Below are positions 1 to 64,000 of a stretch of DNA of 64,000 bases, one piece after another. The notes under the pieces are model-generated. The model had not been told where the DNA came from. It searched no databases and saw only the letters and a list, made by a program, of their open reading frames with translations. The stretch is taken from positions 744,001-808,000 of the forward strand of contig NZ_SJER01000001.1 in the NCBI RefSeq assembly GCF_004785955.1, read 5' to 3'. Origin of the DNA: Halostella litorea (GTDB taxonomy: Archaea; Halobacteriota; Halobacteria; Halobacteriales; Natronoarchaeaceae). Both the position numbers and the translations under genes were made by a program. The first letter of the stretch is position 1; the number at the start of each line of letters is the position of its first letter.

Positions 1-372
1 GACGGAGACGGCGCTCGCGACGGCTGATACGACGACCAGCAGGCCGAGCCGCGAGAGGACGACCTGCCGGGGGCGGTAGCCGGCGACGACCAGCCGGCCG
101 TCGGCGTCGGCCGCCGAGTGCATCAGGAACAGCCCGGCGACGCCCGCGAGCAGCGCGGCGGTCATCGGCGTCGTGAACGCCGGGAACGCCTCCGGGAGCG
201 TCGTCCGGACGGTGTCGCCGCCGACGAGGTGGAGCACCGCCCGGCCGTCGGGCGCGACGAGCGTGAACAGACCGATGACGTACGCCGGCGCGACCACGAG
301 CAGGGCGACAAGCACCGGCGTCCGCCGGAACTCGCGGGCGCCGAGCCGGAGCGCCGTGCCGACGCGGGTCAC
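1..372 (-). CDS. ABC-2 type transporter permease (partial, 3' end outside the window)
   Basis: Third gene of a leftward exporter operon. The reading frame starts at a GTG (372-370) that overlaps the TGA of the preceding permease in a GTGA arrangement, so translation is probably coupled. The visible 124 residues begin MTRVGTALRLGAREFRRTP, a basic amphipathic start. A first membrane helix follows (VLVALLVVAPAYVIGLF), then a loop and a second hydrophobic stretch (TAALLAGVAGLFLMHSAA). After a loop containing AGYRPRQVVLSR, a third helix begins. This layout is typical of ABC-2 permeases, which pair with a separate ATPase to export drugs, lipids or peptides. The substrate is unknown. The gene continues past position 1, so its length cannot be judged. 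Confidence 0.75.
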   Translation of the reverse strand, partial: MTRVGTALRLGAREFRRTPVLVALLVVAPAYVIGLFTLVAPDGRAVLHLVGGDTVRTTLPEAFPAFTTPMTAALLAGVAGLFLMHSAADADGRLVVAGYRPRQVVLSRLGLLVVVSAVASAVSV

Positions 373-1145
373 GCGCCCCACCCCCCGAACGCGCCGTCGC
401 CGGTCGAGCGCACGTACGCGAGAAAGGCCGCGGCAAGCAGAACGGCGACCCACCCCAGCGCCGGGGCGAGGTGGCCGTCCGCGAGTTCGCCGTCGAGCAC
501 CGCCGCCGTGAACAGCTCGTGGGGGTGGTACAGCGGCACGAAGTCGGTCGCCGACAGCTCGCCGACGACCGGCAGCGACGCCGACGCGTCGACCGGAAAC
601 AGCCCCGAGGAGAGCGCGTTGTCGACGTCGGCGAGGAACACCAGGACGATGGAGCCCTCGAGCTCGCGGGGGAGCAGGCTCCCGACGACGACGCCGAGCA
701 GGCCGTACACCAGCCCCGCCAGCCCGAGCACGCCGAACGCGAGGGCGGGCGCGGCCACCTCGACCCGGACGGCGAAGGCGGCGAAGGCGACGACCGCCGC
801 GACGGCGGCGACGACGACCATGGTGACGAGCCGGGAGGCCAGCAGCGCCGACCGGGGAAAGCCGGCCACCGCGAGGCGCTCGTCGCCGCTGGCGGCGCTG
901 ATGACCTGGAACAGGCCGACCAGCCCCGCGAGGAACGCGACGGCGAACAGCGTCCCGGTCACGCGGCCGACGGTCGCCGGGTCGGCCGACGCGCCCAGCA
1001 CCTGCGGGAACGACTCCATCGCGACGCCGTACATCTCGATGACGACCGGCGGGAGGAGGACCAGCATCGCCAGCGTCGTCGGCTGCCGGACGAGCTCCGC
1101 CAGCCGCGACCGCGTTCCGGTCGCGATCCGGCCCACGTCACTCAC
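369..1145 (-). CDS. ABC-2 type transporter permease
   Basis: A 258-residue integral membrane protein with about six hydrophobic segments, the usual ABC-2 permease topology. Segments are visible near residues 25-45 (TTLAMLVLLPPVVIEMYGV), 70-80 (TLFAVAFLAGLVGLFQVI), 105-150, and at the C-terminus (LGWVAVLLAAAFLAYV). It starts at GTG and overlaps the end of the ATPase gene upstream by 8 bases, and its own stop overlaps the GTG of the next permease. The ATPase and two permeases would form one heteromeric exporter in the cytoplasmic membrane. Control probably comes from the inverted repeat ahead of the ATPase gene. The substrate cannot be read from the sequence. Confidence 0.78.
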   Translation of the reverse strand: MSDVGRIATGTRSRLAELVRQPTTLAMLVLLPPVVIEMYGVAMESFPQVLGASADPATVGRVTGTLFAVAFLAGLVGLFQVISAASGDERLAVAGFPRSALLASRLVTMVVVAAVAAVVAFAAFAVRVEVAAPALAFGVLGLAGLVYGLLGVVVGSLLPRELEGSIVLVFLADVDNALSSGLFPVDASASLPVVGELSATDFVPLYHPHELFTAAVLDGELADGHLAPALGWVAVLLAAAFLAYVRSTGDGAFGGWGA

Positions 1146-1893
1146 CCCCCGCGTCCGGCGTCCCGTCCAGGTCCGCCGCTGCGGTCGCGTCGTCCCCGTG
1201 GGCGGCCGAACGGGCCTGCTGGGGGGCCTCGTCCTGCTCGGTGAGGACGCCGTCTTTCAGTTCGAGGATGCGGTCGAAGCGCTCGCGCTCGCTGATGAGA
1301 TGCGAGATGATGGCCACCGCCGTCCCACGCTCGCGCAGCTCCTCCGTGAGGTCCCAGAACGCGAGGTACGTCTCCCAGTCGAAGCCGGTGTAGGGCTCGT
1401 CGAGCAGGAGGACGTCCGGGTCGTGCAGCAGCGCCACCCCGAGGTTCACCTTCTGGCGGTTGCCCCCCGAGAGGTGGTCGACCCGGTAGTCGAGGAACTC
1501 CTCGAAGCCGAGCTGTGCCGCGAGTTCGTCGCGGCGCGTTGCGACCCGGTCGTCGGCGAGGTCGTAGGCCTCGCCGAACAGCTCGAACGTCTCCCGGACG
1601 CTGAGCCGGTCGTACAGCAGCGTCTCCTGCGGGCACCAGCCGACCACCGTGTCCCGGGAGACTGCGCCGTCGTCGGGCTCCAGCGCGCCGACGAGTATCT
1701 TCATCAGCGTCGACTTCCCGGAGCCGTTCGCCCCCACGATGCCGACGACTTCGCCGGGGTACAGCGAGACGTCCGCCCCGTCGAGCACCTCGACGGTACG
1801 GCCGACGAACGGGAGGGCCGAGCCGTACGTCTTCGTCAGTCCGGTCGCACGCAGCGCCGGCTCCTCGCCGGCGGCCGTGGTCTGGTTCGACAT
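1138..1893 (-). CDS. ABC transporter ATP-binding protein
   Basis: A 251-residue ABC ATPase that should energise the two ABC-2 permeases encoded directly downstream. Walker A is GANGSGKST (residues 54-62), the signature is LSGGNRQK (about 141-148), and Walker B is DVLLLDEP (about 160-167), followed by a D-loop-like region and the switch His in AIISH. The ATG (1893-1891) lies inside one arm of a long inverted repeat that also covers the intergenic region shared with the divergent GbsR/MarR-type gene, so local autoregulation is likely. The C-terminus (QQARSAAHGDDATAAADLD) is a low-complexity haloarchaeal tail. The closest functional class is the CcmA/DrrA-type exporter ATPase; the substrate is unknown. 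Confidence 0.88.
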   Translation of the reverse strand: MSNQTTAAGEEPALRATGLTKTYGSALPFVGRTVEVLDGADVSLYPGEVVGIVGANGSGKSTLMKILVGALEPDDGAVSRDTVVGWCPQETLLYDRLSVRETFELFGEAYDLADDRVATRRDELAAQLGFEEFLDYRVDHLSGGNRQKVNLGVALLHDPDVLLLDEPYTGFDWETYLAFWDLTEELRERGTAVAIISHLISERERFDRILELKDGVLTEQDEAPQQARSAAHGDDATAAADLDGTPDAGGE

Positions 1894-1920
1894 ATTCGGT
1901 GTTTACCGAATATTTCGAAC
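1885..1920. promoter_or_regulatory. Long inverted repeat, candidate operator for the divergent exporter and regulator genes
   Basis: The left arm is GTTCGACATATTCGGT (1885-1900), the spacer is GTTT, and the right arm (1905-1920) is its reverse complement except for one base. The innermost 9 bp of each arm are perfectly symmetric. The repeat spans the start codon of the ABC ATPase gene (ATG 1893-1891) and its presumed leaderless transcription start. It sits beside the AT-rich element (about 1924-1932) that precedes the regulator gene. Its size and symmetry fit a dimeric winged-helix repressor, most simply the adjacent GbsR/MarR-type protein. Confidence 0.75.
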
Positions 1921-1956
1921 GAAACGTATTAGCCGTTACGGTGCGAACTCCCGCCG

Positions 1957-2487
1957 ATGAGCGACACCGACGACGGCGGCGTCGAGGCCGCGCGGGAGCG
2001 GGTGATCGCGGCCATGGAGCGCAGCGCGGAGGTGTACGGGTTCAAGCGGAGCTACGGCCGGCTCTACGGCCTCCTCTTTTTCGCCGAGGAGCCGCGCTCG
2101 CTCGACGACCTCGTCGAGGAGAGCGACTACGCGAAATCGACCGTGAGCACCGCGATGAGCGCGCTGGAGCGCTACCACCTCGTTCACCGGCGCTCGATGC
2201 CCGGGGAGGGCAAGCGCGCGTACTTCGAGGCCGAGACCGACTTCTGGCGCGTGTTCCAGGAGTTCCTCCGCAACGAGGTGCTGCGCGAGGTGACGGTCAT
2301 GAGCCGCGCGCTGTCGGAGGCCGAGGCCGAACTGGAGGCCGCCGACACGGAGCGGGCCGCCCGCGACCTGGAGAAGGTCCGGCGGCTGCGGCGGATGTAC
2401 GACCGCAGCGAGACGATGATCGACGCGCTGACGGGCAGTTCGTTCGACCGGCTCACCGACCTCGTGGGCCGACTGCGCCGCGACTGA
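1957..2487 (+). CDS. GbsR/MarR-type winged-helix transcriptional regulator
   Basis: A 176-residue protein. After a short N-terminal helix (RVIAAMERSAEVYG) comes a winged helix at about residues 25-80. Its recognition part reads DLVEESDYAKSTVSTAMSAL and its wing region is VHRRSMPGEGKRAYF. A long charged helical tail (EAELEAADTERAARDLEKVRRL) probably forms the dimer interface. GKRAYFEAETDFWRVF is typical of the GbsR branch of MarR proteins. The gene diverges from an ABC exporter operon across a 63-base gap containing a 16-bp inverted repeat. The straightforward reading is a local repressor of the exporter, and possibly of itself. The ligand is unknown. Confidence 0.82.
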   Translation: MSDTDDGGVEAARERVIAAMERSAEVYGFKRSYGRLYGLLFFAEEPRSLDDLVEESDYAKSTVSTAMSALERYHLVHRRSMPGEGKRAYFEAETDFWRVFQEFLRNEVLREVTVMSRALSEAEAELEAADTERAARDLEKVRRLRRMYDRSETMIDALTGSSFDRLTDLVGRLRRD

Positions 2488-2541
2488 CCCCCGCCGCCCC
2501 GAGTAGAAAACGTTAGGCCGCCCCCGCGACCAAGGCCGGGC

Positions 2542-3756
2542 ATGGACGACCCCGAGACGCTCGCCGAGCGCGTCCGAGCGGGAGACCTGCGCCTGCACGA
2601 ACTCGACGACCACGCGGACCCCGAGACGGCCGCCGCCGCCCGCCGCGCGGTCGTCGCACGCGAGACGGGGGCGGAGTTCGACGCCGTCGCCGACTACGCC
2701 TTCGACGCCGCGCAGGCGTCGGAGTCGGCGGTCGAGAACCTGGTCGGCGGCACGCAGGTGCCGATGGGCGTCGCCGGGCCGGTCCCGGTCGACGGCGGCG
2801 CGGCCGACGGCGACTACTACCTCCCGATGGCGACGACGGAGGGGGCGCTCGTCGCCAGCGTCAACCGCGGCCTCTCGGTGATCCGCGGGGCCGGCGGCGC
2901 GACGGCCCGCGTCACGAAGTCCGGGATGACCCGCGCGCCGGTGTTCAGCGTGGACGGCGTCGCCGAGGCGAGCGAAGTGGTGGAGTGGGTCGGCGACAAC
3001 GCCGACGCCCTCCGCGAGGCCGCCGAGTCGACGACGAGCCACGGCGAACTGCTGGAGGTCGACCCGTACGTCGTCGGCGACTCCGTCTACCTCCGGTTCG
3101 TGTACGACACGAAGGACGCGATGGGGATGAACATGGCCACCATCGCCACCCGCGAGGCGGCGGAGGTCGTGGAGGCGGAGACGCCGGCGTCCCTGGTCGC
3201 GCTGTCGGGCAACCTCTGCTCGGACAAGAAGCCCGCGGCGATAAACGCCGTCGAGGGGCGCGGGCGGACCGTGACCGCCGACGTACTGATCCCCCGCGAC
3301 ACCGTCGAGGAGCGCCTGCACACCACGCCCGAGGCCATCGAGGAGGCAAACACCCGGAAGAACCTCGTCGGGAGCGCGAAGGCGGGGAGCCTCGGATTCA
3401 ACGCCCACGCCGCGAACACCGTCGCCGCCGTCTTCCTCGCCACCGGGCAGGACGCCGCGCAGGTCGTCGAGGGGGCAAACGCCATCACGACGGCGGAGGC
3501 CCGCGAGGACGGCCTCTACGCCAGCGTCAGCCTCGCCAGCCTCGAAGTCGGCACCGTCGGCGGCGGGACGAAACTGCCGACCCAGGCGGAGGGCCTCGAC
3601 GTGCTCGGCCTCGGCGGCGGCGGCGACCCGGCCGGCTCGAACGCCGACGCGCTCGCCGAGGTCATCGCCGCCGGCGCGCTGGCGGGCGAACTCTCCCTGC
3701 TGGCGGCGCTCGCCTCGCGGCACCTCTCCTCGGCCCACGAGGACCTCGGGCGGTAG
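2542..3756 (+). CDS. hmgA: Hydroxymethylglutaryl-CoA reductase (NADPH), class I
   Basis: A 404-residue cytosolic enzyme reducing HMG-CoA to mevalonate, the committed step of archaeal isoprenoid and ether-lipid synthesis and the target of mevinolin in haloarchaea. Visible family motifs are VPMGVAGPVPVDG (about residues 73-85), TTEGALVASVNRG with the catalytic Glu, the dinucleotide-binding DTKDAMGMNM, and SDKKPAAINAVEGRGR with the catalytic Lys. Further on are NAHAANTVAAVFLATGQDAAQ with the catalytic Asp, GGGTKLPTQAEGL, and the C-terminal RHLSSAH carrying the catalytic His. Length and motif order match archaeal class I enzymes, which lack the eukaryotic membrane anchor. It is a monocistronic-looking gene directly after the GbsR-type regulator. 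There is no reason in the sequence to link the two functionally. Confidence 0.97.
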   Translation: MDDPETLAERVRAGDLRLHELDDHADPETAAAARRAVVARETGAEFDAVADYAFDAAQASESAVENLVGGTQVPMGVAGPVPVDGGAADGDYYLPMATTEGALVASVNRGLSVIRGAGGATARVTKSGMTRAPVFSVDGVAEASEVVEWVGDNADALREAAESTTSHGELLEVDPYVVGDSVYLRFVYDTKDAMGMNMATIATREAAEVVEAETPASLVALSGNLCSDKKPAAINAVEGRGRTVTADVLIPRDTVEERLHTTPEAIEEANTRKNLVGSAKAGSLGFNAHAANTVAAVFLATGQDAAQVVEGANAITTAEAREDGLYASVSLASLEVGTVGGGTKLPTQAEGLDVLGLGGGGDPAGSNADALAEVIAAGALAGELSLLAALASRHLSSAHEDLGR

Positions 3757-3780
3757 ACCACTTTCACCGTCGGTAGGATG

Positions 3781-3803
3781 GGCCGGACGGCGTAGATCCG
3801 GCC
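3781..3803 (+). terminator. Short hairpin downstream of hmgA
   Basis: GGCCGGA (3781-3787) and TCCGGCC (3797-3803) form a perfect 7-bp stem with a 9-base loop, 24 bases after the hmgA stop. It is followed a little later by a short T-containing run (CGTTTCCCC). Archaeal termination relies mainly on T-tracts, so a role as terminator or 3'-end stabiliser is only possible. The rest of the 3757-3957 gap shows nothing else I can identify. Confidence 0.3.
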
Positions 3804-3957
3804 GCAGTGACCGTTTCCCCCGCTATATCGGGGACTTCATCGGGGTTCGGACCCGGTTTCACTTTCACCGCGCGTCCAAGGCTGGCGATTAATCCCCGGA
3901 CGGCCGTAGGTCCGAACGCGTCCGTCGGGCGAGCACCCGCGGGCGCCCCATCCACCC

Positions 3958-4086
3958 ATGTTCGAACGCACCCCCGACGACCAGCGACCGGTGAGCCGCA
4001 CGCGCCGGTGGTTGCGCGTCTGTAAGTTGCTGTTGACCGTGATCGCCATGCTGCTGGGTATCCTCGAAACGCTCGGGGCGCTATGA
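3958..4086 (+). CDS. Small single-helix membrane protein (42 aa)
   Basis: A 42-residue frame beginning MFERTPDDQRPVSRTRRWLR and ending in a membrane helix, CKLLLTVIAMLLGILETLGA, plus a final Leu. A polar, Arg-rich N-terminus followed by one C-terminal helix suggests a tail-anchored small protein with its N-terminus in the cytoplasm (positive-inside). It stops at 4084-4086, immediately beside the stop codon of the convergent gene ending at 4081. I believe similar very short proteins with an LLGIL..LG-type helix recur in haloarchaeal genomes, but I cannot verify that here. Codon composition matches the neighbours. Function unknown. Confidence 0.55.
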   Translation: MFERTPDDQRPVSRTRRWLRVCKLLLTVIAMLLGILETLGAL

Positions 4087-4437
4087 CCCGCGGCGGGCCG
4101 CCTCCGCCCCCAGCGTCAGCGCGCCGGCGGCGACGAGTACGACGCCGGCGACGACGAGCGTCGGGCTGCCGACGCTCGCCCCCGCGAACAGCGCCAGCCA
4201 CGCGACCGCCCCGACGGCGTGGATCCGCGCCGCCGTCCGGCGGCCCTGTCGGCCGAACAGCGCCGCGCCGAGCGCGAAGCCGACGCCGAGCACGCCGGCC
4301 GAGAGGACGAACGGCCGCACCGTCACGCCGCCGACGCGGACCGCGCCGACGTACGGGTCCGCGAGGAACAGCAGGCCGGCGAGGCCGACGACCGTCCCGA
4401 CGGCGACACCGGCCGGGTCGGGGCGACTCGCCGCCAC
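4081..4437 (-). CDS. Hypothetical membrane protein, four helices
   Basis: 118 residues, nearly all in four predicted membrane segments: GVAVGTVVGLAGLLFLADPY, FVLSAGVLGVGFALGAALF, AVGAVAWLALFAGASVG, and LVVAGVVLVAAGALTLG. Two short positively charged loops (FGRQGRRTAARIH and the C-terminal EAARRGS) fit a positive-inside topology. The GTG start lies one base after the TAG of the zinc-ribbon/winged-helix gene upstream, so the two are almost certainly co-transcribed. I do not recognise the family. Confidence 0.65.
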   Translation of the reverse strand: MAASRPDPAGVAVGTVVGLAGLLFLADPYVGAVRVGGVTVRPFVLSAGVLGVGFALGAALFGRQGRRTAARIHAVGAVAWLALFAGASVGSPTLVVAGVVLVAAGALTLGAEAARRGS

Positions 4438-4438
4438 G

Positions 4439-4963
4439 CTACAGCAGGCGGTACTCGCCGCGGTGTTCGCTCACCTCGCCCCGGCGGGCGAGTTTGTCGA
4501 GCGCGTCCCGGACGTAGCCGTCGGGGACGCCCCGCTCGGCGGCGTACGCGACGACCTCGTCCTCCGTCGGGCGGTCGAGTTCCCGGAGGGCGGCGAGCAC
4601 CGTCTCCTTGCGGGACTTGCTCCCGCCCCGTCCCGATTCGGCGCGCTCGCCCGCCGCGGCGACTTCGTCGGCGTCGACCCCCGCACGGTTCAGATACTCG
4701 TCGTCGTCCATCCCGGCGTCGGCGGCCTGCCGTTCGAGTTCCGTGAAGGAGTCCAGTTCCGCGAACGCCTCGCCCTCGCCCCGGCGGTTCGCCAGCATCG
4801 AGGCCCGCACCTCGCGGGCGTGGTCCTCGTCCTCGGTGGTGACGAACTTGCGGCGCTTGTCGTACTGCCGGCGCGTGCCACACCGCGGGCACTGCGAGGT
4901 GTCCGGCCGGCCCTCGACGATCCAGAGGGCGCTGCAGTCGCTACACCCGACGACGGCGTACAT
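4439..4963 (-). CDS. Zinc-ribbon plus winged-helix protein (DUF5817-like)
   Basis: A 174-residue protein starting MYAVVGCSDCSALWIVEG. Two CxxC pairs (CSDC near residue 7 and CPRC near residue 25) form a zinc ribbon. A charged helical middle follows (DEDHAREVRASMLANRRGEG). Residues about 115-174 form a winged helix, with RKETVLAALRELDRPTEDEV, then DGYVRDALDKLARRGEV and EHRGEYRLL as the wing. I associate this architecture with the haloarchaeal family DUF5817, from memory. A nucleic-acid-binding or transcription-linked role is inferred from the two domains. The start was chosen because the longer upstream reading lacks family character and overlaps the divergent cupin gene. Confidence 0.72.
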   Translation of the reverse strand: MYAVVGCSDCSALWIVEGRPDTSQCPRCGTRRQYDKRRKFVTTEDEDHAREVRASMLANRRGEGEAFAELDSFTELERQAADAGMDDDEYLNRAGVDADEVAAAGERAESGRGGSKSRKETVLAALRELDRPTEDEVVAYAAERGVPDGYVRDALDKLARRGEVSEHRGEYRLL

Positions 4964-5065
4964 GGGGAGGCGTTGGCGTCGCCGCCAGTTGAACGCTCCG
5001 GCTTCGGCGACGGGCGCGGTGCCGCGGGGCCAACGCTTAGGTCCCGGTCCCGCAAAGGAGGGGGC

Positions 5066-5404
5066 ATGGAACGCGTCTCCCTCGCGGACCGCGACCCGAC
5101 CGAGGCCGTCGACGGCGTCGACCTGGTGGTGCTCGCCGGCGGCGACGAGATGAACGTCCAGCACTTCGAGATCGAACCCGGCGCGACCGTGCCGGCCCAC
5201 AGCCACCCCCACGAGCAGACCGGCTTCGTCGTGCAGGGGGAACTCACGTTCGTCGTGGACGACGAGGAGGTCGTCGTCGGCCCCGACGACTCCTACGCGA
5301 TCCCCGGCGGCGAGACCCACGCCGCCGAGAACCGCGGCGACGAAACGGTCCGCGGCGTCGACATCTTCAGCCCGCCCCGGGAGAACCCCGACTGGCGGGA
5401 CTGA
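5066..5404 (+). CDS. Single-domain cupin protein
   Basis: A 112-residue small beta-barrel protein. Cupin motif 1 is seen as AHSHPHEQTGFVVQGELTF, with two or three His and a Glu-type ligand position, at about residues 46-64. Motif 2 is PGGETHAAENRGDETV, with the second-motif His, at about residues 83-98. The spacing between them is normal for a metal-binding cupin. Such proteins act as small oxygenases, isomerases or ligand sensors; nothing here fixes the substrate. The gene diverges from the zinc-ribbon gene at 4963 and appears monocistronic. A second, unrelated single-domain cupin is encoded at 50037-50354. Confidence 0.8.
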   Translation: MERVSLADRDPTEAVDGVDLVVLAGGDEMNVQHFEIEPGATVPAHSHPHEQTGFVVQGELTFVVDDEEVVVGPDDSYAIPGGETHAAENRGDETVRGVDIFSPPRENPDWRD

Positions 5405-5509
5405 GGCCGAAACCGCCCGCTTGGCCCGTTTCCGGGCCGCCGAGCGGGGCGGCCGCCGGCACGATCACACGGGCGACAGGGTTAGGTCCGTCGGCCACGT
5501 CTAGGATGT

Positions 5510-6922
5510 ATGACTCGTTCCCCGCGCCAGCGGTCCGCACCGGAGTTGAGGGACGGGGGACGGTCCCCCGACGACGTCGCCGTCGCCTACGTCGCCCCGG
5601 CCGACGACGGCGTCCCCGACGCGCTCTCGCGCGAGGGGTTCGCCGTCGCCGTCCACGACGTGCCGCCGGCCGACCCGACCGCCGTCGACTGCCTCGTCTC
5701 CGTCCACGACCCGCCCGCGGTCGACGCCGCCGCGCTGGCGGCCGACGCGGCCGCCGCCGGCGTGCCGTTCCTCCTCTACGACGACGCGCCCCCCGAGACG
5801 GTCGCGCGGGTCCTCGACGCGGACGGGGACCACCTCTCGCCGACGGCCGACGACGGCGACCGGCGGGTGCTCCGCGCCGGGGTCCGCCGCGCGGTCGAGC
5901 GCGCCCGGGAGCGACGCGACTACGAACTGAAACGGCGGGTGATCGAACAGTCGCCCGTCGGCGTCACCATCGCCGAGGCGGACGGCGACCAGCCGCTGGT
6001 GTACGCCAACAGCGGGTTCGAGACGATGACCGGCTACAGGGCGGCGGACGTGCTCGGCCGGAACTGCCGGTTCCTCCAGGGGCCGGAGACGGACGAATCG
6101 ACCGTCGGGGAACTGCGGGAGGCGATCGAACGCGGCGAGCGGGTCGCGGTCGACCTGCTGAACTACCGGCGCGACGGGACGCCGTTCTGGAACCACCTCG
6201 ACGTCGCGCCCATCCGGGATGCCGAGGGCGAGGTCACCCACTACTTCGGGTTCCAGAAGGACATCACGGAGCGAAAGGAACTGGAGCGCGACCTGCGCCG
6301 GCGGAACGACCGGCTCGACCGCTTCGCCGACGTCGTCAGCCACGACCTCCGGAACCCGCTGAACGTCGCGGTCGGCAACCTCGATCTCGCCCGCGAGGCG
6401 GGCGACGAGGAGTCCCTCGACGCGGTCGGGGCCGCGCTCGACCGGATGGACGCGCTGATAGAGTCGGTCCTCGCCGTGGCGCGGGAGGGGACCGCCGTCG
6501 AGGACCCGGAGCCGGTCGACCTCGCCGCCGTCGCCGAGGCCGCCTGGGCGACCGCCGGCCCGTCGGACGGCGACGCCGTCATCGACGCCGACCTGGGGAC
6601 GGTCGAGGGCGACCCCGACCGGGTCCGGTCGCTGTTCGAGAACCTGTTCCGGAACGTCGCCGACCACGGCGGCGAGCGGCCGGTCGTCCGGGTCGAGTCG
6701 ACCCGCGCCGGCTTCGCCGTCGAGGACGACGGGCCGGGGATCCCGCCCGAGGACCGCGACTCGGTGTTCGAGTGGGGCGTCACCGAGGACGGCACCGGGA
6801 TCGGGCTCGCTGTCGTCGACGCCGTCGCGGAAGCCCACGGGTGGGTGGTGACGGTCGGGGACGGCCGTGCCGGCGGCGCGCGGTTCGCGTTCGACCTCGC
6901 GCCCGACCGGACCGTCGCCTGA
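5510..6922 (+). CDS. LOV-domain (blue-light type) sensor histidine kinase
   Basis: 470 residues. Residues about 20-135 resemble a degenerate receiver domain (VAVAYVAPADDGVPDALSRE) without a clear acidic pocket. Residues about 145-260 form a PAS domain of the LOV subclass. It contains GRNCRFLQGPET with the FMN-adduct cysteine at position 186, NYRRDGTPFWN with both flavin-contacting Asn, and FGFQKDITERK with the signalling Gln. The transmitter carries an H-box VVSHDLRNPL (His278), N-box NLFRNVADHG, G1 DDGPGIP and G2 GTGIGLAV. No membrane segment is visible, so this is a soluble photosensor kinase. All canonical LOV residues are present, so light sensing is a strong inference. The partner regulator is not encoded adjacently. 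Confidence 0.9.
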   Translation: MTRSPRQRSAPELRDGGRSPDDVAVAYVAPADDGVPDALSREGFAVAVHDVPPADPTAVDCLVSVHDPPAVDAAALAADAAAAGVPFLLYDDAPPETVARVLDADGDHLSPTADDGDRRVLRAGVRRAVERARERRDYELKRRVIEQSPVGVTIAEADGDQPLVYANSGFETMTGYRAADVLGRNCRFLQGPETDESTVGELREAIERGERVAVDLLNYRRDGTPFWNHLDVAPIRDAEGEVTHYFGFQKDITERKELERDLRRRNDRLDRFADVVSHDLRNPLNVAVGNLDLAREAGDEESLDAVGAALDRMDALIESVLAVAREGTAVEDPEPVDLAAVAEAAWATAGPSDGDAVIDADLGTVEGDPDRVRSLFENLFRNVADHGGERPVVRVESTRAGFAVEDDGPGIPPEDRDSVFEWGVTEDGTGIGLAVVDAVAEAHGWVVTVGDGRAGGARFAFDLAPDRTVA

Positions 6923-6977
6923 GCCGGCGCGACCGGGGCCGAATCGGGGTCGCCGCGGCCGGAGCGCCGGCCGACCG

Positions 6978-7439
6978 CTACAGCGGCTTGACCATCTCGA
7001 CGTGCGGGATGCCGGCCTCCTCGAACTCCCCGCCGACGCGCTCGTAGCCGAGGCGGTCGTAGAAGCCGGCCGCGCGGGTCTGGGCGTGGAGGGCGACGCG
7101 GTCGAACCCGCGGGCCGCCGCGACGCCCTCGACCTCGCGCATGATCTCCGCGCCGTGGCCCGCGCCGCGGTGGCCCGGGAGGACGGCCACGCGCTCGACC
7201 TTGGCGTCGTCGCCCGTCCCCCGGAGCCGCGCCGCGCCGACGGGGTCGCCGTCGAGGTACGCGACGAAGTGAACCGCGTCGTCCTCGTGCTCGTCGACCT
7301 CCATGTCCTCCGGCACGCCCTGCTCCTCGACGAACACCGCGAAACGCACCGCGAGCGCGTCCTCGTACGCCGCGTCGGTCCGGACGACCCGCACGTCGAG
7401 GCCGTCGTGACCCGCGTCGTGGTCGGCGTGGTGGCCCAT
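6978..7439 (-). CDS. GNAT family N-acetyltransferase (ElaA/YjcF-like)
   Basis: A 153-residue single GNAT domain. The N-terminus is His-rich (MGHHADHDAGHDG) and precedes the fold. RFAVFVEEQGVPEDMEVDE matches the ElaA/YjcF subgroup. The acetyl-CoA-binding motif is VERVAVLPGHRGAGHGAEIM (Q/RxxGxG/A type, about residues 83-102). The family C-terminal GFYDRLGYERVGGEFEEAGI is complete. These enzymes acetylate small amines or protein N-termini; the substrate is unknown. The gene converges with the sensor kinase and lies after icd on the same strand, but a 114-base gap makes co-transcription uncertain. Confidence 0.82.
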   Translation of the reverse strand: MGHHADHDAGHDGLDVRVVRTDAAYEDALAVRFAVFVEEQGVPEDMEVDEHEDDAVHFVAYLDGDPVGAARLRGTGDDAKVERVAVLPGHRGAGHGAEIMREVEGVAAARGFDRVALHAQTRAAGFYDRLGYERVGGEFEEAGIPHVEMVKPL

Positions 7440-7553
7440 CGCGTCGGCGTTGGAAGCGGGGACAAGAGAGCGTTGCGGACGCGGTCGGCGAGTCCCGCGG
7501 GTCGGGGAGCCGCGAATCGAGAAAAAACGGGGGCGGAGCGTGTGACGGCTACG

Positions 7554-8831
<1,278 letters not shown>

Positions 8832-8946
8832 GGTCGTTTCTACGGAAACGTGACTGGGACAAAAGGCCTGCCATTTCGAGCGTCGGCCGCAGCTGTCGTA
8901 AGACGGTAAATAACGCCATCTGAACGTGTTTCGTCGGTGCGCAGTG

Positions 8947-9636
8947 CTACCGGAGCGCCCCGAGCATCGCCCGGAGTTCGCGGGGGGCAGTCGAGACCAG
9001 CGCCCGGGGGAACCGCCGCCGTGCGCCGTCGAGCGACGCGGCCAGCGCGTCCGCGGCGTCGTCGAACACGCCGCTCCCGTGCCCGAACAGCACCCGGTCG
9101 GGGTCGGCGTCCGCGAACGGCGCCCGCGGCGGCGTGAGCCGAACGACGATGCTGACGGCCATCCGTTCCCCGCCGACCGTGAAATCGGGCGCGGCGGAGA
9201 TCACGTCCGGCACGTACAGCGTCCCGTCGGACTCGCGGTACGCGACCGCCTCGTCCCAGGCGCCGAGCGGGCTGACCGCCCGCAGGTCGAACCCCGCGAC
9301 GCTCCCGTCGACGCGCTCGACCGGCGCGTCGACACGCGCCGCCGCGCGGTCGATCCACGCCGGGACGTGGACCGGCACGTCGTAGCGGCGGGCGAACGCG
9401 TCGGCGTCGCGGGCGTGGTAGCCCGACAGCACGGCGACGCCCGCCACGTCGCCCAGTTCCGTCACGAGGTTGTCGACGCCGGGCGCGTCGATGGGGTCGA
9501 ACAGCCAGACGCCGTCGTCGGCGCGGACGGCGTGGCTGGCCCGCCGGCCCCCCTCGTCGGGGTGTGCGACCCAGCCGACGCCGTCCGGCCACTCGTCTAT
9601 CACCTGCGGTTCGGTCGGGGACTCGCGGGCGTACAT
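8947..9636 (-). CDS. Metallo-beta-lactamase-fold protein lacking the metal motif
   Basis: 229 residues with the overall order of an MBL-fold hydrolase. There is an early strand pair (GVGWVAHPDEGGRRASHAV), VWLFDPIDAPGVDNLVTELG, and a strand-turn GVAVLSGYHARDADAFARRY where the SHxHxDH motif should be. Later come VHVPAWID, DEAVAYRESDGTLYVPDVI and RVLFGHGSGVFDDA. The canonical His/Asp ligands are largely gone: SGYHARDA keeps one His and one Asp. It may be a non-catalytic or differently metallated relative. The start was placed at the ATG before YARESPTEPQV, because upstream sequence is shared with the divergent asparaginase promoter. Family assignment is by pattern only. Confidence 0.6.
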   Translation of the reverse strand: MYARESPTEPQVIDEWPDGVGWVAHPDEGGRRASHAVRADDGVWLFDPIDAPGVDNLVTELGDVAGVAVLSGYHARDADAFARRYDVPVHVPAWIDRAAARVDAPVERVDGSVAGFDLRAVSPLGAWDEAVAYRESDGTLYVPDVISAAPDFTVGGERMAVSIVVRLTPPRAPFADADPDRVLFGHGSGVFDDAADALAASLDGARRRFPRALVSTAPRELRAMLGALR

Positions 9637-9740
9637 GGGCAGGCGGCCCGTCGGCGCGGGGCCGAAAGAGCGTTCCGGGATCGCCGCCCTCCGTCCCGGT
9701 GACGGGGGAACTAAGGGGGCCGGCCGCACCAGGGAGGCGT

Positions 9741-10622
9741 ATGCAGGTCATCGTCCACGGCGGCGCGGGCGCGTCGCCCGACGACCCCGAGGCGCGACAG
9801 GCGGTGCTCGACGACGCGGCGGCGACCGGGGCCGACGCCGACGCGCCACTGGACGCGGTGACGGCCGCGGTCCGGGCGCTGGAGTCGAACCCCCGGTTCA
9901 ACGCGGGCGTCGGCGGGTCGGTCCAGTCCGACGGCGCGATCCGGACCGACGCCGGCCTCATGACCGACGAGCGTGAAGTCGGCGCGGTCGCGTCGCTGCC
10001 GGGCGTCGAACACGCCGTCTCGGCCGCCAGGGTGGTGCTGGAGGAGACGCCCCACGTCCTCGTGGCCGGCGACCGCGCGGTCGAACTCGCCGCGGACTAC
10101 GGCGTCGAGACCGACTGCGACCTCTGGACCGAGCGCACCCGCGAGCGGTGGGCCGACGTCGAGCCGCCGGACGGCGGCCCGGCCGACCACCTCGCGTGGC
10201 TCCGCGAGCGCTTCGGCGGGATCGACGCCGGCACCGGCGACGGGACCGACCACGACACGGTCGGCGCGGTCGCCCGCGAAGGGGACCGCCTCGCCGCGGC
10301 GACGTCCACCGGCGGCCGCTGGCTCGCGCTCGCCGGCCGCGTCGGTGACGTCCCGCAGGTCGGGAGCGGCTTCTACTGCGCCCCGGCCGGCGGCGCCAGC
10401 GCGACGGGTGCCGGCGAGGACATCGCCCGCGTGACGCTCGCCCGGCGGGCGGTCCGGCGGCTCGAACGCGGCGACGACGCCGCGGCCGCCGCCGACGCGG
10501 CGATCGAGTCGTTCGGCGAGATCACCGGCTCGGACGCCGGCGTCATCGTGCTCGGCCGCGACGGGAGCGTCGGCTCCGCGTTCAACAGCGACGCGATGCA
10601 GACCGCCACCGCGAAAAAATAG
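9741..10622 (+). CDS. Isoaspartyl peptidase / L-asparaginase (Ntn-hydrolase)
   Basis: A 293-residue plant-type asparaginase. The N-terminal subunit part carries IVHGGAGASP, VTAAVRALESNPRFNAGVGG and TDAGLMTDEREVGAVAS. The autocleavage site is HDTVGAVA, with the nucleophilic Thr at residue 173. Downstream are STGGRWLALAGRVGDVPQVGSG, the substrate loop YCAPAGGASATGAGE, and a C-terminal helix. The precursor should self-cleave into alpha and beta chains and hydrolyse Asn or beta-aspartyl dipeptides. The family loop between the chains is short, as in archaeal members. The gene is divergent from the MBL-fold gene and convergent with the sequon-rich protein at 10635. Confidence 0.92.
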   Translation: MQVIVHGGAGASPDDPEARQAVLDDAAATGADADAPLDAVTAAVRALESNPRFNAGVGGSVQSDGAIRTDAGLMTDEREVGAVASLPGVEHAVSAARVVLEETPHVLVAGDRAVELAADYGVETDCDLWTERTRERWADVEPPDGGPADHLAWLRERFGGIDAGTGDGTDHDTVGAVAREGDRLAAATSTGGRWLALAGRVGDVPQVGSGFYCAPAGGASATGAGEDIARVTLARRAVRRLERGDDAAAAADAAIESFGEITGSDAGVIVLGRDGSVGSAFNSDAMQTATAKK

Positions 10623-10634
10623 CCCGAGAAACCG

Positions 10635-13118
10635 TTACGCGACTATCGCCCCGTCGGCCTCCGTCTCGTTGCCGGCCGTGGCGTTGGTCTCGGTCGCGCC
10701 GTCCTCGTCGACCGCGCCGTCGTCGGAGACGTTCCCGTCGCCGGCGGTCGCGTTGTCCGCCGTCGTGTTCTCGCCGACGGTGTCGTTGCCGGCCAGCGTC
10801 TCGTTGTCTGCGGTCGTTTCGTTGTCAGCGGTCGTCCCGTTATCGGCCGTCCCGTTGTCGTCGGGCGTGACGCCCTGGTCGTCACCGACGGCGTCGAGCG
10901 GCCGTTCCTCGTCCTCGGGGGCGGAGATGCCGATCTGGTTGAACACCGAGTGCTTGCTGGTGTTCACCGACTGCGTGAACTCGCCCTCGGGGAACTGGAG
11001 TTCCTCGGTCTCGAACGTGACGTTCTCGGTCTCACCGGCCGGGACGCCCGCGCGCTCCGACTGGTAGTTGCTCCCGCCGATGCGGTACTGGACGAACTCC
11101 GACACCCGCTCGTCAGTCGGGTTCAGCACCGTCACCGTGACGTTGTAGCTGTCCCCGATCATCGCGTTCGACGGCAGGTTCGCCTCGGTGATGACCAGGC
11201 TGTCGAAGTCGTCGGAGAACGACAGTTCGACCTCGCCCACCGACGCCTGCGATACCGTCGCGTTGCCGACGGTCACGTTGCCGACCGTGACCTGCTCGAC
11301 GTCGACCTCCTGCTGGGTGTCGGTCTCGTTCATCGCGTCGGTCTCGTTCATGCCGTCCGATTCGTTCATGCCGTCCGTCTCGTTCATCCCGTCGGTCGCG
11401 TTGTCGGTTTCGTTGAGACCGTCGGTCGTCTCGTTGTCGCCGACCGTCTCGTTGTCGTCGGAGACGGTTTCGTTGTCGGTCGTTTCGTTGCCCTCCTGCA
11501 TCCCGGTCTCGTTGTCCGTCGTCTCGTTGTCCTCCTGGGCGAGGTTCCAGCCGGCCGTGGCGTTGTCCTCGTCCGTCTCGTTGAGACCGTCGGACTCGTT
11601 CATCGTCGTCTCGTTGTCGCCGACGGTGTCGTTGCCCGTCTCGTTCATCGTCGTCTCGTTGTCGTCCATCCCGTCGTCGGCCAGCATCCCGTCGTCCGAC
11701 TCGTTCGTCGCGTTGGTCCCGTTCATCCCCTCGCTTTCGAGGTCGATGTCGGGCGAGGAGACCGACTCGACGGTCATGGACTCGACCGTCATCCGCTCGA
11801 CGGACATCTCCTCGATGACGAGTTCGCCGATCACCCGAGCGTCCTCCTGGGTGTCGGTCTCGTTCATCGCGTCGGTTTCGTTCATGCCGTCCGTCTCGTT
11901 CATCCCGTCGGTCCCGTTGTCGGTTTCGTTGAGACCGTCGGTCGTCTCGTTGTCGTCGGAGACGGTTTCGTTGTCGGTCGTCTCGTTGCCCTCCTGCATC
12001 CCGGTCTCGTTGTCGGTCGTCTCGTTGTCCTCCTGGGCGAGGTTCCAGCCGGCCGTGGCGTTGTCCTCGTCCGTCTCGTTCATCCCGTCGGACTCGTTCA
12101 TCGTGTCCGACTCGTTGTCGCCGACGGTGTCGTTGCCCGTCTCGTTCATCCCGTCGGTCGCGTTGTCGGTCCCGTTCAGACCGTCCGACTCGTTCATCCC
12201 GTCGGACTCATTCATCGTGTCCGACTCGTTCATCGTATCCGACTCGTTCATCATGTCCGACTCGTTCATCGCGCCGTCCTCGGCCTGACCGAAGACGCCG
12301 AGTTCGTCGTTCTGGATCGTCAGCTCCTCGACGACGAGCGTCTCGACGGTGAGCCGTTCGATGGTCAGGTTCTGCACGACCAGTCCCTGACCGCCGTCGG
12401 CCGCCTGCATCCCGTCGGTTTCGTTCATCGCGTCCGACTCGTTCATCCCGTCGGTCGCGTTGTCCGTTTCGTTGAGACCGTCGGTCGTTTCGTTGTCGCC
12501 GACCGTCTCGTTGTCGGCGGTCGTTTCGTTGTCGGTCGTCTCGTTACCCTCCTGCATCCCGGTCTCGTTGTCGGTCGTCTCGTTGTCCTCCTGGGCGAGG
12601 TTCCAGCCGGCCGTGGCGTTGTCCCCGTCCGTCTCGTTGAGACCGTCCGACTCGTTCATCGACTCCGACTCGTTCATCGTCGTCTCGTTGTCGCCGACGG
12701 TGTCGTTGCCCGTCTCGTTCATCGCGTCCGTGCCGTTCGTCTCGTTCGTGGCGACCGGCGTCGTCTCGATGTCGTCGCCGAACACCTCGCTGAGGGTCTC
12801 CTCCTCGCCGGCGACGTCTTCGAGCGTGACGTCCTCCAGCGTGAGCTGTTCGAACGTCACGTTCTCGAACGTCGTGTTCGTGAACGCGCGGTCGTTCGTC
12901 TGAAGCCGCTCGACGTGCAGCTCCTCGATGGTCGCGTTCTCGACCGTCACGTTCCCGAGTTCGAGCTCCTCGACGGTCACGTTCTGGAGCAGGACGCCGT
13001 CGGTCGCCGTCGCCCCGTCTGCCGGTTCCGTCGTTGTTGTACCTGCTGCCCCCGCCGGTGCGACGGAGAGCAACATCATAGCCGTGAGAAACACGGCCAG
13101 AATCGCTTGCTTGTTCAT
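10635..13118 (-). CDS. Secreted sequon-rich repeat protein (about 85 N-glycosylation sites)
   Basis: 827 residues. A signal peptide (ILAVFLTAMMLLSVAPAGA) is followed by alternating modules. One module type is short solenoid-like hydrophobic repeats such as NLTIERLTVETLVVEELTIQ, LVIEEMSVERMTVESMTV and VEQVTVGNVTVGNATV. The other is long spacers made of Asn-X-Ser/Thr tripeptides in patterns such as MNETDGMNESD. I count about 85 N-X-S/T sequons. Near residue 630 an Ig/CARDB-like domain begins (DSYNVTVTVLNPTDERVSEF), and a sequon-rich tail ends the protein. There is no PGF-CTERM or membrane helix at the C-terminus. Three near-identical spacer blocks show recent internal duplication. Export and heavy N-glycosylation are inferred; the role could be an S-layer-associated mucin-like coat. 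Confidence 0.72.
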   Translation of the reverse strand: MNKQAILAVFLTAMMLLSVAPAGAAGTTTTEPADGATATDGVLLQNVTVEELELGNVTVENATIEELHVERLQTNDRAFTNTTFENVTFEQLTLEDVTLEDVAGEEETLSEVFGDDIETTPVATNETNGTDAMNETGNDTVGDNETTMNESESMNESDGLNETDGDNATAGWNLAQEDNETTDNETGMQEGNETTDNETTADNETVGDNETTDGLNETDNATDGMNESDAMNETDGMQAADGGQGLVVQNLTIERLTVETLVVEELTIQNDELGVFGQAEDGAMNESDMMNESDTMNESDTMNESDGMNESDGLNGTDNATDGMNETGNDTVGDNESDTMNESDGMNETDEDNATAGWNLAQEDNETTDNETGMQEGNETTDNETVSDDNETTDGLNETDNGTDGMNETDGMNETDAMNETDTQEDARVIGELVIEEMSVERMTVESMTVESVSSPDIDLESEGMNGTNATNESDDGMLADDGMDDNETTMNETGNDTVGDNETTMNESDGLNETDEDNATAGWNLAQEDNETTDNETGMQEGNETTDNETVSDDNETVGDNETTDGLNETDNATDGMNETDGMNESDGMNETDAMNETDTQQEVDVEQVTVGNVTVGNATVSQASVGEVELSFSDDFDSLVITEANLPSNAMIGDSYNVTVTVLNPTDERVSEFVQYRIGGSNYQSERAGVPAGETENVTFETEELQFPEGEFTQSVNTSKHSVFNQIGISAPEDEERPLDAVGDDQGVTPDDNGTADNGTTADNETTADNETLAGNDTVGENTTADNATAGDGNVSDDGAVDEDGATETNATAGNETEADGAIVA
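11471..12623. repeat. Three 97-bp near-identical internal repeats
   Basis: Copies lie at 11471-11567, 11969-12065 and 12527-12623, all inside the sequon-rich gene and in frame. The second and third differ by one base and the first differs from the second by two. They encode the block DNATAGWNLAQEDNETTDNE and its continuation, near protein residues 166-198, 352-383 and 518-550. Shorter six-residue units (NETDGM, NESDTM) fill the sequence between them. Such high nucleotide identity, including third positions, indicates recent duplication or ongoing gene conversion. Confidence 0.9.
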
Positions 13119-13499
13119 ACTGTGGCTTCGGAGGATTGGATGACACCCTGCATAAACGAGCGGAGCCGTTCCGTACTGTTCCCGTTCTCTGACGCGCCTT
13201 AACCCGGTTTGACCGCGTATACCGTCGGCGCGCCGTCGGCGGTAGACGCCGCTTTGTGCGCCACCGAACCGCGTGACTGCGGCGAGACCGAACGGCGATC
13301 CGCGGCCCGAGGGTGGTCCTGCCGAGATACTGTGAGATATAGTATCACGACACGGAGTGTCACACGGTCGCGCTTCCGGAACGGGCGGGTCGATCCGGTG
13401 AAACCCCGTTCACGGACCCGCCTCGGGCCGCCCGGGCGCTCGAACGCGCGGGCCCCACGAGACGCAACCTCTTTTTGGCGCTCGGGCCAACGAGGGGAC
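13119..13499. other. Intergenic region between the sequon-rich gene and map
   Basis: A 381-base gap between divergent genes. A TTTATG element on the minus strand near 13152-13157 could serve the sequon-rich gene. CCTCTTTTTGG near 13467-13477 lies about 27 bases before the map ATG and looks like its TATA element. Two small inverted repeats sit together in the middle: GATACT (13326-13331) with AGTATC (13341-13346), and GACAC (13349-13353) with GTGTC (13357-13361). I see no RNA gene or coding region of normal character here. Confidence 0.5.
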
Positions 13500-14396
13500 A
13501 TGGCAGACAGCGACGTGGACCTGGACGCCGAGAAGTACGAGAAACACCGGGAGGCCGGCGAGATACTCGCGCAGGTCCGCGAGGAGGCCGCCGACCGCGT
13601 CGAGGTCGGCGAGTCCCACCTGGCGGTCGCGGAGTACGCCGAGGAGCGCATCCGGGAACTCGGGGGCGAACCCGCCTTCCCGGTCAACATCAGCATCGAC
13701 GAGGAGGCGGCCCACGCCACGCCGAGCATCGACGACGAGGAGACGTTCGGCGAGGAGATGGTCAACCTCGACATCGGCGTCCACGTCGACGGCTGGCTCG
13801 CCGACACCGCGGTCACGGTGGACCTCTCGGGCCACGACGAACTGGCCGAGGCCAGCGAGGAGGCGCTGAACGCCGCGCTGGACGTCGTCGAACCCGGGGT
13901 CGAAACCGGCGAGATCGGCGCGGCGATCGAGGACGTGATCGACGGGTACGGGTTCAACCCGGTCGTCAACCTCACCGGTCACGGGCTGGGCCACTGGGAA
14001 CAGCACACCGCGCCGAACATCCCGAACCGCGCCGTCTCGCAGGGAACGACCCTCGAAGTCGGCGACGTGGTCGCCGTCGAACCGTTCGCCACGGACGGCT
14101 CGGGGAAGGTAAACGAGGGGGCCGACGAGGAGATATTCGCCCTGGAGCGCGAGGGGTCGATCCGCAACCGCCAGGCCCGCCAGGCCCTAGAGCAGATCAC
14201 CGAGGAGTTCCGGACGCTCCCGTTCGCGACGCGGTGGCTCGACACCTCGCGGGCGAAGATGGCGCTCCGGCGGCTGAAATCGCAGGACATCGTCCACGGC
14301 TACCCCGTGCTGAAGGAGGACGACGGCGCGTTGGTGAGTCAGAAAGAGCACACGATCATCGTCACCCCCGACGGGTGCGAGGTCACGACGCGTTAG
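13500..14396 (+). CDS. map: Methionine aminopeptidase, type II
   Basis: A 298-residue enzyme removing the initiator Met from nascent proteins. All five metal ligands can be placed. The two Asp are in NLDIGVHVDGWLADTAVTVD. The His is in LTGHGLGHWEQHTAPNIPN, the first Glu is in VVAVEPFATDG, and the second Glu is in VSQKEHTIIVT near the C-terminus. The type II insertion (helical domain around RNRQARQALEQITEEFRTLP) is present. There is no N-terminal zinc or Lys-rich extension, as expected for archaea. The ATG at 13500 follows a TATA-like element by about 27 bases. The stop overlaps that of the convergent zinc-ribbon gene. Confidence 0.95.
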   Translation: MADSDVDLDAEKYEKHREAGEILAQVREEAADRVEVGESHLAVAEYAEERIRELGGEPAFPVNISIDEEAAHATPSIDDEETFGEEMVNLDIGVHVDGWLADTAVTVDLSGHDELAEASEEALNAALDVVEPGVETGEIGAAIEDVIDGYGFNPVVNLTGHGLGHWEQHTAPNIPNRAVSQGTTLEVGDVVAVEPFATDGSGKVNEGADEEIFALEREGSIRNRQARQALEQITEEFRTLPFATRWLDTSRAKMALRRLKSQDIVHGYPVLKEDDGALVSQKEHTIIVTPDGCEVTTR

Positions 14397-14593
14397 GCGT
14401 TGTTCATCCGCTGGCTGGAGCGCTCGCCGCAGCGCTGACACTCCGCGACGCGGTACGGTTCACGGGAGAACTGCGCGTTTTCGTCCTTCACGCTCTCGGT
14501 CCGGATCTGGACGGACACTTCGTGGAGCGTGTCCGTGCCACACGCGCTGCAGGGTTCGGTCATCCCGTCGAGGGAGTCGTCAGTCGTTGCCAT
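14393..14593 (-). CDS. Small zinc-ribbon protein (66 aa)
   Basis: 66 residues with two cysteine pairs: CSACGTDTLHEVSVQ near residues 15-29 and CQRCGERSSQR near residues 53-63. The spacing is that of a rubredoxin-like zinc ribbon. The middle is charged and basic, with a HEVSVQIRTES strand. It resembles the many small CxxC proteins of haloarchaea, which are mostly uncharacterised. The gene is convergent with map, overlapping its stop codon by four bases. Confidence 0.78.
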   Translation of the reverse strand: MATTDDSLDGMTEPCSACGTDTLHEVSVQIRTESVKDENAQFSREPYRVAECQRCGERSSQRMNNA

Positions 14594-14892
14594 CGATACT
14601 CGTCAAACGGAGCGAGGGAGACATAAAAACCCTTCTTCGTTCTGACCGTTCTGACGGGGGTCGACCGCGGTGAACGATGGCCGTACCGGTCGGAACCCGG
14701 AGACGTTACTGACGGGGTTATGAACGGCTTACGGACTCGTTTTCGCGGTCTACAATGGGCGGCTGTAACCGTATAGCGCCCCTTGACACCGGCCCGACCG
14801 GTGGTTCGGCCCTCGAATCCGGCCGGGACGACAGCCGGCGTCGCGAATACCCGTCCGACAGTATAACGTCCCGGCGACCCCACGGACCCGCT

Positions 14893-15438
14893 ATGGACCA
14901 GGTGTTCGCACCGTGGCGGATCGAGTGGGTCGAACGCGAGGGGAAGAACCCGGAGATAGACGACTGCGTCTTCTGCGAACTGCCGGCGTTCGACGACGAC
15001 GTGGAGAACCTGGTCGTCGCCCGGAGCGACCACGCGTTCGTCCTGCTCAACAACTACCCGTACAACCCGGGCCACGCGATGGTGATCCCGGACCGGCACA
15101 CGGGGGAGTACGGCGACCTGTCGGACGAGGTGCTGCTGGACCACGCCCGCCTGAAACAGCGGACGTTCGCGGCGCTCCGCGACGCGCTCGACCCCGACGG
15201 CTTCAACGCCGGGCTGAACCTCGGCGACGGGGCGGGCGGGTCGGTCGAGGACCACCTCCACACCCACGTCGTCCCGCGCTGGGAGGGCGACACCAACTTC
15301 ATGCCCGTGCTGAGCGACACGAAGGTGATAGTCGAGGCGCTGGCGGACACGTACGACCGCCTGCACGAGGCCTTCGCCGCGCAGGACGGCACGACGGTGG
15401 CGGAGACCGGCGCGGTCCGGGTCGAGGACGCCGGCTGA
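14893..15438 (+). CDS. HIT family hydrolase
   Basis: A 181-residue histidine-triad protein. The N-terminal zinc-type CVFC pair sits in DDCVFCELPAF (about residues 23-33). NNYPYNPGHAMVIPDRHTGE is typical of the GalT/HIT fold, GFNAGLNLGDGAGGSVE leads into the triad, and the triad itself is DHLHTHVVPRW. The family hydrolyses dinucleoside polyphosphates or nucleoside phosphoramidates such as AMP-lysine. A GTATAAC element near 14861-14867 lies about 28 bases upstream of the ATG, supporting this start. The 14594-14892 gap otherwise shows nothing I can assign. Confidence 0.9.
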   Translation: MDQVFAPWRIEWVEREGKNPEIDDCVFCELPAFDDDVENLVVARSDHAFVLLNNYPYNPGHAMVIPDRHTGEYGDLSDEVLLDHARLKQRTFAALRDALDPDGFNAGLNLGDGAGGSVEDHLHTHVVPRWEGDTNFMPVLSDTKVIVEALADTYDRLHEAFAAQDGTTVAETGAVRVEDAG

Positions 15439-15499
15439 CGGCGGGGCGGCCGACCCGTAGTCGATACGCCCTTACGGGGGCCTCCCGTACCCCGAGTCG

Positions 15500-16426
15500 A
15501 TGAACCGCGGCGCGGCGCTTCGGGTGGTCGGGATCGTCGTCCTGGTCGCCAACCTGGCGCTGGCCCTGGCCAAGGGCGGCGTCTGGTACTGGACGGGGAG
15601 CCTCGCGGTCGGCTCCGAGGCGGTCAACAGCCTCGCCGACTGCGCGTACAGCGTCGTCGTGCTCGCCGGACTCTACCTGACGACCCAGCCGCCCGACTTC
15701 GAACACCCCCACGGCCACGAGCGAATCGAGCCGTTCGTCTCGCTTTTCATCGCGCTGGCCATCTTCGCCGTCGGCGGGGTCGTGTTCTACAGCGCCGTCA
15801 CCGACATCCTCGCCGGGGAGGTGGCCGTCACTCACGGGTGGGCCGCGGTGGTCGTCCTCGTGGCGACGGCGGCGGTCAAGTACGGCCTCTACCGGTACTG
15901 TCTCCGGGTCGGCGAGGAGAACAGTTCCCCGGCGGTGCGGGCCGCCGCGGTCGACAACCGCAACGACATCCTCACCGCCGCGGCGGCGCTGGTCGGCGTC
16001 GCCGGGGCCGGGATGGGCTTCCCGGTCCTCGACCCCCTCGCGGCGGGCGTCGTCTCGGTCGGCATCGTCTACACCGGCGTCGAGATCGTCCGGGACAACG
16101 TCAACTACCTCGTCGGGGGCGCGCCGCCCGAGGACCTCCGGGCCGAGATCGTCGCCCGCGCGCTCTCCCATCCCGACGTCGAGGGCGTCCACGACGTGAT
16201 CGCCCACTACGTCGGCCCGGAGATAGACGTGAGCCTCCACGTCGAGGTGGAGGGCGACCGCACGCTCCGCGAGGCCCACGCCATCGAGACGGCGATCATC
16301 CAGTCGATCCGCGAACTCCCGGAGGTCGACGACGCGTACGTCCACGTCGACCCGAAGGAACTAGGGGAGTGGAAAGAGGACGAGGTCGCGGACGAACTGC
16401 TCCGGCAGATCCGCGGCGGCGAGTGA
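15500..16426 (+). CDS. Cation diffusion facilitator (CDF) transporter, possibly Mn/Fe type
   Basis: 308 residues with six membrane segments and a C-terminal cytosolic metallochaperone-like domain (about 210-308, VHDVIAHYVGPEIDVSLHVE). The site-A residues read NSLAD in TM2 (SEAVNSLAD) and DNRND in TM5 (AVDNRNDIL), i.e. NxxxD and DxxxD. The classical zinc type is HxxxD. From published CDF specificity patterns, lack of His here argues for Mn or Fe export rather than Zn. The loop EHPHGHERIEP is the usual His-rich TM2-TM3 loop. The protein works as a dimer in the cytoplasmic membrane, driven by proton antiport. Confidence 0.87.
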   Translation: MNRGAALRVVGIVVLVANLALALAKGGVWYWTGSLAVGSEAVNSLADCAYSVVVLAGLYLTTQPPDFEHPHGHERIEPFVSLFIALAIFAVGGVVFYSAVTDILAGEVAVTHGWAAVVVLVATAAVKYGLYRYCLRVGEENSSPAVRAAAVDNRNDILTAAAALVGVAGAGMGFPVLDPLAAGVVSVGIVYTGVEIVRDNVNYLVGGAPPEDLRAEIVARALSHPDVEGVHDVIAHYVGPEIDVSLHVEVEGDRTLREAHAIETAIIQSIRELPEVDDAYVHVDPKELGEWKEDEVADELLRQIRGGE

Positions 16427-16502
16427 GCGGCAGGGCCCGGCCGGTCCGTGCCCCGCGGCCCGCCCCAAGCGTTTGACTGTCGCGGCGTGGTACGGCGTCC
16501 GC

Positions 16503-17390
16503 GTGATCCGAGCGACCCCCGCCGTCCCGGTGCAGGTCAGGCTGCTCGACCGCTTCTGGACCCGGTACGGCGAGTTGCTGGCGGGGATCGCGGAGTTCGT
16601 CGCGTGGTTCCTCGCCGCCTACGCCGTCGGCCGCTACGTCGTCGTCCCCGCCATTGAGGGGGCGCTCGATGCCCGGGGGGCCGACCCGACCTACGCCGGG
16701 GCGGCAGGGCGGGTCGCACGCGTCGGGGTGCTGGCCGTCGCCGTCGCGCTGGCCTGGTCGGCGGCGGGGTTCGGCGGGACGGTCGGCGGGTCGGCCGTCA
16801 TCGTCGCGGCGCTCACCGTCGCGCTCGGCATCGCGGCGCGGGACGTGGTCGGCAACCTCGTCAGCGGCGCGTTCATCGTCACGGACCCGAAGTTCAACAT
16901 CGGCGACTGGATCCGGTGGAAGGACCGTGAGGGCGTCATCCACGACATCTCCTTTCGCGCGACGCGGGTCCGGACGTTCGACAACGAGACCGTCACGGTG
17001 CCGAACTCGGAACTGACGACGACTGCGGTGACGAACCCGGTGCTCAACGACCGGCTCCGGATACGGGTGCCCGTCGAAGTCGCCTACGAGGACGACATAG
17101 ACGCGGTATCGGACGCGCTGACGGAGACGGCGGCCTCGCACCCAGAGACCCTCGACCGGCCCGCGCCCTCCGTCCGGCTGACGGAGTTCGCGGACGACGG
17201 CGCGGTGCTTTCGGTGCGGGCGTGGATCGCCGACCCCGCCCGCGCCGACTTCGTGCGCGTCCGCTCGGAACTGGCCACGCGGATCGTCGCCCGGCTCGAC
17301 GACCACGAGGCACAGATCGGCCCGCCGGCGGGGCGGGAGCTGTCCGGTGCAGTTTCGGTGGATACGGACGAAGGGCGCGGCAGGGAGTGA
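16503..17390 (+). CDS. MscS-type mechanosensitive channel
   Basis: About 295 residues. Three hydrophobic segments (FVAWFLAAYAVGRYVVV, VGVLAVAVALAWSAAGF, and SAVIVAALTVALGIAA) lead into the pore-lining helix and the beta domain. The family signature is VALGIAARDVVGNLVSGAFI, followed by IGDWIRWKDREGVIHDISF. The beta-domain part NETVTVPNSELTTTAVTN is clear. The C-terminal domain is shorter than in E. coli MscS. The channel releases osmolytes on hypo-osmotic shock. I chose the GTG at 16503, before IRATPAVPVQV; a TTG at 16473 is also in frame. It follows the CDF gene on the same strand with a gap of about 75 bases. Confidence 0.86.
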   Translation: MIRATPAVPVQVRLLDRFWTRYGELLAGIAEFVAWFLAAYAVGRYVVVPAIEGALDARGADPTYAGAAGRVARVGVLAVAVALAWSAAGFGGTVGGSAVIVAALTVALGIAARDVVGNLVSGAFIVTDPKFNIGDWIRWKDREGVIHDISFRATRVRTFDNETVTVPNSELTTTAVTNPVLNDRLRIRVPVEVAYEDDIDAVSDALTETAASHPETLDRPAPSVRLTEFADDGAVLSVRAWIADPARADFVRVRSELATRIVARLDDHEAQIGPPAGRELSGAVSVDTDEGRGRE

Positions 17391-17416
17391 CCCCCGGCCG
17401 GAGGGACGTGGCGCGC

Positions 17417-18700
17417 TCAGCGCGCCGGCGCGCCGGCCTCCGGGGCCGCCGCCACGGGCTCGGCGAGCGCGTACACCGTGTTGTGGCCCGTCACCTCGAC
17501 ATCGACGAAGTCGCCGACCTCGAACTCGTAGTCGGAGGCGTTCTGGACGATGATCTGGCGGTACGCGGCGTCCCGGCACTTCACCGAGTCGCCGGTCCCC
17601 TCCTCGGCGACGAGCACCTCGCGGGTCGTGCCGACGAGTTCGTCGTACGCCTCGGCGACGATGTCGCGCTTGAGTTCGGACATCTCCTTCGAGCGGTCCT
17701 TCTTCGTCTGCCCGCCCAGCCCCTTCATGTCGGCGGCGTCCGTGCCGGGGCGCTTGGAGAAGCGGGTGACGTTGACCTTCTCCGGGCGGGTCTCGCGGAA
17801 CAGCGCCATGCTCCGCTCGTGGTCGCGCTCGGTTTCGGTCGGGAAGCCGACGACGAAGTCGGTCGACAGCGTCCAGTGGTCGAGATAGTCGTCGAACGTC
17901 TCGACGACCTCGACGAACTCCGAGACCTGGTGCTGGCGGCGCATGTCGCCGAGCACGTCGTTCGAGCCGCTCTGGACCGGAGCGTGGATGAAGTTGTACA
18001 GCTTCTCGTTGTCGGCGAAGACGGCGGCGAGTTCCTCGCGGATGCCGTGGACCCCCTTCGGGTTCGCCATGCCGACCCGGACGCGGAAGTCGCCCTCGAT
18101 GTCGCAGATCCGGTCCAGCAGGACGTGCAGCTTTCGCTCGCCGTCGTCCCAGCCGTACACGCCGGTGTCCTGGCCGGTGACGCGGATCTCCTTCGCGCCC
18201 GCGTGGACCAGCGCGCGGGCCTTCTCGACGTTCTCCGCGACGGGCGGCGAATCTATCTTCCCCGTCGCCTGCTTGGTGATGCAGTACGAGCAGTCGCTCA
18301 TGCAGCCCCGGGCGATGGGGAGGATGCCGACGACGCCGTCCAGCACCGGCTCCGTACCGCCGACGGGCGTCGGGCACTCGCCGTTGCGCACCGCGGTCGG
18401 CACGTCGTCCCAGTGGAGCACCCGGGCGTCGATACCCGCCTGCTCGAACTCCTCGCCCTGGGCCAGCGCCATGCAGCCGGTGACGATGAGGTCGGCCGAC
18501 GCGTCCGCCAGTTCGCGGGCCCGGCGGAGCATGTTCCGCTCGGTCTTCTCGACGACGGTGCAGGTGTTCATGATGGCGACGTCCGCCGCCTCGACGCCGT
18601 CGACCGGTTTGTGGCCCGCGTCCCGGAGCTTCCGCTCTATCTCGCGGCTCTCGCCGCGGTTCGACGTGCAGCCGTACGTCTCGATGTGGTAGCGGGCCAT
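17417..18700 (-). CDS. tRNA threonylcarbamoyladenosine methylthiotransferase (e-MtaB/CDKAL1 type)
   Basis: A 427-residue radical-SAM enzyme that methylthiolates t6A37 in tRNAs reading ANN codons. The N-terminal UPF0004 domain has three cluster Cys: YGCTSNRG (about residue 10), MNTCTVVEKTE and IVTGCMALAQG. The radical-SAM domain carries ARGCMSDCSYCITKQATGK (CxxxCxxC). The C-terminal TRAM domain is VLVAEEGTGDSVKCRD through VDVEVTGHNTVYALAEPV. The order is complete, and the TSNRGES start is typical of archaeal/eukaryotic MtaB. The ATG at 18700 was chosen because upstream residues are not family-like. The gene is divergent from the PGF-CTERM protein gene. Confidence 0.93.
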   Translation of the reverse strand: MARYHIETYGCTSNRGESREIERKLRDAGHKPVDGVEAADVAIMNTCTVVEKTERNMLRRARELADASADLIVTGCMALAQGEEFEQAGIDARVLHWDDVPTAVRNGECPTPVGGTEPVLDGVVGILPIARGCMSDCSYCITKQATGKIDSPPVAENVEKARALVHAGAKEIRVTGQDTGVYGWDDGERKLHVLLDRICDIEGDFRVRVGMANPKGVHGIREELAAVFADNEKLYNFIHAPVQSGSNDVLGDMRRQHQVSEFVEVVETFDDYLDHWTLSTDFVVGFPTETERDHERSMALFRETRPEKVNVTRFSKRPGTDAADMKGLGGQTKKDRSKEMSELKRDIVAEAYDELVGTTREVLVAEEGTGDSVKCRDAAYRQIIVQNASDYEFEVGDFVDVEVTGHNTVYALAEPVAAAPEAGAPAR

Positions 18701-18886
18701 ACGCTTGTCCCACGTTGCGCCCGGGCGGGCAAAAGCACGACGGATCGGGGAGACCCCCGACGCGGCCGGACGAGCCCCCACCGCTGCCCGCCGGACCGAT
18801 CCCTGGGCGTCGCGCCCCGACGACGTCTTCAGAGCGAGAAGCTAGTCGGTGGAGTTATCATTGCGTATCGACGTTATAGTATACAT

Positions 18887-20851
18887 ATGGGAAAGCGAAA
18901 AACAGTCTGGTTCGCTGTCGCCTTAGCAGCCCTCCTCGTGACGAGTTCCGTGGGGGCGGTCGCGATGGGGCCGAACGGCAGCGCCGCAAGCACGGCACAG
19001 GAAGAGGAGACGACCGATACGGCCGACGAGGTGTACGTCGACGGGAACGGCGATGCCGTCCTCGTGTATCGTAACAGTTCGGAGGACTCGTCGACGAACG
19101 GCCACCTGGGCGCGGACCTCTCCGAAGGGCTGTTCTACGTGTTCCTCAACGACACGATCGAGGAGCCGCCCGAGGAGAACTTCGCCGGGAACGCGACGTT
19201 CATCCTCGACCCCGAGTCGGTCAGCGCCTCCGGCGCGTTCTCGATGACCCAGCCCGAGTCGATCGAGGACCTGGCGTTCGACGCGTCCCTGACCCAGACC
19301 CGGGAGACATCCGCCGGCTCAATGTCGCTGGACGCCACGTTCGTCGACCAGTCGAGTTCGAGCACCGGCGCGTCGACGTACGGCGAGGTGTCGACCGAGG
19401 GGACGATGACCACGACCGCGTCCTCGTTCCACACGGACGGCACCGTGACGGTGACCCCGACCGACGGCCAGTCGCTCCCGAGTAGCTCGCAGATGTCCCA
19501 GGAGTTCTCCATCCAGGAGACCGACGACGGCTACACGCTCTCCGCGGCCCAGGACTACGTCGTCGGGTCCTACACCGCCGACCGCTGGAACACCCGCGAG
19601 AACGCGACGAGGTCCCTCGAAGCGCAGTTCGAGGGCGTCGCACAGCAGCTCGACGGCGACGCGCAGGTCACCGTCGACTCCTACTCGTACGACGACGCCG
19701 AGAACCGCCTCGACATCGAGTACACCGTCGAGTTCACCGGCGTCGACGAGGCCGTCTCCGAGCAGCTCGCAACGTCGCTGTCCTCGGCGCGCGACCTCGA
19801 CCTCTCCGAGAGCGAGGCCAGGGACCTCGCCGACCGCATCCAGTCGGTCGAGCTGAGCGAACTGTCGGCGTCCGTCGACGTGCAGTCCGACGGCGCGACG
19901 GTGAACTGGAACGTCCGGCTGGACGAGTACGACGAGGCCGCCCGCGCGACGCTCGACATCCTCGAAGCGTCCGAGATGAACACGTCCCAGATGGACATCG
20001 ACGCGGCCCGCAGTCGGCTGGACGCCCAGCAGGCCGCCGAGCTGCAACAGACCGTGACCTGGGACGGCACGGTGTCCGTGCCCGACGCACAGACCGCCAC
20101 CGTCCAGTTCGAGGCCGAGTCCAGCACGGAGAACTGGCAGGCGTACGTGAGCGAACTCGAGGACCGCGGCGTCGAGTGGCAGGGCGACACCACCATGGAG
20201 ATGCACGCGGAGACCCAAAACGGCGAACTGACCGCCAGCGGGTCGGCCACGTTCAGCCAGGAGGGGCTGCTCGACAACGCCATCGACAGCGCGCTCCAGA
20301 ACGCCGAGGACAGCCCGGCCGCCGAGAACGAGCAGGCCCGCTCGTTCCTCCGCGCGTTCCAGCAGTCCGAGTTCGAGAAGGCGCGGATGGACGCGAGCGT
20401 CGGCGACGGCACCGTCACGTTCGAGGCCGGCGCGAGCTTCGAGAACGTCTCCGCGTTCCGCGACGTGATGAGCGAGGCGTACGGCGAGGACGTCGCCATC
20501 GAGAGCGCCGTCGCCACGATGGAGGACGGCGACTCCGTCACCTACGTCCGGATGCCCGGCGCGGTCGGCTCCGACGCGAGCGAGTCCGACGTGCGCGAAC
20601 TGTCGATGGTCGGGGAGGACACCGAGGTCCACATGCCCGACGACTGGGACCCGGACGAGCGTGACTTCCCCCAGCCCGACAACGAGGAGGCACGCAACTA
20701 CCTCGGCATCGAAAACGACGACAGCGGGAACGGCGACGACGGCGGCGACGACGACGACGAGTCGTCCTCGTCGCTGCCCGGCTTCGGTCCGGTCGTCGCG
20801 CTGGTCGCGCTCGCCGCGGTGGCGCTGATCGCCCGGCGGCGCGCCGCGTAG
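18887..20851 (+). CDS. Secreted surface protein with PGF-CTERM anchor
   Basis: 654 residues. A Sec signal peptide (WFAVALAALLVTSSVGAVA) is followed by a large extracellular region rich in Ser/Thr and Asp. The C-terminus has an acidic linker (GDDGGDDDDESSSS) and then the PGF-CTERM tripartite signal: LPGFGP, a hydrophobic helix (VVALVALAAVALIA) and RRRAA. Proteins with this signal are processed by archaeosortase A and lipid-anchored at the cell surface. Helical repeats such as ARDLDLSESEARDLADRIQS suggest a coiled middle. The ATG follows an AT-rich segment (TTATAGTATACAT). I do not recognise a known domain in the ectodomain. Confidence 0.82.
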   Translation: MGKRKTVWFAVALAALLVTSSVGAVAMGPNGSAASTAQEEETTDTADEVYVDGNGDAVLVYRNSSEDSSTNGHLGADLSEGLFYVFLNDTIEEPPEENFAGNATFILDPESVSASGAFSMTQPESIEDLAFDASLTQTRETSAGSMSLDATFVDQSSSSTGASTYGEVSTEGTMTTTASSFHTDGTVTVTPTDGQSLPSSSQMSQEFSIQETDDGYTLSAAQDYVVGSYTADRWNTRENATRSLEAQFEGVAQQLDGDAQVTVDSYSYDDAENRLDIEYTVEFTGVDEAVSEQLATSLSSARDLDLSESEARDLADRIQSVELSELSASVDVQSDGATVNWNVRLDEYDEAARATLDILEASEMNTSQMDIDAARSRLDAQQAAELQQTVTWDGTVSVPDAQTATVQFEAESSTENWQAYVSELEDRGVEWQGDTTMEMHAETQNGELTASGSATFSQEGLLDNAIDSALQNAEDSPAAENEQARSFLRAFQQSEFEKARMDASVGDGTVTFEAGASFENVSAFRDVMSEAYGEDVAIESAVATMEDGDSVTYVRMPGAVGSDASESDVRELSMVGEDTEVHMPDDWDPDERDFPQPDNEEARNYLGIENDDSGNGDDGGDDDDESSSSLPGFGPVVALVALAAVALIARRRAA

Positions 20852-20863
20852 CGACGCCCCACC

Positions 20864-21499
20864 CTACTTTTCGAAGCTTTCGACGATAGCGACGCCGCTC
20901 GACGCGCCGATCCGCTCGGCGCCGGCGTCGAACATCGCCTTCGCCCGCTCGTAGTCGCCGACGCCGCCGCTGGCCTTGACGGGGAGGTACTCGCTCATCA
21001 CCTCGACGTCCGCCACGCGCGCGCCGCCGTCGGCGAAGCCGGTCGACGTCTTCACGAAGTCGGCGTCGGCCTCGACGGCCGCCTCGCAGGCGCGCCGGAG
21101 TTCGGCCTCGTCCAGCAGCGTCGCCTCCACGATCACCTTCACCGGGACCGGAACGGCGGCGACGACCGCCGCCAGTTCCTCGCTGACGGCGTCGTCCTCG
21201 CCGGCCCGCAGTCGGCCGACGTTCAACACGACGTCAATCTCGTCGGCCCCGGCGTCCCAGACGGTCTCGGCCTCCGCCGCCTTGATCCCGGGGCCGTGCT
21301 GGCCGTGGGGGAAGCCGACGACCGTTGCGAGGGTCACGTCGGGGGCGTACTCGGCGGCCTCGCCGACGTAGCAGGGCGGGATGCAGGCGTTCATCCCGTA
21401 CTCGTCGGCCTCGTCGAGCACGCGCCGGACGTCGGCGAGCGTCGTCTCCGGCCCCAGTACCGTGTGGTCGATGCGTTTCGCGAGCGTCTGGCGGTCCAT
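20864..21499 (-). CDS. deoC: Deoxyribose-phosphate aldolase
   Basis: A 211-residue TIM-barrel aldolase. The Schiff-base Lys is in [10 protein letters not shown] near residue 150. The other conserved Lys is in [20 protein letters not shown], and [11 protein letters not shown] at the N-terminus and [10 protein letters not shown] in the middle match the family. It splits deoxyribose 5-phosphate into glyceraldehyde 3-phosphate and acetaldehyde, feeding nucleoside carbon into central metabolism. The nucleoside phosphorylase gene at 22927 lies 1.4 kb away and fits the same salvage route. It is convergent with the PGF-CTERM gene, only 12 bases apart, and divergent from the DUF63 gene. Confidence 0.95.
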
Positions 21500-21617
21500 A
21501 CCCGGCCCTTTCCCGCTCGGCTAATAAGTCCCGTGCCAGCACCCCGGCGGCACCTGTCGGGTTGGATTCACCTCTCCTATCGGAAGATTTTCGGGGATGC
21601 CGGGAGGCCGAATTCGT

Positions 21618-22442
21618 ATGGTCTTGCCGGAAGGGTTCGCGCTGCCGCCGCTGCCGTACCTCGTGGGGCTGGGGATCGGGCTCGCCGCGACCGTCGCGCT
21701 GCTCTGGGCGATCGACCCGCCCGTCAGCGACTGGACAGTCGTCGCGTTCGCGCCGTGGATGGCGACCGGCGCGGTCCTGCACGTCCTCTACCAGCAGGGG
21801 GCGTTCCCCGCGGTGCTCGAACCGCTGTTCAGCACGGGGGCGGTGTACGCCACGACCGCCGTCGTCGCCGGCCTCGTCTGGATCGTCGCGACGGTGCTGA
21901 CCGCGATGCGCCGGAACGCCTCGACGGCGCGGCAGGTGGGGACGATCGGCACCGGCGTCGCGATCACCTTCACCATGTTCTCGCTGTACCTGGGCGCGCA
22001 GGCCGGGACGCTCGACCCGTTCTGGCCCGTCGTCGGCGCGGTCGCGGCCGGCGTCGTCGCCGCGGTCGCCTGGGTCCTGCTCAGCTTCGCCGTCACCGAG
22101 GCGGCCGCCGTCACCGCCAAGAGCGGCGCGCTGGTCGTGTTCGCCCACTCGCTCGACGGCGTCTCGACGGCCATCGGCGTCGACGTGCTCGGGGCGGGCG
22201 AGCGGACGCCCGTCTCGCGGGCCGTGCTCGACCTCGCCGGCCGGCTCCCGGTCGCCGACACGATCGGCGTGGGCTGGCTGTTCGTGCTCGTGAAGGTGGC
22301 GCTCGCCCTGCTCATCGTCTGGCTGTTCGAGGAGTACGTCCGCGACTCGCCGCGGCAGGGCCGGGTCCTGCTCGGGCTCGTGGCCGCGGTCGGCCTCGGC
22401 CCGGGGGTCCACAACCTCCTGCTGTTCGCCGTGTCGGGCTGA
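21618..22442 (+). CDS. DUF63-type multi-spanning membrane protein
   Basis: 274 residues with about seven or eight membrane helices: YLVGLGIGLAATVALLWAI, TVVAFAPWMATGAVLHVLY, AVYATTAVVAGLVWIVATVL, VAITFTMFSLYLGAQAG, and so on. The motif FAPWMATGAVLHVLYQQGAF, the HSLDGVSTAIGVDVLG helix and the C-terminal GLGPGVHNLL fit the archaeal DUF63 family as I remember it. The function is unknown; HSLDG with conserved polar residues inside a helix suggests a membrane-embedded active site, which is only inference. The ATG at 21618 was preferred over the frame beginning 21 bases upstream because it starts the conserved LPEGF sequence. Confidence 0.7.
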   Translation: MVLPEGFALPPLPYLVGLGIGLAATVALLWAIDPPVSDWTVVAFAPWMATGAVLHVLYQQGAFPAVLEPLFSTGAVYATTAVVAGLVWIVATVLTAMRRNASTARQVGTIGTGVAITFTMFSLYLGAQAGTLDPFWPVVGAVAAGVVAAVAWVLLSFAVTEAAAVTAKSGALVVFAHSLDGVSTAIGVDVLGAGERTPVSRAVLDLAGRLPVADTIGVGWLFVLVKVALALLIVWLFEEYVRDSPRQGRVLLGLVAAVGLGPGVHNLLLFAVSG

Positions 22443-22471
22443 GCGCGGTTCGTGTAACTTCCCGGAGCAGT

Positions 22472-22510
22472 GTCGGACAAACAGTATCGGATAAATTATA
22501 ATTGTCTGAC
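22472..22510. promoter_or_regulatory. AT-rich promoter region with a 9-bp inverted repeat
   Basis: GTCGGACAA (22472-22480) and TTGTCTGAC (22502-22510) are complementary except for one G:T-type position and flank an AT-rich core (ATAAATTATAATTG). Just downstream, CTTTTTAT (about 22514-22521) looks like a TATA element for the HalOD1 gene beginning at 22570, leaving a leader of about 25 bases. The arms could be an operator for that gene. No regulator is encoded nearby. Confidence 0.4.
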
Positions 22511-22569
22511 GAAACTTTTTATTTGGGGACGTATCATCCCGAAGCGAGGTACCCGAGAGGGGGGAAACA

Positions 22570-22875
22570 ATGAGTGGGGAACTATCCGACGCGGTATGCG
22601 ACAGCACAGCCTTCACGCGTGGCGGTCCCGTTCACCGCCACCGCGCGGACGACGGCGAACGCCCGAGCGTCGCGGTGGCCCGGGCGCTCGCCGCCGCGCG
22701 GAACGAACCGCCGACGGCCACGTCGACGCGGCTGTACGACCACGTCGACCCGGACGCACTCGACGCGCTGTTCGACGACTGGGGGTCCGCCTGCGGCCTC
22801 ACGAACGTCCGCCTGCGGATCGAGGAGTACACCGTCGAGGTGCGCGAGCACGGCGAGGTCGTCGTCCGCGAGTGA
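22570..22875 (+). CDS. HalOD1 output-domain protein
   Basis: A 101-residue protein consisting of one HalOD1 domain. Key parts are SVAVARALAAARNEPP, LYDHVDPDALDALFDD, and the final strands VRLRIEEYTVEVREHGEVVV. HalOD1 is a small haloarchaeal domain found alone or fused to response regulators, where it is thought to be an output or interaction module. Two other members occur in this window (38807-39109 and 48248-48520). The unusually AT-rich upstream region marks it as a separately transcribed gene. It precedes the nucleoside phosphorylase gene by 51 bases, and co-transcription is possible. Confidence 0.8.
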   Translation: MSGELSDAVCDSTAFTRGGPVHRHRADDGERPSVAVARALAAARNEPPTATSTRLYDHVDPDALDALFDDWGSACGLTNVRLRIEEYTVEVREHGEVVVRE

Positions 22876-22926
22876 ACCCCCGCGCGAAGCGCACGCTTTT
22901 TCTCGCCGACCCGTGAACGCTGGCAC

Positions 22927-23652
22927 ATGGCCAAACAGCCGCACCTGCTCGTCGAGGAGGGAGACCTGACGGACATCGCGCTCGTGCCGGGCGACCCCGG
23001 TCGGGTCGACCGGATCGCCGGCCTCTGTGACGACCACACGGTCGTCGCCGAGAACCGGGAGTACAAGGTCGTCAACGCGGAGTACGACGGCCGGGAACTG
23101 ACGATCTGTTCGACCGGGATCGGCAGCCCCTCGGCCACCATCGCCGCCGAGGAACTCCACGCGGTCGGCGTCGAGACGCTGATCCGCGTCGGCACGACGG
23201 GCGCGCTCCAGTCGGGCATCGAGATCGGCGACATGGTCGTCGCCACCGGCGCGGCGAAGGACGAGGGGACCACGAAGCGCTACGAGAGCGTCACACTCCC
23301 GGCGGTGCCGGACTACGACGTCCTGACGTCGCTGGTCGACAGCGCCGAGGAGAACGACGAGGACGTCCACGTCGGCCCCGTCGCCACCGACGACGCGTTC
23401 TACGCCGAGACCGACGAGTACATCGAAAACTGGGAGGCGGCCGGCGTGCTGGCCGTCGAGATGGAGGCCGCCGCGCTGTTTACCCTCGCCCGGCGCAAGG
23501 GGATGCGCGCCGGCGCGATCTGTACCGTCGACGGCAACCTCGTCGAGGGGACCCAGAAGGGCGCGACCGAGGACGACGAACTCCCCGAGAAGGCGAAGAA
23601 CAACGTCGAGCGCGCCATCCAGATCACGCTGGACGCGACGACCGAACTGTAA
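22927..23652 (+). CDS. Nucleoside phosphorylase (uridine phosphorylase-like)
   Basis: A 241-residue PNP/UDP family enzyme. The phosphate-binding start is ALVPGDPGRVDRIAG (about residues 19-33). The glycine-rich TGIGSPSATIAAEEL and IRVGTTGALQSGIEIGDMVV follow, and the ribose/base site is GVLAVEMEAAALFTLARRKG. The length and the VPGDPGR..RI motif place it with uridine phosphorylases and related archaeal enzymes, though base preference cannot be set from sequence. The product ribose or deoxyribose 1-phosphate fits the nearby deoC and the archaeal pentose salvage pathways. It is a cytosolic trimer or hexamer in known relatives. Confidence 0.9.
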   Translation: MAKQPHLLVEEGDLTDIALVPGDPGRVDRIAGLCDDHTVVAENREYKVVNAEYDGRELTICSTGIGSPSATIAAEELHAVGVETLIRVGTTGALQSGIEIGDMVVATGAAKDEGTTKRYESVTLPAVPDYDVLTSLVDSAEENDEDVHVGPVATDDAFYAETDEYIENWEAAGVLAVEMEAAALFTLARRKGMRAGAICTVDGNLVEGTQKGATEDDELPEKAKNNVERAIQITLDATTEL

Positions 23653-23750
23653 GCCGGGCGTGGGCGTGAGACGCGCCGGCCGTCCCGCCGCGGGTCCGAC
23701 CCCCGAACCGTAGCCCCTCGCTTTTCCCGGTCGGCGTTGCCAGCGATCCC

Positions 23751-24749
23751 GTGAACGCCAGCCGCGGCTTCCTGCTCGCCCTCGTCGCCGCCCTCGGCGT
23801 CCTGGCGGCGCTGCTCGTTTTCCCCTTCCTCCAGTTCGTCCTGCTGGCGGCGTTGCTGGTGTACGTCCTTTACCCGCTCCACCGGCGGCTGGCTCCGCGG
23901 GTCGGCGACGGGCCGAGCGCCGCCGCGCTCGTGACACTGACGCTCGTCCTGATACTGGTGCCGGCCGCGCTGGTGTTGCGGTCGGTGCTCGACCAGGCGC
24001 GGATGCTGTACGAGGCGGTCCGCGAGGGCGACCTGACCGTCGCGTTCGCGGAGGACGTGCTCGCCGACGCCGTCGGCGTGCGGGTGGACCTGGCGTCGGC
24101 TGTCGGGGCCGTCCCGACGGAGGTCGGGTCGGCCGTGCTGGAGAACGCGCTCTCCGTGTTCGACCTGGTGACCCACGTCGTCGTCGGCCTCGGCGTCACG
24201 CTGTTCCTGCTGTACTACTTCCTGAAGGACGGCGCGGCGTTCGTCGCGTGGCTCCGCGAGGTGACGCCGCTCCCGCCGCGGGTGGTCGACGACCTGTTCG
24301 CGGCGACCGACTCGATCATGTGGGCGGTGCTCGCCGGCCACGTGTTCGTCGCCGCCGTCCAGGGCGGGATGGCCGGCGTCGGGCTGTTCCTGACCGGAAT
24401 CCCCAACGCCCTGTTCTGGACCGTCGTGATGATGGTGCTGGCGCTGTTGCCGGTCGTCGGCGCGTTCCTCGTCTGGGGGCCGGCCGCGCTGTACCTGTTC
24501 GCGAACGGCGAGACCGTCCCGGCGGCCGCGCTCGCCGTCTACGGCACCGTGGTCGTCGGGATCACGGACGACTACCTCCGGCCGGTCGTCGTCGACCGCC
24601 GCGCGGACGTGAACCCGAGCGTCATCCTGCTCGGCATCGTCGGCGGACTCTACGTGTTCGGGACGATGGGCATCTTCTTCGGGCCGGTCGTGCTCGCGCT
24701 GTTGAAGGCGGCCGTCGACGTGTTCGCCGCGGAGTACGGGCGGCTGTAA
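23751..24749 (+). CDS. AI-2E family (PerM-like) transporter
   Basis: 332 residues with eight predicted helices in the AI-2E/PerM arrangement. A pair of N-terminal helices (FLLALVAALGVLAALLVFPF and LLAALLVYVLYPLHRRL) is followed by a soluble periplasmic-type segment (about 80-140). The conserved C-terminal block includes TGIPNALFWTVVMMVLALLP, FLVWGPAALYLFANGE and DYLRPVVVDRRADVNPSVIL. Functions reported in the family include autoinducer export and Na+/Li+-proton antiport, so the substrate is open. The start is a GTG at 23751. The next gene (HPP-USP fusion) is 44 bases downstream on the same strand. Confidence 0.87.
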   Translation: MNASRGFLLALVAALGVLAALLVFPFLQFVLLAALLVYVLYPLHRRLAPRVGDGPSAAALVTLTLVLILVPAALVLRSVLDQARMLYEAVREGDLTVAFAEDVLADAVGVRVDLASAVGAVPTEVGSAVLENALSVFDLVTHVVVGLGVTLFLLYYFLKDGAAFVAWLREVTPLPPRVVDDLFAATDSIMWAVLAGHVFVAAVQGGMAGVGLFLTGIPNALFWTVVMMVLALLPVVGAFLVWGPAALYLFANGETVPAAALAVYGTVVVGITDDYLRPVVVDRRADVNPSVILLGIVGGLYVFGTMGIFFGPVVLALLKAAVDVFAAEYGRL

Positions 24750-24793
24750 GCCGTCGGCCAAATCCTTAACTCCCGGCGTCGACAGGTCGGACC

Positions 24794-26149
24794 ATGCGCG
24801 ACGCCGTTCGGACGCGCTGGCGCGCGCTCGTCCGTCGGCTCCGGCGGGTCGAGCGCCGCGAGGTCCGGTCGTTCCGCCGCTGGATCGAGCACACGGAGAA
24901 CCTCGTCCGCGCCTCCGCGCTGGTCGCGGTGCCGCTGCTCATCGCGCTGGTCACCGCGCTGTCGAACGCCGTCCCGGGGCTGTCGTACCTCCTCTTCCCG
25001 CCGCTGGCGGCCGGGACGTACACGCTGTTTACCGACCCGGAGGGCGAGTACTCCTCGCCCCGGCGGTTCGTGCTGGGGCTGACGACCGGCGCGGCGAGCG
25101 GCTGGGTCGCGCTCGAACTCGTGGGCCTCGCGTTCGCCGAACCCGGCGGGCGGTTTCAGGTGAGCGCGGTCGGGGCCGCCCTCGCCGTGTTCCTCACCGG
25201 TCTGGCGACGTGGCTGTTGCGCGTCGAGGAGCCGTCGGCGTACGCCTGCGGCCTGCTCGTGTTGCTCATCGACGCCTCGCCGGCCGCGTACGTGGTGAGC
25301 GTCGCCGCGTCGTCGTCCATCGTCGCGCTCGCCTTCGTCGTCTGGCGGCGCGAGTTCTACGAGAACCGGGCGCGGTACCTCTACCGCTCGACGAAGGGCG
25401 ACGACCACGTGCTCGTCCCGGTCCGCGGCGACGCCGGCGACGCGACGGCCCGCCTCGCCGCGCGGCTGGCGGCCGCCCACGAGGCCGGGAAGGTGGTGTT
25501 GCTTGGGCTGGCCGAGGAGGGCGCCGACCCGGACGCGGTGGCCGACGACCTCGAATCCCGCGCCGGGACCGTCCGAACGCGGGTCGGCGTCCCCTGTCAG
25601 GTCGCCGTCGTCTCGACGGACTCGCCCGCGTCCGCGACGCTACAGGCCGCCCGCGAGGAGAACTGCGACCTGGTCGTCGCGCCGTACGAGCAGCGCCACG
25701 GCCACCTCTCGTCGTTCGTGCGGACGCTGTTCCGCGGCGACGTGGACGTGGTCGCCGCCCGCCTCCGGGGCGACGAGCGCCGCTGGCGGCGGGTGCTCGT
25801 CCCCGTCCGGTCGGCCGGCGAGCGGGCCCACGCGAAGGTCGATTTCGCCTGCCGGCTGGCGGGGCCGGCGGGGCTGGTCACGGTCGCGACCTGTATCGAC
25901 GACGAGCGCGAGCGGCGGGCCGCCGAGGAGCGGCTGGCGGACGTGGTGGAGACGTTCGACGCGTCGTTCGAGACGCGGGTCGTCAACGACTCCGTGGAGT
26001 CGTTCATCGCGCGGACCGCAAAGCAGTTCGACCTGACGATGATCGGCGCGAGCACGGACCGGAGCGCCGCCTCGCGGTTCGTCTCGCCGCCGACGTTCGA
26101 GCGGATCGACGAGGTCGACGCGGCCGTCGCCGTCGTCCACGTGGCCTGA
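24794..26149 (+). CDS. HPP-type membrane domain fused to two universal-stress-like domains
   Basis: 451 residues. Residues about 35-185 hold four or five helices with the HPP-family feature SYLLFPPLAAGTYTLFTDPE and EPSAYACGLLVLLIDASP. Two soluble USP-like domains follow. The first (about 205-325) begins HVLVPVRGDAGDATARLAAR. The second (about 335-450) begins RVLVPVRSAGERAHAKVDFA and ends AVAVVHVA, with the IGASTDRSAASRF phosphate-loop-like segment. The fusion suggests a membrane transporter or sensor regulated by nucleotide binding. It lies next to a divergently oriented K+ channel gene and the RCK_C pair, so an ion-homeostasis role is a reasonable inference. Confidence 0.72.
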   Translation: MRDAVRTRWRALVRRLRRVERREVRSFRRWIEHTENLVRASALVAVPLLIALVTALSNAVPGLSYLLFPPLAAGTYTLFTDPEGEYSSPRRFVLGLTTGAASGWVALELVGLAFAEPGGRFQVSAVGAALAVFLTGLATWLLRVEEPSAYACGLLVLLIDASPAAYVVSVAASSSIVALAFVVWRREFYENRARYLYRSTKGDDHVLVPVRGDAGDATARLAARLAAAHEAGKVVLLGLAEEGADPDAVADDLESRAGTVRTRVGVPCQVAVVSTDSPASATLQAAREENCDLVVAPYEQRHGHLSSFVRTLFRGDVDVVAARLRGDERRWRRVLVPVRSAGERAHAKVDFACRLAGPAGLVTVATCIDDERERRAAEERLADVVETFDASFETRVVNDSVESFIARTAKQFDLTMIGASTDRSAASRFVSPPTFERIDEVDAAVAVVHVA

Positions 26150-26156
26150 ACGCCGC

Positions 26157-27311
26157 TCAGCCGTCCTCCAGCAGCCGGTTGGCTATCGCCTCGCTGTCGT
26201 CCTCGCCGAGCGCGGACTGCATCAGCAGGTGGCCGCCGATGGAGGCGGGGCTGATGACCACGTCCGCGCCCGCCCGGCGGAGCTTCTCGACGTTCTCGCG
26301 GTCGGTGGCGGCCGCGACGATGCGGCCGTCGGGGCGCAGTTCCCGGGCGGAGAGGACGCTGAGCGCGTCCTCGGCGTCGTTGTTCGTCGCCGCGACGATG
26401 GCGCGGGCGTCTTCGAGCTGTGCCCGCTGGAGCGTCTCGTCGTCGCTCGGGTCGCCGGCGATCACGAGAAAACCCCGCTCGCGCAGGCCGTCGACCCGTT
26501 CGGACTTCGGCGCGACGACGACGAACTCGACGTCGCTGGACGCGAGTTCGCTCAGCAGCGGTTCGGTCAGGTCGCCGTACCCGAGGACGAGCACGTGGTT
26601 TTCGAGGAGTTCGAGCTCTGATTCTGTCATCTTTCCGAGTGCCTTGGTGAGTCGTGCTTCGATCGCGGGGCCGAGCAGCGCGCCCAGCGCGATGGCGAAG
26701 CTCGCGGTGCCCAGCACGACGACGGAGATGGAGAACAGCTTCGCCTGCTGGGAGGTCGCCGTCACGTCGCCGTAGCCGACGGTGCTGGCGGTGACGATGG
26801 TGTAGTAGAACGCGTCGAGCGCGGTGGAGACGCCGTCGAACTCCTCGCGGAGCGCGTACGACCCGACGGTGCCGTACACCAGCACGCCCGACAGGGCCAG
26901 GCCGGAGGCGAGTTGTGGCGTCGACAGCGACACCTCGCGGTCGAACCGGCGGTGGTTGAGGAGGACGACCGGGAGCGCGAGCGCCGAGAGGACGACCAGC
27001 GGGAACGACAGTTCGCTCGACTGGGCGAGCCCCTGCCCCGCGGTCACCGGCAGCAGGACCACCGTGGTGTACCAGGCGGCCCGGAGCCCGCGGCGCAGGC
27101 CCAGCGCGCTCGCGAGCATCAGGAAGCCGGTCAGCGCGCCGGTGAAGCCGGCGAGGCGCTGTATCTCCGGCGGGATCCGGTCGGCGAACGGGCCGAACAC
27201 CACCGTCGTGTCGGTGATGTTGGCGATCCCGGTGACGACCGACAGCACCGCGACGGCCATCACTAGCCACACCGTCGTCCGCACGCCGATACGGTCCCGG
27301 CTGACGTCCAT
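26157..27311 (-). CDS. Potassium channel with RCK (TrkA-N/TrkA-C) domain
   Basis: 384 residues. Four N-terminal helices precede a two-helix pore module with the selectivity filter TASTVGYGDV (about residues 185-194). The RCK domain starts at HVLVLGYGDLTEPLLSELAS (about 240). It lacks a perfect GxGxxG (GYGDLT), but the downstream acidic site VVVAPKSE and the GDPSDDETLQRAQLEDARAI region match TrkA-N. The end VDVVISP-like block (GADVVISPASIGGHLLMQ) is typical. The protein is a K+-conducting channel gated by a cytosolic ligand-binding ring. The start was taken at the ATG before DVSRDRIG (27311); an in-frame start nine bases upstream is possible. It converges with the HPP-USP gene. Confidence 0.88.
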   Translation of the reverse strand: MDVSRDRIGVRTTVWLVMAVAVLSVVTGIANITDTTVVFGPFADRIPPEIQRLAGFTGALTGFLMLASALGLRRGLRAAWYTTVVLLPVTAGQGLAQSSELSFPLVVLSALALPVVLLNHRRFDREVSLSTPQLASGLALSGVLVYGTVGSYALREEFDGVSTALDAFYYTIVTASTVGYGDVTATSQQAKLFSISVVVLGTASFAIALGALLGPAIEARLTKALGKMTESELELLENHVLVLGYGDLTEPLLSELASSDVEFVVVAPKSERVDGLRERGFLVIAGDPSDDETLQRAQLEDARAIVAATNNDAEDALSVLSARELRPDGRIVAAATDRENVEKLRRAGADVVISPASIGGHLLMQSALGEDDSEAIANRLLEDG

Positions 27312-27428
27312 GCGGGTCAATCCTCGCGGCGTCCCGAAAAAAGGCCGTCGGTGTCGGGTGTGGCCCGCGTACCGGCCGAGCGTGTCGTCGAGGGCAACTG
27401 GTTTATCGCTCGCATTCGATCACGGCCC

Positions 27429-28694
27429 ATGGCATCGCTGCCCGTCGAAGTTCTTCTCGGCATCTACCTCGGCCTGCTCACCGGCATCTTCCCGGCGCTC
27501 ATCTCCGGCGTTCTCGGGTTCGTGTTCAAGTACTTCACCGGCGTCACGCTGCCGGGGCTCGGGGTCGTCGTCCTCGGGGTCGCTGTCGCCGGCGTCAACG
27601 GCGGCCTGCTTGGCCTCATCGACCCGTCGATCCAGCAGTCGCCGCGGCTGATCGTCGCCGTCACAGTCGTGATGATGCTGTCGCTGTACGCCCACAGCCA
27701 GGGCGACAAACTCGGCGCGACGCTGCCCAAGCGGTTCTCGCTGGGCTCGCTCGGCCGCACCACGCTCTCGATGGACGTGGTGGAGTTCGTCGGCGGCATC
27801 GGCCAGGTGACGGTCACGGCCGCCGGACCGGTCGGTGAAGTCGAGGGGTACCCGCCGCTCCCGGAGGACGTGCGGGCGGCGATCCGGCAGGGGTCGTGGC
27901 GCTTCCCGGCCGACCTGCCGGTCGAGGAGATCGAACGCCGGCTGGCCGAGCGGCTCCGCTCGGAGCACGACCTGGCCGACGCGACGGCGTCGATAGACTC
28001 CCGCGGCCGGGCGACGATAAGCGCCGCGCCAGCGAGCGGCGGGCTCTCGCGGCGGGTGCCGGCGGGCCACCGCGCCGTCTCCGTCGCCGCGCTCGTCCCG
28101 ACGGGGATCGCCCGCGGCGACCGGGTGCGCGTCCTGACCGACGGGGCGCGGGTCGAGGGGACGGTCCTCAGCGCGAAGTCGGACCCGGGGTCGGCCCCGA
28201 AAGCCCCGCCCGCGGGCGGCAACGGGGACGTCGCGACCGACGGCGGGACCGACGAGGCGGCCGCGGACGCGGACGTCGAGCCGGCCGCCCCGACGACGAC
28301 TGGCGGCGAAGGGCGGGTCACGCTCGCCGTCCCGAAGGCGCGGGCGTCGGCGCTGCTGCGGGTCGACCGCGGCCGCGTGGTCGTCCTCTCGCGGGGCGTC
28401 CGCCGCGAGTACGAACTCGTCTCGCTGCTGCGGCGGGCGGGCAAGCGCATCCGCCGGCTCACCGTCGCGGCCGGGAGCGACCTCGACGGCCTGACGGTCG
28501 GCGAGGCGAACGGCCGCGAGGCCGACGCCGTCGCCGTGCTGGCGGTCGACCGGGCCGGCGACGGCCGGGCGCCGGACGGGACCGACGGCTGGGCGTTCTC
28601 GCCCGAGGGGACCGCGACGCTTTCGGCCGGCGACGAACTGTTCGTCGCGGGGGCGGCCGACGCGCTCGACCGCTTCGAGGGGGCGGCCCGATGA
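27429..28694 (+). CDS. Membrane-anchored RCK_C (TrkA-C) protein A
   Basis: 421 residues. The N-terminal part (about 1-85) has three hydrophobic segments, VLLGIYLGLLTGIFPALISG, LPGLGVVVLGVAVAGVNGGL, and LIVAVTVVMMLSLYAH. The soluble part contains a disordered spacer (about 245-290, GGNGDVATDGGTDEAAADAD). The C-terminal RCK_C domain (about 350-418) includes LDGLTVGEANGREADAVAVL and LSAGDELFVAGAADAL. GTTTATC near 27401-27407 is about 25 bases before the ATG at 27429, which supports that start. The stop overlaps the next gene (ATGA), whose product is a paralogue. RCK_C domains bind small ligands such as cyclic di-AMP, so a transport-regulating pair is likely. Confidence 0.75.
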   Translation: MASLPVEVLLGIYLGLLTGIFPALISGVLGFVFKYFTGVTLPGLGVVVLGVAVAGVNGGLLGLIDPSIQQSPRLIVAVTVVMMLSLYAHSQGDKLGATLPKRFSLGSLGRTTLSMDVVEFVGGIGQVTVTAAGPVGEVEGYPPLPEDVRAAIRQGSWRFPADLPVEEIERRLAERLRSEHDLADATASIDSRGRATISAAPASGGLSRRVPAGHRAVSVAALVPTGIARGDRVRVLTDGARVEGTVLSAKSDPGSAPKAPPAGGNGDVATDGGTDEAAADADVEPAAPTTTGGEGRVTLAVPKARASALLRVDRGRVVVLSRGVRREYELVSLLRRAGKRIRRLTVAAGSDLDGLTVGEANGREADAVAVLAVDRAGDGRAPDGTDGWAFSPEGTATLSAGDELFVAGAADALDRFEGAAR

Positions 28695-29839
28695 ACGTCG
28701 CCCTCGGGGCGGTCGCGGCCGCCGGCGCGCAGATCCTGCTGTTCGCAGTCCTCGCCGGCGCGCTGGCCGGGCTCGTCGCCTTCGGCTACCGCTGGTACGG
28801 CCGCGAGGGGGTGCCGGACGGCCTGGCGATACTGATCGGGATCACCGTGATCGGCGCGTGGCTCAACACCGACGCCGCGCTGCGGGAGGCGATCGTTGGC
28901 CGGTCGGACCTGCTCGACCCGGAGGTGGCCGCGTTCACGGTCGTCGCGTTCGTGGTCGGCGGGATCGCGTCGGACCTCGGCCGACGCGGGGGCGACCGCC
29001 TGGCGGCGGACGCGCTTTCGGTCACCGGCGCGCGCGACGTGGACCGCGAGGTGAGCCAGCTGGTGCGGGCCGCCGGCCGGGTCGTCCGGGTCGAACTCCC
29101 CGAGGAGGTCCAGGACATCGACGGCTACGACCCGGTGCCCGACACGACGAAGGCGGAGGTCGCCGGCACCGTCCTCCTCTTCCCGCGCCGGCTCACCGTC
29201 GCGGAGCTTGAGGACCGGATCCGGGCGCGGCTCCGGGACGACTACGGGGTCGGCCACATCGACCTCGGGGTCGAGGCCGACGGCACCGTCGACTACCTCG
29301 CGCTGGGCAGCCGCGCGGCGGGGCTCGGGCCGACGTTGGCCCCCGGCTCCGCGGCCGTCGCGGTCCGCGCGGACCCCGCCTTTTCGGCCTCGCCCGGCGA
29401 CATCGTCGAGGTGTGGCGGGACGGCGGAGAGCCCAAGCGGGTGGCGACCGGCGAACTGCGCGCCGCCGTCGGGGACGTCGCCACGCTGGCGCTGGACGAG
29501 GCCAGCGCCCGCGCCGTCGACCCCGACGCGACCTACCGCCTCGTGACGCTGCCCGCGGAGCCGTCGGCGGACCGCGAGTTCGCGTCGCTGCTGCGGGCCG
29601 CCCCGGAGACGATGGCCGGCGCGACGGTCGCCGAGGGCAGCCCGATCGTCGGCCAGCCCGTCGGCGCGCTCGCGGTGACGGTCGCCGCGGTGACGAGCGC
29701 CGACGGGCGCGTCGAGGCGCTGCCCCCCCGGAGCCGCACCCTCGCGGCGGGCGAGACGGTGTTCGTGGTCGCCCGCCCCGCCGACCTGCGCCGGTTCGAG
29801 GCGGCGGTCGAGCCCCCCGAGGCGGAAGTTACTTCCTGA
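28691..29839 (+). CDS. Membrane-anchored RCK_C (TrkA-C) protein B
   Basis: 382 residues, paralogous to the preceding gene. Three helices at the N-terminus (AQILLFAVLAGALAGLVAFG, GLAILIGITVIGAWL, and AAFTVVAFVVGGIASDLG) are followed by a long soluble domain. The final RCK_C domain (about residues 305-375) contains GATVAEGSPIVGQPVGALAV and LAAGETVFVVARPADLRRFE. Its region REFASLLRAAPETMAGATV aligns with REYELVSLLRRAGKRIRRLTV of protein A. ATG overlaps the TGA of protein A, so the two are translated together and probably form a hetero-complex. Known TrkA/KtrA relatives regulate K+ or Na+ fluxes; no transporter subunit follows here. Confidence 0.75.
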   Translation: MNVALGAVAAAGAQILLFAVLAGALAGLVAFGYRWYGREGVPDGLAILIGITVIGAWLNTDAALREAIVGRSDLLDPEVAAFTVVAFVVGGIASDLGRRGGDRLAADALSVTGARDVDREVSQLVRAAGRVVRVELPEEVQDIDGYDPVPDTTKAEVAGTVLLFPRRLTVAELEDRIRARLRDDYGVGHIDLGVEADGTVDYLALGSRAAGLGPTLAPGSAAVAVRADPAFSASPGDIVEVWRDGGEPKRVATGELRAAVGDVATLALDEASARAVDPDATYRLVTLPAEPSADREFASLLRAAPETMAGATVAEGSPIVGQPVGALAVTVAAVTSADGRVEALPPRSRTLAAGETVFVVARPADLRRFEAAVEPPEAEVTS

Positions 29840-29859
29840 CGCGAGGGCGAGCGTCACCC

Positions 29860-30135
29860 ATGCAGTGGAAACTGTTCGCGGACCTCGCCGAGCACGCCGG
29901 GACGAAGGAGATCCCCGTCGACGAGGGCGCAGACACCGTGGGCGAGGCGCTGGACGCGCTGCTCGCCGACCGCCCGGCGCTGGCCGAGCGCGTGCTGACC
30001 GACGACGGCGAGCTCCGGGACCACATCAACGTCCTCCGCAACGGGACGAACGTGCTCGTGGAGGGCGACGGGCTGGAGGAGCGCCTGGAGGCGGGCGACG
30101 AACTCGCGCTGTTCCCGCCGGTCAGCGGCGGGTAG
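29860..30135 (+). CDS. samp1: Ubiquitin-like small archaeal modifier protein (SAMP1/MoaD type)
   Basis: A 91-residue beta-grasp protein ending in the diglycine PPVSGG needed for adenylation and isopeptide linkage. Family regions are MQWKLFADLAEHAGTKEI at the start, TVGEALDALLADRPALAERV, RDHINVLRNGTNV and ELALFPPVSGG. SAMP1 of Haloferax volcanii has the same start (xWKLFADLAE) and end. It can be attached to protein lysines by the UbaA system and also acts as MoaD, the sulfur carrier of molybdopterin synthase. The window also encodes a MoaB-type protein at 50389-51204. It follows the RCK_C pair by 20 bases, so co-transcription is possible. Confidence 0.93.
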   Translation: MQWKLFADLAEHAGTKEIPVDEGADTVGEALDALLADRPALAERVLTDDGELRDHINVLRNGTNVLVEGDGLEERLEAGDELALFPPVSGG

Positions 30136-30158
30136 CCCGGCGGAAGGACGGTCGCGGG

Positions 30159-31079
30159 TCAGCGGTCGGTGAGGTCGGCCGCCATCACGAAGTCCGGCTC
30201 GTCGGAGACCCGCGTCCGGGTCGCCGCCACGTCGCTGACGTGCCGGGCCGTCTCGGGCACCAGCACGCGGACGTGGTCGGCGCCCAGTTCGCCGGCGTCC
30301 CGCCGGACCGCGGCCAGCACGTCGCGGCAGGCGTCGAGGTCGTCCCACGCGCCGACGCCGTACTCGGCGCGGTGTTCGAGTTCGCCGTCCTCGTTCTCGC
30401 GCTCGTAGTCGCGCACGCGGTAGGCCATCCCGCGCGTGCCGCCGTCCTGCACCGCGAACGTCGCCGTCTCGTCGGCCGCACGGCGGAGCAGGCCGCGGGT
30501 CAGCTCCCGCGTCGCCCACGTCTCGTCCATGGAGAGCGCCAGCCCCCGCAGGTGGTCCCGGGCGTCGCTGTCCGCCCAGTACGACCACGCGGCGTCCGGG
30601 TCGCCCGTGACGGTCGCCGCCGGCTCGGCGTCCGCGTCCGGTTCGGGGTGTGCCCACCGGAACTCCGTCGCCGGCGCGAACCCCATCGCGCGGGAGTGGC
30701 CGAGGCCGGCGACGTTCCACGAGAACACCATGTTGCGGGCGACGGCCGCGCCCCGCTCGCGCGCCCAGTCGAACAGGCCGTAGGTGACCGCCTCGCCGAC
30801 CCGCTCGCCGCGGTAGTCGGGGTCGACGCGCATCCCCTGACACCACGCCTCGTGCTCGGAGAGCATGACCGCCTGGGCGATCCCGACGACGTCGCCGTCG
30901 ACGACGCCGACGAGCGTGCGCCGGCGTTCGCCGCCGTCCGGCCCCTCGATCCAGTCGTGGTAGATCCGCGGGATGTAGTCGCTCCGGCCGCGGTCGGCCC
31001 ACGTCCCCTCGGTGAACGCGACCACGTCGTCGTAGTCGTCGGCCGTCGCCGGGCGCAGTTCGACCCCGCTCACTCCCAT
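30159..31079 (-). CDS. GNAT family acetyltransferase with C-terminal extension
   Basis: 306 residues. The N-terminal GNAT domain (about 1-150) starts VELRPATADDYDDVVAFTEG and holds the acetyl-CoA site in CQGMRVDPDYRGERVGEAVT, followed by RNMVFSWNVAGLGHSRAMGF. The remaining 150 residues look like a second, divergent domain ending DVLAAVRRDAGELGADHVRV and LVPETARHVSDVA. The gene's start overlaps the end of gatD by 10 bases, a tight translational coupling found in operons. The substrate is unknown. Haloarchaeal genomes carry GNAT proteins of this long form, but I have no firm function to offer. Confidence 0.8.
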   Translation of the reverse strand: MGVSGVELRPATADDYDDVVAFTEGTWADRGRSDYIPRIYHDWIEGPDGGERRRTLVGVVDGDVVGIAQAVMLSEHEAWCQGMRVDPDYRGERVGEAVTYGLFDWARERGAAVARNMVFSWNVAGLGHSRAMGFAPATEFRWAHPEPDADAEPAATVTGDPDAAWSYWADSDARDHLRGLALSMDETWATRELTRGLLRRAADETATFAVQDGGTRGMAYRVRDYERENEDGELEHRAEYGVGAWDDLDACRDVLAAVRRDAGELGADHVRVLVPETARHVSDVAATRTRVSDEPDFVMAADLTDR

Positions 31080-32320
31080 GGCACCGACCGCTCGGTGAGT
31101 TCGCCGGCGACCGGTTCGGCCATCGCCGTCTCGGGGTCGGCGGCGTTCTCCAGCGCCCACATCAGCTTCACCACGGCGGTGCCGGGGAGCGTGTCGCCGG
31201 CCTCGACGACGCCGGCGTCCAGCAGGTCGCGGCCGGTGTCGTACACGCGGTCACAGACCCGCCCCTCGATGCACTGGCTGGTCATGACGACGGTCGTCCC
31301 GTCGTCGACCAGCGCCTCGATCCGCGGGATGAGGTCGGTGTGGACGTGGCCGAGCCCGGTGCCCTCGATCACGAGGCCGTCGGCCCCCTCGGCCACGTCG
31401 AGGAACGCCGGGTCCATCCCGGGCGCGAACTTCAGCAGTTCCACGTCGGGGTTCAGGTCGGGGGCGATCGAGAGCTCCGTCGCGCCGCGCTCGGCGTAGT
31501 CGCGGCGGAAGGAGACGTCGGGGGTCTCGCCGACCTCGTAGTCGACCTCGCCGAGGGGCTTCGCGCCGACCGTCTCGAAGGCGTCCCGGCGGGAGGTGTG
31601 GTTCTTCCGCACCCGGGTGCCGCGGTGGAGCGCGCAGACGTCGTCGCTCTCGGAGGCGTGCATGCAGACCATCACCTCGGCGGCGTCGCTCTTGGCGGCC
31701 TCGACCGCGCAGACGGCGTTCATCACGTTGTCCGAGGACGGCCGGTCGGCCGAGCGCTGGCTCCCCGTGAACACGACCGGGACCGGCGTGTCGAGCATGA
31801 ACGAGAGCGCCGACGCGCTGTACTGCATCGTGTCCGTGCCGTGCATCACGACGACGCCGTCCGCGCCGGCCTCTATCTCCTCGCGGACGGCCTCGGCGAG
31901 GTCGCGCCACACGTCCGGCGTCATGTTCTCCGAGAGGATGTTGGCGACGACCCGGCCGCGGTAGTTCGCCAGCCCCGCCAGGTCCGGAACGGCCCGAAGC
32001 ACGTCCTCGGCGTCGAACTGGGCGGTCACCGCGCCCGTGCGGTAGTCGACGGTCGAGGCGATGGTGCCGCCGGTGCTTATCAGCGACACCGTCGGGAGGT
32101 CCTCGTCGAACTCCACGGCCGAGGCGTCGCCGTCGTCGCCCTCCTCGATCTCGTGGGCGTCGGACTCTACGACCTCGACGTCGGCGTCCTCGCGCTCGAT
32201 CCCGACGTTGTACCCCCCGTCTAACTTCACGACGAGGTGGTCGGCCGTCGTGGAGGGGAGCAACACGCCCTCGTGGGTCTGGTCCGCGCGTTCGACGCGG
32301 ACGCGGTCGCCTGCGTTCAT
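31070..32320 (-). CDS. gatD: Glutamyl-tRNA(Gln) amidotransferase subunit D
   Basis: 416 residues. It supplies ammonia for the archaeal GatDE enzyme, which converts Glu-tRNA(Gln) to Gln-tRNA(Gln). An N-terminal small barrel (MNAGDRVRVERADQTHEGVL and GGYNVGIEREDADVEVVES) precedes the asparaginase domain. The asparaginase domain has the catalytic Thr in SLISTGGTIASTVDY, VVMHGTDTMQYSASAL with the second Thr and Asp, and GSQRSADRPSSDNVMNA. The C-terminal domain is also asparaginase-like (VIEGTGLGHVHTDLIPRIEA). The partner gatE is not in the window. The ATG at 32320 opens the MNAGDRVRV sequence typical of the family. The start of the next gene (GNAT) overlaps its end by 10 bases. Confidence 0.95.
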   Translation of the reverse strand: MNAGDRVRVERADQTHEGVLLPSTTADHLVVKLDGGYNVGIEREDADVEVVESDAHEIEEGDDGDASAVEFDEDLPTVSLISTGGTIASTVDYRTGAVTAQFDAEDVLRAVPDLAGLANYRGRVVANILSENMTPDVWRDLAEAVREEIEAGADGVVVMHGTDTMQYSASALSFMLDTPVPVVFTGSQRSADRPSSDNVMNAVCAVEAAKSDAAEVMVCMHASESDDVCALHRGTRVRKNHTSRRDAFETVGAKPLGEVDYEVGETPDVSFRRDYAERGATELSIAPDLNPDVELLKFAPGMDPAFLDVAEGADGLVIEGTGLGHVHTDLIPRIEALVDDGTTVVMTSQCIEGRVCDRVYDTGRDLLDAGVVEAGDTLPGTAVVKLMWALENAADPETAMAEPVAGELTERSVPWE

Positions 32321-32467
32321 CTTGGCCGTGGGTTCGGCCCGGGACACTTCAAGCGTTGCGTTCGCGGGCGGCCCAGTCCGGGTCGGCGGTGGCGCGCCTG
32401 GGGACGCGCCGTGCTGGCCGCTTGGCGTCTCGGTGACTTTATGCGTCGAGCGCCGCTCCGCTCGGGC

Positions 32468-32989
32468 ATGAGCGTCGTCGCACACGCCGCCGGAGCCGAA
32501 CTCAGGCCGGTGCCGGTGAGGCTCGCCGTCGCCGTGCTGGCGGGGTTCGGGGCCGCCGCGGTGGCGAACTTCCCGATGAGCGCGCTCCCGGAGGGCGAGG
32601 TCCCCAAGGAGATAGCGCTCGCGGCGGTCTGGCCGGACGTGCCCGAGAGCGTCGTCCCCGTCGCCGGCCACACGGTCCACTACCTCGCGGGCATCCTCGT
32701 CGCCATCGGGATCGAACTCGCCCTCGTCGCCACCGCGGGGCTCCGCGGCGTCGAACTGCTCGTCTTCGGCTGGGTGTCGGTCTCGCGGCTCGCCGCCGGG
32801 GTGGGCGCGGCCGCCTTCGTGACTATCCTGTTCGGCGCTGTCGTCCTGCCGCGGGTCGGTCCCGGCCGCCTCGCCGACTACGCCGAGCGCGCGGGGAGCA
32901 TCCGGCTCCAGTGGACCGTCTCGGCCGCGGTGTACGGGCTGGCGGTCGCCCTCCTCGTCCCCGCGCTGTACGTACTGATCCCGGTCTGA
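32468..32989 (+). CDS. Hypothetical membrane protein, four to five helices
   Basis: 173 residues with helices VRLAVAVLAGFGAAAVANFP, VHYLAGILVAIGIELALVAT, LLVFGWVSVSRLAAGVGAAA, AAFVTILFGAVVLPRVG, and AVYGLAVALLVPALYVLIP. The loop MSALPEGEVPKEIALAAVWP is acidic and likely extracellular. I recognise no family. The start could also be 27 bases upstream (ATG at 32441). It diverges from gatD and is followed 43 bases later by another membrane protein gene on the same strand. Confidence 0.6.
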   Translation: MSVVAHAAGAELRPVPVRLAVAVLAGFGAAAVANFPMSALPEGEVPKEIALAAVWPDVPESVVPVAGHTVHYLAGILVAIGIELALVATAGLRGVELLVFGWVSVSRLAAGVGAAAFVTILFGAVVLPRVGPGRLADYAERAGSIRLQWTVSAAVYGLAVALLVPALYVLIPV

Positions 32990-33032
32990 TCCCGGGGAAA
33001 AGACCTTGCCGGTCGCCGCCCTACCTGCGGCC

Positions 33033-33512
33033 ATGAGCGAGCGCACGGACCAGCTCACCCGGTCGAGCGACGAGACGGTCGACGAGTCGCTCGACGACGC
33101 CTTCGACAGCGGGAGCCTCCGCTCCGGGTCGAGCGCCGAAACCGAACCCGAGGGCGACGCCTCGGGGCTGGAGCGCTGGTTCGACCCGGGCACCTTCCTC
33201 GTGTCGGCCGTCCTGCTCGCGGTCGGGCTGGTCGGCGGCGGCGCGACGATCCCCTTCTTCGGACGGGCGCTGGGCATGTTCGCCGTCGCCTTCGCCGTCG
33301 GGCTGGCGAGTTCCGAGCGGCGGTACGCGGAGGTCGGGCTGGCCGGCGTCGCGGTCGGCGGCGGCGCGTCGCTGCTCCGGAACGCCCTCCTGACGCTCGC
33401 CGGCGTCGGCGTCCCGCTGGTCGCCGTCAGCGCCGTCGTCGGCGGGCTGGCCGGCGTACTCGGCGTCTACTTCGGCCGCGACCTGCGGGACGGGCTGACG
33501 CGGGACCTCTAG
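33033..33512 (+). CDS. Hypothetical membrane protein with acidic N-terminus
   Basis: 159 residues. The first 50 are hydrophilic and acidic (DETVDESLDDAFDSGSLRSG) and look disordered. Helices follow: FLVSAVLLAVGLVGGGATIP, LGMFAVAFAVGLASSERRY, VGLAGVAVGGGASLLRNALL, and GVPLVAVSAVVGGLAGVLG. The Gly/Ala-rich helices are typical of haloarchaeal DUF membrane proteins, but I cannot name one. The stop codon overlaps the stop of the convergent ArsR-type gene by four bases. Confidence 0.65.
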   Translation: MSERTDQLTRSSDETVDESLDDAFDSGSLRSGSSAETEPEGDASGLERWFDPGTFLVSAVLLAVGLVGGGATIPFFGRALGMFAVAFAVGLASSERRYAEVGLAGVAVGGGASLLRNALLTLAGVGVPLVAVSAVVGGLAGVLGVYFGRDLRDGLTRDL

Positions 33513-34180
33513 GCGAGCGTCCAGCCGTCGCCCGTCCGCCGGACGAAGTCGCCGTCGGCCATCGCCGCCAGCGTCCGCTCGACCAGTTCCGGCGACGCGT
33601 CGACCGCCTCGGCGAGTTCGCCGACCGTGTGGGGCCGCTCGGCGAGCGCCCGGAGCACGTCCGCCGAGAGCCGGCTGTTTACCTCCTCGTCGGTCGCCTC
33701 GGCGATGCTGTCGAGCAGGTCGGTCATCCGGCCCTGTACCCACCGCTGAGCCATCGAGAGCTCGTTTTCCAGTTCCTCCAGCCGGGCCAGCGACGCCGCC
33801 AGTTCCTCGGGGTCCGCGTCGGCCTCGGCCGGGTCGGGGTCGTCGGCGGGGTCGACGTCGAGCGAGAGGTAGCGCCAGGTCGTGATGTCGAGGCTCCGGC
33901 TCGCCGGATAGGCGCTTTTCGTCCCGAAGCCGTACGGCGAGACGTTCACTTCGAGCCGGAGGTTCCGCGCGATGTGGAAGTACTTGCGCCGCTGGTCGTC
34001 GGTGTGGCTCTCGACCAACCCCGCCTCCTCGAGCTTCCGGAGGTGCTCGATGACCGCCTTCGGGCTGACGCCGAGGTATTCGCTTATCTCGGTGACGTAG
34101 CAGGGCTTGCGGGCGAGCAGCCGCAGGATGCGCCTGCGGTTCTCGTTGCCGAGCAGGTCCAGCAGCGCGGCAGAATCCAT
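33509..34180 (-). CDS. ArsR-type winged-helix transcriptional regulator
   Basis: 223 residues. The N-terminal winged helix (about 5-75) is LLDLLGNENRRRILRLLARK, then YVTEISEYLGVSPKAVIEHL, then LVESHTDDQRRKYFHIARN as wing. A middle part (NVSPYGFGTKSAYPASRSLD) is followed by a coiled segment LEELENELSMAQRWVQGRMT. The C-terminal part (about 165-220) is a second small winged-helix-like domain, VLRALAERPHTVGELAEAVD. This arrangement is common among haloarchaeal regulators annotated as ArsR/HTH. No metal-binding Cys cluster is visible, so it is not an arsenic sensor by sequence. Neighbours give no clear target. Confidence 0.82.
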   Translation of the reverse strand: MDSAALLDLLGNENRRRILRLLARKPCYVTEISEYLGVSPKAVIEHLRKLEEAGLVESHTDDQRRKYFHIARNLRLEVNVSPYGFGTKSAYPASRSLDITTWRYLSLDVDPADDPDPAEADADPEELAASLARLEELENELSMAQRWVQGRMTDLLDSIAEATDEEVNSRLSADVLRALAERPHTVGELAEAVDASPELVERTLAAMADGDFVRRTGDGWTLA

Positions 34181-34221
34181 TCGATAGAAGCTTCGCGGCG
34201 AGCGGTAAAAAGGGTGACTGC

Positions 34222-35103
34222 TTACCTCAGGGGCTCGGAGGCCGCCGCGGGACCGCCGCCGTTGCCGTTCCCGCGCTCGCCGCCGTTCCCGCCGGATCCG
34301 TTCCCGCCGTCGCTGCCATCCCCGTCGTCGCCGCCGTCGACGTCGTCCCCGCCGTCGGCGGTTCCGTTCTGCCCCGTGCCGTCGTCCCGGCCCGCCCCGC
34401 GGTCGTCCGGCGGCCCGCCAGCACCCTCGCCGTCGGACCCGCGGTCGTCGGGCGGTCCCCGAGTCCCGTTCCCGTCAGCTCCCGGCCCGTTCCCCGCTCC
34501 GCCGCGGTCGTCGGGCGGCCCGGCGGTCCGGTTCCCCGGCGGGCCGCGCTCGACGTGGTCCGGGACGACGGCCAGCGTCCGTGCGAGCGCGGAGACCTCC
34601 TGGCCGGACATCGCCGAGGCGTTCGCCCGTATCTCGGCGAGCGCGCTCCGGTTCACGCCGGCGGACTCGGCCAGCGGCTCGGTCCGGTTCGCCGAGCGCT
34701 CCAGCGACCGGACCTCGCCGACGAGGCGGCTCATCCGCGCCTGATACTCCAGCCGGCTCATATTGCCCTTCTCGGCCCGCAGCGCCCGCTTCTCCGCGCG
34801 GAGCCGGTCGAGTTCGCTCCGGAGCCGGTCCGTTCGGTTTCGCACGAGCGCGGCCCGGTCGCTCCCGTTGTCGTACCGCGCCTCGAACATCCCGTCCTCG
34901 ACCGATCCGTCGGCCTCCGAGGCGCTCGACTGCATGAACGCCGATATCTCCGCGCCCATCGAACTGCTGTTGTTCGCTTGCACACCGGCGTCCCCGGCGG
35001 CCGTCGCACCGCCGTCCGCGGCCGCCGCGCCGGCGACCGGGAGCGCGACGAGGACCGCGACCAGGGAGAGGAGGGCGACCGCCGGCGTTCGGCTGTCGGT
35101 CAT
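34222..35103 (-). CDS. Secreted coiled-coil protein with Gly/Asp-rich C-terminal tail
   Basis: 293 residues. A signal peptide (AVALLSLVAVLVALPVAGAA) precedes a coiled coil about residues 80-150 (RSELDRLRAEKRALRAEKGN, LEYQARMSRLVGEVRSLERS). The second half is low-complexity with repeated GPPDDRG and blocks of Gly-Asn-Asp (GGDDVDGGDDGDGSDGGNGS). Several N-X-S/T sequons occur (NNSS, NRT, NMS, NRSA, NAS). No C-terminal anchor is seen. Haloarchaea encode many secreted proteins with an N-terminal coiled coil of this form, but I cannot name the family with confidence. It lies next to the ArsR-type gene on the same strand, 41 bases apart. Confidence 0.62.
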   Translation of the reverse strand: MTDSRTPAVALLSLVAVLVALPVAGAAAADGGATAAGDAGVQANNSSSMGAEISAFMQSSASEADGSVEDGMFEARYDNGSDRAALVRNRTDRLRSELDRLRAEKRALRAEKGNMSRLEYQARMSRLVGEVRSLERSANRTEPLAESAGVNRSALAEIRANASAMSGQEVSALARTLAVVPDHVERGPPGNRTAGPPDDRGGAGNGPGADGNGTRGPPDDRGSDGEGAGGPPDDRGAGRDDGTGQNGTADGGDDVDGGDDGDGSDGGNGSGGNGGERGNGNGGGPAAASEPLR

Positions 35104-35356
35104 TACGCGATCCCTGTCGGGCCGAAGGTAAAAAGCCGGACCTTCGTTCGCTCCGTTCAACGCGGTCGGTAAACTGGCTGAAAACCGTTCGCTGCGTTCA
35201 AAGCGCCCGCTCTCCCCTTCGATTCGGATCGCCGGGAGCTGGCCCGACTGTGGTGGATCGGCGGTCCGCTCGGACCGACCCGGACGGATTGCGGTCGACA
35301 AAAGCCCTAGGGCGAAGGCTTATTGTCGCCGGGAGCATGTCATGTTATTGCACAGC

Positions 35357-35713
35357 ATGTTCGAGGAGTTCTCCAGCGGCTACTACTTCGGGCGGCTCTA
35401 CGTCGAGCCGTTCGACGGGGAGCGCGCAGTCATGCAGCGAGCGCAACACGAGCGCGTCAACGAGCAGTTGTACGCGAGCGGCGAGGGGATCGAGCGCCTC
35501 GACACACCGCTCGTAATGAAACTCGGGAACCGACACTTCCCGGTCCACGCGGAGGAGGGCGTCCCGTCGGACACGCTCGCCGTCCCCGAAACGCTCCTCG
35601 GCGACGGCGTCCGCGACCCGCCGGCGCTCCGCGAGGTGCTGCTGGCGAAAGCCGACCGCGCCTCCCAGCTGTTGCGGCTCTCGGGGGGCGACGGCCGACC
35701 GGACAACACCTGA
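35357..35713 (+). CDS. Small conserved haloarchaeal protein (DUF5802-like)
   Basis: 118 residues with the start MFEEFSSGYYFGRLYVEP, which I associate with family DUF5802. The next segment is FDGERAVMQRAQHERVNEQL, then a beta-rich part with VMKLGNRHFPVHAEEGVPSD and a helical end ALREVLLAKADRASQLLRL. There is no membrane segment. It may be a cytosolic single-domain protein of unknown role. An in-frame ATG 15 bases upstream exists, but the MFEEFSSGYY start matches the family better. Confidence 0.65.
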   Translation: MFEEFSSGYYFGRLYVEPFDGERAVMQRAQHERVNEQLYASGEGIERLDTPLVMKLGNRHFPVHAEEGVPSDTLAVPETLLGDGVRDPPALREVLLAKADRASQLLRLSGGDGRPDNT

Positions 35714-35809
35714 GGCCGGGGAAAGCGGGCCGCGCCGCGGTCCGGCCGCGCCCGGCACCGCCGCCACTCGTCGGAACTTAGAAGTGACCGCGCCGCCCCG
35801 TCCCTGCTG

Positions 35810-36700
35810 ATGCTCGACGAGCTGCTGGGTCGGGCGGCGCTGAAGGACCGCATCGACGAGCTAGAGGAGGAAAAGCGCCACCTTGAGCGACGGCTGGAGG
35901 CCGAATCCGAGCGCCGCGCCGACGCGGTCAGCGCCCGGCAGGACGCCGAACAGCGGGTGAACCGGCTGGAGGACCGGATCGCCGAACTGGAGGACCGCGT
36001 CGAGCGGGCCGGCGACGGCGACGCGGCGGCCGCCGAGTTCCGCGGCGTCGAGGAGCTTCGTGGCGACCGCCTCGCCGCCGTGCTCGACCGCCTCGACAGC
36101 GTCGACGCCGGCGAGGAGGGCGCGATGACGGCGATGGTCGGCGACGAGGTACCGGCGGCCGTCCGCGAGGCGTTCGGCGACCGCGCCGCGCTGGTCGACC
36201 GGGCCAGCCCCTGCCTCGCGGTGACCGACGACGCCGGCCTCGTGAGCGCCGCGCTCGCGCCGCCGGTCGCGCCGGCCGCCTTCGCGGCGTGGGACGACGG
36301 CTTCCGGGTCGAGCGGGAGTGGTTCCTGCCGACCGGCGAGTTCGCGTTCGCGCTCGTCCGCTCGGATCTGTTCGCGCTGGGCGAGTACGACGGCCGCGAG
36401 CGCACCGCGACGACGGCGTTCGAGAGCGACGTGAAGGGGAGCCACTCGAAGGGCGGCTTCTCGCAGGCCCGCTTCGAGCGCCGGCGGGACGAGCAGGTCG
36501 CCGAGCACGTCGAGCGCTGCGAGGCGGCGCTCGCCGACCGCGACGCCGACCGGCTGATACTCGTGGGCGAGCACACCGTGCTGGACGACGTCGACGCCGA
36601 GGCGGCGGCGACCGCCGCCGTGGATGCGACCGGCGACCCCGAGGACGCGCTGGACGAGGCGTTCTACGACTTCTGGACGACGACGCTGTACCGGCTGTAG
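35810..36700 (+). CDS. Vms1/VLRF1-family peptidyl-tRNA release factor-like protein
   Basis: 296 residues. The first 75 form a coiled coil (DRIDELEEEKRHLERRLEAE). The C-terminal part is a VLRF1-type domain: EFAFALVRSDLFALGEYDGR and then the release-factor-like loop GSHSKGGFSQARFERRRDEQ, with the putative catalytic Gln at position 219. The final part is a Rossmann-like segment, ADRLILVGEHTVLDDVDAEA. In yeast Vms1 and human ANKZF1 a Gln in an equivalent loop cleaves peptidyl-tRNA on stalled 60S subunits (ribosome quality control). Haloarchaeal homologues are known from sequence, with little functional data that I can cite. It precedes the dgcN-like gene by 28 bases. Confidence 0.85.
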   Translation: MLDELLGRAALKDRIDELEEEKRHLERRLEAESERRADAVSARQDAEQRVNRLEDRIAELEDRVERAGDGDAAAAEFRGVEELRGDRLAAVLDRLDSVDAGEEGAMTAMVGDEVPAAVREAFGDRAALVDRASPCLAVTDDAGLVSAALAPPVAPAAFAAWDDGFRVEREWFLPTGEFAFALVRSDLFALGEYDGRERTATTAFESDVKGSHSKGGFSQARFERRRDEQVAEHVERCEAALADRDADRLILVGEHTVLDDVDAEAAATAAVDATGDPEDALDEAFYDFWTTTLYRL

Positions 36701-36728
36701 CGCCCAAATTGCCGAGCGCGCCGCGCTT

Positions 36729-37769
36729 ATGACGGCCCCTGTCCTTGATCCGGGCATGGCTATCGCGATCCTCGCCCACGGGAAGTTCCCCGAGCGCGCC
36801 AAGACGGCGCTCGGCGTCATGCGGTACGGCGACGACGACGTCGCCGCCGTCCTCGACCGCGACCGGGCGGGCGAACGCGTCGCCGACCACGTCGCCGACG
36901 TGCCGGACGCGCCCATCGTCGCGTCGATGGACGACGTCGGCGCGGTCGACGCGCTGCTGATCGGGATCGCGCCGATCGGCGGCGAGTTCGTCGAGTCCTG
37001 GCGGCCGGACGTCCGCGCCGCCCTGGAACGTGGCTGTGACGTGATCTCGGGGCTCCACGACTTCCTCGCCGAGGACGACGAGTTCGCCTCCCTCGCCGCC
37101 GAGCACGGCTGTGATATCTGGGACGTGCGGCGGCCACGCGACGACCTGTCCGTCGCCGAGGGCGTCGCCCGCGAGGTGGACGCCGAGGTGATCCTCACCG
37201 TCGGCACGGACTGCTCGGTCGGGAAGATGACCGCGACGATGGAACTGGCCGCGGCGGCCCGCGAGCGCGGCCACGACGCCGCCGTGATCCCGACGGGCCA
37301 GACCGGGATCATGATCGAGGGGTGGGGGAACCCGGTCGACCGCGTGGTGAGCGACTTCACCGCCGGTGCGGTCGAGGAGATGATAGTCGAGAGGGGCGAC
37401 GAGCACGACTACCTGTTCGTCGAGGGGCAGGCGAGCATCGTCCACCCGGCGTACTCCGCGGTGACCTGCGGCATCCTCCACGGCGCGATGCCGGACGCGA
37501 TGGTGCTGTGTCACCGCGCCGGCCGCGACGTCATCCACGGCTACGAGGAGTTCACGCTCCCGCCGCTGCCGTCGTACGTCGAGCGCTACGAGTCGCTGGC
37601 CGCGCCGGTCCACGGGTCGGCCGTCGTCGCCGGCGCGCTGAACACGATGGACGTCGACGGCGACGACGACGCCCGCGAGGCCGTCCGTGAGTACGGCGAC
37701 GCGCTCGACCTGCCGGTCGCGGACCTCGTCCGGTTCGACCCCGACCTCGTGCTGGAGGCGGTGCTGTGA
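36729..37769 (+). CDS. dgcN: DUF1611 protein, D-glutamate N-acetyltransferase-like (DgcN)
   Basis: 346 residues from the first ATG (the alternative ATG at 36756 begins MAIAILAHGKFPERAKTALG). A Rossmann-like N-terminal domain (IVASMDDVGAVDALLIGIAP) precedes a P-loop domain with TVGTDCSVGKMTATMELAAA (about residues 157-176), followed by PTGQTGIMIEGWGNPVD, LFVEGQASIVHPAYSAVTCG and MVLCHRAGRDVIHGYEEF. The family was formerly DUF1611; bacterial DgcN acetylates D-glutamate and works with the racemase DgcA. Here the next gene is an enolase-superfamily epimerase joined by a GTGA overlap, which matches that pair. Substrate assignment for archaea remains inference. Confidence 0.82.
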   Translation: MTAPVLDPGMAIAILAHGKFPERAKTALGVMRYGDDDVAAVLDRDRAGERVADHVADVPDAPIVASMDDVGAVDALLIGIAPIGGEFVESWRPDVRAALERGCDVISGLHDFLAEDDEFASLAAEHGCDIWDVRRPRDDLSVAEGVAREVDAEVILTVGTDCSVGKMTATMELAAAARERGHDAAVIPTGQTGIMIEGWGNPVDRVVSDFTAGAVEEMIVERGDEHDYLFVEGQASIVHPAYSAVTCGILHGAMPDAMVLCHRAGRDVIHGYEEFTLPPLPSYVERYESLAAPVHGSAVVAGALNTMDVDGDDDAREAVREYGDALDLPVADLVRFDPDLVLEAVL

Positions 37770-38806
37770 CGCTCTCGACCTCGTTCGAGCGGCTTGAACT
37801 GCCGCTGGAGACGCCCTTTACCATCGCCCGCGGCACGCAGACCGTCTCGGAGAACGTGGTCGTCCGGGTCGAGGACGGCGACGGCCGCGTCGGCGTCGGC
37901 GGCGCGGCCCCCGCCAGGCACTACGGCGAGACCGCCGACACCGTCGAGGCGGTCCTCCCGGACCTGCTCGCGGTCGTCGAGGAGGTCGGGGACCCCCACC
38001 AGCTCCGCCGGATCGAACGCCGCATGCGGGAGGTCGTGCGGGACAACCCCGCCGCGCGCTGTGCCGTCAGCGTCGCCCTCCACGACCTCGTCGCCAAGCG
38101 CGCGGACCTGCCGCTGTACCGGTACTGGGGGCTGGACCCGGAGCGGACCGTCCGCACCTCCTTCACCGTCGGGCTGGACGACCCCGACCGGATGCGCGAG
38201 AAGGCGGCCGACGCTGTCGACGCCGGCCACGGGGTGCTGAAGGTGAAACTCGGCACCGACCGCGACGAGGCGGTCGTCGACGCGGTACGCTCGGCGGCCC
38301 CCGACGCGCGGATCCGCGTCGACGCCAACGAGGCGTGGACGCCCCGCGAGGCCGTGCGGATGTCCGAGACCCTCGCCGACTACGGCGTGGAGTTTATCGA
38401 ACAGCCGGTGCCGGCCGAGAACCCGGAGGGCTTGCGGTTCGTCCACGAGCGGTCGGCGCTGCCGGTCGCCGCCGACGAGTCCTGCGTGACGCCCGACGAC
38501 GTGCCGCGGGTCGCCGACCGGACCGACATCGTCACGATCAAGCTGATGAAATGCGGCGGCCTCGCCGAGGCGCGGCGGATGATCCACGCCGCACGCGTCC
38601 ACGGGCTGGAGGTGATGCTCGGCTGCATGGTCGAGAGCAACGCCTCCATCGCGGCGGCCGCCCACCTCGCGCCGCTGCTCGACTACGCGGATCTTGACGG
38701 CTCGCTGCTGCTCGACCGGGACCCGTTCGACGGCGTGTCGCTGCCCGACGGCGTGATCGACCTCGCCGCCCTCGCCCGCCCGGGGACCGGCGCGGTCGAG
38801 CGGTGA
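37766..38806 (+). CDS. dgcA: Enolase-superfamily epimerase, DgcA/dipeptide epimerase-like
   Basis: 346 residues in the muconate-lactonising subgroup. The start is a GTG overlapping the stop of the dgcN-like gene. The capping domain (LELPLETPFTIARGTQTV) is followed by the barrel. Catalytic lysines occur in VLKVKLGTDRDE (KxK) and in VTIKLMKCGGLAEARRM. Metal ligands are RVDANEAWTP (Asp), FIEQPVPAENPEGL (Glu) and AADESCVTPDDV (Asp). The C-terminal MLGCMVESNASIAAAAHL is characteristic. Such enzymes epimerise Ala-Glu dipeptides or racemise N-acetyl-glutamate; the pairing with DUF1611 favours N-acetyl-glutamate racemisation. Confidence 0.87.
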   Translation: MTLSTSFERLELPLETPFTIARGTQTVSENVVVRVEDGDGRVGVGGAAPARHYGETADTVEAVLPDLLAVVEEVGDPHQLRRIERRMREVVRDNPAARCAVSVALHDLVAKRADLPLYRYWGLDPERTVRTSFTVGLDDPDRMREKAADAVDAGHGVLKVKLGTDRDEAVVDAVRSAAPDARIRVDANEAWTPREAVRMSETLADYGVEFIEQPVPAENPEGLRFVHERSALPVAADESCVTPDDVPRVADRTDIVTIKLMKCGGLAEARRMIHAARVHGLEVMLGCMVESNASIAAAAHLAPLLDYADLDGSLLLDRDPFDGVSLPDGVIDLAALARPGTGAVER

Positions 38807-39109
38807 TCAGTCGGCGGGGTCCCGGACCACGACCGCGTCCGCCGACGCGGTCACCAGCAGTTCGGCGTACCGGAACCGTACCGTCGCGGCCCGCACGACG
38901 CTGTCCAGCGCGTCCGGGTCGACCCAGTCGAACAGCGGCGGCAGGTCCGTCGGGTCGACGTTCCGTGCCTCGGCGAGCGCCGCGACGACCGCCGCGCTCG
39001 CCGTCTCGTAGCTCTCCGGGTCGCCTATCCGCGCTCGCTCCGTGCTTGCCGGTTCGTCCGGGTCATCCTCCCCTCGCCCTCGGTTCGTCGCCTGTCGTTT
39101 CACGGTCAT
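38807..39109 (-). CDS. HalOD1 output-domain protein
   Basis: 100 residues with one HalOD1 domain. Matching regions are ASAAVVAALAEARNVDPTDL, PLFDWVDPDALDSVVRA, and the last strands FRYAELLVTASADAVVVRD. The N-terminus is basic (MTVKRQATNRGRG). It follows the HTH regulator gene at 39831-39148 on the same strand, with a 38-base gap, so the two may be co-transcribed. That pairing hints that this domain works with transcription control, which is inference. Its stop sits right beside the stop of dgcA (convergent). Confidence 0.8.
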   Translation of the reverse strand: MTVKRQATNRGRGEDDPDEPASTERARIGDPESYETASAAVVAALAEARNVDPTDLPPLFDWVDPDALDSVVRAATVRFRYAELLVTASADAVVVRDPAD

Positions 39110-39147
39110 GCCACCCGGCGTCGGTACGGCCGCCGCGTTGGTATGGC

Positions 39148-39831
39148 CTACCCGTGAGTATTCACGCTGTTTAAGTCCCCCTGCCCCTCCCCCTGGGCGA
39201 TCGTCGCGCGGACGAGGTTCGCGTACCCGCGGCGGAGCCGGGTCGACAGCGCGGTGTCGGAGATGCCCAGTTCCGCCGCCACGGCCGCGAGGTTCGACTC
39301 ACGCGGGACGGCGAAGTAGCCCGCCCGGAGGGCGGCGAGCAGCGCCTCGCGCTGGTCGGCGGTGACGCCGTACTGTTCGAACTCCGCGGGGTCGCCCGGG
39401 CGGTAGAGGCGGTCGGCGTCGAACGCGAGGCCACAGCGCTGTGCGTACTCGTGGAACGTCGAGAGGGCCTCGCCGTCGGGAAACAGCAACCGGACGTGCC
39501 ACTCCTCGTCCGCCGACGCGTTCAGCAGGGTCGCCAGCGACTCCGCGATGGCGTAGACCACCCCGTGTTCCGGCGCGTGCCAGTCCACCCGGTAGAGGCG
39601 CTCGCGCTCGTTGTCCTCCAACAGGTGCGGGTCCCGCGCCGTGCCGTCCTCCCGGAGCGCCTCGTCGAACGCGTCCAGGTCGTCCGCGGTCACCCAGAAG
39701 TACGGCGTCACGTGGTCCTCGCCGGTCGCCGCGACGCGCTCCACCTCGACCTGCGCATCGTCGACGGAGTGCAGCGAGTGCGCGAGCACGAACTCCGCTG
39801 GGGGCACTCGCAGATCAGCGATGACTGTCAT
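39148..39831 (-). CDS. Bat-type HTH-10 transcriptional regulator
   Basis: 227 residues in the bacterioopsin-activator-like family. The N-terminal sensor-like part is MTVIADLRVPPAEFVLAHSL (the usual start of this family), with VEVERVAATGEDHVTPYFWV. The C-terminal HTH (about 165-220) is TADQREALLAALRAGYFAVP, then LAAVAAELGISDTALSTRLR and NLVRATIAQ. Haloarchaea carry many such regulators, often controlling nearby genes. The region before its ATG is short, and the HalOD1 gene follows it. The regulated target is not evident. Confidence 0.88.
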   Translation of the reverse strand: MTVIADLRVPPAEFVLAHSLHSVDDAQVEVERVAATGEDHVTPYFWVTADDLDAFDEALREDGTARDPHLLEDNERERLYRVDWHAPEHGVVYAIAESLATLLNASADEEWHVRLLFPDGEALSTFHEYAQRCGLAFDADRLYRPGDPAEFEQYGVTADQREALLAALRAGYFAVPRESNLAAVAAELGISDTALSTRLRRGYANLVRATIAQGEGQGDLNSVNTHG

Positions 39832-39869
39832 GCGTCCCCTACGGCTGCGACCGACAAATACGGCGGTCG

Positions 39870-41453
39870 CTACGGCAGCGGCCGGTCGCCCAGTCGCGCC
39901 GGCAGCGGCCGCCGCCGCGAGGGGTGTCCCGCCGTCGCCTCGCCGACGGCCGCTGCCAGCGCCGCGACGGTCATCGCCGTCTCGCGGCCGGTGGCCCGCT
40001 CGGTCACGGGGAGCGCGTCGCCGTCGGCTTCCCGGTCGCCGACGACGGCGTAGTACGGGACCGCCTCGCGCTCGGCCAGCGCGAGGCGCTCGCCGACGGT
40101 CGCCTCGCGGTCGTCGACGTCCGCCCGCACGCCAGCCTCCGCGAGCGCCGACACGGCCGCTTCACAGCGGTCGACGCGGCCGGGGTCGACGGGGACGAGT
40201 CGCACCTGCGTCGGCGCGAGCCACGTCGGGGGGCCGTCGCCGGCGGCCAGCGCGCGGACCGCGGCGTCGAGCGGGCCGACGGGCGAACACCGGACGGCCG
40301 GCCGCGACGGCGCGCCGGCGTCGTCCGCCGACGCCGCCCGCGGCGGGTCGTACCTGACGCCGGCGGTCCGTACGGCCCGCCCGTCGACGGTGACGACGAA
40401 GTCGAGCGCGACCGACCAGCGGCCGGGGCGGAGCGGGAGCGTCTCCGCGAGCACCGGCGTGCCGAGTGCGGCGGCGACGGCCTCGGGCGGGACCGCGTCC
40501 GCCCCCTCTACGTGGCGGACCACCGGGACGGCGTCGACCCCCATCTCGGCGACAGCGTCCCGGGCCAGCGTCGCCGCGCGCTCGAACGCCGTCCGCGCGC
40601 CCGCCGCGTCGGCAGCCACGACAGTCATCTCCGGCGTCGCGGCCGGGGACGCCCCTCGACGCTCGCGGACGCGGAGGGGGAGGTCCGAACCGTCGAGGTC
40701 GCCCGCCGACGCCGCGGCGCGGCCGGCCGCGCCCCGTCCGTCATTCCCGCTTGTCGCCACGGGCACCGCGCCAGCCTCGGCCAGCAGGTCGTCTGCGTAG
40801 TCGGCCAGCGTGTCGGCGACGAACGCGCCCCGCGGGAGCCACGTCCGGTCGGCGTCCGCCTCACCTTCCCCGCCGGCGACGAACCCCAAGTCGCGCAGGC
40901 GGTCCTCGCCCGGCGGGGCCGCGGCCGACCCGGGACGGTCTGCGGCCGCGACGGCCCGGGTCGCGTCGGCGGCCGCGTCGATCGGTCGCCGCTCGCCCGC
41001 CGGCGTGACGACGGTCCGGTCGCTCGGGGGGCGGGGGGAGCCGTCGCCCGGCCCGGTCCGCAGGCTGCCGACCGCGAGCGGGTGGCCGCGCCAGGCCACC
41101 TCGCCGGCGACGCCCCCGACGGGGGCCCGCAGGACCTCGTAGTCCGAGAGCGGGGCGACGAGGGCGTCAAGCAGCGTCGCGGCGGCCCCGTCGTCGGCCG
41201 GGTCGTCGACCAGGGCCGGACACGGGCTGACGGCGATCCGGTCGACGCCGAGGCGGTCCACGGCGGACCGGAGTTCGTCGGCCGCGTCGGCCGCGACGGC
41301 GTCCGGGGCCGCGGCGTCGCCGGGTTCGACGGCGACGAACGCCGCGACGCAGTCGGCCAGTTCGTCGCCCGCGTCGTCGCGGGCCGCCCCGTCGCCCGCC
41401 TCGCGCGTCGACTCGAACGCCGCGCGGTCCGCGTGGGCGTACAGCAGTCGCAT
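39870..41453 (-). CDS. Threonyl-tRNA synthetase-derived protein without catalytic core
   Basis: 527 residues. The first about 150 match the archaeal ThrRS editing domain: MRLLYAHADRAAFES, LADCVAAFVAVEPGD, VDRIAVSPCPALVDD and WRGHPLAVGSLRTG. The end (about 405-527) is the anticodon-binding domain: PPTWLAPTQVRLVPVDPGRV, VRADVDDREATVGERLALAE, AVPYYAVVGDREADG and HPSRRRPLPARLGDRPLP. The middle 250 residues show only faint remnants (LPLRVRERRGASPAATPEMT, SVALDFVVTVDGRAV). The zinc ligands and motif 2 of ThrRS cannot be found; for example, the HRAILGSLERF region reads VRCSPVGPLDA. It is likely a trans-acting editing or tRNA-binding factor. Confidence 0.75.
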   Translation of the reverse strand: MRLLYAHADRAAFESTREAGDGAARDDAGDELADCVAAFVAVEPGDAAAPDAVAADAADELRSAVDRLGVDRIAVSPCPALVDDPADDGAAATLLDALVAPLSDYEVLRAPVGGVAGEVAWRGHPLAVGSLRTGPGDGSPRPPSDRTVVTPAGERRPIDAAADATRAVAAADRPGSAAAPPGEDRLRDLGFVAGGEGEADADRTWLPRGAFVADTLADYADDLLAEAGAVPVATSGNDGRGAAGRAAASAGDLDGSDLPLRVRERRGASPAATPEMTVVAADAAGARTAFERAATLARDAVAEMGVDAVPVVRHVEGADAVPPEAVAAALGTPVLAETLPLRPGRWSVALDFVVTVDGRAVRTAGVRYDPPRAASADDAGAPSRPAVRCSPVGPLDAAVRALAAGDGPPTWLAPTQVRLVPVDPGRVDRCEAAVSALAEAGVRADVDDREATVGERLALAEREAVPYYAVVGDREADGDALPVTERATGRETAMTVAALAAAVGEATAGHPSRRRPLPARLGDRPLP

Positions 41454-41509
41454 AGTCGAGCAACCCGTCCGGCGGGCAAAAGGGTGCCGACGGCGGGCGG
41501 ACCGCGCCG

Positions 41510-41695
41510 CTACGCCTCCGCGGGCGGCCTGCGGAAGACGAACACCACCGTCGACGAGTCGACGACGAACGTCCGGTCCAGCGCCCAGCCGTCGGCCGCG
41601 CGGTCGTTCAGCAGGCGGTCGAACCGGTCGGCGTCCAGCGAGTTCGGGTAGAGCGACACCACCTCGGTGGCGTACTCGTGGCGAGCGTCCGGCAT
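41510..41695 (-). CDS. Small DUF4177-like protein
   Basis: 61 residues: MPDARHEYATEVVSLYPNSL, a helix around DADRFDRLLNDRAADGWALD, and final strands TFVVDSSTVVFVFRR. This is the beta-alpha-beta2 pattern of DUF4177, where WxL in the middle is typical. The role is unknown. It lies 56 bases before the ThrRS-like gene on the same strand and may be co-transcribed with it. A longer in-frame start 15 bases upstream is possible but less likely. Confidence 0.7.
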   Translation of the reverse strand: MPDARHEYATEVVSLYPNSLDADRFDRLLNDRAADGWALDRTFVVDSSTVVFVFRRPPAEA

Positions 41696-41771
41696 GGCGG
41701 TGTGCCCCACGCCGACCGACTTAGCGGTCCGGGCGGCGTAGCCATTTCAGGCGGGCCGTCGTACGCCGGCC

Positions 41772-42800
41772 ATGGCCGACGAGTCCTCGCCCGCGAACAG
41801 GATGAGCGAGCGAGCGGGGGAGAGCGCGATCAGGCTCCGGGCGCTGATGCATCTCAACCGCTGGGTGATCGTCGGGGCGCTCGCGGCGGCGGTGTTCGTC
41901 GTCCTCGTCGTGCTGGGGACCCTCGACGCGTCGCCGCTCAGGGCGAGCATGCGACAGACCGACCCGGCCGACACCGCGTTCCAGGCGCTGACCACCTCGA
42001 TCATCACGGGCGTGACGCTGGTCGTCACGATCAACCAGGTGGTGCTGTCCCAGGAACTCGGCCCGCTGGGCGACCAGCGGAACCGAATGCAGGGCGCGAT
42101 GGACTTCCGCGGCGACGTGGGGGACGTCATCGGGGCCGCGCCGCCGCCGGAGCCCGCGTCGTTCCTGCAGGCGCTGGTCGAGGCAACGAAAAGCCGGGCG
42201 GAGGCGTTCGAACGGCAGGTATCGGCAGGGTCCGGGGAGGCCCACGGCCGGGTCGCGCGGTACGTCGACGACCTCGTCGAGAACGCCGACGCGGTGTCCG
42301 ACCGTCTGGAGGGCGCGGAGTTCGGCACGTTCGACGTGATAGACGCCGCGCTGGACTACAACTACTCGTGGAAGATCTACGACCTGAACCGGATCCGGCG
42401 GACGCATGGCGACGAGTTCGACCGGGCGACCGGCGAGGCCGCCGAGGACCTGCTGGACGTGCTGACGCTGTTCGGCCCGGCGAGGGAGCACGTGAAGACG
42501 CTGTACTTCCAGTGGGAACTCGTGAACCTCTCGCGGGCGATCATCTACGCGGCCGTCCCGGCGCTGGCCGTGACGCTCTCGTCGCTGCTGTACCTCGACG
42601 CGACGTCGTTCCCCGGCGCGACGCTCGGGGTCGACAACATCGTCCTGGTCGTCTCCGGCGCGACGACCGTCGCCCTGTTTCCGTTCCTGGTCCTCGTGTC
42701 GTTCGTGCTCCGGATCGCCACGACCGCAAAGCGGACCCTCGCCATCGGCTCGTTCATCCTGCGGGAAACCGACCGGTCGGAGACGACTGACGTCGATTAG
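41772..42800 (+). CDS. Hypothetical haloarchaeal membrane protein
   Basis: 342 residues with four helices in two pairs. The first pair is VIVGALAAAVFVVLVVLGTL and FQALTTSIITGVTLVVTINQ. The second pair is LSRAIIYAAVPALAVTLSSL and IVLVVSGATTVALFPFLVLV, followed by a third segment SFVLRIATTAKRTLAIGSFI. Between them is a large cytosolic part (about 100-245) with LVEATKSRAEAFERQVSAGS and YSWKIYDLNRIRRTHGDEFD. The phrase NQVVLSQELGPLGDQRNRMQ after the second helix is distinctive. I do not recognise the family. The gene converges with pspA. Confidence 0.7.
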   Translation: MADESSPANRMSERAGESAIRLRALMHLNRWVIVGALAAAVFVVLVVLGTLDASPLRASMRQTDPADTAFQALTTSIITGVTLVVTINQVVLSQELGPLGDQRNRMQGAMDFRGDVGDVIGAAPPPEPASFLQALVEATKSRAEAFERQVSAGSGEAHGRVARYVDDLVENADAVSDRLEGAEFGTFDVIDAALDYNYSWKIYDLNRIRRTHGDEFDRATGEAAEDLLDVLTLFGPAREHVKTLYFQWELVNLSRAIIYAAVPALAVTLSSLLYLDATSFPGATLGVDNIVLVVSGATTVALFPFLVLVSFVLRIATTAKRTLAIGSFILRETDRSETTDVD

Positions 42801-42809
42801 CCGGGGCGG

Positions 42810-43667
42810 CTACCCCTCCTCGCTTTTGATGTCCTCCAGTTCCGCCTCGACCTCCGACTCGTCGACGTCCACGTCGACCTCGCCGCCGCCCTCGGTCTCG
42901 AACTCGACGTCCTCTTCGGTTTCGCTCGCCCCCTCGGCGTCGCTCGCGTCGGCGTCGCCGGCGGCCTCCTCGGCGTCCATCTCGGCTTTCAGCGTGTCGA
43001 GTTCGGCGTCGACCTCGCCGGTCGTCCGTACCTCCTCCAGTTCGCGGTCGAGCTGGTCCTTGTCCGAGAGGGCGTCCTCGAACACCCCCTCGTCCTGTAG
43101 CTCGTCCATCGCGGCCGAGCGGGCCTCCATCTCCTGGGTCCGGTCCTCCGCGCGCTCGATGGCCCGGCCCACGTCCTCCATCTCGTCGCCCGCGCCGGTC
43201 ATCGCCTCGGAGACGCGGGCGCTGGCCTCGGCGGCCTCGTAGCGCGCCTTCATCGTCTCCTTCTTGGTGCGGAACTCCTCGATGCGTTGCTGGAGCGTCT
43301 CCTTCTTCTCGACGAGGTTGTCCTGGGTCCGCTGGAGGTCGGCGATCTGGTTCTCCAGCTCCTCGATCTGGGTCATCTTCGCCTTCTTCTTCTCCAGGGC
43401 CCGGCGCGCGAGGTCGTCGCGGTCCTGCCGGACGGCCTCGCGGGCCTGCTCGTTGTGCTTGTCGACGTTCTCCTCCAGCCGGCGCTTTTGCATCTCCAGG
43501 CGCTTCTTCTGGGTCGTCAGGTCGGCGATCCCGCGTTTCACGTCCTGTAGCTCGTCACGTAGCTGCTCGTAGGAGTAGTCGAGCGTCTCCGTCGGGTCCT
43601 CGGCGCGGTTGAGCACCGCGTTTACCTTCGACCGGATGACGTAGGAGGCCCGCGAGAGTATTCCCAT
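42810..43667 (-). CDS. pspA: PspA/IM30 family membrane-stress protein
   Basis: 285 residues. The amphipathic start is [20 protein letters not shown], then the PspA coiled-coil hairpin (about residues 25-180): [40 protein letters not shown], and [20 protein letters not shown]. Beyond residue 210 the protein becomes very acidic and ends with a Glu/Asp-rich tail ([20 protein letters not shown]). PspA forms membrane-remodelling rods in bacteria (ESCRT-III superfamily). In haloarchaea it has been linked to salt or membrane stress. The gene is divergent from an alpha/beta hydrolase, with one shared AT-rich element between them. Confidence 0.9.
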
Positions 43668-43690
43668 ACCCCCTGTTACGGGACCGCGAC

Positions 43691-43700
43691 CTTAAAATCC
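43691..43700. promoter_or_regulatory. AT-rich element centrally placed between pspA and the hydrolase gene
   Basis: CTTAAAATCC is the only AT-rich segment in the 54-base gap between the two divergent start codons. Its centre is about 26 bases from the ATG at 43722 and about 29 bases from the ATG at 43667. Both distances match the archaeal TATA-to-start spacing, so both transcripts could be leaderless and share this element. Evidence is positional only. Confidence 0.5.
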
Positions 43701-43721
43701 CAACCCCGTCAACTGGCCGAT

Positions 43722-44318
43722 ATGGACGCCCTCGTGCCCGGCGGCCGGGACGTGCGCGCGACGCTCGACGAGCCGGACGGCGGCGAGGCGACAGCCTGCG
43801 TCGTCGCCTGCCCGCCCCACCCCCAGCACCGGGGGCACCGCGGCGACCCCCGCCTGACCGCGGTGAGCGACGAACTCGCCGAGCGGGGCGTCGCTTGCCT
43901 CCGGTTCGACTACGGCGACTGGGACGAGGGGTACGGCGAGCGCGAGGACGCGCGCAACGCGGTCCGCTGGGCCGCCGACCGCTACGAGCGCGTCGCGCTG
44001 TTCGGCTACAGCTTCGGCGGCGCGATGGCGCTGCTGGCGGCGGCGTCGGTCGACCGCGAGGTGCGCGCCGTCTCGACGCTCGCGCCCGCGTCGCGGCTGG
44101 CCGACGACCTCGACGCCGCGGCCGCGATGGCGGCCCTCGACTGCCCCGCGCAGGTCGTCTACGGGACGCGCGACGACACGGCCGACCCGGGGCCGGTCGT
44201 CGCGGCCGCCCGCGAGCGCGGCGGCGACGTGGTCGAACTGTCGGCCGACCACTTCTTCGTCGGGAAACACGGCCGGATCGCAACCCTCGTCGCGGACTTT
44301 CTCGCGCCGGAGCTGTAG
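43722..44318 (+). CDS. Alpha/beta hydrolase (dienelactone-hydrolase-like)
   Basis: 198 residues. The oxyanion-region [20 protein letters not shown] is followed by [19 protein letters not shown], the nucleophile elbow [13 protein letters not shown] (Ser near residue 101), the acid in [11 protein letters not shown], and His in [17 protein letters not shown]. The triad is thus complete, and there is no lid insertion, so the protein resembles small alpha/beta hydrolases of the CPPHP subgroup. Substrate unknown; no signal peptide, so cytosolic. It diverges from pspA and precedes pyrG by 86 bases. Confidence 0.85.
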
Positions 44319-44404
44319 GGCGGTTTCCTCGCGCCGGCTTGCGACCGCGTCCCGGGCGTGGCGCGCTCCGAAATCGTTTTGAATCGGGGTTGCGGACGAT
44401 CGGT

Positions 44405-46090
44405 ATGCCGACCGATCCTGAATCCGAATACGACCCCACACTGGGGAACAAGTTCATCTTCGTCACGGGGGGCGTGATGTCCGGGCTCGGCAAGGGGATC
44501 ACCGCCGCGAGCACCGGCCGGTTGCTCAAGAACGCCGGGTTCGACGTGACCGCGGTGAAGATAGACCCGTACCTCAACGTCGACGCCGGGACGATGAACC
44601 CGTACCAGCACGGGGAGGTGTACGTCCTCAAGGACGGCGGGGAGGTCGACCTCGACCTGGGGAACTACGAGCGGTTCCTCGACGAGGACATGACGTTCGA
44701 CCACAACATCACGACCGGCAAGACCTACCAGCACGTCATCGAGAAGGAGCGGGCCGGCGACTACCTGGGTAAGACCGTCCAGATCATCCCGCACATCACC
44801 AACGACATCAAGCGCCGGATCCGCGAGGCCGCCGAGGGCACCGACGTCTGTCTCATCGAGGTCGGCGGCACCGTCGGCGACATCGAGGGGATGCCGTACC
44901 TGGAGGCGCTCCGCCAGTTCGCCCACGAGGAGGAGGACGACGACATCCTCTTTACCCACGTCACGCTCGTCCCGTACTCGAAAAACGGCGAGCAGAAGAC
45001 CAAGCCGACCCAGCACAGCGTGAAGGAGCTTCGCTCCATCGGGCTCCAGCCCGACATCCTGGTCGGCCGCGCCGACGACAAACTCGAACCGCACACGAAG
45101 GAGAAGATCGCCCTGTTCTGTGACGTGCCGACCGACGCCGTCTTCTCGAACCCGGACGTCGAGGACATCTACCACGTCCCGCTGATGGTCGAGGAGGAGG
45201 GCCTCGACGAGTACGTGATGCAGGAACTGGGCCTCGCCGACCGCGCGATCCCGGAGGCCGAGCGGGACAACGAGTGGCGCGAGCTCGTCACCCGGGAGCG
45301 CGAGGACGAGGTCGACATCGCGCTGGTCGGGAAGTACGACCTGGAGGACGCGTACATGTCGGTCAACGAGGCGCTGAAACACGCCGGGCTGGCGAAAGGC
45401 GTCAACGTGAACGTCCAGTGGGTCGACGCGGACGAGATGGTCGACGTGGCGGACGGCGGGAAACACCGCGAGCGCCTCGAAGCCGCCGACGGGATCGTCG
45501 TCCCCGGCGGCTTCGGCTCCCGCGGGACGGAGGGGAAGATCAGCGCCATCCGCTACGCCCGCGAGAACGACGTCCCCTTCCTCGGGCTCTGTCTGGGCTT
45601 CCAGATGGCCGTCGTCGAGATGGCCCGGAACGTACTCGGCTACGAGGACGCCCACAGCGCCGAGATGGACGACGGGACGTCGAACCCCGTCATCGACATC
45701 CTGCCCGAGCAGTACGAGGTGTCGGACATGGGCGGGACGATGCGACTGGGCGCACACCAGACCGACATCACCCCCGGCACGCTCGCCGAGGAGGTGTACG
45801 GCGGCTCCTCCTGTACGGAGCGCCACCGCCACCGCTACGAGGTGAATCCGAACTACTTCGAGGACTTCGCCGAGACCGACCTCGTGTTCTCGGGGCGGGC
45901 CGGCAACCGGATGGAGATCCTCGAACTCGACGGCCACCCGTACTTCCTCGGGACGCAGTTCCACCCCGAGTTCCGCTCGCGGCCGGACCGCGCGTCGCCG
46001 CCGTTCGTCGGCCTCGTCGAGACGGCGATGGAACTCGCCGGGATCGACGGCGCGGACGACGCGGCCGAGGTGAAGGGGGTGGAGGCCTGA
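44405..46090 (+). CDS. pyrG: CTP synthase
   Basis: A 561-residue bifunctional enzyme making CTP from UTP, ATP and Gln. The N-terminal synthase has the ATP-binding [40 protein letters not shown] (metal and UTP), and [20 protein letters not shown]. The C-terminal glutaminase has [13 protein letters not shown], nucleophile Cys in [15 protein letters not shown], and the His-Glu pair in [13 protein letters not shown]. The length is normal. An AT-rich stretch (AAATCGTTTT, about 44371-44380) is about 28 bases upstream. The stop overlaps by one base the start of guaAB, so the two nucleotide-synthesis genes are coupled. Confidence 0.97.
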
Positions 46091-47007
46091 TGGTCGACGC
46101 CGAGGAGTTCATCGACGAGAAGGTCGCCGAGATCGGCGAGGCGGTCGGCGACGAGAACGCCGTCATCGCGCTGTCGGGCGGGGTCGACTCCTCGACGGCC
46201 GCCGCGCTGGCCTACGAGGCGCTTGGCGACCGGCTCACCCCCGTCTACGTCGACACCGGCCTGATGCGGAAAGGCGAGACCGACGGGATCCGCGAGACGT
46301 TCGACTACATGGACTCCCTGCGGGTCGTCGACGCCCGGGACCGCTTTCTCGACGAGTTGGCGGGCGTCACGGACCCCGAGGAGAAGCGCCACGTCATCGG
46401 CGAGCAGTTCATCCGGGAGTTCGAGACGGTCGCCCGCGAGGTCGACGCCGACTACCTCGTCCAGGGGACGATCTACCCCGACCGCATCGAGAGCGAGGGG
46501 ACGATCAAGTCCCACCACAACGTCGGCGGCCTCCCCGAAGTCGTCGACTTCGAGGGGATCGTCGAGCCGATGCGGGACCTGTACAAGGACGAGGTCCGCG
46601 AGGTCGCCCGCGCGCTGGACCTGGAGGAGGTCGTCTCCGAGCGCATGCCGTTCCCCGGCCCGGGCCTCGCCGTGCGGATCATCGGCGAGGTGACCGAGGA
46701 GAAACTGACGGTCGCCCGCGAGGCCAACCACGTCGTCGAGGAGGAACTGGAGGAGTACGAACCCTGGCAGGCGCTTGCGGCCGTCATCGGCAAGGCGACG
46801 GGCGTCAAGGGCGACAACCGCGTCCACGGCTGGGTCGTCTCGGTGCGCTCGGTCGAGTCCCGCGACGGGATGACCGCCCGCGCACAGGAGATTGACTGGG
46901 AGACGCTCCAGCGCATCCAGTCGCGGATCACCGGCTCCCACGAGAACGTCGCGCGCGTCGTCTACGACGTGACCCACAAGCCGCCCGCGACCATCGAGTA
47001 CGAGTAG
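46090..47007 (+). CDS. guaAB: GMP synthase subunit B (ATP pyrophosphatase subunit)
   Basis: 305 residues. It activates XMP by adenylation for amination in archaeal split GMP synthetase. The P-loop is [20 protein letters not shown] (about residues 24-43), followed by [22 protein letters not shown] and dimer contacts are in [36 protein letters not shown], and the C-terminal [16 protein letters not shown]. The glutaminase subunit (guaAA) is not encoded next to it. Overlap with the pyrG stop indicates an operon. Ammonia must come from the separate GuaAA subunit. Confidence 0.95.
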
Positions 47008-47127
47008 CGCCGTCCCAGCGCCGCTCGAACGGCGACAAGCTATTTCCGGCGGGGTTTCCATGATAGTCGCACACATGACCGTGGACCGATACGTAAACGC
47101 GGCTGATACGACGGGGGCGGGCTGACC

Positions 47128-47871
47128 GTGGCGCTCGTCGGACGACTCGCCATCTCGCTCGTTCCGGCCATGTTCCTCGCCATCGGCGTCGCGATGGTGT
47201 ACAAGACACACGCCGGACGGAGCAGCGCGGCGACGGTGGCCGGAGCCGAACCGGCCGCCGTCGAGGAGCTTCGGCCGGGGGACGGCTACAGGCAGGTCCA
47301 AGGGACCGCCCGGGCGCTCGGCGACGACACGCTGCCGGCCGCGATGCTCGACGCGAGCGGCGTGGCCGTCCTCACGAGCGTGGAGGAGCGCTCGGCCCGT
47401 CAGGTGGGCGAGAAGGCGGGGACGGACTGGGACGTGGTGTACGGCGACTTCGACGTCGTCCCGTTCGCGGTCGACGACGGCACCGGTAGCGTCGAGGTGG
47501 CGTTCCCCGACGGCGGCGAGGGCGTGAAGATCGACCGGGAACTGTTCGAGTCCGAACCGGGGGAGCGCCCGCCCGAGTCGGTCCGGCGGTGGCTGGCGGA
47601 GACGGACGCGGTCGACGCCGCCCCGGACGAACACCGCGCCTACCGGCAGGGCGTCATCGAAGTGGGCGAGCGCGTCACCGCGATGGGTACCCCCGTGAAG
47701 ACGGAAAACGGCGTCGCGCTCGGCCCCGGCGACGAAGGCGAGTTCGTCGTCGCGGACGCGTCCCCGGAGGAGATAGCCGAGTCGGAGTCCTACGGCGTCG
47801 CCGGCTACGTCGTCGGCGCGGTGCTGGCGCTCGTGGGGCTGGTGCCGCTGGCGTACCTCTGGGTGGCCTGA
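47128..47871 (+). CDS. Membrane protein with GIDE-like extracellular domain
   Basis: 247 residues with helices at both ends: ISLVPAMFLAIGVAMVY at the N-terminus and YVVGAVLALVGLVPLAYLWV at the C-terminus. Between them is a soluble, acidic domain of about 180 residues: GYRQVQGTARALGDDTLPAA, CTSVEE-like LTSVEERSARQVGEKAG, and VPFAVDDGTGSVEVAFPDGG. The two-helix topology with an intervening beta domain recalls the GIDE/MULAN ectodomain, which haloarchaea are known to encode without a RING. This resemblance is from pattern only. It starts at a GTG after pyrG-guaAB with no obvious link to nucleotide synthesis. Confidence 0.6.
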   Translation: MALVGRLAISLVPAMFLAIGVAMVYKTHAGRSSAATVAGAEPAAVEELRPGDGYRQVQGTARALGDDTLPAAMLDASGVAVLTSVEERSARQVGEKAGTDWDVVYGDFDVVPFAVDDGTGSVEVAFPDGGEGVKIDRELFESEPGERPPESVRRWLAETDAVDAAPDEHRAYRQGVIEVGERVTAMGTPVKTENGVALGPGDEGEFVVADASPEEIAESESYGVAGYVVGAVLALVGLVPLAYLWVA

Positions 47872-47917
47872 CGCCGAACGGGGAAGACACAAATCCCCCG
47901 GGCACGTCCGGTCGTCC

Positions 47918-48244
47918 ATGAACGCTGTCTTCGCCGGCTCCGACGCGGACGACATCGTCCCCGCACTCGAAGCAGAGGGCGTCGCCGTGACCCGGATCGA
48001 CGGCGTCGCGACCCGCCCCGCGCTGGAGGAGGCCGGGATCGTCGACGCCGACCTGTTCGTCCTCACGGACGTCGGACAGGCGACCGCCGTCCCCATCGCC
48101 AGGGACCTCACCGACGACCTCCGGGTCGTCGTCTACTCGCGCGACTCCCTGCCCGAGTTCGCAAGCGGGCAGGTCGACTTCGCGGTGGACCCCGACCTGC
48201 TCGGGCCCGACGCCATCGCAGAGGAACTGGCCGGGGCGGCCTGA
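47918..48244 (+). CDS. Small Rossmann-like protein (DUF7126-like)
   Basis: 108 residues with a single alternating beta-alpha fold: MNAVFAGSDADDIVPALEAE, VTRIDGVATRPALEEAG, DADLFVLTDVGQATAVPIAR, and LRVVVYSRDSLPEFASGQVD. This resembles a truncated RCK/TrkA-N domain without the glycine motif. It is often found near guaAB and pyrG in haloarchaeal genomes and has sometimes been labelled CTP synthetase in error; I recall this and cannot check it. No active-site residues are evident. Confidence 0.68.
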   Translation: MNAVFAGSDADDIVPALEAEGVAVTRIDGVATRPALEEAGIVDADLFVLTDVGQATAVPIARDLTDDLRVVVYSRDSLPEFASGQVDFAVDPDLLGPDAIAEELAGAA

Positions 48245-48247
48245 CCG

Positions 48248-48520
48248 CTACGTCGTCTTGACGAACTCCGCGTGGCCGTCCTGTTCGACGGTGATGCGGT
48301 ACCCCTCGTAGCTGAACTCGACTTTCAACTGCGCTTCGGGGGCGGGCGGCTCCGAGAAGATGTGGTCGATCATGTGGTCGATACAGCTGTAGATGGTCGT
48401 CAGATCCCCGTGGTCCTTGTCCTCCATGTCCGCGATTATCTCGGCTATCTCCACCGCTGGGTTCTCGCGGTCCGTTTCTAGCTCCTCCCGGACGATCGCA
48501 CTCTCCTGGTGGTCTACCAT
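48248..48520 (-). CDS. HalOD1 output-domain protein
   Basis: 90 residues, the shortest and most divergent HalOD1 protein in the window. It reads PAVEIAEIIADMEDKDHGDL, TTIYSCIDHMIDHIFSE and QLKVEFSYEGYRITVEQDGH. The LxxxID..IDxxF core and the two closing strands (VEFSYEGYRITVEQ) are the family marks. The gene is convergent with the DUF7126-like gene, with only three bases between their stops. Codon use is somewhat less GC-rich than the neighbours, seen in its ATA/TTA-containing complement. Confidence 0.75.
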   Translation of the reverse strand: MVDHQESAIVREELETDRENPAVEIAEIIADMEDKDHGDLTTIYSCIDHMIDHIFSEPPAPEAQLKVEFSYEGYRITVEQDGHAEFVKTT

Positions 48521-48740
48521 CTACCGGGTTCGGAACGGGACGGAAAATAGTTGTTCGGACCTCCCCGTCGTGCGACCGGTCAGCCCGCCGAGGGACGCGG
48601 CTACGCGGTTCGGAACGGACGCGTCGAAAACGGGATGAAAACATGGTCGGCTCCCGGCGTGGGGTGCCTCCGAGTCCGGCGGACGATGCCGGGAGCCGGG
48701 GACGACGGAGTCGGGACCTGCAGTCGTCGGGACCGCTACG

Positions 48741-49697
48741 TCACCGTTCGAGGACGGTGCCGCCCGCACCGACGGCGATGTCGGTCCGGCTCTCGAGGAC
48801 GGCGTTCAGGTTCGACCCGGTCGGCGCGTCGACGGCCGCCCACTTCTCGCCGTCGTACTCGTACACCTTGCCGCCGCCGCCGACGGTGAGGCCGCTCGCG
48901 TCGTCGGCCGCGACCTCGACGTCCTTCAGGCCGGCGTCGCCCGTGTCGGTCGGGGTCCACTGCGCGCCGTCGTAGTGGAACACCATGCCGCCGCCGCCGG
49001 AGACCCACACGTCGTCGGTCCCGTCGCTGTCGACGCCGTAGAAGTTGACGTTGGCGTCCTGCAGGCCGATCGGCTCCCACGTCACGCCGTCGGTCGTCTC
49101 GAACACGCGCCCGTTCGTGTCGACGGCGTGCCCGGAGCGCACGTCGTGGAAGTCGATCGCCTGGATCGCCGAGCCGCTGCCGGGCGTGACGTACTCCCAG
49201 GTCTGGCTCTTGCCGTTCTCGAAGCTGTAGTAGATCTTCCCGGAGTCGCCGGCGACGTACACGTTCGCCGCGCCACCCTCGCCGGTGACCGCGACGTCGT
49301 TGTAGTTGTTCGTGTTGTCGTTGGGCGCGGAGTGGTCCTGCAGGTTGCCGGTGTTGACGTTGTACTCGCCGATCGCGCCGCTCGCGCCCACGAACCACAG
49401 CGCGGAGCCGTAGTCCGTCGTGTCGGAGCCAAAGAGGCTGTTACCGTTGCCTGTGGGGCCGCCGTCGAGGACCTTCTCCCAGCCCTCGGGGGCGCGGCGG
49501 AGGACGATCCCCCCCTCGCCGACGGCGTAGTAGCCGTTCGTAGTCACTTCGACGCCGTGCAGCGCGGATCCGGTCGGCGTCTCGACGACGGTCCAGCCGT
49601 CCGCGCTCGCCTGCACGCTTGCGGGCACGGCCGCAACCGCGGCTGTTCCACCGATCGCCTTCAACATCGTTCGTCGGGTCGGGTTGGAGTCGAACAT
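48741..49697 (-). CDS. Tat-exported beta-propeller (YCF48-like) protein
   Basis: 318 residues. The start MFDSNPTRRTMLKAIGGTAA has a twin-arginine motif followed by AVAAVPASVQASA, so it is exported folded. The rest is six to seven repeats with WxxV, GxxxY and GxGG patterns: ADGWTVVETPTGSALHGVEV, GEGGIVLRRAPEGWEKVLDG, GASGAIGEYNVNTGN, GDSGKIYYSFENGKSQTWEY, DTNGRVFETTDGVTWEP, and GGGGMVFHYDGAQWTPTD. This is a YCF48/BNR-like propeller. There is no membrane anchor. The ligand is unknown. It has its own near-leaderless promoter at 49723-49733. Confidence 0.78.
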   Translation of the reverse strand: MFDSNPTRRTMLKAIGGTAAVAAVPASVQASADGWTVVETPTGSALHGVEVTTNGYYAVGEGGIVLRRAPEGWEKVLDGGPTGNGNSLFGSDTTDYGSALWFVGASGAIGEYNVNTGNLQDHSAPNDNTNNYNDVAVTGEGGAANVYVAGDSGKIYYSFENGKSQTWEYVTPGSGSAIQAIDFHDVRSGHAVDTNGRVFETTDGVTWEPIGLQDANVNFYGVDSDGTDDVWVSGGGGMVFHYDGAQWTPTDTGDAGLKDVEVAADDASGLTVGGGGKVYEYDGEKWAAVDAPTGSNLNAVLESRTDIAVGAGGTVLER

Positions 49698-50036
49698 GAC
49701 GCACTCGGAGCATGGGACGGGGATATATTAAAGCCAAGACGTAGTTAGCCGGAATTAACCCGTTTTACCCGAGTTCAAAAGACATAACCTCCGTTATGTT
49801 AGGTAGTCTCCCCGAGTTGAAAGCCGCGAGAGAAATTTTATACCCGGTGAAATCGGGGTTATCGTCCGATTCAATTCTAATAAGATAATTTATGTGAGTG
49901 TCGGCGAACGACGGGCGACGTCGTCGCGGTTGGGAGAGACCGATCCCGGACCCCCGGATCGAACGCCGCACGCCGGGCCAGCGCTCCCCGCCCGCGGGCC
50001 GACACCACTATTCCTGACGACGCCGTACCCCGTGCC
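49698..50036. other. AT-rich intergenic region with an inverted repeat
   Basis: 339 bases, clearly more AT-rich than the coding sequence. ACATAAC (49782-49788) and GTTATGT (49793-49799) are perfect complements with a 4-base spacer. A near-repeat CCCGAGTTcAAA occurs at about 49769 and 49812. ATTTTATA about 49835-49842 and ATTCTAATAAGATAATTTA about 49875-49893 are TATA-like. The plus-strand cupin gene at 50037 has ACTATTC about 27 bases upstream. I see no convincing gene; a 68-residue minus-strand frame (49971-49765) is Arg/Ser-rich and not protein-like. Confidence 0.5.
49723..49733 (-). promoter_or_regulatory. TATA-like promoter of the Tat-exported propeller gene
   Basis: On the minus strand the sequence is CTTTAATATATCC, containing TTTAATATA. 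Its centre is about 30 bases upstream of the ATG at 49697, so transcription would begin about five bases before the start codon. This is the usual haloarchaeal near-leaderless layout. Confidence 0.6.
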
Positions 50037-50354
50037 ATGTCGCTCGACCGCTATCCGGACCTCGACCCTTCCCCCGGCGAAGTCGTCGACGGGGAGGTCG
50101 TCGTCGCCGACGACGTGCTCGTGAAGGCGTTCGCCCTGGGCCCCGGGGCGAAACTGGACCCGCACGAACACGCCGACTCGACCAACGTCTTCCACGTCGT
50201 CGAGGGGACCGTGACCGTACTGCAGGACGGCGACGAGGAGGAGGTCGCCGCGCCGGGGGTCGTCCTCCACGAACGTGGGGTCGCCCACGGCGCGCGCAAC
50301 GACGGCGACGACGTCGCGGTGCTGACCGCCAGCCTCTGTCCGATGCCGGGGTGA
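50037..50354 (+). CDS. Single-domain cupin protein
   Basis: 105 residues. The cupin motif 1 is LDPHEHADSTNVFHVVEGTV with His-x-His and Glu/His ligand candidates (about residues 41-60), and motif 2 is LHERGVAHGARNDGDDVAVL (about 79-98). It differs from the other cupin in the window by its VVADDVLVKAFALGPG start. The PHEH...ADSTNVFHVV layout suits a metal-binding barrel. No enzyme-specific residue is evident. It is followed convergently by the moaB-type gene. Confidence 0.8.
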   Translation: MSLDRYPDLDPSPGEVVDGEVVVADDVLVKAFALGPGAKLDPHEHADSTNVFHVVEGTVTVLQDGDEEEVAAPGVVLHERGVAHGARNDGDDVAVLTASLCPMPG

Positions 50355-50388
50355 CCGACGCGCAGCGGACGGGTGCGGACAGCGCCGG

Positions 50389-51204
50389 CTACTCGTCACG
50401 CTTCGCCAGGCCGGCGATGTGGCCCGCCTGCTCCGAGATGATCGCCTCCGCGCCGAGCAGCGCGGCGTTCTCGCTCCCGGGGAGACAGAACACCGGGACG
50501 CCGTCGACGATGCCGGCGGTCGCCCGCGTGGCGACCACCTTCGTCCCGATCTCGTCGTAGGAGAGCAGGCGGAACAGTTCGCCGAAGCCCGGCAGTTCCT
50601 TGTCGAACAGGCGCTTCGCGGCCTCTATCGTCACGTCGTCCGGCGTGACGCCGGTGCCGCCGGTCGTCACCACCACGTCCACGTCCTCGCGGCCGACGAG
50701 GTTGTCGAGCGTCCCCTCGATGCGGTCGTAGTCGTCGGGGATCAGTTCGCGGGTGACCACCTCGTCGTCCGCGGCCTCCATCGTCGCGGTGATCGTGTCG
50801 CCCGCGGGGTCGTCCGACAGCGTCCGCGACGAGGAGACCGTGACCACCGCCACCCCGAGCGAGTCGACGTCGTGGTGGTGGTGGTCGTCGTGGGCGTGGT
50901 CCTCGCCAGCCACGTGTGTGTGGTCGTCGTGGGCGTCGCCCCCGGAGCCGTGTGAACCGCCGTGGTCGTGGCCGTTGTCGGCCGGACCGTCGCGCTCCGC
51001 CGCCGCGCCGTCGTCGGCGTCGGCCTCCGTCACGGCGGGGTCGTCCGCCGAGGCGTCCGACGCCGCCCGCTCGTCCGGGGCCGCCTCCTCGCCGGAGTCT
51101 TCCGGCTCGGCCGCCGAATCGGGGTCCTCGCTCTCCCCCTCGCCGTCCCCCTCGTCCTCCTCGTCTAGCCCCCGCCGCGTGTCGCGTGACTGGAAGTCGA
51201 CCAT
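50389..51204 (-). CDS. moaB: MoaB/MogA-type molybdenum-cofactor protein with His-rich N-terminus
   Basis: 271 residues. About 115 N-terminal residues are acidic and then His-rich: [20 protein letters not shown] and [20 protein letters not shown]. The MoCF-binding domain follows: [40 protein letters not shown] (the TGGTG molybdopterin loop), [20 protein letters not shown], and [20 protein letters not shown]. MoaB/MogA adenylates molybdopterin. The His-rich lead could store or deliver metal, as in some nickel or zinc chaperones, which is inference. The start was placed at [13 protein letters not shown] because that sequence opens such haloarchaeal proteins. Confidence 0.85.
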
Positions 51205-51297
51205 ATCCGTCCGTTCCGGCGGCGGCCACAAAAGTCTCCCCCGGAACTATCGTGGTCTTTCGTCGTCTTTTTGCCCGCGCTCGCCGACGTTCCGGGC

Positions 51298-52338
51298 ATG
51301 CAGGCCGTCAAGTTCACGGACCACGGCGACACCGACGTCATCGAGTACGGCGAGTTCCCGGACCCCGACCCGGCGGCCGACGAGGTGCTGGTCGACGTGA
51401 AGGCCGGCGCGCTCAACCACCTCGACGTGTGGACGCGCCGCGGGCTGCCCCACATCGACCTGGAGATGCCCCACGTGCCGGGCAGCGACGGTGCGGGCGT
51501 CGTGGAGGCGGTGGGCGACCGCGTCTCGCGGTTCGAGCCCGGCGACCGCGTCGCGCTCGCGGCCGGGTCGTACTGCGGGGAGTGCGAGTACTGCCGCGAC
51601 GGCGACCCGTCGATGTGCGTCCGCTTCGGCGTCATCGGCGAGCACACCCGCGGCGTCCACAGCGAGTACGCGGCGGTCCCCGCGAAGAACCTCGTCCCCG
51701 TCCCCGAGGGCGTCGACTGGGAGACGGCGGCGGCCGCGCCGCTGGTGTTCCAGACCGCCTGGCGGATGCTGATGGACCGCGGCGACGTGACCGCCGGCGA
51801 GGACGTGCTCGTGCTGGGCGCGAGCGGCGGCGTCGGTCACGCGGCGGTCCAGATCGCCGACCACGCCGGCGCGACCGTGTACGCGACGGGTAGCAGCGAC
51901 GAGAAGCTCGAACACGCCCGCGACTGCGGCGCGGACCACGTCATCGACTACGAGGCCGAGAACTTCGCCGAGCGCGTCCGGGAACTGACCGGCAAACGCG
52001 GCGTCGACGTCGTCGTCGACCACGTCGGCGCGGCGACGTGGACCGACTCGCTCGCGAGCCTCGCGAAGGGCGGCCGCCTGCTCACCTGCGGGGCGACGAC
52101 CGGCCCGAGCCCCGAGACCGATATCAATCGCATCTTCTGGAACCAGCTCCAGGTGATCGGGTCGACGATGGCGACGCCCGGACAGGTCGACGACGTGCTG
52201 GAACTCGTCTGGGACGGCACGTTCGAGCCGCGGACGCGGGCGGTCCTGCCGATGAGCGAAACGGCTCGCGCCCACGAGATGCTGGAGAACCGTGAGGGCT
52301 TTGGGAAGGTAGTCGTAATTCCCGACAGTGAGCTCTGA
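51298..52338 (+). CDS. Zinc-containing alcohol dehydrogenase/quinone reductase family protein
   Basis: 346 residues of the MDR superfamily. Ligands are in LNHLDVWTRRGLPHIDLEMP, HVPGSDGAGVVEAVGDRVS and the structural-zinc loop YCGECEYCRDGDPSMC. The cofactor motif is VLGASGGVGHAAVQIADHAG (about residues 169-188), and GADHVIDYEAENFAERVREL continues the Rossmann domain. The presence of the four-Cys loop marks the alcohol-dehydrogenase-like branch rather than the zeta-crystallin branch. Substrate unknown. The ATG at 51298 precedes MQAVKFTDHGDTDV. The stop overlaps the start of the following small membrane protein gene, implying an operon. Confidence 0.86.
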   Translation: MQAVKFTDHGDTDVIEYGEFPDPDPAADEVLVDVKAGALNHLDVWTRRGLPHIDLEMPHVPGSDGAGVVEAVGDRVSRFEPGDRVALAAGSYCGECEYCRDGDPSMCVRFGVIGEHTRGVHSEYAAVPAKNLVPVPEGVDWETAAAAPLVFQTAWRMLMDRGDVTAGEDVLVLGASGGVGHAAVQIADHAGATVYATGSSDEKLEHARDCGADHVIDYEAENFAERVRELTGKRGVDVVVDHVGAATWTDSLASLAKGGRLLTCGATTGPSPETDINRIFWNQLQVIGSTMATPGQVDDVLELVWDGTFEPRTRAVLPMSETARAHEMLENREGFGKVVVIPDSEL

Positions 52339-52588
52339 CGAGGGCGGCTACGTCCACGACCCGGACGGCACCGCGACGAGCGAGGACGCCGTGGACCGCG
52401 AGTTCGACTGGCGAGGCTGGACGCTGGTCGGGGTCATCGTCCTCTGCTTTCTGGTGGTGCCCGCGCTCGTCCTCTGGCGGCCGCCCGCGCTCCCGTTCCG
52501 GGTCGCGTTCCTGATACTCCCCCTCATCCCGGCGTTCCTGCTCGGGGCGACGGCCGTCTGGGCCGCGGTCCGCGGCAGCGAAAAATGA
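52328..52588 (+). CDS. Small two-helix membrane protein
   Basis: 86 residues starting with a GTG inside the dehydrogenase gene's end (overlap 11 bases). The N-terminal third is acidic (DEGGYVHDPDGTATSEDAVD). Two helices are GWTLVGVIVLCFLVVPALVL and VAFLILPLIPAFLLGATAVW. The tail AAVRGSEK is basic. The topology suggests both ends face the cytoplasm. I do not recognise the family; its coupling to the MDR enzyme is the only functional hint. Confidence 0.68.
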   Translation: MSSDEGGYVHDPDGTATSEDAVDREFDWRGWTLVGVIVLCFLVVPALVLWRPPALPFRVAFLILPLIPAFLLGATAVWAAVRGSEK

Positions 52589-52600
52589 GACCGGCGTGAG

Positions 52601-54982
52601 CTACGCGAACAGGCCAGCCGCGACCCGGTCGAACGCGACGTCGATCAGGGTCACCGCCGGACCGTCCGTTCCGTTCCCGTCGTCCGTCCCGTTCCCGTCG
52701 TCGGTGACGTTGTCGTCCGTCACGCCGCCGTCGTCGGTCACGTTGTCGCCGTCGACGACGTCCCCGTCGTCAGTGACGTTCTCGCCGTCGGTTACGTTAT
52801 CATCGTCAGTGAGGTTGTCGTCACCGGTGACGGGTTCGTCGTCGGTGACGTTCTCGTCAGTGGCGTTGTCATCGGTCGCGTTCCCGTCGACGACGCCATC
52901 GTCGTCCGGCGCGGCGTCGTCGTCACCGGGCTCGTCCGCAGCTTCGATGGTCACGAAGGCGTCGTCGACGACCGGGCTCCCCGTGTCGTTCACGTACGGG
53001 CCGTCTTCCGACGCGTTCGTGGCGACGAAGTCGTACGTCTCGTTGCCGTTCGTGTCCAGATGCGGCATCGCGATCAGCGTCCCGTTCTCGTCGAGTTCGT
53101 CTTCCGTGAAGTTAGCGCCCGGGACCTCGAACAGGTCGATTTCGAGGTCGGTCTCCTCCTCGCCGGGTTCGACGTACTCCGAGACGCCGACCACGCTGCC
53201 GATCACGTTGCCGTCGAGCAACGAGGCGTCGTGGATGGCGACGAAGCCGCCGTCGCTGGTGTTCACCGATTCGACGGTCACCGTCGCGCCGTCGGTGCTC
53301 TGGTTCTCGAAGTTCACCGTCGCGTTCGGCTCCGCCTCGGTCTCGTTCCCGTCGACCATCCCTTCGGATTCGACGGTCACGGAGGCGTCGTCGACGACCG
53401 GACTACCCGTGTCGTTCACGTACGGGCCGTCCGCGGTCCCGTTCGTAGCGACGAAGTCGTACGTCTCGTTGTCGTTCGTGTCCAAGTGCGGCATCGCGAT
53501 CAGCGTCCCGTTTTCCGACAGTTCGTCCTGTCCGAAGTCGGCTCCCGGCACGTCGAACAGTTCGACCGTCAGGTTCTCCTCCTCGCCGGGTTCGACGTAC
53601 TCCGAGACGCCGATCACGCTGCCGATCACGTTGCCGTCAAGCAACGAGGCGTCGTGAATCGCGACGAAGCCACCCTCGCTGGTGTTGACCGAGTCGACGG
53701 TCACCGACGTGCCGTTGCTCGTCTGGTTCTCGAAGCTCACCGTCGCGTTCGGCTCCGCCTCGGTCTCATTCCCGTCGTCCGCCTCGGTCTCGTTCCCGTC
53801 GTCCGCCTCAGCTTCGACGGTCACGGAGGCATCGTCGACAACCGGACTGCCCGTTTCGTTCACGTACGGGCCGTCTTCCGACGCGTTCGTGGCGACGAAG
53901 TCGTACGTCTCGTTGCCGTTCGTGTCCAGATGCGGCATCGCGATCAACGTCTGGTTCCCGCTCAGTTCGTCCTGACCGAAGTCAGCGCCCGGGACGTCGA
54001 ACAGGTCGACCGTCAGGTTCTCCTGCTCGCCGGGTTCGACGTACTCCGAGACGCCGACCACGCTACCGACTACGTTGCCGTCGAGCAACGAGGCGTCGTG
54101 AATCGCGACGAAGCCGCCCTCGCTGGTGTTGACCGATTCGACGGTCACCGACGTGCCGTTGCTCGTCTGGTTCTCGAAGGTGACGTTGGCCGTGGGGGCG
54201 GCGTCGCCCTCGTCGTCGGAGACGTTCTCGTCGTCGGTCCCGTTGTCCTCGGGCCCGTCGTCCATCCCGCCGGTCCGGTTGGTCAGGTTGTCCGCGTCGG
54301 TCACGACGACGACGTTCTCGACGGTGAGGTTCTCGACGTTCTCCACCGTCAGGTTCTGGACCATCATGAACACGACGGTGGCGTTCCCCGTCTCGCCGAC
54401 GGACAGGTCGCCGGCCGTGACGTTGTCGTCGGTCGCGTTCCCCATCACGTCGTCACCGTCGCCGAACGTCGTGTCGTTGTCCGTCGCCGTGTCGTTGTCC
54501 GTCGCCGCGTCCTGTCCGGTCCCGGCGGCGTTCTCGTTCGGCCCCCCGTCACCCTGCGCGGTCAGCGTCGCGTTGTCGGTGACGAACTCGCCGTCGTCGG
54601 TCCGGTACCGACGGTCCTCGGCGGAGTCGAACTCCTGGTTGTCGTTGGAGTCCTCGTGGACGACCGCGACGACGTCGGTGGAGCCGTCGACGGGCTCCCG
54701 GAGCCGTACGTCGACGCTCCGGGGTTCGTCGGACTCGGCGTACTCGGAGACGCCGATCACCGGCCCGTCGAGCGATCCCTCGTGGAGGACCACGTACCCG
54801 CCCTCGGGGGCGGTGAGCTGGGCGGTGGCGGAGTTACCCGTAGTCGTCTGGTCGTCGATCGATACGTCCGTCGTCGCTTCCTGTGTCGTCACGTCCGACG
54901 CTGCCACGGCGGCTACCCCGCCGGACAGCACCATCAGAACCGCGACGAACACCGTGCTGAATGCACCTGTTGTTACTCTCAT
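52601..54982 (-). CDS. Secreted DUF7282 multi-repeat protein
   Basis: 793 residues. A signal peptide (FVAVLMVLSGGVAAVAAS) precedes four DUF7282-type domains. The first (about residues 50-150) reads YVVLHEGSLDGPVIGVSEYA and VVAVVHEDSNDNQEFDSAED. The three others (near 285-395, 415-530 and 555-665) are almost copies: GFVAIHDASLLDGNVVGSVV, LIAMPHLDTNGNETYDFVAT and GPYVNDTGSPVVDDA. Linkers and the last 120 residues are sequon-rich acidic sequence (DDNVTDGENVTDDGDVV). No PGF-CTERM is present. Such proteins are thought to be surface-exposed; glycosylation is inferred. Confidence 0.75.
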   Translation of the reverse strand: MRVTTGAFSTVFVAVLMVLSGGVAAVAASDVTTQEATTDVSIDDQTTTGNSATAQLTAPEGGYVVLHEGSLDGPVIGVSEYAESDEPRSVDVRLREPVDGSTDVVAVVHEDSNDNQEFDSAEDRRYRTDDGEFVTDNATLTAQGDGGPNENAAGTGQDAATDNDTATDNDTTFGDGDDVMGNATDDNVTAGDLSVGETGNATVVFMMVQNLTVENVENLTVENVVVVTDADNLTNRTGGMDDGPEDNGTDDENVSDDEGDAAPTANVTFENQTSNGTSVTVESVNTSEGGFVAIHDASLLDGNVVGSVVGVSEYVEPGEQENLTVDLFDVPGADFGQDELSGNQTLIAMPHLDTNGNETYDFVATNASEDGPYVNETGSPVVDDASVTVEAEADDGNETEADDGNETEAEPNATVSFENQTSNGTSVTVDSVNTSEGGFVAIHDASLLDGNVIGSVIGVSEYVEPGEEENLTVELFDVPGADFGQDELSENGTLIAMPHLDTNDNETYDFVATNGTADGPYVNDTGSPVVDDASVTVESEGMVDGNETEAEPNATVNFENQSTDGATVTVESVNTSDGGFVAIHDASLLDGNVIGSVVGVSEYVEPGEEETDLEIDLFEVPGANFTEDELDENGTLIAMPHLDTNGNETYDFVATNASEDGPYVNDTGSPVVDDAFVTIEAADEPGDDDAAPDDDGVVDGNATDDNATDENVTDDEPVTGDDNLTDDDNVTDGENVTDDGDVVDGDNVTDDGGVTDDNVTDDGNGTDDGNGTDGPAVTLIDVAFDRVAAGLFA
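52960..54165. repeat. Three near-identical DUF7282 coding repeats
   Basis: Three copies of about 320-340 bp lie near 52960-53290, 53385-53710 and 53830-54165 within the DUF7282 gene. Copies one and three are identical for 91 bases (52986-53076 and 53856-53946), including third codon positions. The offsets between copies are about 426 and 444 bases. The first domain of the protein (minus strand, near 54550-54850) is not part of this recent expansion and is much more diverged. Confidence 0.85.
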
Positions 54983-55326
54983 CGACGCCGTTTCGCACCA
55001 CGACGCCGGGGATAAACGCCCCAGAACGTTCAGAGCGCCGCTCGCGGCGGAAACGCGGCGGTAACCCTGACAACGGCTTGACCGGATCGGTACCTGCCGG
55101 CCGCGGCGGAGGGAGACGGGGCGTTCGAGCGTGCCGGATCGACGCTCGTGGGCGTCCAGCGGCGGAAATTCGCCGTTACGGGGCTACGGTCGGGTTTCTG
55201 TTCTCAGGCGCGATACCCGTCGGCGCGCCCGCCTGTCGCCGTGGCTGCCTGTCTCCCGGCGGACCCGTCAGCGAACCGGCGGTGTCGGCGTAAGTGCGGG
55301 TGAACGCCGCTCCGGGGGTCACACGG
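54983..55326. other. Intergenic region, no gene seen
   Basis: 344 bases between the DUF7282 gene and a small gene on the same strand. The base composition is like the neighbours, and frames through it are Arg-rich with no protein character. I see no tRNA, hairpin-plus-T-tract or clear promoter apart from the presumed promoter of the DUF7282 gene near its start. Confidence 0.4.
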
Positions 55327-55647
55327 TCACGGCGCCGCCAGCGGCGGGGACTCGTAGGCCGCCGACAGCCGGCCGGCGACGTCCTCGGCCGCGTCGACGT
55401 CGCGGGCGGGCGCGTCGTCCGCGTACGTCCGGAGCGACCGCTTGACCCGCCACGCCTCGAAGCACGTCAGCGACAGGGTGCCCTGGGACTCGACCTGTTC
55501 GAGGACGGCGATCGCCCACCACGGCTCCGTCTCGCCGTCGTCGGCCGCCGCTTCGAGTTCCCGCAGCATCGCGTGGTGGAGGACCCACTGTTCCGACCGG
55601 GTGAGGTCGAGCGTTCCGGCACAGGCGTCCGCCGTCGTCTCGGTCAT
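55327..55647 (-). CDS. Small conserved haloarchaeal protein (DUF7853-like)
   Basis: 106 residues: LDLTRSEQWVLHHAMLRELE, then WWAIAVLEQVESQGTLSLTC, then FEAWRVKRSLRTYADDAP, with a final GRLSAAYESPP. All-helical, no membrane segment, and the W..HH..L and FE..R..R positions look conserved. I recall this kind of protein under DUF7853 but cannot confirm it. It begins at MTETTADAC (55647); a longer upstream start is less likely. It is preceded by 161 bases without a clear gene, where the IDI-like gene ends. Confidence 0.62.
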   Translation of the reverse strand: MTETTADACAGTLDLTRSEQWVLHHAMLRELEAAADDGETEPWWAIAVLEQVESQGTLSLTCFEAWRVKRSLRTYADDAPARDVDAAEDVAGRLSAAYESPPLAAP

Positions 55648-55808
55648 TGGCTCGGATACGGCTACGTGCTCGCTACGTATCAATCCTTGCCATAGAACTG
55701 AATGTTTCGGGTAGTTTCGGGTGTTTTTTGGAGAATTCGACGCAGTTTACCGGCTTTCAACCGACCACACGACCGAGAGGAGCGTTCAAACCCGAACGTT
55801 CTTCCAGA

Positions 55809-56378
55809 CTATTCCACGTCGCGGCGCATGGCGATCTCGAACCAGGGACAGAGGCGGAGCTGGCGGTACCACTGCGGGTTCCGGTGGAGGCGCTCGTAGG
55901 GGACCCACATCAGGCCGGCGACCTCCTCGGCGTCCGGGTCGAGCGTCGTGTCGGTCAGCGTCAACTGGAGGACGGCACACACCTCGTGCTCGACGCCGGC
56001 GTTCTCGTAGTAGCGCTTGTACTCGAACTTGTCCGTCAGGTGCAGGTCGTCGTACTGGTCGGGGGTGACGCCGAGTTCCTCCTCCAGGCGCTGGCGGGTC
56101 GCCTCCTTCTGGGTCTGTCCCTCGACGGGGTGGGAGGCGACGGTGCCGTCCCAGTGGGTGTCCCAGAGTCGCTTGTCCGGGCTGCGCTGGGCGAGCAGGA
56201 TGTTACCGTCCTCGTCGAAGACGAGCGCGGTGAAGGCACGGTGGCGGATCCCGTCGCCGGTGTGTGCCTCCAGCCGGTTGACGAGTCCCTCGGCGTTGTC
56301 GTCGGCGTCGACGGCGATCACGTCCTGCCCCGCGTTCTCGTGCGTCAGGCCCTCGGCGGACCCGTCGTCGGCACTCAT
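55809..56378 (-). CDS. idi: Isopentenyl-diphosphate isomerase-like Nudix protein lacking the catalytic Cys
   Basis: 189 residues in the type I IDI/Nudix fold. The N-terminus is GQDVIAVDADDNAEGLVNRL, then HRAFTALVFDEDGNILLAQR. The active-site strand reads WDTHWDGTVASHPVEGQTQK, with a modified Nudix helix ATRQRLEEELGVT. Metal-ligand positions GVEHEVCAVLQL keep both Glu equivalents. In the E. coli enzyme the strand has Cys67 and His69 (VCGHP); here it reads VASHP, so the acid/base Cys is Ala. The gene is near a lipid kinase and in the same window as hmgA. It may be a degenerate isomerase or a Nudix hydrolase with a different substrate. Confidence 0.72.
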   Translation of the reverse strand: MSADDGSAEGLTHENAGQDVIAVDADDNAEGLVNRLEAHTGDGIRHRAFTALVFDEDGNILLAQRSPDKRLWDTHWDGTVASHPVEGQTQKEATRQRLEEELGVTPDQYDDLHLTDKFEYKRYYENAGVEHEVCAVLQLTLTDTTLDPDAEEVAGLMWVPYERLHRNPQWYRQLRLCPWFEIAMRRDVE

Positions 56379-56417
56379 AGCACAGGGATCGGCCGGGGCT
56401 CCCATACCCTCTTCGGA

Positions 56418-57341
56418 TCAGTCCGGGTCGGGTTCGTAGGCCTCGCCCACGGGGAGTCGGAGCGCCCGGCGCGCCGTGTCGACCCGGAGGTCGGTCGCCG
56501 CGATCATCTCGCCGTCGAGGCTGTAGTTGATCTCGTCGCCGCGGGTGGTGACGGAAAGCGATGGGGTGCGAAGCTTGACCGTCCCCGTCGAATCGGCCCC
56601 GAAGAGGCGATGGACGAGGGCGTCCCGGGCGAGGTCGCCGGTCGGCGCCTCCTCGACGATCGTCACCTCCAGCAGGCCGTCCTCGACGTTGGCCTGCGTC
56701 CGGGCGTCGCCCTCCGGGGCGCGGCGGCAGTTGCCGATCAACACGATCAGCGCGTCGCCCCGCCACGTCTCGGCGATTTCGTCGCTCGTCTCGACGTGCA
56801 GCGGCATGCCCTCGAACGCCGCGGCGGTCCGCAGCGTGTTGACGACGTAGGCGACGATCCCGAGGCGCTCTTTCAGCTCGGAACTGGTGTTGGCGCTCGC
56901 GTCCGCCGTCAGCCCGCCGACACAGGAGTTGAGAAACGCCTGGCCGTTCGCGTAGCCGAGGTCTATCGTCCGCCGCTCGCCGGACTCGATCACCTCGAAG
57001 GCGTGGCGGATCCCGCGGATCCCGACGTTGCCCGCGAAGTTGTTGCCCGTCCCGGACGGGACGACGCCAAACGTCACGTCGTCGAGCGCTTCGGCCCGGT
57101 CGATCCCCCGAACGACCTCGTTCAGCGTCCCGTCGCCGCCCGCCGCGGCGACCAGGTCCGCGCCCGACACGGCCGCCTCCCGGGCGAACTCGACGGCGTC
57201 GCCGGCCGCGGCCGTCTCGCGCACCTCGAACCCGTGGTCGTTCGCCCGGCCGTGGACCTCCGGCGCGTGGTCCCCGCTGCCGCTCTCCGGGTTCAGGACG
57301 AGGACGCGACGCTCGTCGTCCCCGGTCGTCGTGTTGCTCAC
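56418..57341 (-). CDS. Diacylglycerol/lipid kinase-like protein (YegS type)
   Basis: 307 residues with the DAGK catalytic fold. The start is GTG (SNTTTGDDERRVLVLNPESG), with GSGDHAPEVHGRANDHGFEV. The nucleotide-binding GGDGTLNEVVRGID and VVPSGTGNNFAGNVGIRGIR are complete (about 76-130). LGYANGQAFLNSCVGGLTAD and GLLEVTIVEEAPTGDLARDA match the C-terminal half, ending SLDGEMIAATDLRVDTARRA. The substrate is a lipid such as archaetidyl-type diacyl/dialkyl glycerol; in archaea the physiological role is not established to my knowledge. It precedes the IDI-like gene on the same strand, 39 bases apart. Confidence 0.87.
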   Translation of the reverse strand: MSNTTTGDDERRVLVLNPESGSGDHAPEVHGRANDHGFEVRETAAAGDAVEFAREAAVSGADLVAAAGGDGTLNEVVRGIDRAEALDDVTFGVVPSGTGNNFAGNVGIRGIRHAFEVIESGERRTIDLGYANGQAFLNSCVGGLTADASANTSSELKERLGIVAYVVNTLRTAAAFEGMPLHVETSDEIAETWRGDALIVLIGNCRRAPEGDARTQANVEDGLLEVTIVEEAPTGDLARDALVHRLFGADSTGTVKLRTPSLSVTTRGDEINYSLDGEMIAATDLRVDTARRALRLPVGEAYEPDPD

Positions 57342-57442
57342 TGGTATCCCCCGGTCGAACGACGCGGGCGAGGGGCAAAACTGGCCGGGTGGACGCCGCC
57401 CCGGAGGGCGACGCATAAGGCCGTCGCCGTGGTACGCCGAGC

Positions 57443-58153
57443 GTGTTCGCCATCGACCTCCACGCCCACACCCGCTTTTTCCACGGCCGGCCGCGCCTCG
57501 GCGAGGCGTACGACCCGGCGGGGTTCCGGCTGCTCGTCTGGGCGGCGAGGCGGCGCGGCCTGCACGGCCTCGCCACGACGAACCACGACTACTACCGCAC
57601 GTTCGAGACGCCCGACGACTTCGTGGTGGTGCCCGGCATTGAGGTGACGACGACGCGGGGCCACGTGCTCGTCGTCGGCCCCGACCCGCCCCGGAACACC
57701 GCTCCGGGGACGCTGACGCCGGAGGAGACGGTCGCGCTGGCCCACGAGCGCGACTGCGCCGCGGTCATCGCACACCCCTACCGCAACAGCACGGTCCGGG
57801 ACGTCGACGCGCCGTTCGACGCCATCGAGATAAACGGCAAGCACCCCCGCACCCGGCCGTGGGTCGAACACCTCGCGCGGGGCCACGACCTGCCGATGAC
57901 CGGCGGGAGCGACGCCCACTACCCCTTCGAGGTCGGGCGGGCGTTCACCACCGTCGACGCCGACGAACTCACCCCGGAGAGCGTGGTCGCGGCGATCCGC
58001 GACGGCCGCGTCGAGGCGCACGTGAGCAGCGGCTTCCCAAACGGGCTGCTCCGGCCTGCCTACCGGCGGATCCACGAGTGGAAGGGGTATCTGGACCGGC
58101 CGGACTGGGCGACCCCCGGCGTCGGCACGCCGCCCGGCGAGGGCGAGCGCTAA
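57443..58153 (+). CDS. PHP-domain phosphoesterase
   Basis: 236 residues. Metal ligands appear in order as AIDLHAHTRFFHGR (HxH), LATTNHDYYRTFE, VVPGIEVTTTRGHVLVVG (Glu), AAVIAHPYRNSTVRD (His), INGKHPRTRPWVE, and MTGGSDAHYPFEVGR (DxH). The C-terminal tail (GYLDRPDWATPGVGTPPGEG) is short. PHP proteins of this size hydrolyse phosphomonoesters, 3',5'-phosphates or oligonucleotide ends. The start is a GTG at 57443, and the gene diverges from the lipid kinase. Its stop overlaps the end of the convergent Lrp gene. Confidence 0.86.
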   Translation: MFAIDLHAHTRFFHGRPRLGEAYDPAGFRLLVWAARRRGLHGLATTNHDYYRTFETPDDFVVVPGIEVTTTRGHVLVVGPDPPRNTAPGTLTPEETVALAHERDCAAVIAHPYRNSTVRDVDAPFDAIEINGKHPRTRPWVEHLARGHDLPMTGGSDAHYPFEVGRAFTTVDADELTPESVVAAIRDGRVEAHVSSGFPNGLLRPAYRRIHEWKGYLDRPDWATPGVGTPPGEGER

Positions 58154-58563
58154 CCCAGTTTCTCGTCGAGGATCAGCCGCGTCTTCGTGCTCTGGACGTC
58201 CTCCAGTTCGCGGGCCTGCGTGATCAGTTCGTTCACGCCCTGCGTGTCCGAGGCGTCGACGACGAGCACCACGTCCTCCTCGCCGCTGACCTGCCAGACG
58301 AAGTCGACCTCCTCCCACTCGGCCATCCGGTCGGAGACGGCGGTGGTGTCGACGTCGACCGCGACGCTCACCTCTATCATCGCCTTCACGTTGCCCGTCC
58401 GGGTCGTGACGGTGAACCGCTCGATTATCCCCTCCTCGGTCATTCGTTCGACGCGGTTCCGCACGGTCCCCTCCGAGGTTCCGACCCGGTCGGCGATCTC
58501 GGTGTACGCCGTTCGCGCGTCCCGTCGGAGGATGTTCAGGATCTGCTGGTCGAGGTCGTCCAT
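58150..58563 (-). CDS. Lrp/AsnC-type transcriptional regulator
   Basis: 137 residues. The HTH is MDDLDQQILNILRRDARTAY, then TEIADRVGTSEGTVRNRVER, and the RAM ligand-binding half is KAMIEVSVAVDVDTTAVSDR, then WQVSGEEDVVLVVDASDTQG and LEDVQSTKTRLILDEKLG. The length is normal. It diverges from carA over a 105-base gap holding two TTCGAAA sites exactly 20 bases apart, so it may control carA and its own gene in response to an amino acid, probably Gln or Arg, which is inference. The regulator's promoter element is less clear than carA's. Confidence 0.9.
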   Translation of the reverse strand: MDDLDQQILNILRRDARTAYTEIADRVGTSEGTVRNRVERMTEEGIIERFTVTTRTGNVKAMIEVSVAVDVDTTAVSDRMAEWEEVDFVWQVSGEEDVVLVVDASDTQGVNELITQARELEDVQSTKTRLILDEKLG

Positions 58564-58600
58564 CGAGATGCGACGCTACCAGCGGGGGGAACTTGACGAT

Positions 58601-58640
58601 TTCGAAATTCGTAACTTCGCTTCGAAAGCAAGGTTTATAG
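58601..58640. promoter_or_regulatory. Promoter region of carA with paired TTCGAAA sites
   Basis: TTCGAAA occurs at 58601-58607 and 58621-58627, a 20-base spacing (two helical turns). GGTTTATAG (58632-58640) is a TATA-type element about 32 bases upstream of the carA ATG, leaving a leader of about five bases. Twin palindromes placed just upstream of the TATA element match how Lrp-type dimers bind side by side. Confidence 0.55.
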
Positions 58641-58668
58641 ACCGCCGAGCTATACGTAGTTCGTAACG

Positions 58669-59751
58669 ATGGACGCCTACGTAGCGCTCGAGGGCGGGCA
58701 CGTGGTCGCGGCGCGTGGCCGTGCTCCCGGAACGAGCCGCGGCGAACTGGTCTTTACGACAGCGTACACCGGGTACGAGGAGAGCCTGACCGACCCCTCC
58801 TACGAGGAGCAGGTGCTCACCTTCTCCTACCCCCTGATCGGGAACTACGGCGTGCGGGAGGACCGCTTCGAGTCCGACCGCGTCCACCCCCGAGCCGTCG
58901 TCGCCCGCGAACTCACCGACGACGTCGCCGAGTGGCTCGCCGATGAGGGCGTCCCCGCGGTCGACCACATCGACACGCGCGACCTCGTGACCGACATCCG
59001 CGAGGGCGGCGCGATGAAGTGCGGCATCGCCGTCGGCGACGACGTGACCGAGGAGGACGCGCTGGCCGAACTGGAGGCCTGCAAGGCCATGAGCGAACAC
59101 GAGGACATCGGCGCGCAGGTCAGCGTCGCCGAGCCCACCGTCCACGAGGGCGACCCCGACGGCACGTACGCCGACGCCGACGTCGCCTTGGTCGACTGCG
59201 GCGCGAAGGGCTCCATCGTCGACTCGCTAGTCGCCCGCGGCGCGGACGTCCACGTCCTACCGTACGACGCGACCGAGTCCGACGTCGCAGCCGTCGACCC
59301 GGATCTCCTCTTCATCTCGAACGGCCCCGGCGACCCGGCGAACTTCGAGGCCGCCGAGGAACTCGTCGACACCCTCGTCGGCGAGGTGCCCATCGCCGGC
59401 ATCTGCCTCGGCCAGCAGGTCGTCGCCCGCGCGCTCGGCGGCACGACGGAGAAGATGGACTTCGGCCACCGCGGCGTCAACCAGCCCGTCCGCGACCTGA
59501 AGACGAACCGCGTGGTGATGACCACGCAGAACCACGGGTACACGGTCGGCGACCCCGGCGACGTCCTCGACGTGACGCAGATCAACGTCAACGACGACAC
59601 GCCGGAGGGCCTCGACAGCGACGAACTCGGCGTCATCACCCGCCAGTACCACCCCGAGGCCAACCCCGGACCGAACGACTCGCTGGACTTCTTCGACGAC
59701 GTGCTGGGGCTGACGGAGAGCCGGACGACGGCGGCTCCAGCCGACGACTGA
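58669..59751 (+). CDS. carA: Carbamoyl-phosphate synthase small subunit
   Basis: 360 residues. The glutaminase subunit delivers ammonia for pyrimidine and Arg synthesis. The N-terminal domain is YVALEGGHVVAARGRAPGTS, LVFTTAYTGYEESLTDPSYE, and YPLIGNYGVREDRFES. The GATase domain has the catalytic Cys in IAGICLGQQVVARALGG, HRGVNQPVRDLKTNRVVMTT, and the His-Glu pair in ITRQYHPEANPGPND. Length is normal. The large subunit gene carB runs towards it from the right edge of the window, separated by an iron importer. An unusual repeat region follows it (59743-59915). Confidence 0.96.
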   Translation: MDAYVALEGGHVVAARGRAPGTSRGELVFTTAYTGYEESLTDPSYEEQVLTFSYPLIGNYGVREDRFESDRVHPRAVVARELTDDVAEWLADEGVPAVDHIDTRDLVTDIREGGAMKCGIAVGDDVTEEDALAELEACKAMSEHEDIGAQVSVAEPTVHEGDPDGTYADADVALVDCGAKGSIVDSLVARGADVHVLPYDATESDVAAVDPDLLFISNGPGDPANFEAAEELVDTLVGEVPIAGICLGQQVVARALGGTTEKMDFGHRGVNQPVRDLKTNRVVMTTQNHGYTVGDPGDVLDVTQINVNDDTPEGLDSDELGVITRQYHPEANPGPNDSLDFFDDVLGLTESRTTAAPADD

Positions 59752-59915
59752 TCGGTCGAGCGTTCCATCGCGAGACTGCGGTCGTCGGCTGAGATTGGTC
59801 GACGACTGATCGGTCGTCCACGCGAGCGACGCGAGCGTGGGCTCGTCGGACTCTCGGTCCGACGGTGAGCGTTTCATCGGGAGACTGCGGTCGTCGGCTG
59901 GGATCGGCCGACGAC
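59743..59915. repeat. Imperfect direct repeats and a hairpin downstream of carA
   Basis: A 49-base unit occurs at 59758-59806 and 59867-59915 with 44 matching positions. GACGACTGATCGGTCG occurs at 59743-59758 (the end of carA, including its stop) and again exactly at 59801-59816. GTCGGA (59845-59850) and TCCGAC (59858-59863) form a hairpin between the repeat copies. The region has no coding character. The first copy begins within the carA terminus, so it arose by local duplication of the gene's end. The remaining gap to 60092 shows nothing I can assign. Confidence 0.75.
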
Positions 59916-60092
59916 GCCGCCCTTCTGACACACTCCCAGCAACGCGTCCGGCCAGCAGTCGCCAGCGCGGGGGCGGGATCCGGTGCCCGACGACGACTGT
60001 TTCGGCCGTAAAGCGGCTGGAACGGTCCGAAACTGTCCGAACGACGCGCAACGATAAGCTCGGACTAAGCCGCCGGGCTACCTGGCGATCCC

Positions 60093-60236
60093 ATGGCGAA
60101 ACAGTGCGGGAACTGCGGCATCGTCGTCGACAACAGACAGTTGGCCGGGAGCGTCCACGAGATGCCGCCGCTCCAGTGTCCGGAGTGCGACGAGTTCGTG
60201 ATCTGGGGTCCGGTCGAGGAGTCCGAGGCGTACTGA
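60093..60236 (+). CDS. Small zinc-ribbon protein (47 aa)
   Basis: 47 residues: MAKQCGNCGIVVDNRQLAGS, then VHEMPPLQCPECDEFVIWGP, then VEESEAY. Two CxxC pairs (CGNC and CPEC) with 25 residues between them fit a zinc ribbon. There is no membrane segment. It belongs to the class of tiny CxxC proteins common in haloarchaea. Its stop (60234-60236) is one base from the stop of the convergent iron-binding lipoprotein gene. Confidence 0.7.
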   Translation: MAKQCGNCGIVVDNRQLAGSVHEMPPLQCPECDEFVIWGPVEESEAY

Positions 60237-60237
60237 G

Positions 60238-61407
60238 CTACACGTCGCCGGCGACGATGTCGGCGACCCGCTCGCGGTCGAACAGTTCCTCCTCGACGCC
60301 GTACACCTGCTGGGCGGCGCGCTCGGTGACGACGAGGTTCGTGATCGGCCCCTGGTAGAGCGGGCCGCCGCGGTAGACGTCGCCGTTCTGGACGGCGGTC
60401 AGTTGCTTTGCGGTGTCGTTGCTCTCCATGTTGGCGACGAGGGTGTTCCGGAACTCCTCGCGGGTCTGGGCCTCGTGGCCGCGGAACATGATGATCTCGG
60501 GGTCGATGTCGAGCAGCGTCTCGTAGTCGACTCTGCCCCGGGTCTCGTGGAAGTCCCGCACGTCGGTCTCGGCGAACGCGTCGCGGACCTGCAGGTCGCG
60601 CCACTGCTTGAAGCTCGTCCCCTCGCCGATGAGGTACGGCGAGAACTCGTCGGGGTCGTTGCCGGCCGCCCACATGATCGCGACCGCCGGGCGCTCGCCC
60701 TCGGGCGGGACGACGTCGTCGAGGGTCGACTGGAACTCGTCGTGGAGGTCGACGAACGCCTCGTACCGGTCGGTCCGCTGGAACACCTCCGCGAGCTTCC
60801 CGAACGCCTCGTACAGCGAGAGGTACGGGTAGTCCTCGTGCCACGCGTAGCCCGTCGAGAAGATGCTGTTGCCGAAGAAGGGGCCGCCCGTGACCCGCTC
60901 GACCTCCTCGACGTCGTCCATGCTCCAGCTGTCCGACCACCGGCCGGTCAGGAAGTTCGGGTCGATGACGTGGACGTCGGCGTCGATCTCGTAGAACTTC
61001 TCGGGGTCGACGCCGTCGTCGGACAGCCGAACCATGCCGCTCTTGTCGGGGCTGACACCGGGGATCTCGTCGTAGTACTGGGTGTGGTACCGGCTCGGCA
61101 GCCAGACCGCCTCCGGCGGCTCGCGCCCGAGCGCGACGCCCATGTCGGCCCAGCTCCCGTTGTTGGCGACCCATGTCTCGGGGACGCCGTCGAACTCGAC
61201 GGTGCCGACCGGCTCCATCGTCACGGAGTACGGTCCGCTCGATCCGTCGTCCGAGTCCCCGTCGTTCGAAGCGTTGCCGTCGCCGCCGTCGTCCGTCTCC
61301 TCGTCCGAGCCGCCGTAGGACGTACAGCCGGCGACCGCACCCACGCCGGCGGCCGCGGCGGTCGTTCTGAGGACGTTCCGTCTCGTCGTGCGCCGTCCGT
61401 CTGGCAT
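60238..61407 (-). CDS. Iron-siderophore-type ABC transporter substrate-binding lipoprotein
   Basis: 389 residues. The start TTRRNVLRTTAAAAGVGA followed by VAGCTSYGGS combines a twin-arginine motif with a lipobox, so it is exported by Tat and lipid-anchored. An acidic spacer (DDGGDGNASNDGDSDDGSSG) follows. The FecB-like fold is seen in PVGTVEFDGVPETWVANNGS, FYEIDADVHVIDPNFLTGRW, RVTGGPFFGNSIFSTGYAWH, and IMFRGHEAQTREEFRNTLVA. The permease and ATPase genes lie just upstream on the same strand. Its own promoter carries a TTAGG-N4-CCTAA palindrome four bases before the ATG. Confidence 0.88.
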   Translation of the reverse strand: MPDGRRTTRRNVLRTTAAAAGVGAVAGCTSYGGSDEETDDGGDGNASNDGDSDDGSSGPYSVTMEPVGTVEFDGVPETWVANNGSWADMGVALGREPPEAVWLPSRYHTQYYDEIPGVSPDKSGMVRLSDDGVDPEKFYEIDADVHVIDPNFLTGRWSDSWSMDDVEEVERVTGGPFFGNSIFSTGYAWHEDYPYLSLYEAFGKLAEVFQRTDRYEAFVDLHDEFQSTLDDVVPPEGERPAVAIMWAAGNDPDEFSPYLIGEGTSFKQWRDLQVRDAFAETDVRDFHETRGRVDYETLLDIDPEIIMFRGHEAQTREEFRNTLVANMESNDTAKQLTAVQNGDVYRGGPLYQGPITNLVVTERAAQQVYGVEEELFDRERVADIVAGDV

Positions 61408-61410
61408 ATT

Positions 61411-61428
61411 TTTTAGGCCGGCCTAAAA
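61411..61428. promoter_or_regulatory. DtxR-type operator of the substrate-binding protein gene
   Basis: TTTTAGGCCGGCCTAAAA is a perfect 18-bp palindrome, ending four bases from the start codon at 61407. The core TTAGG-N4-CCTAA is shared with the box at 63463-63476. The position over the probable leaderless transcription start fits repression by a DtxR/Idr-type metal sensor. Confidence 0.78.
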
Positions 61429-61459
61429 CATCATAAGCGTTCCGGAACCCCGACCGGAT

Positions 61460-62332
61460 TCACTCGCTCTCGTCGGGCAGCGCGTGGTGGGGGAGGACCT
61501 GCAGTTCCGGCTCGTGCTCGACGGTCGCCTCGACGCCGAACACGTCCGCGAGCAGTTGTTCGGTCACGACCTCCTCCGGGGGGCCCCAGTCGTACAGTTC
61601 GCCGTCGCGCATCGCCACCAGGTAGTCCGCGAACCGGGCGGCCTGGGCGATGTCGTGGAGCACGACGGCGACGGTGACGTCCTGGCGCTCGTTGAGCTGG
61701 CGTACGGTCTCCAGCACGCGGAACTGGTGGTACAGGTCGAGGAAGGTCGTCGGCTCGTCGAGCAACAGGACGTCCGTCTCCTGGGCGAGCACCATCGCGA
61801 TCCAGGCCAGCTGCTTTTGCCCGCCGCTCAGCTGCCCCAGTTCGGCGTCCCGGAGGTGGTCGACGCCGGCCAGATCCAGCGCGCGTTCGACCGCCTCGCG
61901 GTCGGCTTCCGAGACGTCGTCGAAAAAGCCCCGGTGCGGGTAGCGCCCGTGGTACGCCAGGTCCTCGACGGTGATCCCGTCGACCGGGTCGTTCTCCTGG
62001 GAGAGCACGCCCATTTCCCGGGCGAGTTCCTTCTTCCCGAAGGAGTCCAGATCCCGGCCGCGGATCCGCACCGTCCCGGCGTCCGGTGTGAGGTGGTCCG
62101 AGAGCGCCTTCAGGAGCGTGCTCTTGCCGCTGCCGTTCGGCCCCACGAGCGCGGTGACGGCCCCCTCCGGGATGTCGAGGCGGGCGCAGTCGACGACGGT
62201 GCCGTCGCTCGTCGGGTAACTCAGTTCGAGCCCGTCGCCGACGAGGGCGCTGTCGACGACCGCGCCGTCGCCGTCGGTGATCGGCTCGTGGTCCGGTTCG
62301 TCCGCCCGCGCGTCCACGTTCGTGGTTGGCAT
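61460..62332 (-). CDS. Iron-siderophore-type ABC transporter ATPase (FecE-like)
   Basis: 290 residues. Walker A is VGPNGSGKSTLLKALSDHLT, the signature is LGQLSGGQKQLAWIAMVLAQ, and Walker B is DVLLLDEPTTFLDLYHQFRV, followed by VAVVLHDIAQAARFADYLVA (switch His). The FecE-type C-terminus (VVTEQLLADVFGVEATVEHE) fits siderophore or cobalamin importers. The ATG overlaps the stop of the permease gene (ATGA). A region of about 35 residues before the ABC domain (DEPDHEPITDGDGAVVDSAL) is an N-terminal extension. It pairs with the FecCD-type permease as a homodimer. Confidence 0.9.
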   Translation of the reverse strand: MPTTNVDARADEPDHEPITDGDGAVVDSALVGDGLELSYPTSDGTVVDCARLDIPEGAVTALVGPNGSGKSTLLKALSDHLTPDAGTVRIRGRDLDSFGKKELAREMGVLSQENDPVDGITVEDLAYHGRYPHRGFFDDVSEADREAVERALDLAGVDHLRDAELGQLSGGQKQLAWIAMVLAQETDVLLLDEPTTFLDLYHQFRVLETVRQLNERQDVTVAVVLHDIAQAARFADYLVAMRDGELYDWGPPEEVVTEQLLADVFGVEATVEHEPELQVLPHHALPDESE

Positions 62333-63456
62333 CAGAGTTCACCCATCGACTGTTGTTTCCGCATCAGGTACAGGAAGTACGGCCCGCCGACCAGGCCGGT
62401 GACGACGCCCACCGGCACCTGCCTCGGCGTGTTCATCACGACCGGGAAGAACAGCCGCGCGCCCACGTCGGCGACGACCATCAGCGCCGGCCCGGCGAAC
62501 AGGCAGCCGACCATCAGCCGGCGGTAGTCGCTCCCGACGACGTTCCGCACGATGTGTGGCACGACGAGGCCGAAGAAGCCGACGATGCCGGCCACGGCGA
62601 TGGCGGCGCTGGCCGCGAGGATGGCGACGGCCGAGAGCAGGAACCGGACGCGCTCGACGCGCATGCCCAGCGACTGGGCCGTCCGCTCGCCGAGCAGCAG
62701 GACGTTGAGCTGTCGGGCGCCGGCGAGCGCCACGACGATGGCGATGAGGGCCGGCAGGATGGCGATCCGCACCTCCTCCCAGCCCGTGCCGGTGAGCGAC
62801 CCCGTCGTCCAGGCGATCGCCGTCTGGACGACGCCCAGGTCGTCGGCGAAGAAAAACATCGCGCGCTGGAGCGACTGGAACACCATGTTGACGATCACGC
62901 CCGCGAGGACGAGCCGCACGGGGCTGGTCCCGCCCTGCCACGCGATGGCGTACACGACCAAGAACGCGAGCGCCCCGCCGCCGGCCGCGAGGAACGGCAG
63001 GTACGGCGCGAGCCCGCTGAACACGACCAGCGTCAGCAACACCGCGAAGCCGGCCCCGGAGCTCACGCCGAGCACGAACGGGCTCGCCAGTTCGTTGCGC
63101 GTGACCGCCTGGAAGATGGCGCCCGAGACGGCGAGCGCCGCGCCGGCGATCATGCCGACGAACACCCGGGGGAGCCGGAGGTTCCAGACGACGACGCTCC
63201 GCGTCGACATCTCGGGGGCCTCGGCCCCGAAGAGGAACGCGTTCCACGCGTCGAGGTTGAACACGACGCCGGGGTCGAACACCGTGCGCCACGCCTGGCC
63301 GATCGTCATCGAGTACGTCCCGAAGCTCACCTGCGCCAGCCCGCCGGCGACGGTGAGGGCGAGACAAGTGAGACAGAACAGGACGAGCGTCCGGCTGTAC
63401 CACCCCTGCCGGCTCTCAGTCGAGGAACGCGCCGCAACGGCCTCCGAGCTACCCAT
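62332..63456 (-). CDS. Iron-siderophore-type ABC transporter permease (FecCD family)
   Basis: 374 residues. About nine to ten helices are visible, such as TLVLFCLTCLALTVAGGLAQ, GMIAGAALAVSGAIFQAVTR (family motif), GFAVLLTLVVFSGLAPYLPF, and LLSAVAILAASAAIAVAGIV. The coupling loop to the ATPase is GIVGFFGLVVPHIVRNVVGS, the hallmark of the FecCD/BtuC family. The first gene of the two-gene operon with the ATPase, it starts seven bases after a DtxR-type palindrome. It forms the transmembrane part of an importer for ferric siderophores, haem or cobalamin. Confidence 0.92.
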   Translation of the reverse strand: MGSSEAVAARSSTESRQGWYSRTLVLFCLTCLALTVAGGLAQVSFGTYSMTIGQAWRTVFDPGVVFNLDAWNAFLFGAEAPEMSTRSVVVWNLRLPRVFVGMIAGAALAVSGAIFQAVTRNELASPFVLGVSSGAGFAVLLTLVVFSGLAPYLPFLAAGGGALAFLVVYAIAWQGGTSPVRLVLAGVIVNMVFQSLQRAMFFFADDLGVVQTAIAWTTGSLTGTGWEEVRIAILPALIAIVVALAGARQLNVLLLGERTAQSLGMRVERVRFLLSAVAILAASAAIAVAGIVGFFGLVVPHIVRNVVGSDYRRLMVGCLFAGPALMVVADVGARLFFPVVMNTPRQVPVGVVTGLVGGPYFLYLMRKQQSMGEL

Positions 63457-63462
63457 GTTGTT

Positions 63463-63476
63463 TTAGGTTAGCCTAA
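63463..63476. promoter_or_regulatory. DtxR-type operator of the permease-ATPase operon
   Basis: TTAGGTTAGCCTAA matches the bacterial DtxR half-site layout and shares TTAGG-N4-CCTAA with the operator at 61411-61428. It lies seven bases upstream of the permease ATG (63456), in the same relative position as the other box. Two independent copies in one importer make a shared metal-responsive repressor likely. Confidence 0.8.
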
Positions 63477-63542
63477 TCACCGGGATAGTAGTTACGATCC
63501 GGCGGCAGGGCCGGGGAGAACGGAAGCCTGCGGCGGGCTACG

Positions 63543-64000
63543 TCACTCGCCCCAGTTGCGGGCCGCCTTCGGGCGCTCGTCGACGGGCGCGACGTCGAGC
63601 GGTTCGTCGGCCGCGTCGAGCGCCTCCAGGGCCGCGCGGGCGCTGGCCTCCGTCGAGAAGTACGTGATCTCCTCCTCGACGGCCACCTCCAGCAGTTCGC
63701 GCTTGCGGGAGACGATGAGGTCTATCTCGCCGGCCTGCGCGGCCGAGACGAGGTCGACCGCCTCCGAGAGGTCGAAGTGCTCGGTGTACCCCTCGACGAG
63801 CGCCTCGCCCGCCTCCGTGTCGGGGTCGGGGAACTCGTCGGCCGAGAGGTCGACAACGGCGGTCCCCTCCCGGGGGATCGGCTTGCCGGTGGAGTCCTGG
63901 GCCTTGTCGTAGGCCTTGCCGAACGTCGACGCCGTGCCCATCACCTCGCCCGTCGACTTCATCTCGGGGCCGAGGCGCGGGTCGCTGCCCGGCAGGCGGT
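63543..64000 (-). CDS. carB: Carbamoyl-phosphate synthase large subunit (partial, C-terminal end)
   Basis: Only the last about 152 residues are in the window; the 5' part lies past position 64000. The visible start is RLPGSDPRLGPEMKSTGEVM, the end of the second ATP-grasp half. Then comes GTASTFGKAYDKAQDSTGKP and the MGS-like allosteric domain: AGEALVEGYTEHFDLSEAVD, LIVSRKRELLEVAVEEEITY, FSTEASARAALEALD. CarB makes carbamoyl phosphate with CarA. The allosteric domain is complete and of normal length. The gene reads towards carA at 59751, 3.8 kb away, and is separated from it by the iron importer and a small zinc-ribbon gene. Confidence 0.95.
   Translation of the reverse strand, partial: RLPGSDPRLGPEMKSTGEVMGTASTFGKAYDKAQDSTGKPIPREGTAVVDLSADEFPDPDTEAGEALVEGYTEHFDLSEAVDLVSAAQAGEIDLIVSRKRELLEVAVEEEITYFSTEASARAALEALDAADEPLDVAPVDERPKAARNWGE

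Follow-up and report, generated by a model that had tools for sequence, protein, structure and literature searches.

A displaced archaeal threonyl-tRNA synthetase retained in haloarchaea without catalytic residues, and its possible role as a tRNA(Thr)-binding protein

With the discovery of crenarchaeal ThrRS-ed (ThrRS-2 in A. pernix), the editing and anticodon-binding domains of an archaeal threonyl-tRNA synthetase (ThrRS) became known in a protein that has no active synthetase core. In the available sections of one study, A. pernix ThrRS-2 is an active editing enzyme (PMC4491819). Duplicates of aminoacyl-tRNA synthetases (aaRSs), including LeuRS-I, SLIMP and HisZ, have been reviewed, and the accessible part of that review describes two that resemble the present case (PMC9437257). 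LeuRS-I, an archaeal duplicate found in Sulfolobaceae, has disrupted editing, does not aminoacylate, binds its tRNA, and matters for growth; SLIMP, a SerRS-like protein of insect mitochondria derived from a class II aaRS, has lost aminoacylation and retained tRNA binding (PMC9437257). ThrRS itself has been put forward as an example of two interchangeable enzyme forms (“homeoalleles”), one of which may be lost after a period of coexistence (PMC3191353). According to the accessible text of that 2011 study, Halobacteriales hold both ThrRS types, with “no single genome” carrying both, and the rare type was assigned among them only to Halorhabdus utahensis; another source, likewise available in part, also places some Halobacteriales in the rare type (PMC4427996).

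Here, we describe a gene in a 64,000-nucleotide stretch (the window) of a 3.75 Mb haloarchaeal genome, whose product resembles each of these systems in part. It has the same domain order and predicted core fold as intact archaeal-type ThrRS-R (e.g. from Halosimplex pelagicum and Halorhabdus salina), and intact and decayed copies share chromosomal neighbours and a promoter-like element; compared with the intact enzymes, however, the window protein is ~90 residues shorter and lacks motif 2, the zinc ligands, the motif 3 Arg and the editing residues. It differs from the editing-competent ThrRS-2 (PMC4491819) in the loss of the editing Lys and in the predicted folded remainder of the core, and from ThrRS-ed in falling far under the cut-off of the NCBIfam model for Ser-tRNA(Thr) hydrolases. 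LeuRS-I, in turn, still makes the adenylate and belongs to another class and amino acid, while SLIMP works in a eukaryotic organelle as a heterodimer with SerRS (PMC9437257); tRNA binding by the window protein is putative. An equivalent archaeal–bacterial ThrRS heterodimer is unlikely here because the two ThrRS types are distant. The combination that marks a SLIMP-like protein, namely loss of catalytic residues in a protein under selection, was found in the window protein. No description of a decayed haloarchaeal ThrRS form was found in the openly licensed literature searched, as far as the accessible portions of those texts extend. The gene, its parts and its surroundings are as follows.

39870..41453 (stop codon included), minus strand: ThrRS-derived protein without catalytic residues, 527 aa, open reading frame confirmed
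41073..41453, minus strand: archaeal ThrRS editing domain (PF08915), residues 1-127, editing-site His and Lys gone
40239..40916, minus strand: decayed class II core, about residues 180-405, placed by alignment and predicted models
39945..40208, minus strand: anticodon-binding domain (HGTP_anticodon), residues 416-503, best conserved part
41478..41488, minus strand: promoter-like element GGCACCCTTTT, common to intact archaeal thrS genes, ending 24 nt before the start codon
41510..41710, minus strand: small upstream gene, weakly DUF4177-like, in the window's genus only among the loci compared
39148..39831, minus strand: BAT/HTH_10 regulator-like gene, downstream, in 4/5 genomes of the window's genus only
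38807..39109, minus strand: HalOD1-domain gene, in 4/5 genomes of the window's genus only
37766..38806, plus strand: mandelate racemase/enolase-superfamily gene, archaeal thrS neighbour in several families
36624..37769, plus strand: DUF1611 gene, archaeal thrS neighbour in several families
41772..42800, plus strand: 342-aa gene with no confident family assignment, upstream neighbour in several families
42810..43667, minus strand: presumably a PspA-like gene, upstream neighbour in several families
43895..46090, plus strand: open reading frame that we take to contain the CTP synthase gene pyrG, upstream neighbour in several families

An antisense open reading frame of 575 aa (39924-41651, plus strand) also overlaps the gene and is probably an artefact of high GC content.

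Both terminal domains scored above their curated Pfam cut-offs. For PF08915, over residues 1-127, E was 9.9e-14 and the score 52 bits (cut-off 30.2); for HGTP_anticodon, over residues 416-503, E was 1.6e-13 and the score 51 bits (cut-off 21). These scores rule out a chance match to ThrRS domains, and they bear out the sequence-only reading of a ThrRS-derived protein with archaeal editing and anticodon-binding domains, the motifs quoted for it being present as well. The NCBIfam model of archaeal ThrRS (PRK03991) reached 177 bits against a cut-off of 484 bits, matching in two stretches with the best at 274-525, and the middle of the protein is therefore degraded ThrRS rather than a foreign insert. 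The Ser-tRNA(Thr) hydrolase model NF011500 gave 65.3 bits, far under its cut-off of 362. Used whole as a query, the window protein found matches in 291/292 genomes; among the matches listed, those outside the 35 genomes with PF08915 span mainly the anticodon domain.

The earlier claim that the protein has no catalytic core did not hold, given this match at 274-525 and the structure predictions. Built from 20 sequences, a first AlphaFold model reached a mean pLDDT of 82.7, and its residues 181-510 aligned with E. coli ThrRS (VIA Z 26.3, rmsd 4.2, 322 aligned). Eight of the 20 rows in the underlying alignment were intact relatives, and a second model was therefore built from 12 rows, consisting of the window and 11 decayed loci, to exclude a fold borrowed from those relatives. 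This second model (mean pLDDT 78.5) has nearly the same elements and an equivalent match to E. coli ThrRS (Z 26.0, rmsd 3.5, 322 aligned). Both models place a ThrRS-like core followed by the anticodon domain at about 180-512, so that the class II scaffold is predicted to persist in the decayed protein; an absent core, or a middle consisting of an unrelated insert, is ruled out by the NCBIfam match together with both predicted models. PolG2 also appeared among the structural matches (Z about 23), a match that is unspecific because PolG2 has a class II-like fold.

What has been lost are residues, as seen in an alignment of 15 decayed copies with 12 full-length copies from archaeal-only genomes and 8 full-length copies from genomes with both types; the decayed copies of G161 (split between contig ends) and G293 (in-frame stop) lie outside this alignment. 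We defined as ancestral invariants the 251 positions identical in all 12 archaeal-only enzymes. The window protein keeps 26/52 of these in the editing domain, 14/46 in the linker, 33/119 in the core and 25/34 in the anticodon domain, and core and anticodon domain differ significantly (p = 2e-6). Retention by segment peaks in the anticodon domain (0.79 and 0.71); the first editing part follows with 0.67, and the poorest values are those of the zinc/motif 2 part (0.21) and of 263-293 (0.17). The signature motifs have familiar roles in class II enzymes, motif 1 forming the dimer interface. None of the 15 decayed copies has a complete motif 2 RREQ or retains more than two of its four residues, and the stretch is gapped in the window; the C/H/H zinc set of the intact enzymes is complete in 3/15 (G033, G140 and G053) and reads S/T/R in the window. 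The missing zinc ligands and motif 2 had thus been read correctly from the sequence. The motif 3 Arg remains in 4/15 and is Ala in the window. Motif 1 is nearly intact (Pro 15/15, Gly 14/15, Arg 14/15); the window protein is the one decayed copy without its Arg, and keeps the Pro and Gly. The window protein contains no lysine and 23% alanine, and the second-position GC of its gene is 0.61 versus 0.36 for the bacterial thrS, a composition that is strong, GC-driven drift. We regard the protein as almost certainly incapable of aminoacylation.

A separate, normal full-length thrS elsewhere in the genome, as the sequence-only reading had supposed, was found: the same genome encodes a 649-aa bacterial-type ThrRS with editing motifs (HxxxH, CxxxH), zinc ligands and the motif 2 R-x-E, features present in 25/25 bacterial-type thrS compared. 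PF08915 occurs in 35/292 genomes of the class sample, the remaining 257/292 having no PF08915 protein, and in 9/9 genomes of the window's family, two of them new; these two and the 35 class genomes make up a 37-genome set. In this set, 17 genomes combine a decayed archaeal copy with a bacterial ThrRS, 8 combine a full-length archaeal with a bacterial ThrRS, and 12 have a full-length archaeal ThrRS alone (classification of copies leaving out G295). The archaeal editing domain and a bacterial-type ThrRS are therefore found together in 25/37 genomes, and decayed copies are associated with a bacterial thrS (Fisher p = 7e-5, a value that ignores kinship among genomes). The frame is open in 15/17 decayed copies. 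The copy in G293 (L086, L146) is broken by one in-frame TAA, which may be a genuine nonsense change or else an error of the draft assembly, and that in G161 is split between two contig ends; a candidate in-frame stop in G178 was dismissed, as its TAG is by coordinates the gene's own stop codon. A profile built from the decayed copies returned the same 35/292 genomes as PF08915, and a DNA pattern for the WLAPTQVR stretch yielded no further decayed copy, its match in G213 proving not to be one. The plasmid search gave partial ThrRS matches only, with 0/25 records covering 80%.

Two clearly distinct groups of bacterial-type ThrRS are seen in haloarchaea (25 genomes), marked by NCPGH/RKEQ and NCANH/RNE, the latter with 57-62% identity to the bacterial enzyme of the window's genome; this suggests more than one acquisition. 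In G070 and G125 (L124, L125), bacterial and archaeal thrS adjoin on opposite strands, a possible trace of the beginning of a replacement.

Decayed copies occupy the locus of intact archaeal thrS in 6/7 genera. The neighbours common to intact and decayed copies, in whole or in part, are the 342-aa, PspA-like, hydrolase and CTP synthase genes on one side and the enolase-superfamily and DUF1611 genes on the other. Each of the three genera in the window's family has them (g2 without the downstream pair), as do g68/g73 and f8 (G070 and G125, intact). The g16 copies of G146, G171, G273, G175 and G161 have the downstream-side neighbours only, and the intact copies of G050, G198, G160 and G274 the upstream-side neighbours only; none of the shared neighbours were found at G024, G117 and G267 (the last two Halovenus-type) or at the intact copies of G276, G002 and G119. 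The small upstream gene lies on the same strand, as described, but its DUF4177 match is weak (E 0.03, 15 bits, cut-off 25). As a candidate operon partner outside this genus it was rejected, being present in 5/5 genomes of the genus and at 0/25 other loci (E 1e-3).

A GCACnCTTTT element ends 24-26 nt before the start in 8/12 archaeal-only, 5/8 dual and 7/15 decayed copies, with a looser form in 11/15 decayed copies; read by eye, the exact form is present at 1/7 further named decayed loci (L216). It was found upstream of 0/25 bacterial thrS genes. A position ~25 nt before the start fits a leaderless haloarchaeal promoter, and we infer that the element is one. The form GGCACNCTTTT occurs at 4 sites genome-wide (2 for a reversed control pattern) and once within the window, where 0.05 sites are expected. 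Two of the other three genome sites precede open reading frames, which we take to be Trm112-like (L239) and primase-like (L240); elements of this type are perhaps a promoter class of housekeeping genes.

To what extent the decayed gene is constrained can be seen from its substitutions. Decayed comparisons gave dN/dS values of 0.32-0.55 (G117-G267, 0.47), apart from G024-G175 at 0.81; the corresponding ranges are 0.05-0.09 for archaeal-only copies, 0.11-0.28 for dual copies and 0.05-0.22 for bacterial thrS. Neutral evolution was simulated under four settings, 120 times each, for 7/9 decayed comparisons (six genome pairs, with G293 in two pieces), a set that leaves out G117-G267 and G024-G175. 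The neutral means lay at 1.0-1.7, and in none of the seven comparisons did a simulation reach down to the observed value. The third-position share ranged over 0.43-0.52 in the data, and its simulated means over 0.24-0.32. For the pair that includes the window (G000-G031), dN/dS was 0.45 versus neutral means of 1.2-1.6, and the third-position share 0.49 versus 0.26-0.30. A neutral pseudogene is thus ruled out for the seven simulated comparisons, and the decayed gene evolves under protein-level selection, which is weak by comparison with that acting on intact copies. The anticodon domain had the lowest dN/dS of the four segments in just 4/7 decayed pairs.

Whether decay occurred once or several times is answered differently by trees and by gene order. 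In trees of 35 copies, the 15 decayed ones form a single, fully supported clade nested among the g16 copies, where the ladder of g16 copies starts at the intact G273 and G146, passes G171 and ends at the decayed G175. The group spans all states, since G273 and G146 are intact at the residues checked, G171 has lost the editing Lys, and G175 and G024 are decayed; g16 is Halorussus if G024 is H. marinus. G171 (L119:6375-8240, minus strand), in which the editing Lys is Thr, keeps 102/119 core and 34/34 anticodon invariants beside a bacterial ThrRS, and is apparently an intermediate at an early stage of decay. A single group of all g16 copies is rejected by the AU test (p 2e-4 and 9e-5), while a clade of the window's family stays acceptable (p 0.40 and 0.45). 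Added singly, decayed copies join G171 in 9/10 trees from 606 columns and in 6/10 from 265 columns, in trees whose branches reach 10 changes per site, and very long branches risk false joins. Synteny, on the other hand, argues that the copies of the window's family, g68/g73 and g16 are at the same ancestral locus, and together with the shared upstream element suggests that decay took place in situ in at least two families. A single decayed clade among Halorussus copies conflicts with simple vertical decay in place; either transfer into the locus or attraction of long branches to a sequence already partly decayed could account for the conflict.

The gene product is, to our minds, the displaced native archaeal ThrRS with very little room for doubt; this identity is well supported, and the function we infer. 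The original archaeal thrS, of the “rare” type, would have stayed at its ancestral locus while a bacterial-type ThrRS with its own editing domain took over the charging of tRNA(Thr). The old protein no longer has motif 2, the zinc site or the residues of its editing site, but keeps its predicted fold, the motif 1 Pro and Gly and, best preserved of all, its anticodon domain. Its gene would still be expressed, and the product may dimerise through the kept motif 1, bind tRNA(Thr) through the kept anticodon domain, and help to handle or sense this tRNA, acting, like SLIMP or LeuRS-I, as a factor that chaperones, sequesters or senses it. To this explanation as a whole, of a displaced native ThrRS that is now a non-catalytic, probably dimeric, tRNA(Thr)-binding protein, we assign a probability of roughly 0.5. 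The tRNA(Thr)-binding role taken by itself, judged from sequence comparison, falls just short of an even chance, and a tRNA(Thr)-binding regulator would be the most economical function.

Beside such a tRNA(Thr)-binding regulator, the sequence-only reading had proposed a free-standing proofreading factor that hydrolyses Ser-tRNA(Thr), like crenarchaeal ThrRS-ed, and the retention of both PF08915 and the anticodon domain would be in keeping with it. However, the editing-site Lys (P. abyssi K121) is missing from 15/15 aligned decayed copies, where V, I, L, Y, A or T replaces it. Among 19 loci from named genomes, it is likewise missing in 10/10 decayed ones that cover the domain and kept in 8 intact ones; three of these ten (Halorussus marinus, Halovenus carboxidivorans and SHR40) overlap with the 15 aligned, and a further decayed locus, L207, has the C-terminal part only. 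Since the Lys is missing from every decayed copy compared, trans-editing is unlikely. In the accessible sections of PMC4491819, exchanging this Lys for Met severely impairs the editing domains of three archaeal enzymes. The editing-site His is lost in 8/15 decayed copies, including the window, and kept in 7/15, and replacing it by Ala abolishes activity in P. abyssi yet leaves moderate activity in A. pernix (PMC4491819). The same text holds the tRNA 2′-OH to be the catalytic group in archaeal ThrRS editing domains, reports that the Tyr and Glu mutants Y120A and E134A keep activity, and notes that DTD has Met at the position of the Lys (PMC4491819). Side-chain loss is therefore not automatically fatal to editing, which leaves some room for a hydrolase; taken with the Lys and His losses, the mutant data make loss of Ser-tRNA(Thr) editing likely, not certain. 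The resident bacterial ThrRS, moreover, has its editing motifs in 25/25 genomes, and the hydrolase model falls as far short as noted above (65 bits against 362). From these comparisons the window protein is probably unable to edit Ser-tRNA(Thr), and we consider a proofreading factor very improbable.

The chief rival is a redundant gene on its way out, in which residual selection would act just against harmful variants that misfold or trap tRNA. Slow loss of this kind would fit the GC-driven drift with its absence of lysine and 23% Ala, a dN/dS several-fold over that of intact copies, the in-frame TAA in G293, the patchy occurrence of 15 decayed copies in 292 genomes, and the apparent intermediate G171 with its Lys gone and 102/119 core invariants in place. 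It is less readily reconciled with protein-like substitutions between decayed pairs in 7/7 simulated comparisons, open frames in 15/17 copies (the exceptions being the stop in G293 and the contig-end split in G161), retention in 9/9 genomes of the window's family, and a promoter-like element that persists in about half of the decayed copies; we hold slow loss to be a serious, though doubtful, account. Recruitment of the dead aaRS fold for a task outside translation, as a scaffold or as a regulatory subunit like HisZ or the polymerase gamma accessory subunit, has precedents among aaRS paralogs in the accessible part of PMC9437257, and could draw on the class II fold retained in the predicted models and on their PolG2 match. 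But no conserved partner gene was seen: among the loci compared, the small upstream gene and the downstream regulator are limited to one genus, and the wider neighbours are those of intact thrS too. Such a scaffold therefore seems improbable to us.

Returning to a retained tRNA(Thr)-binding protein, we offer tentatively, and as rather unlikely in this full form, the view that haloarchaea, once or repeatedly, converted their native ThrRS, an essential enzyme that had been displaced, into a conserved protein that binds tRNA(Thr) without catalysis, which would found a new family of translation regulators derived from aaRSs. In a bolder version, the editing domain, with its Lys now mostly hydrophobic, would hydrolyse a different aminoacyl-tRNA. 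Because intact, intermediate and decayed states coexist in g16 (Halorussus), the timing of each loss, and the nature of what remains and the reason for it, are directly testable. For the coexistence of two ThrRS types in one genome, 17/25 dual genomes show a possible sequel, in which the displaced enzyme persists as a decayed protein that is under selection in the pairs examined. If the retained protein does bind tRNA(Thr), it would represent a new class of translation regulator.
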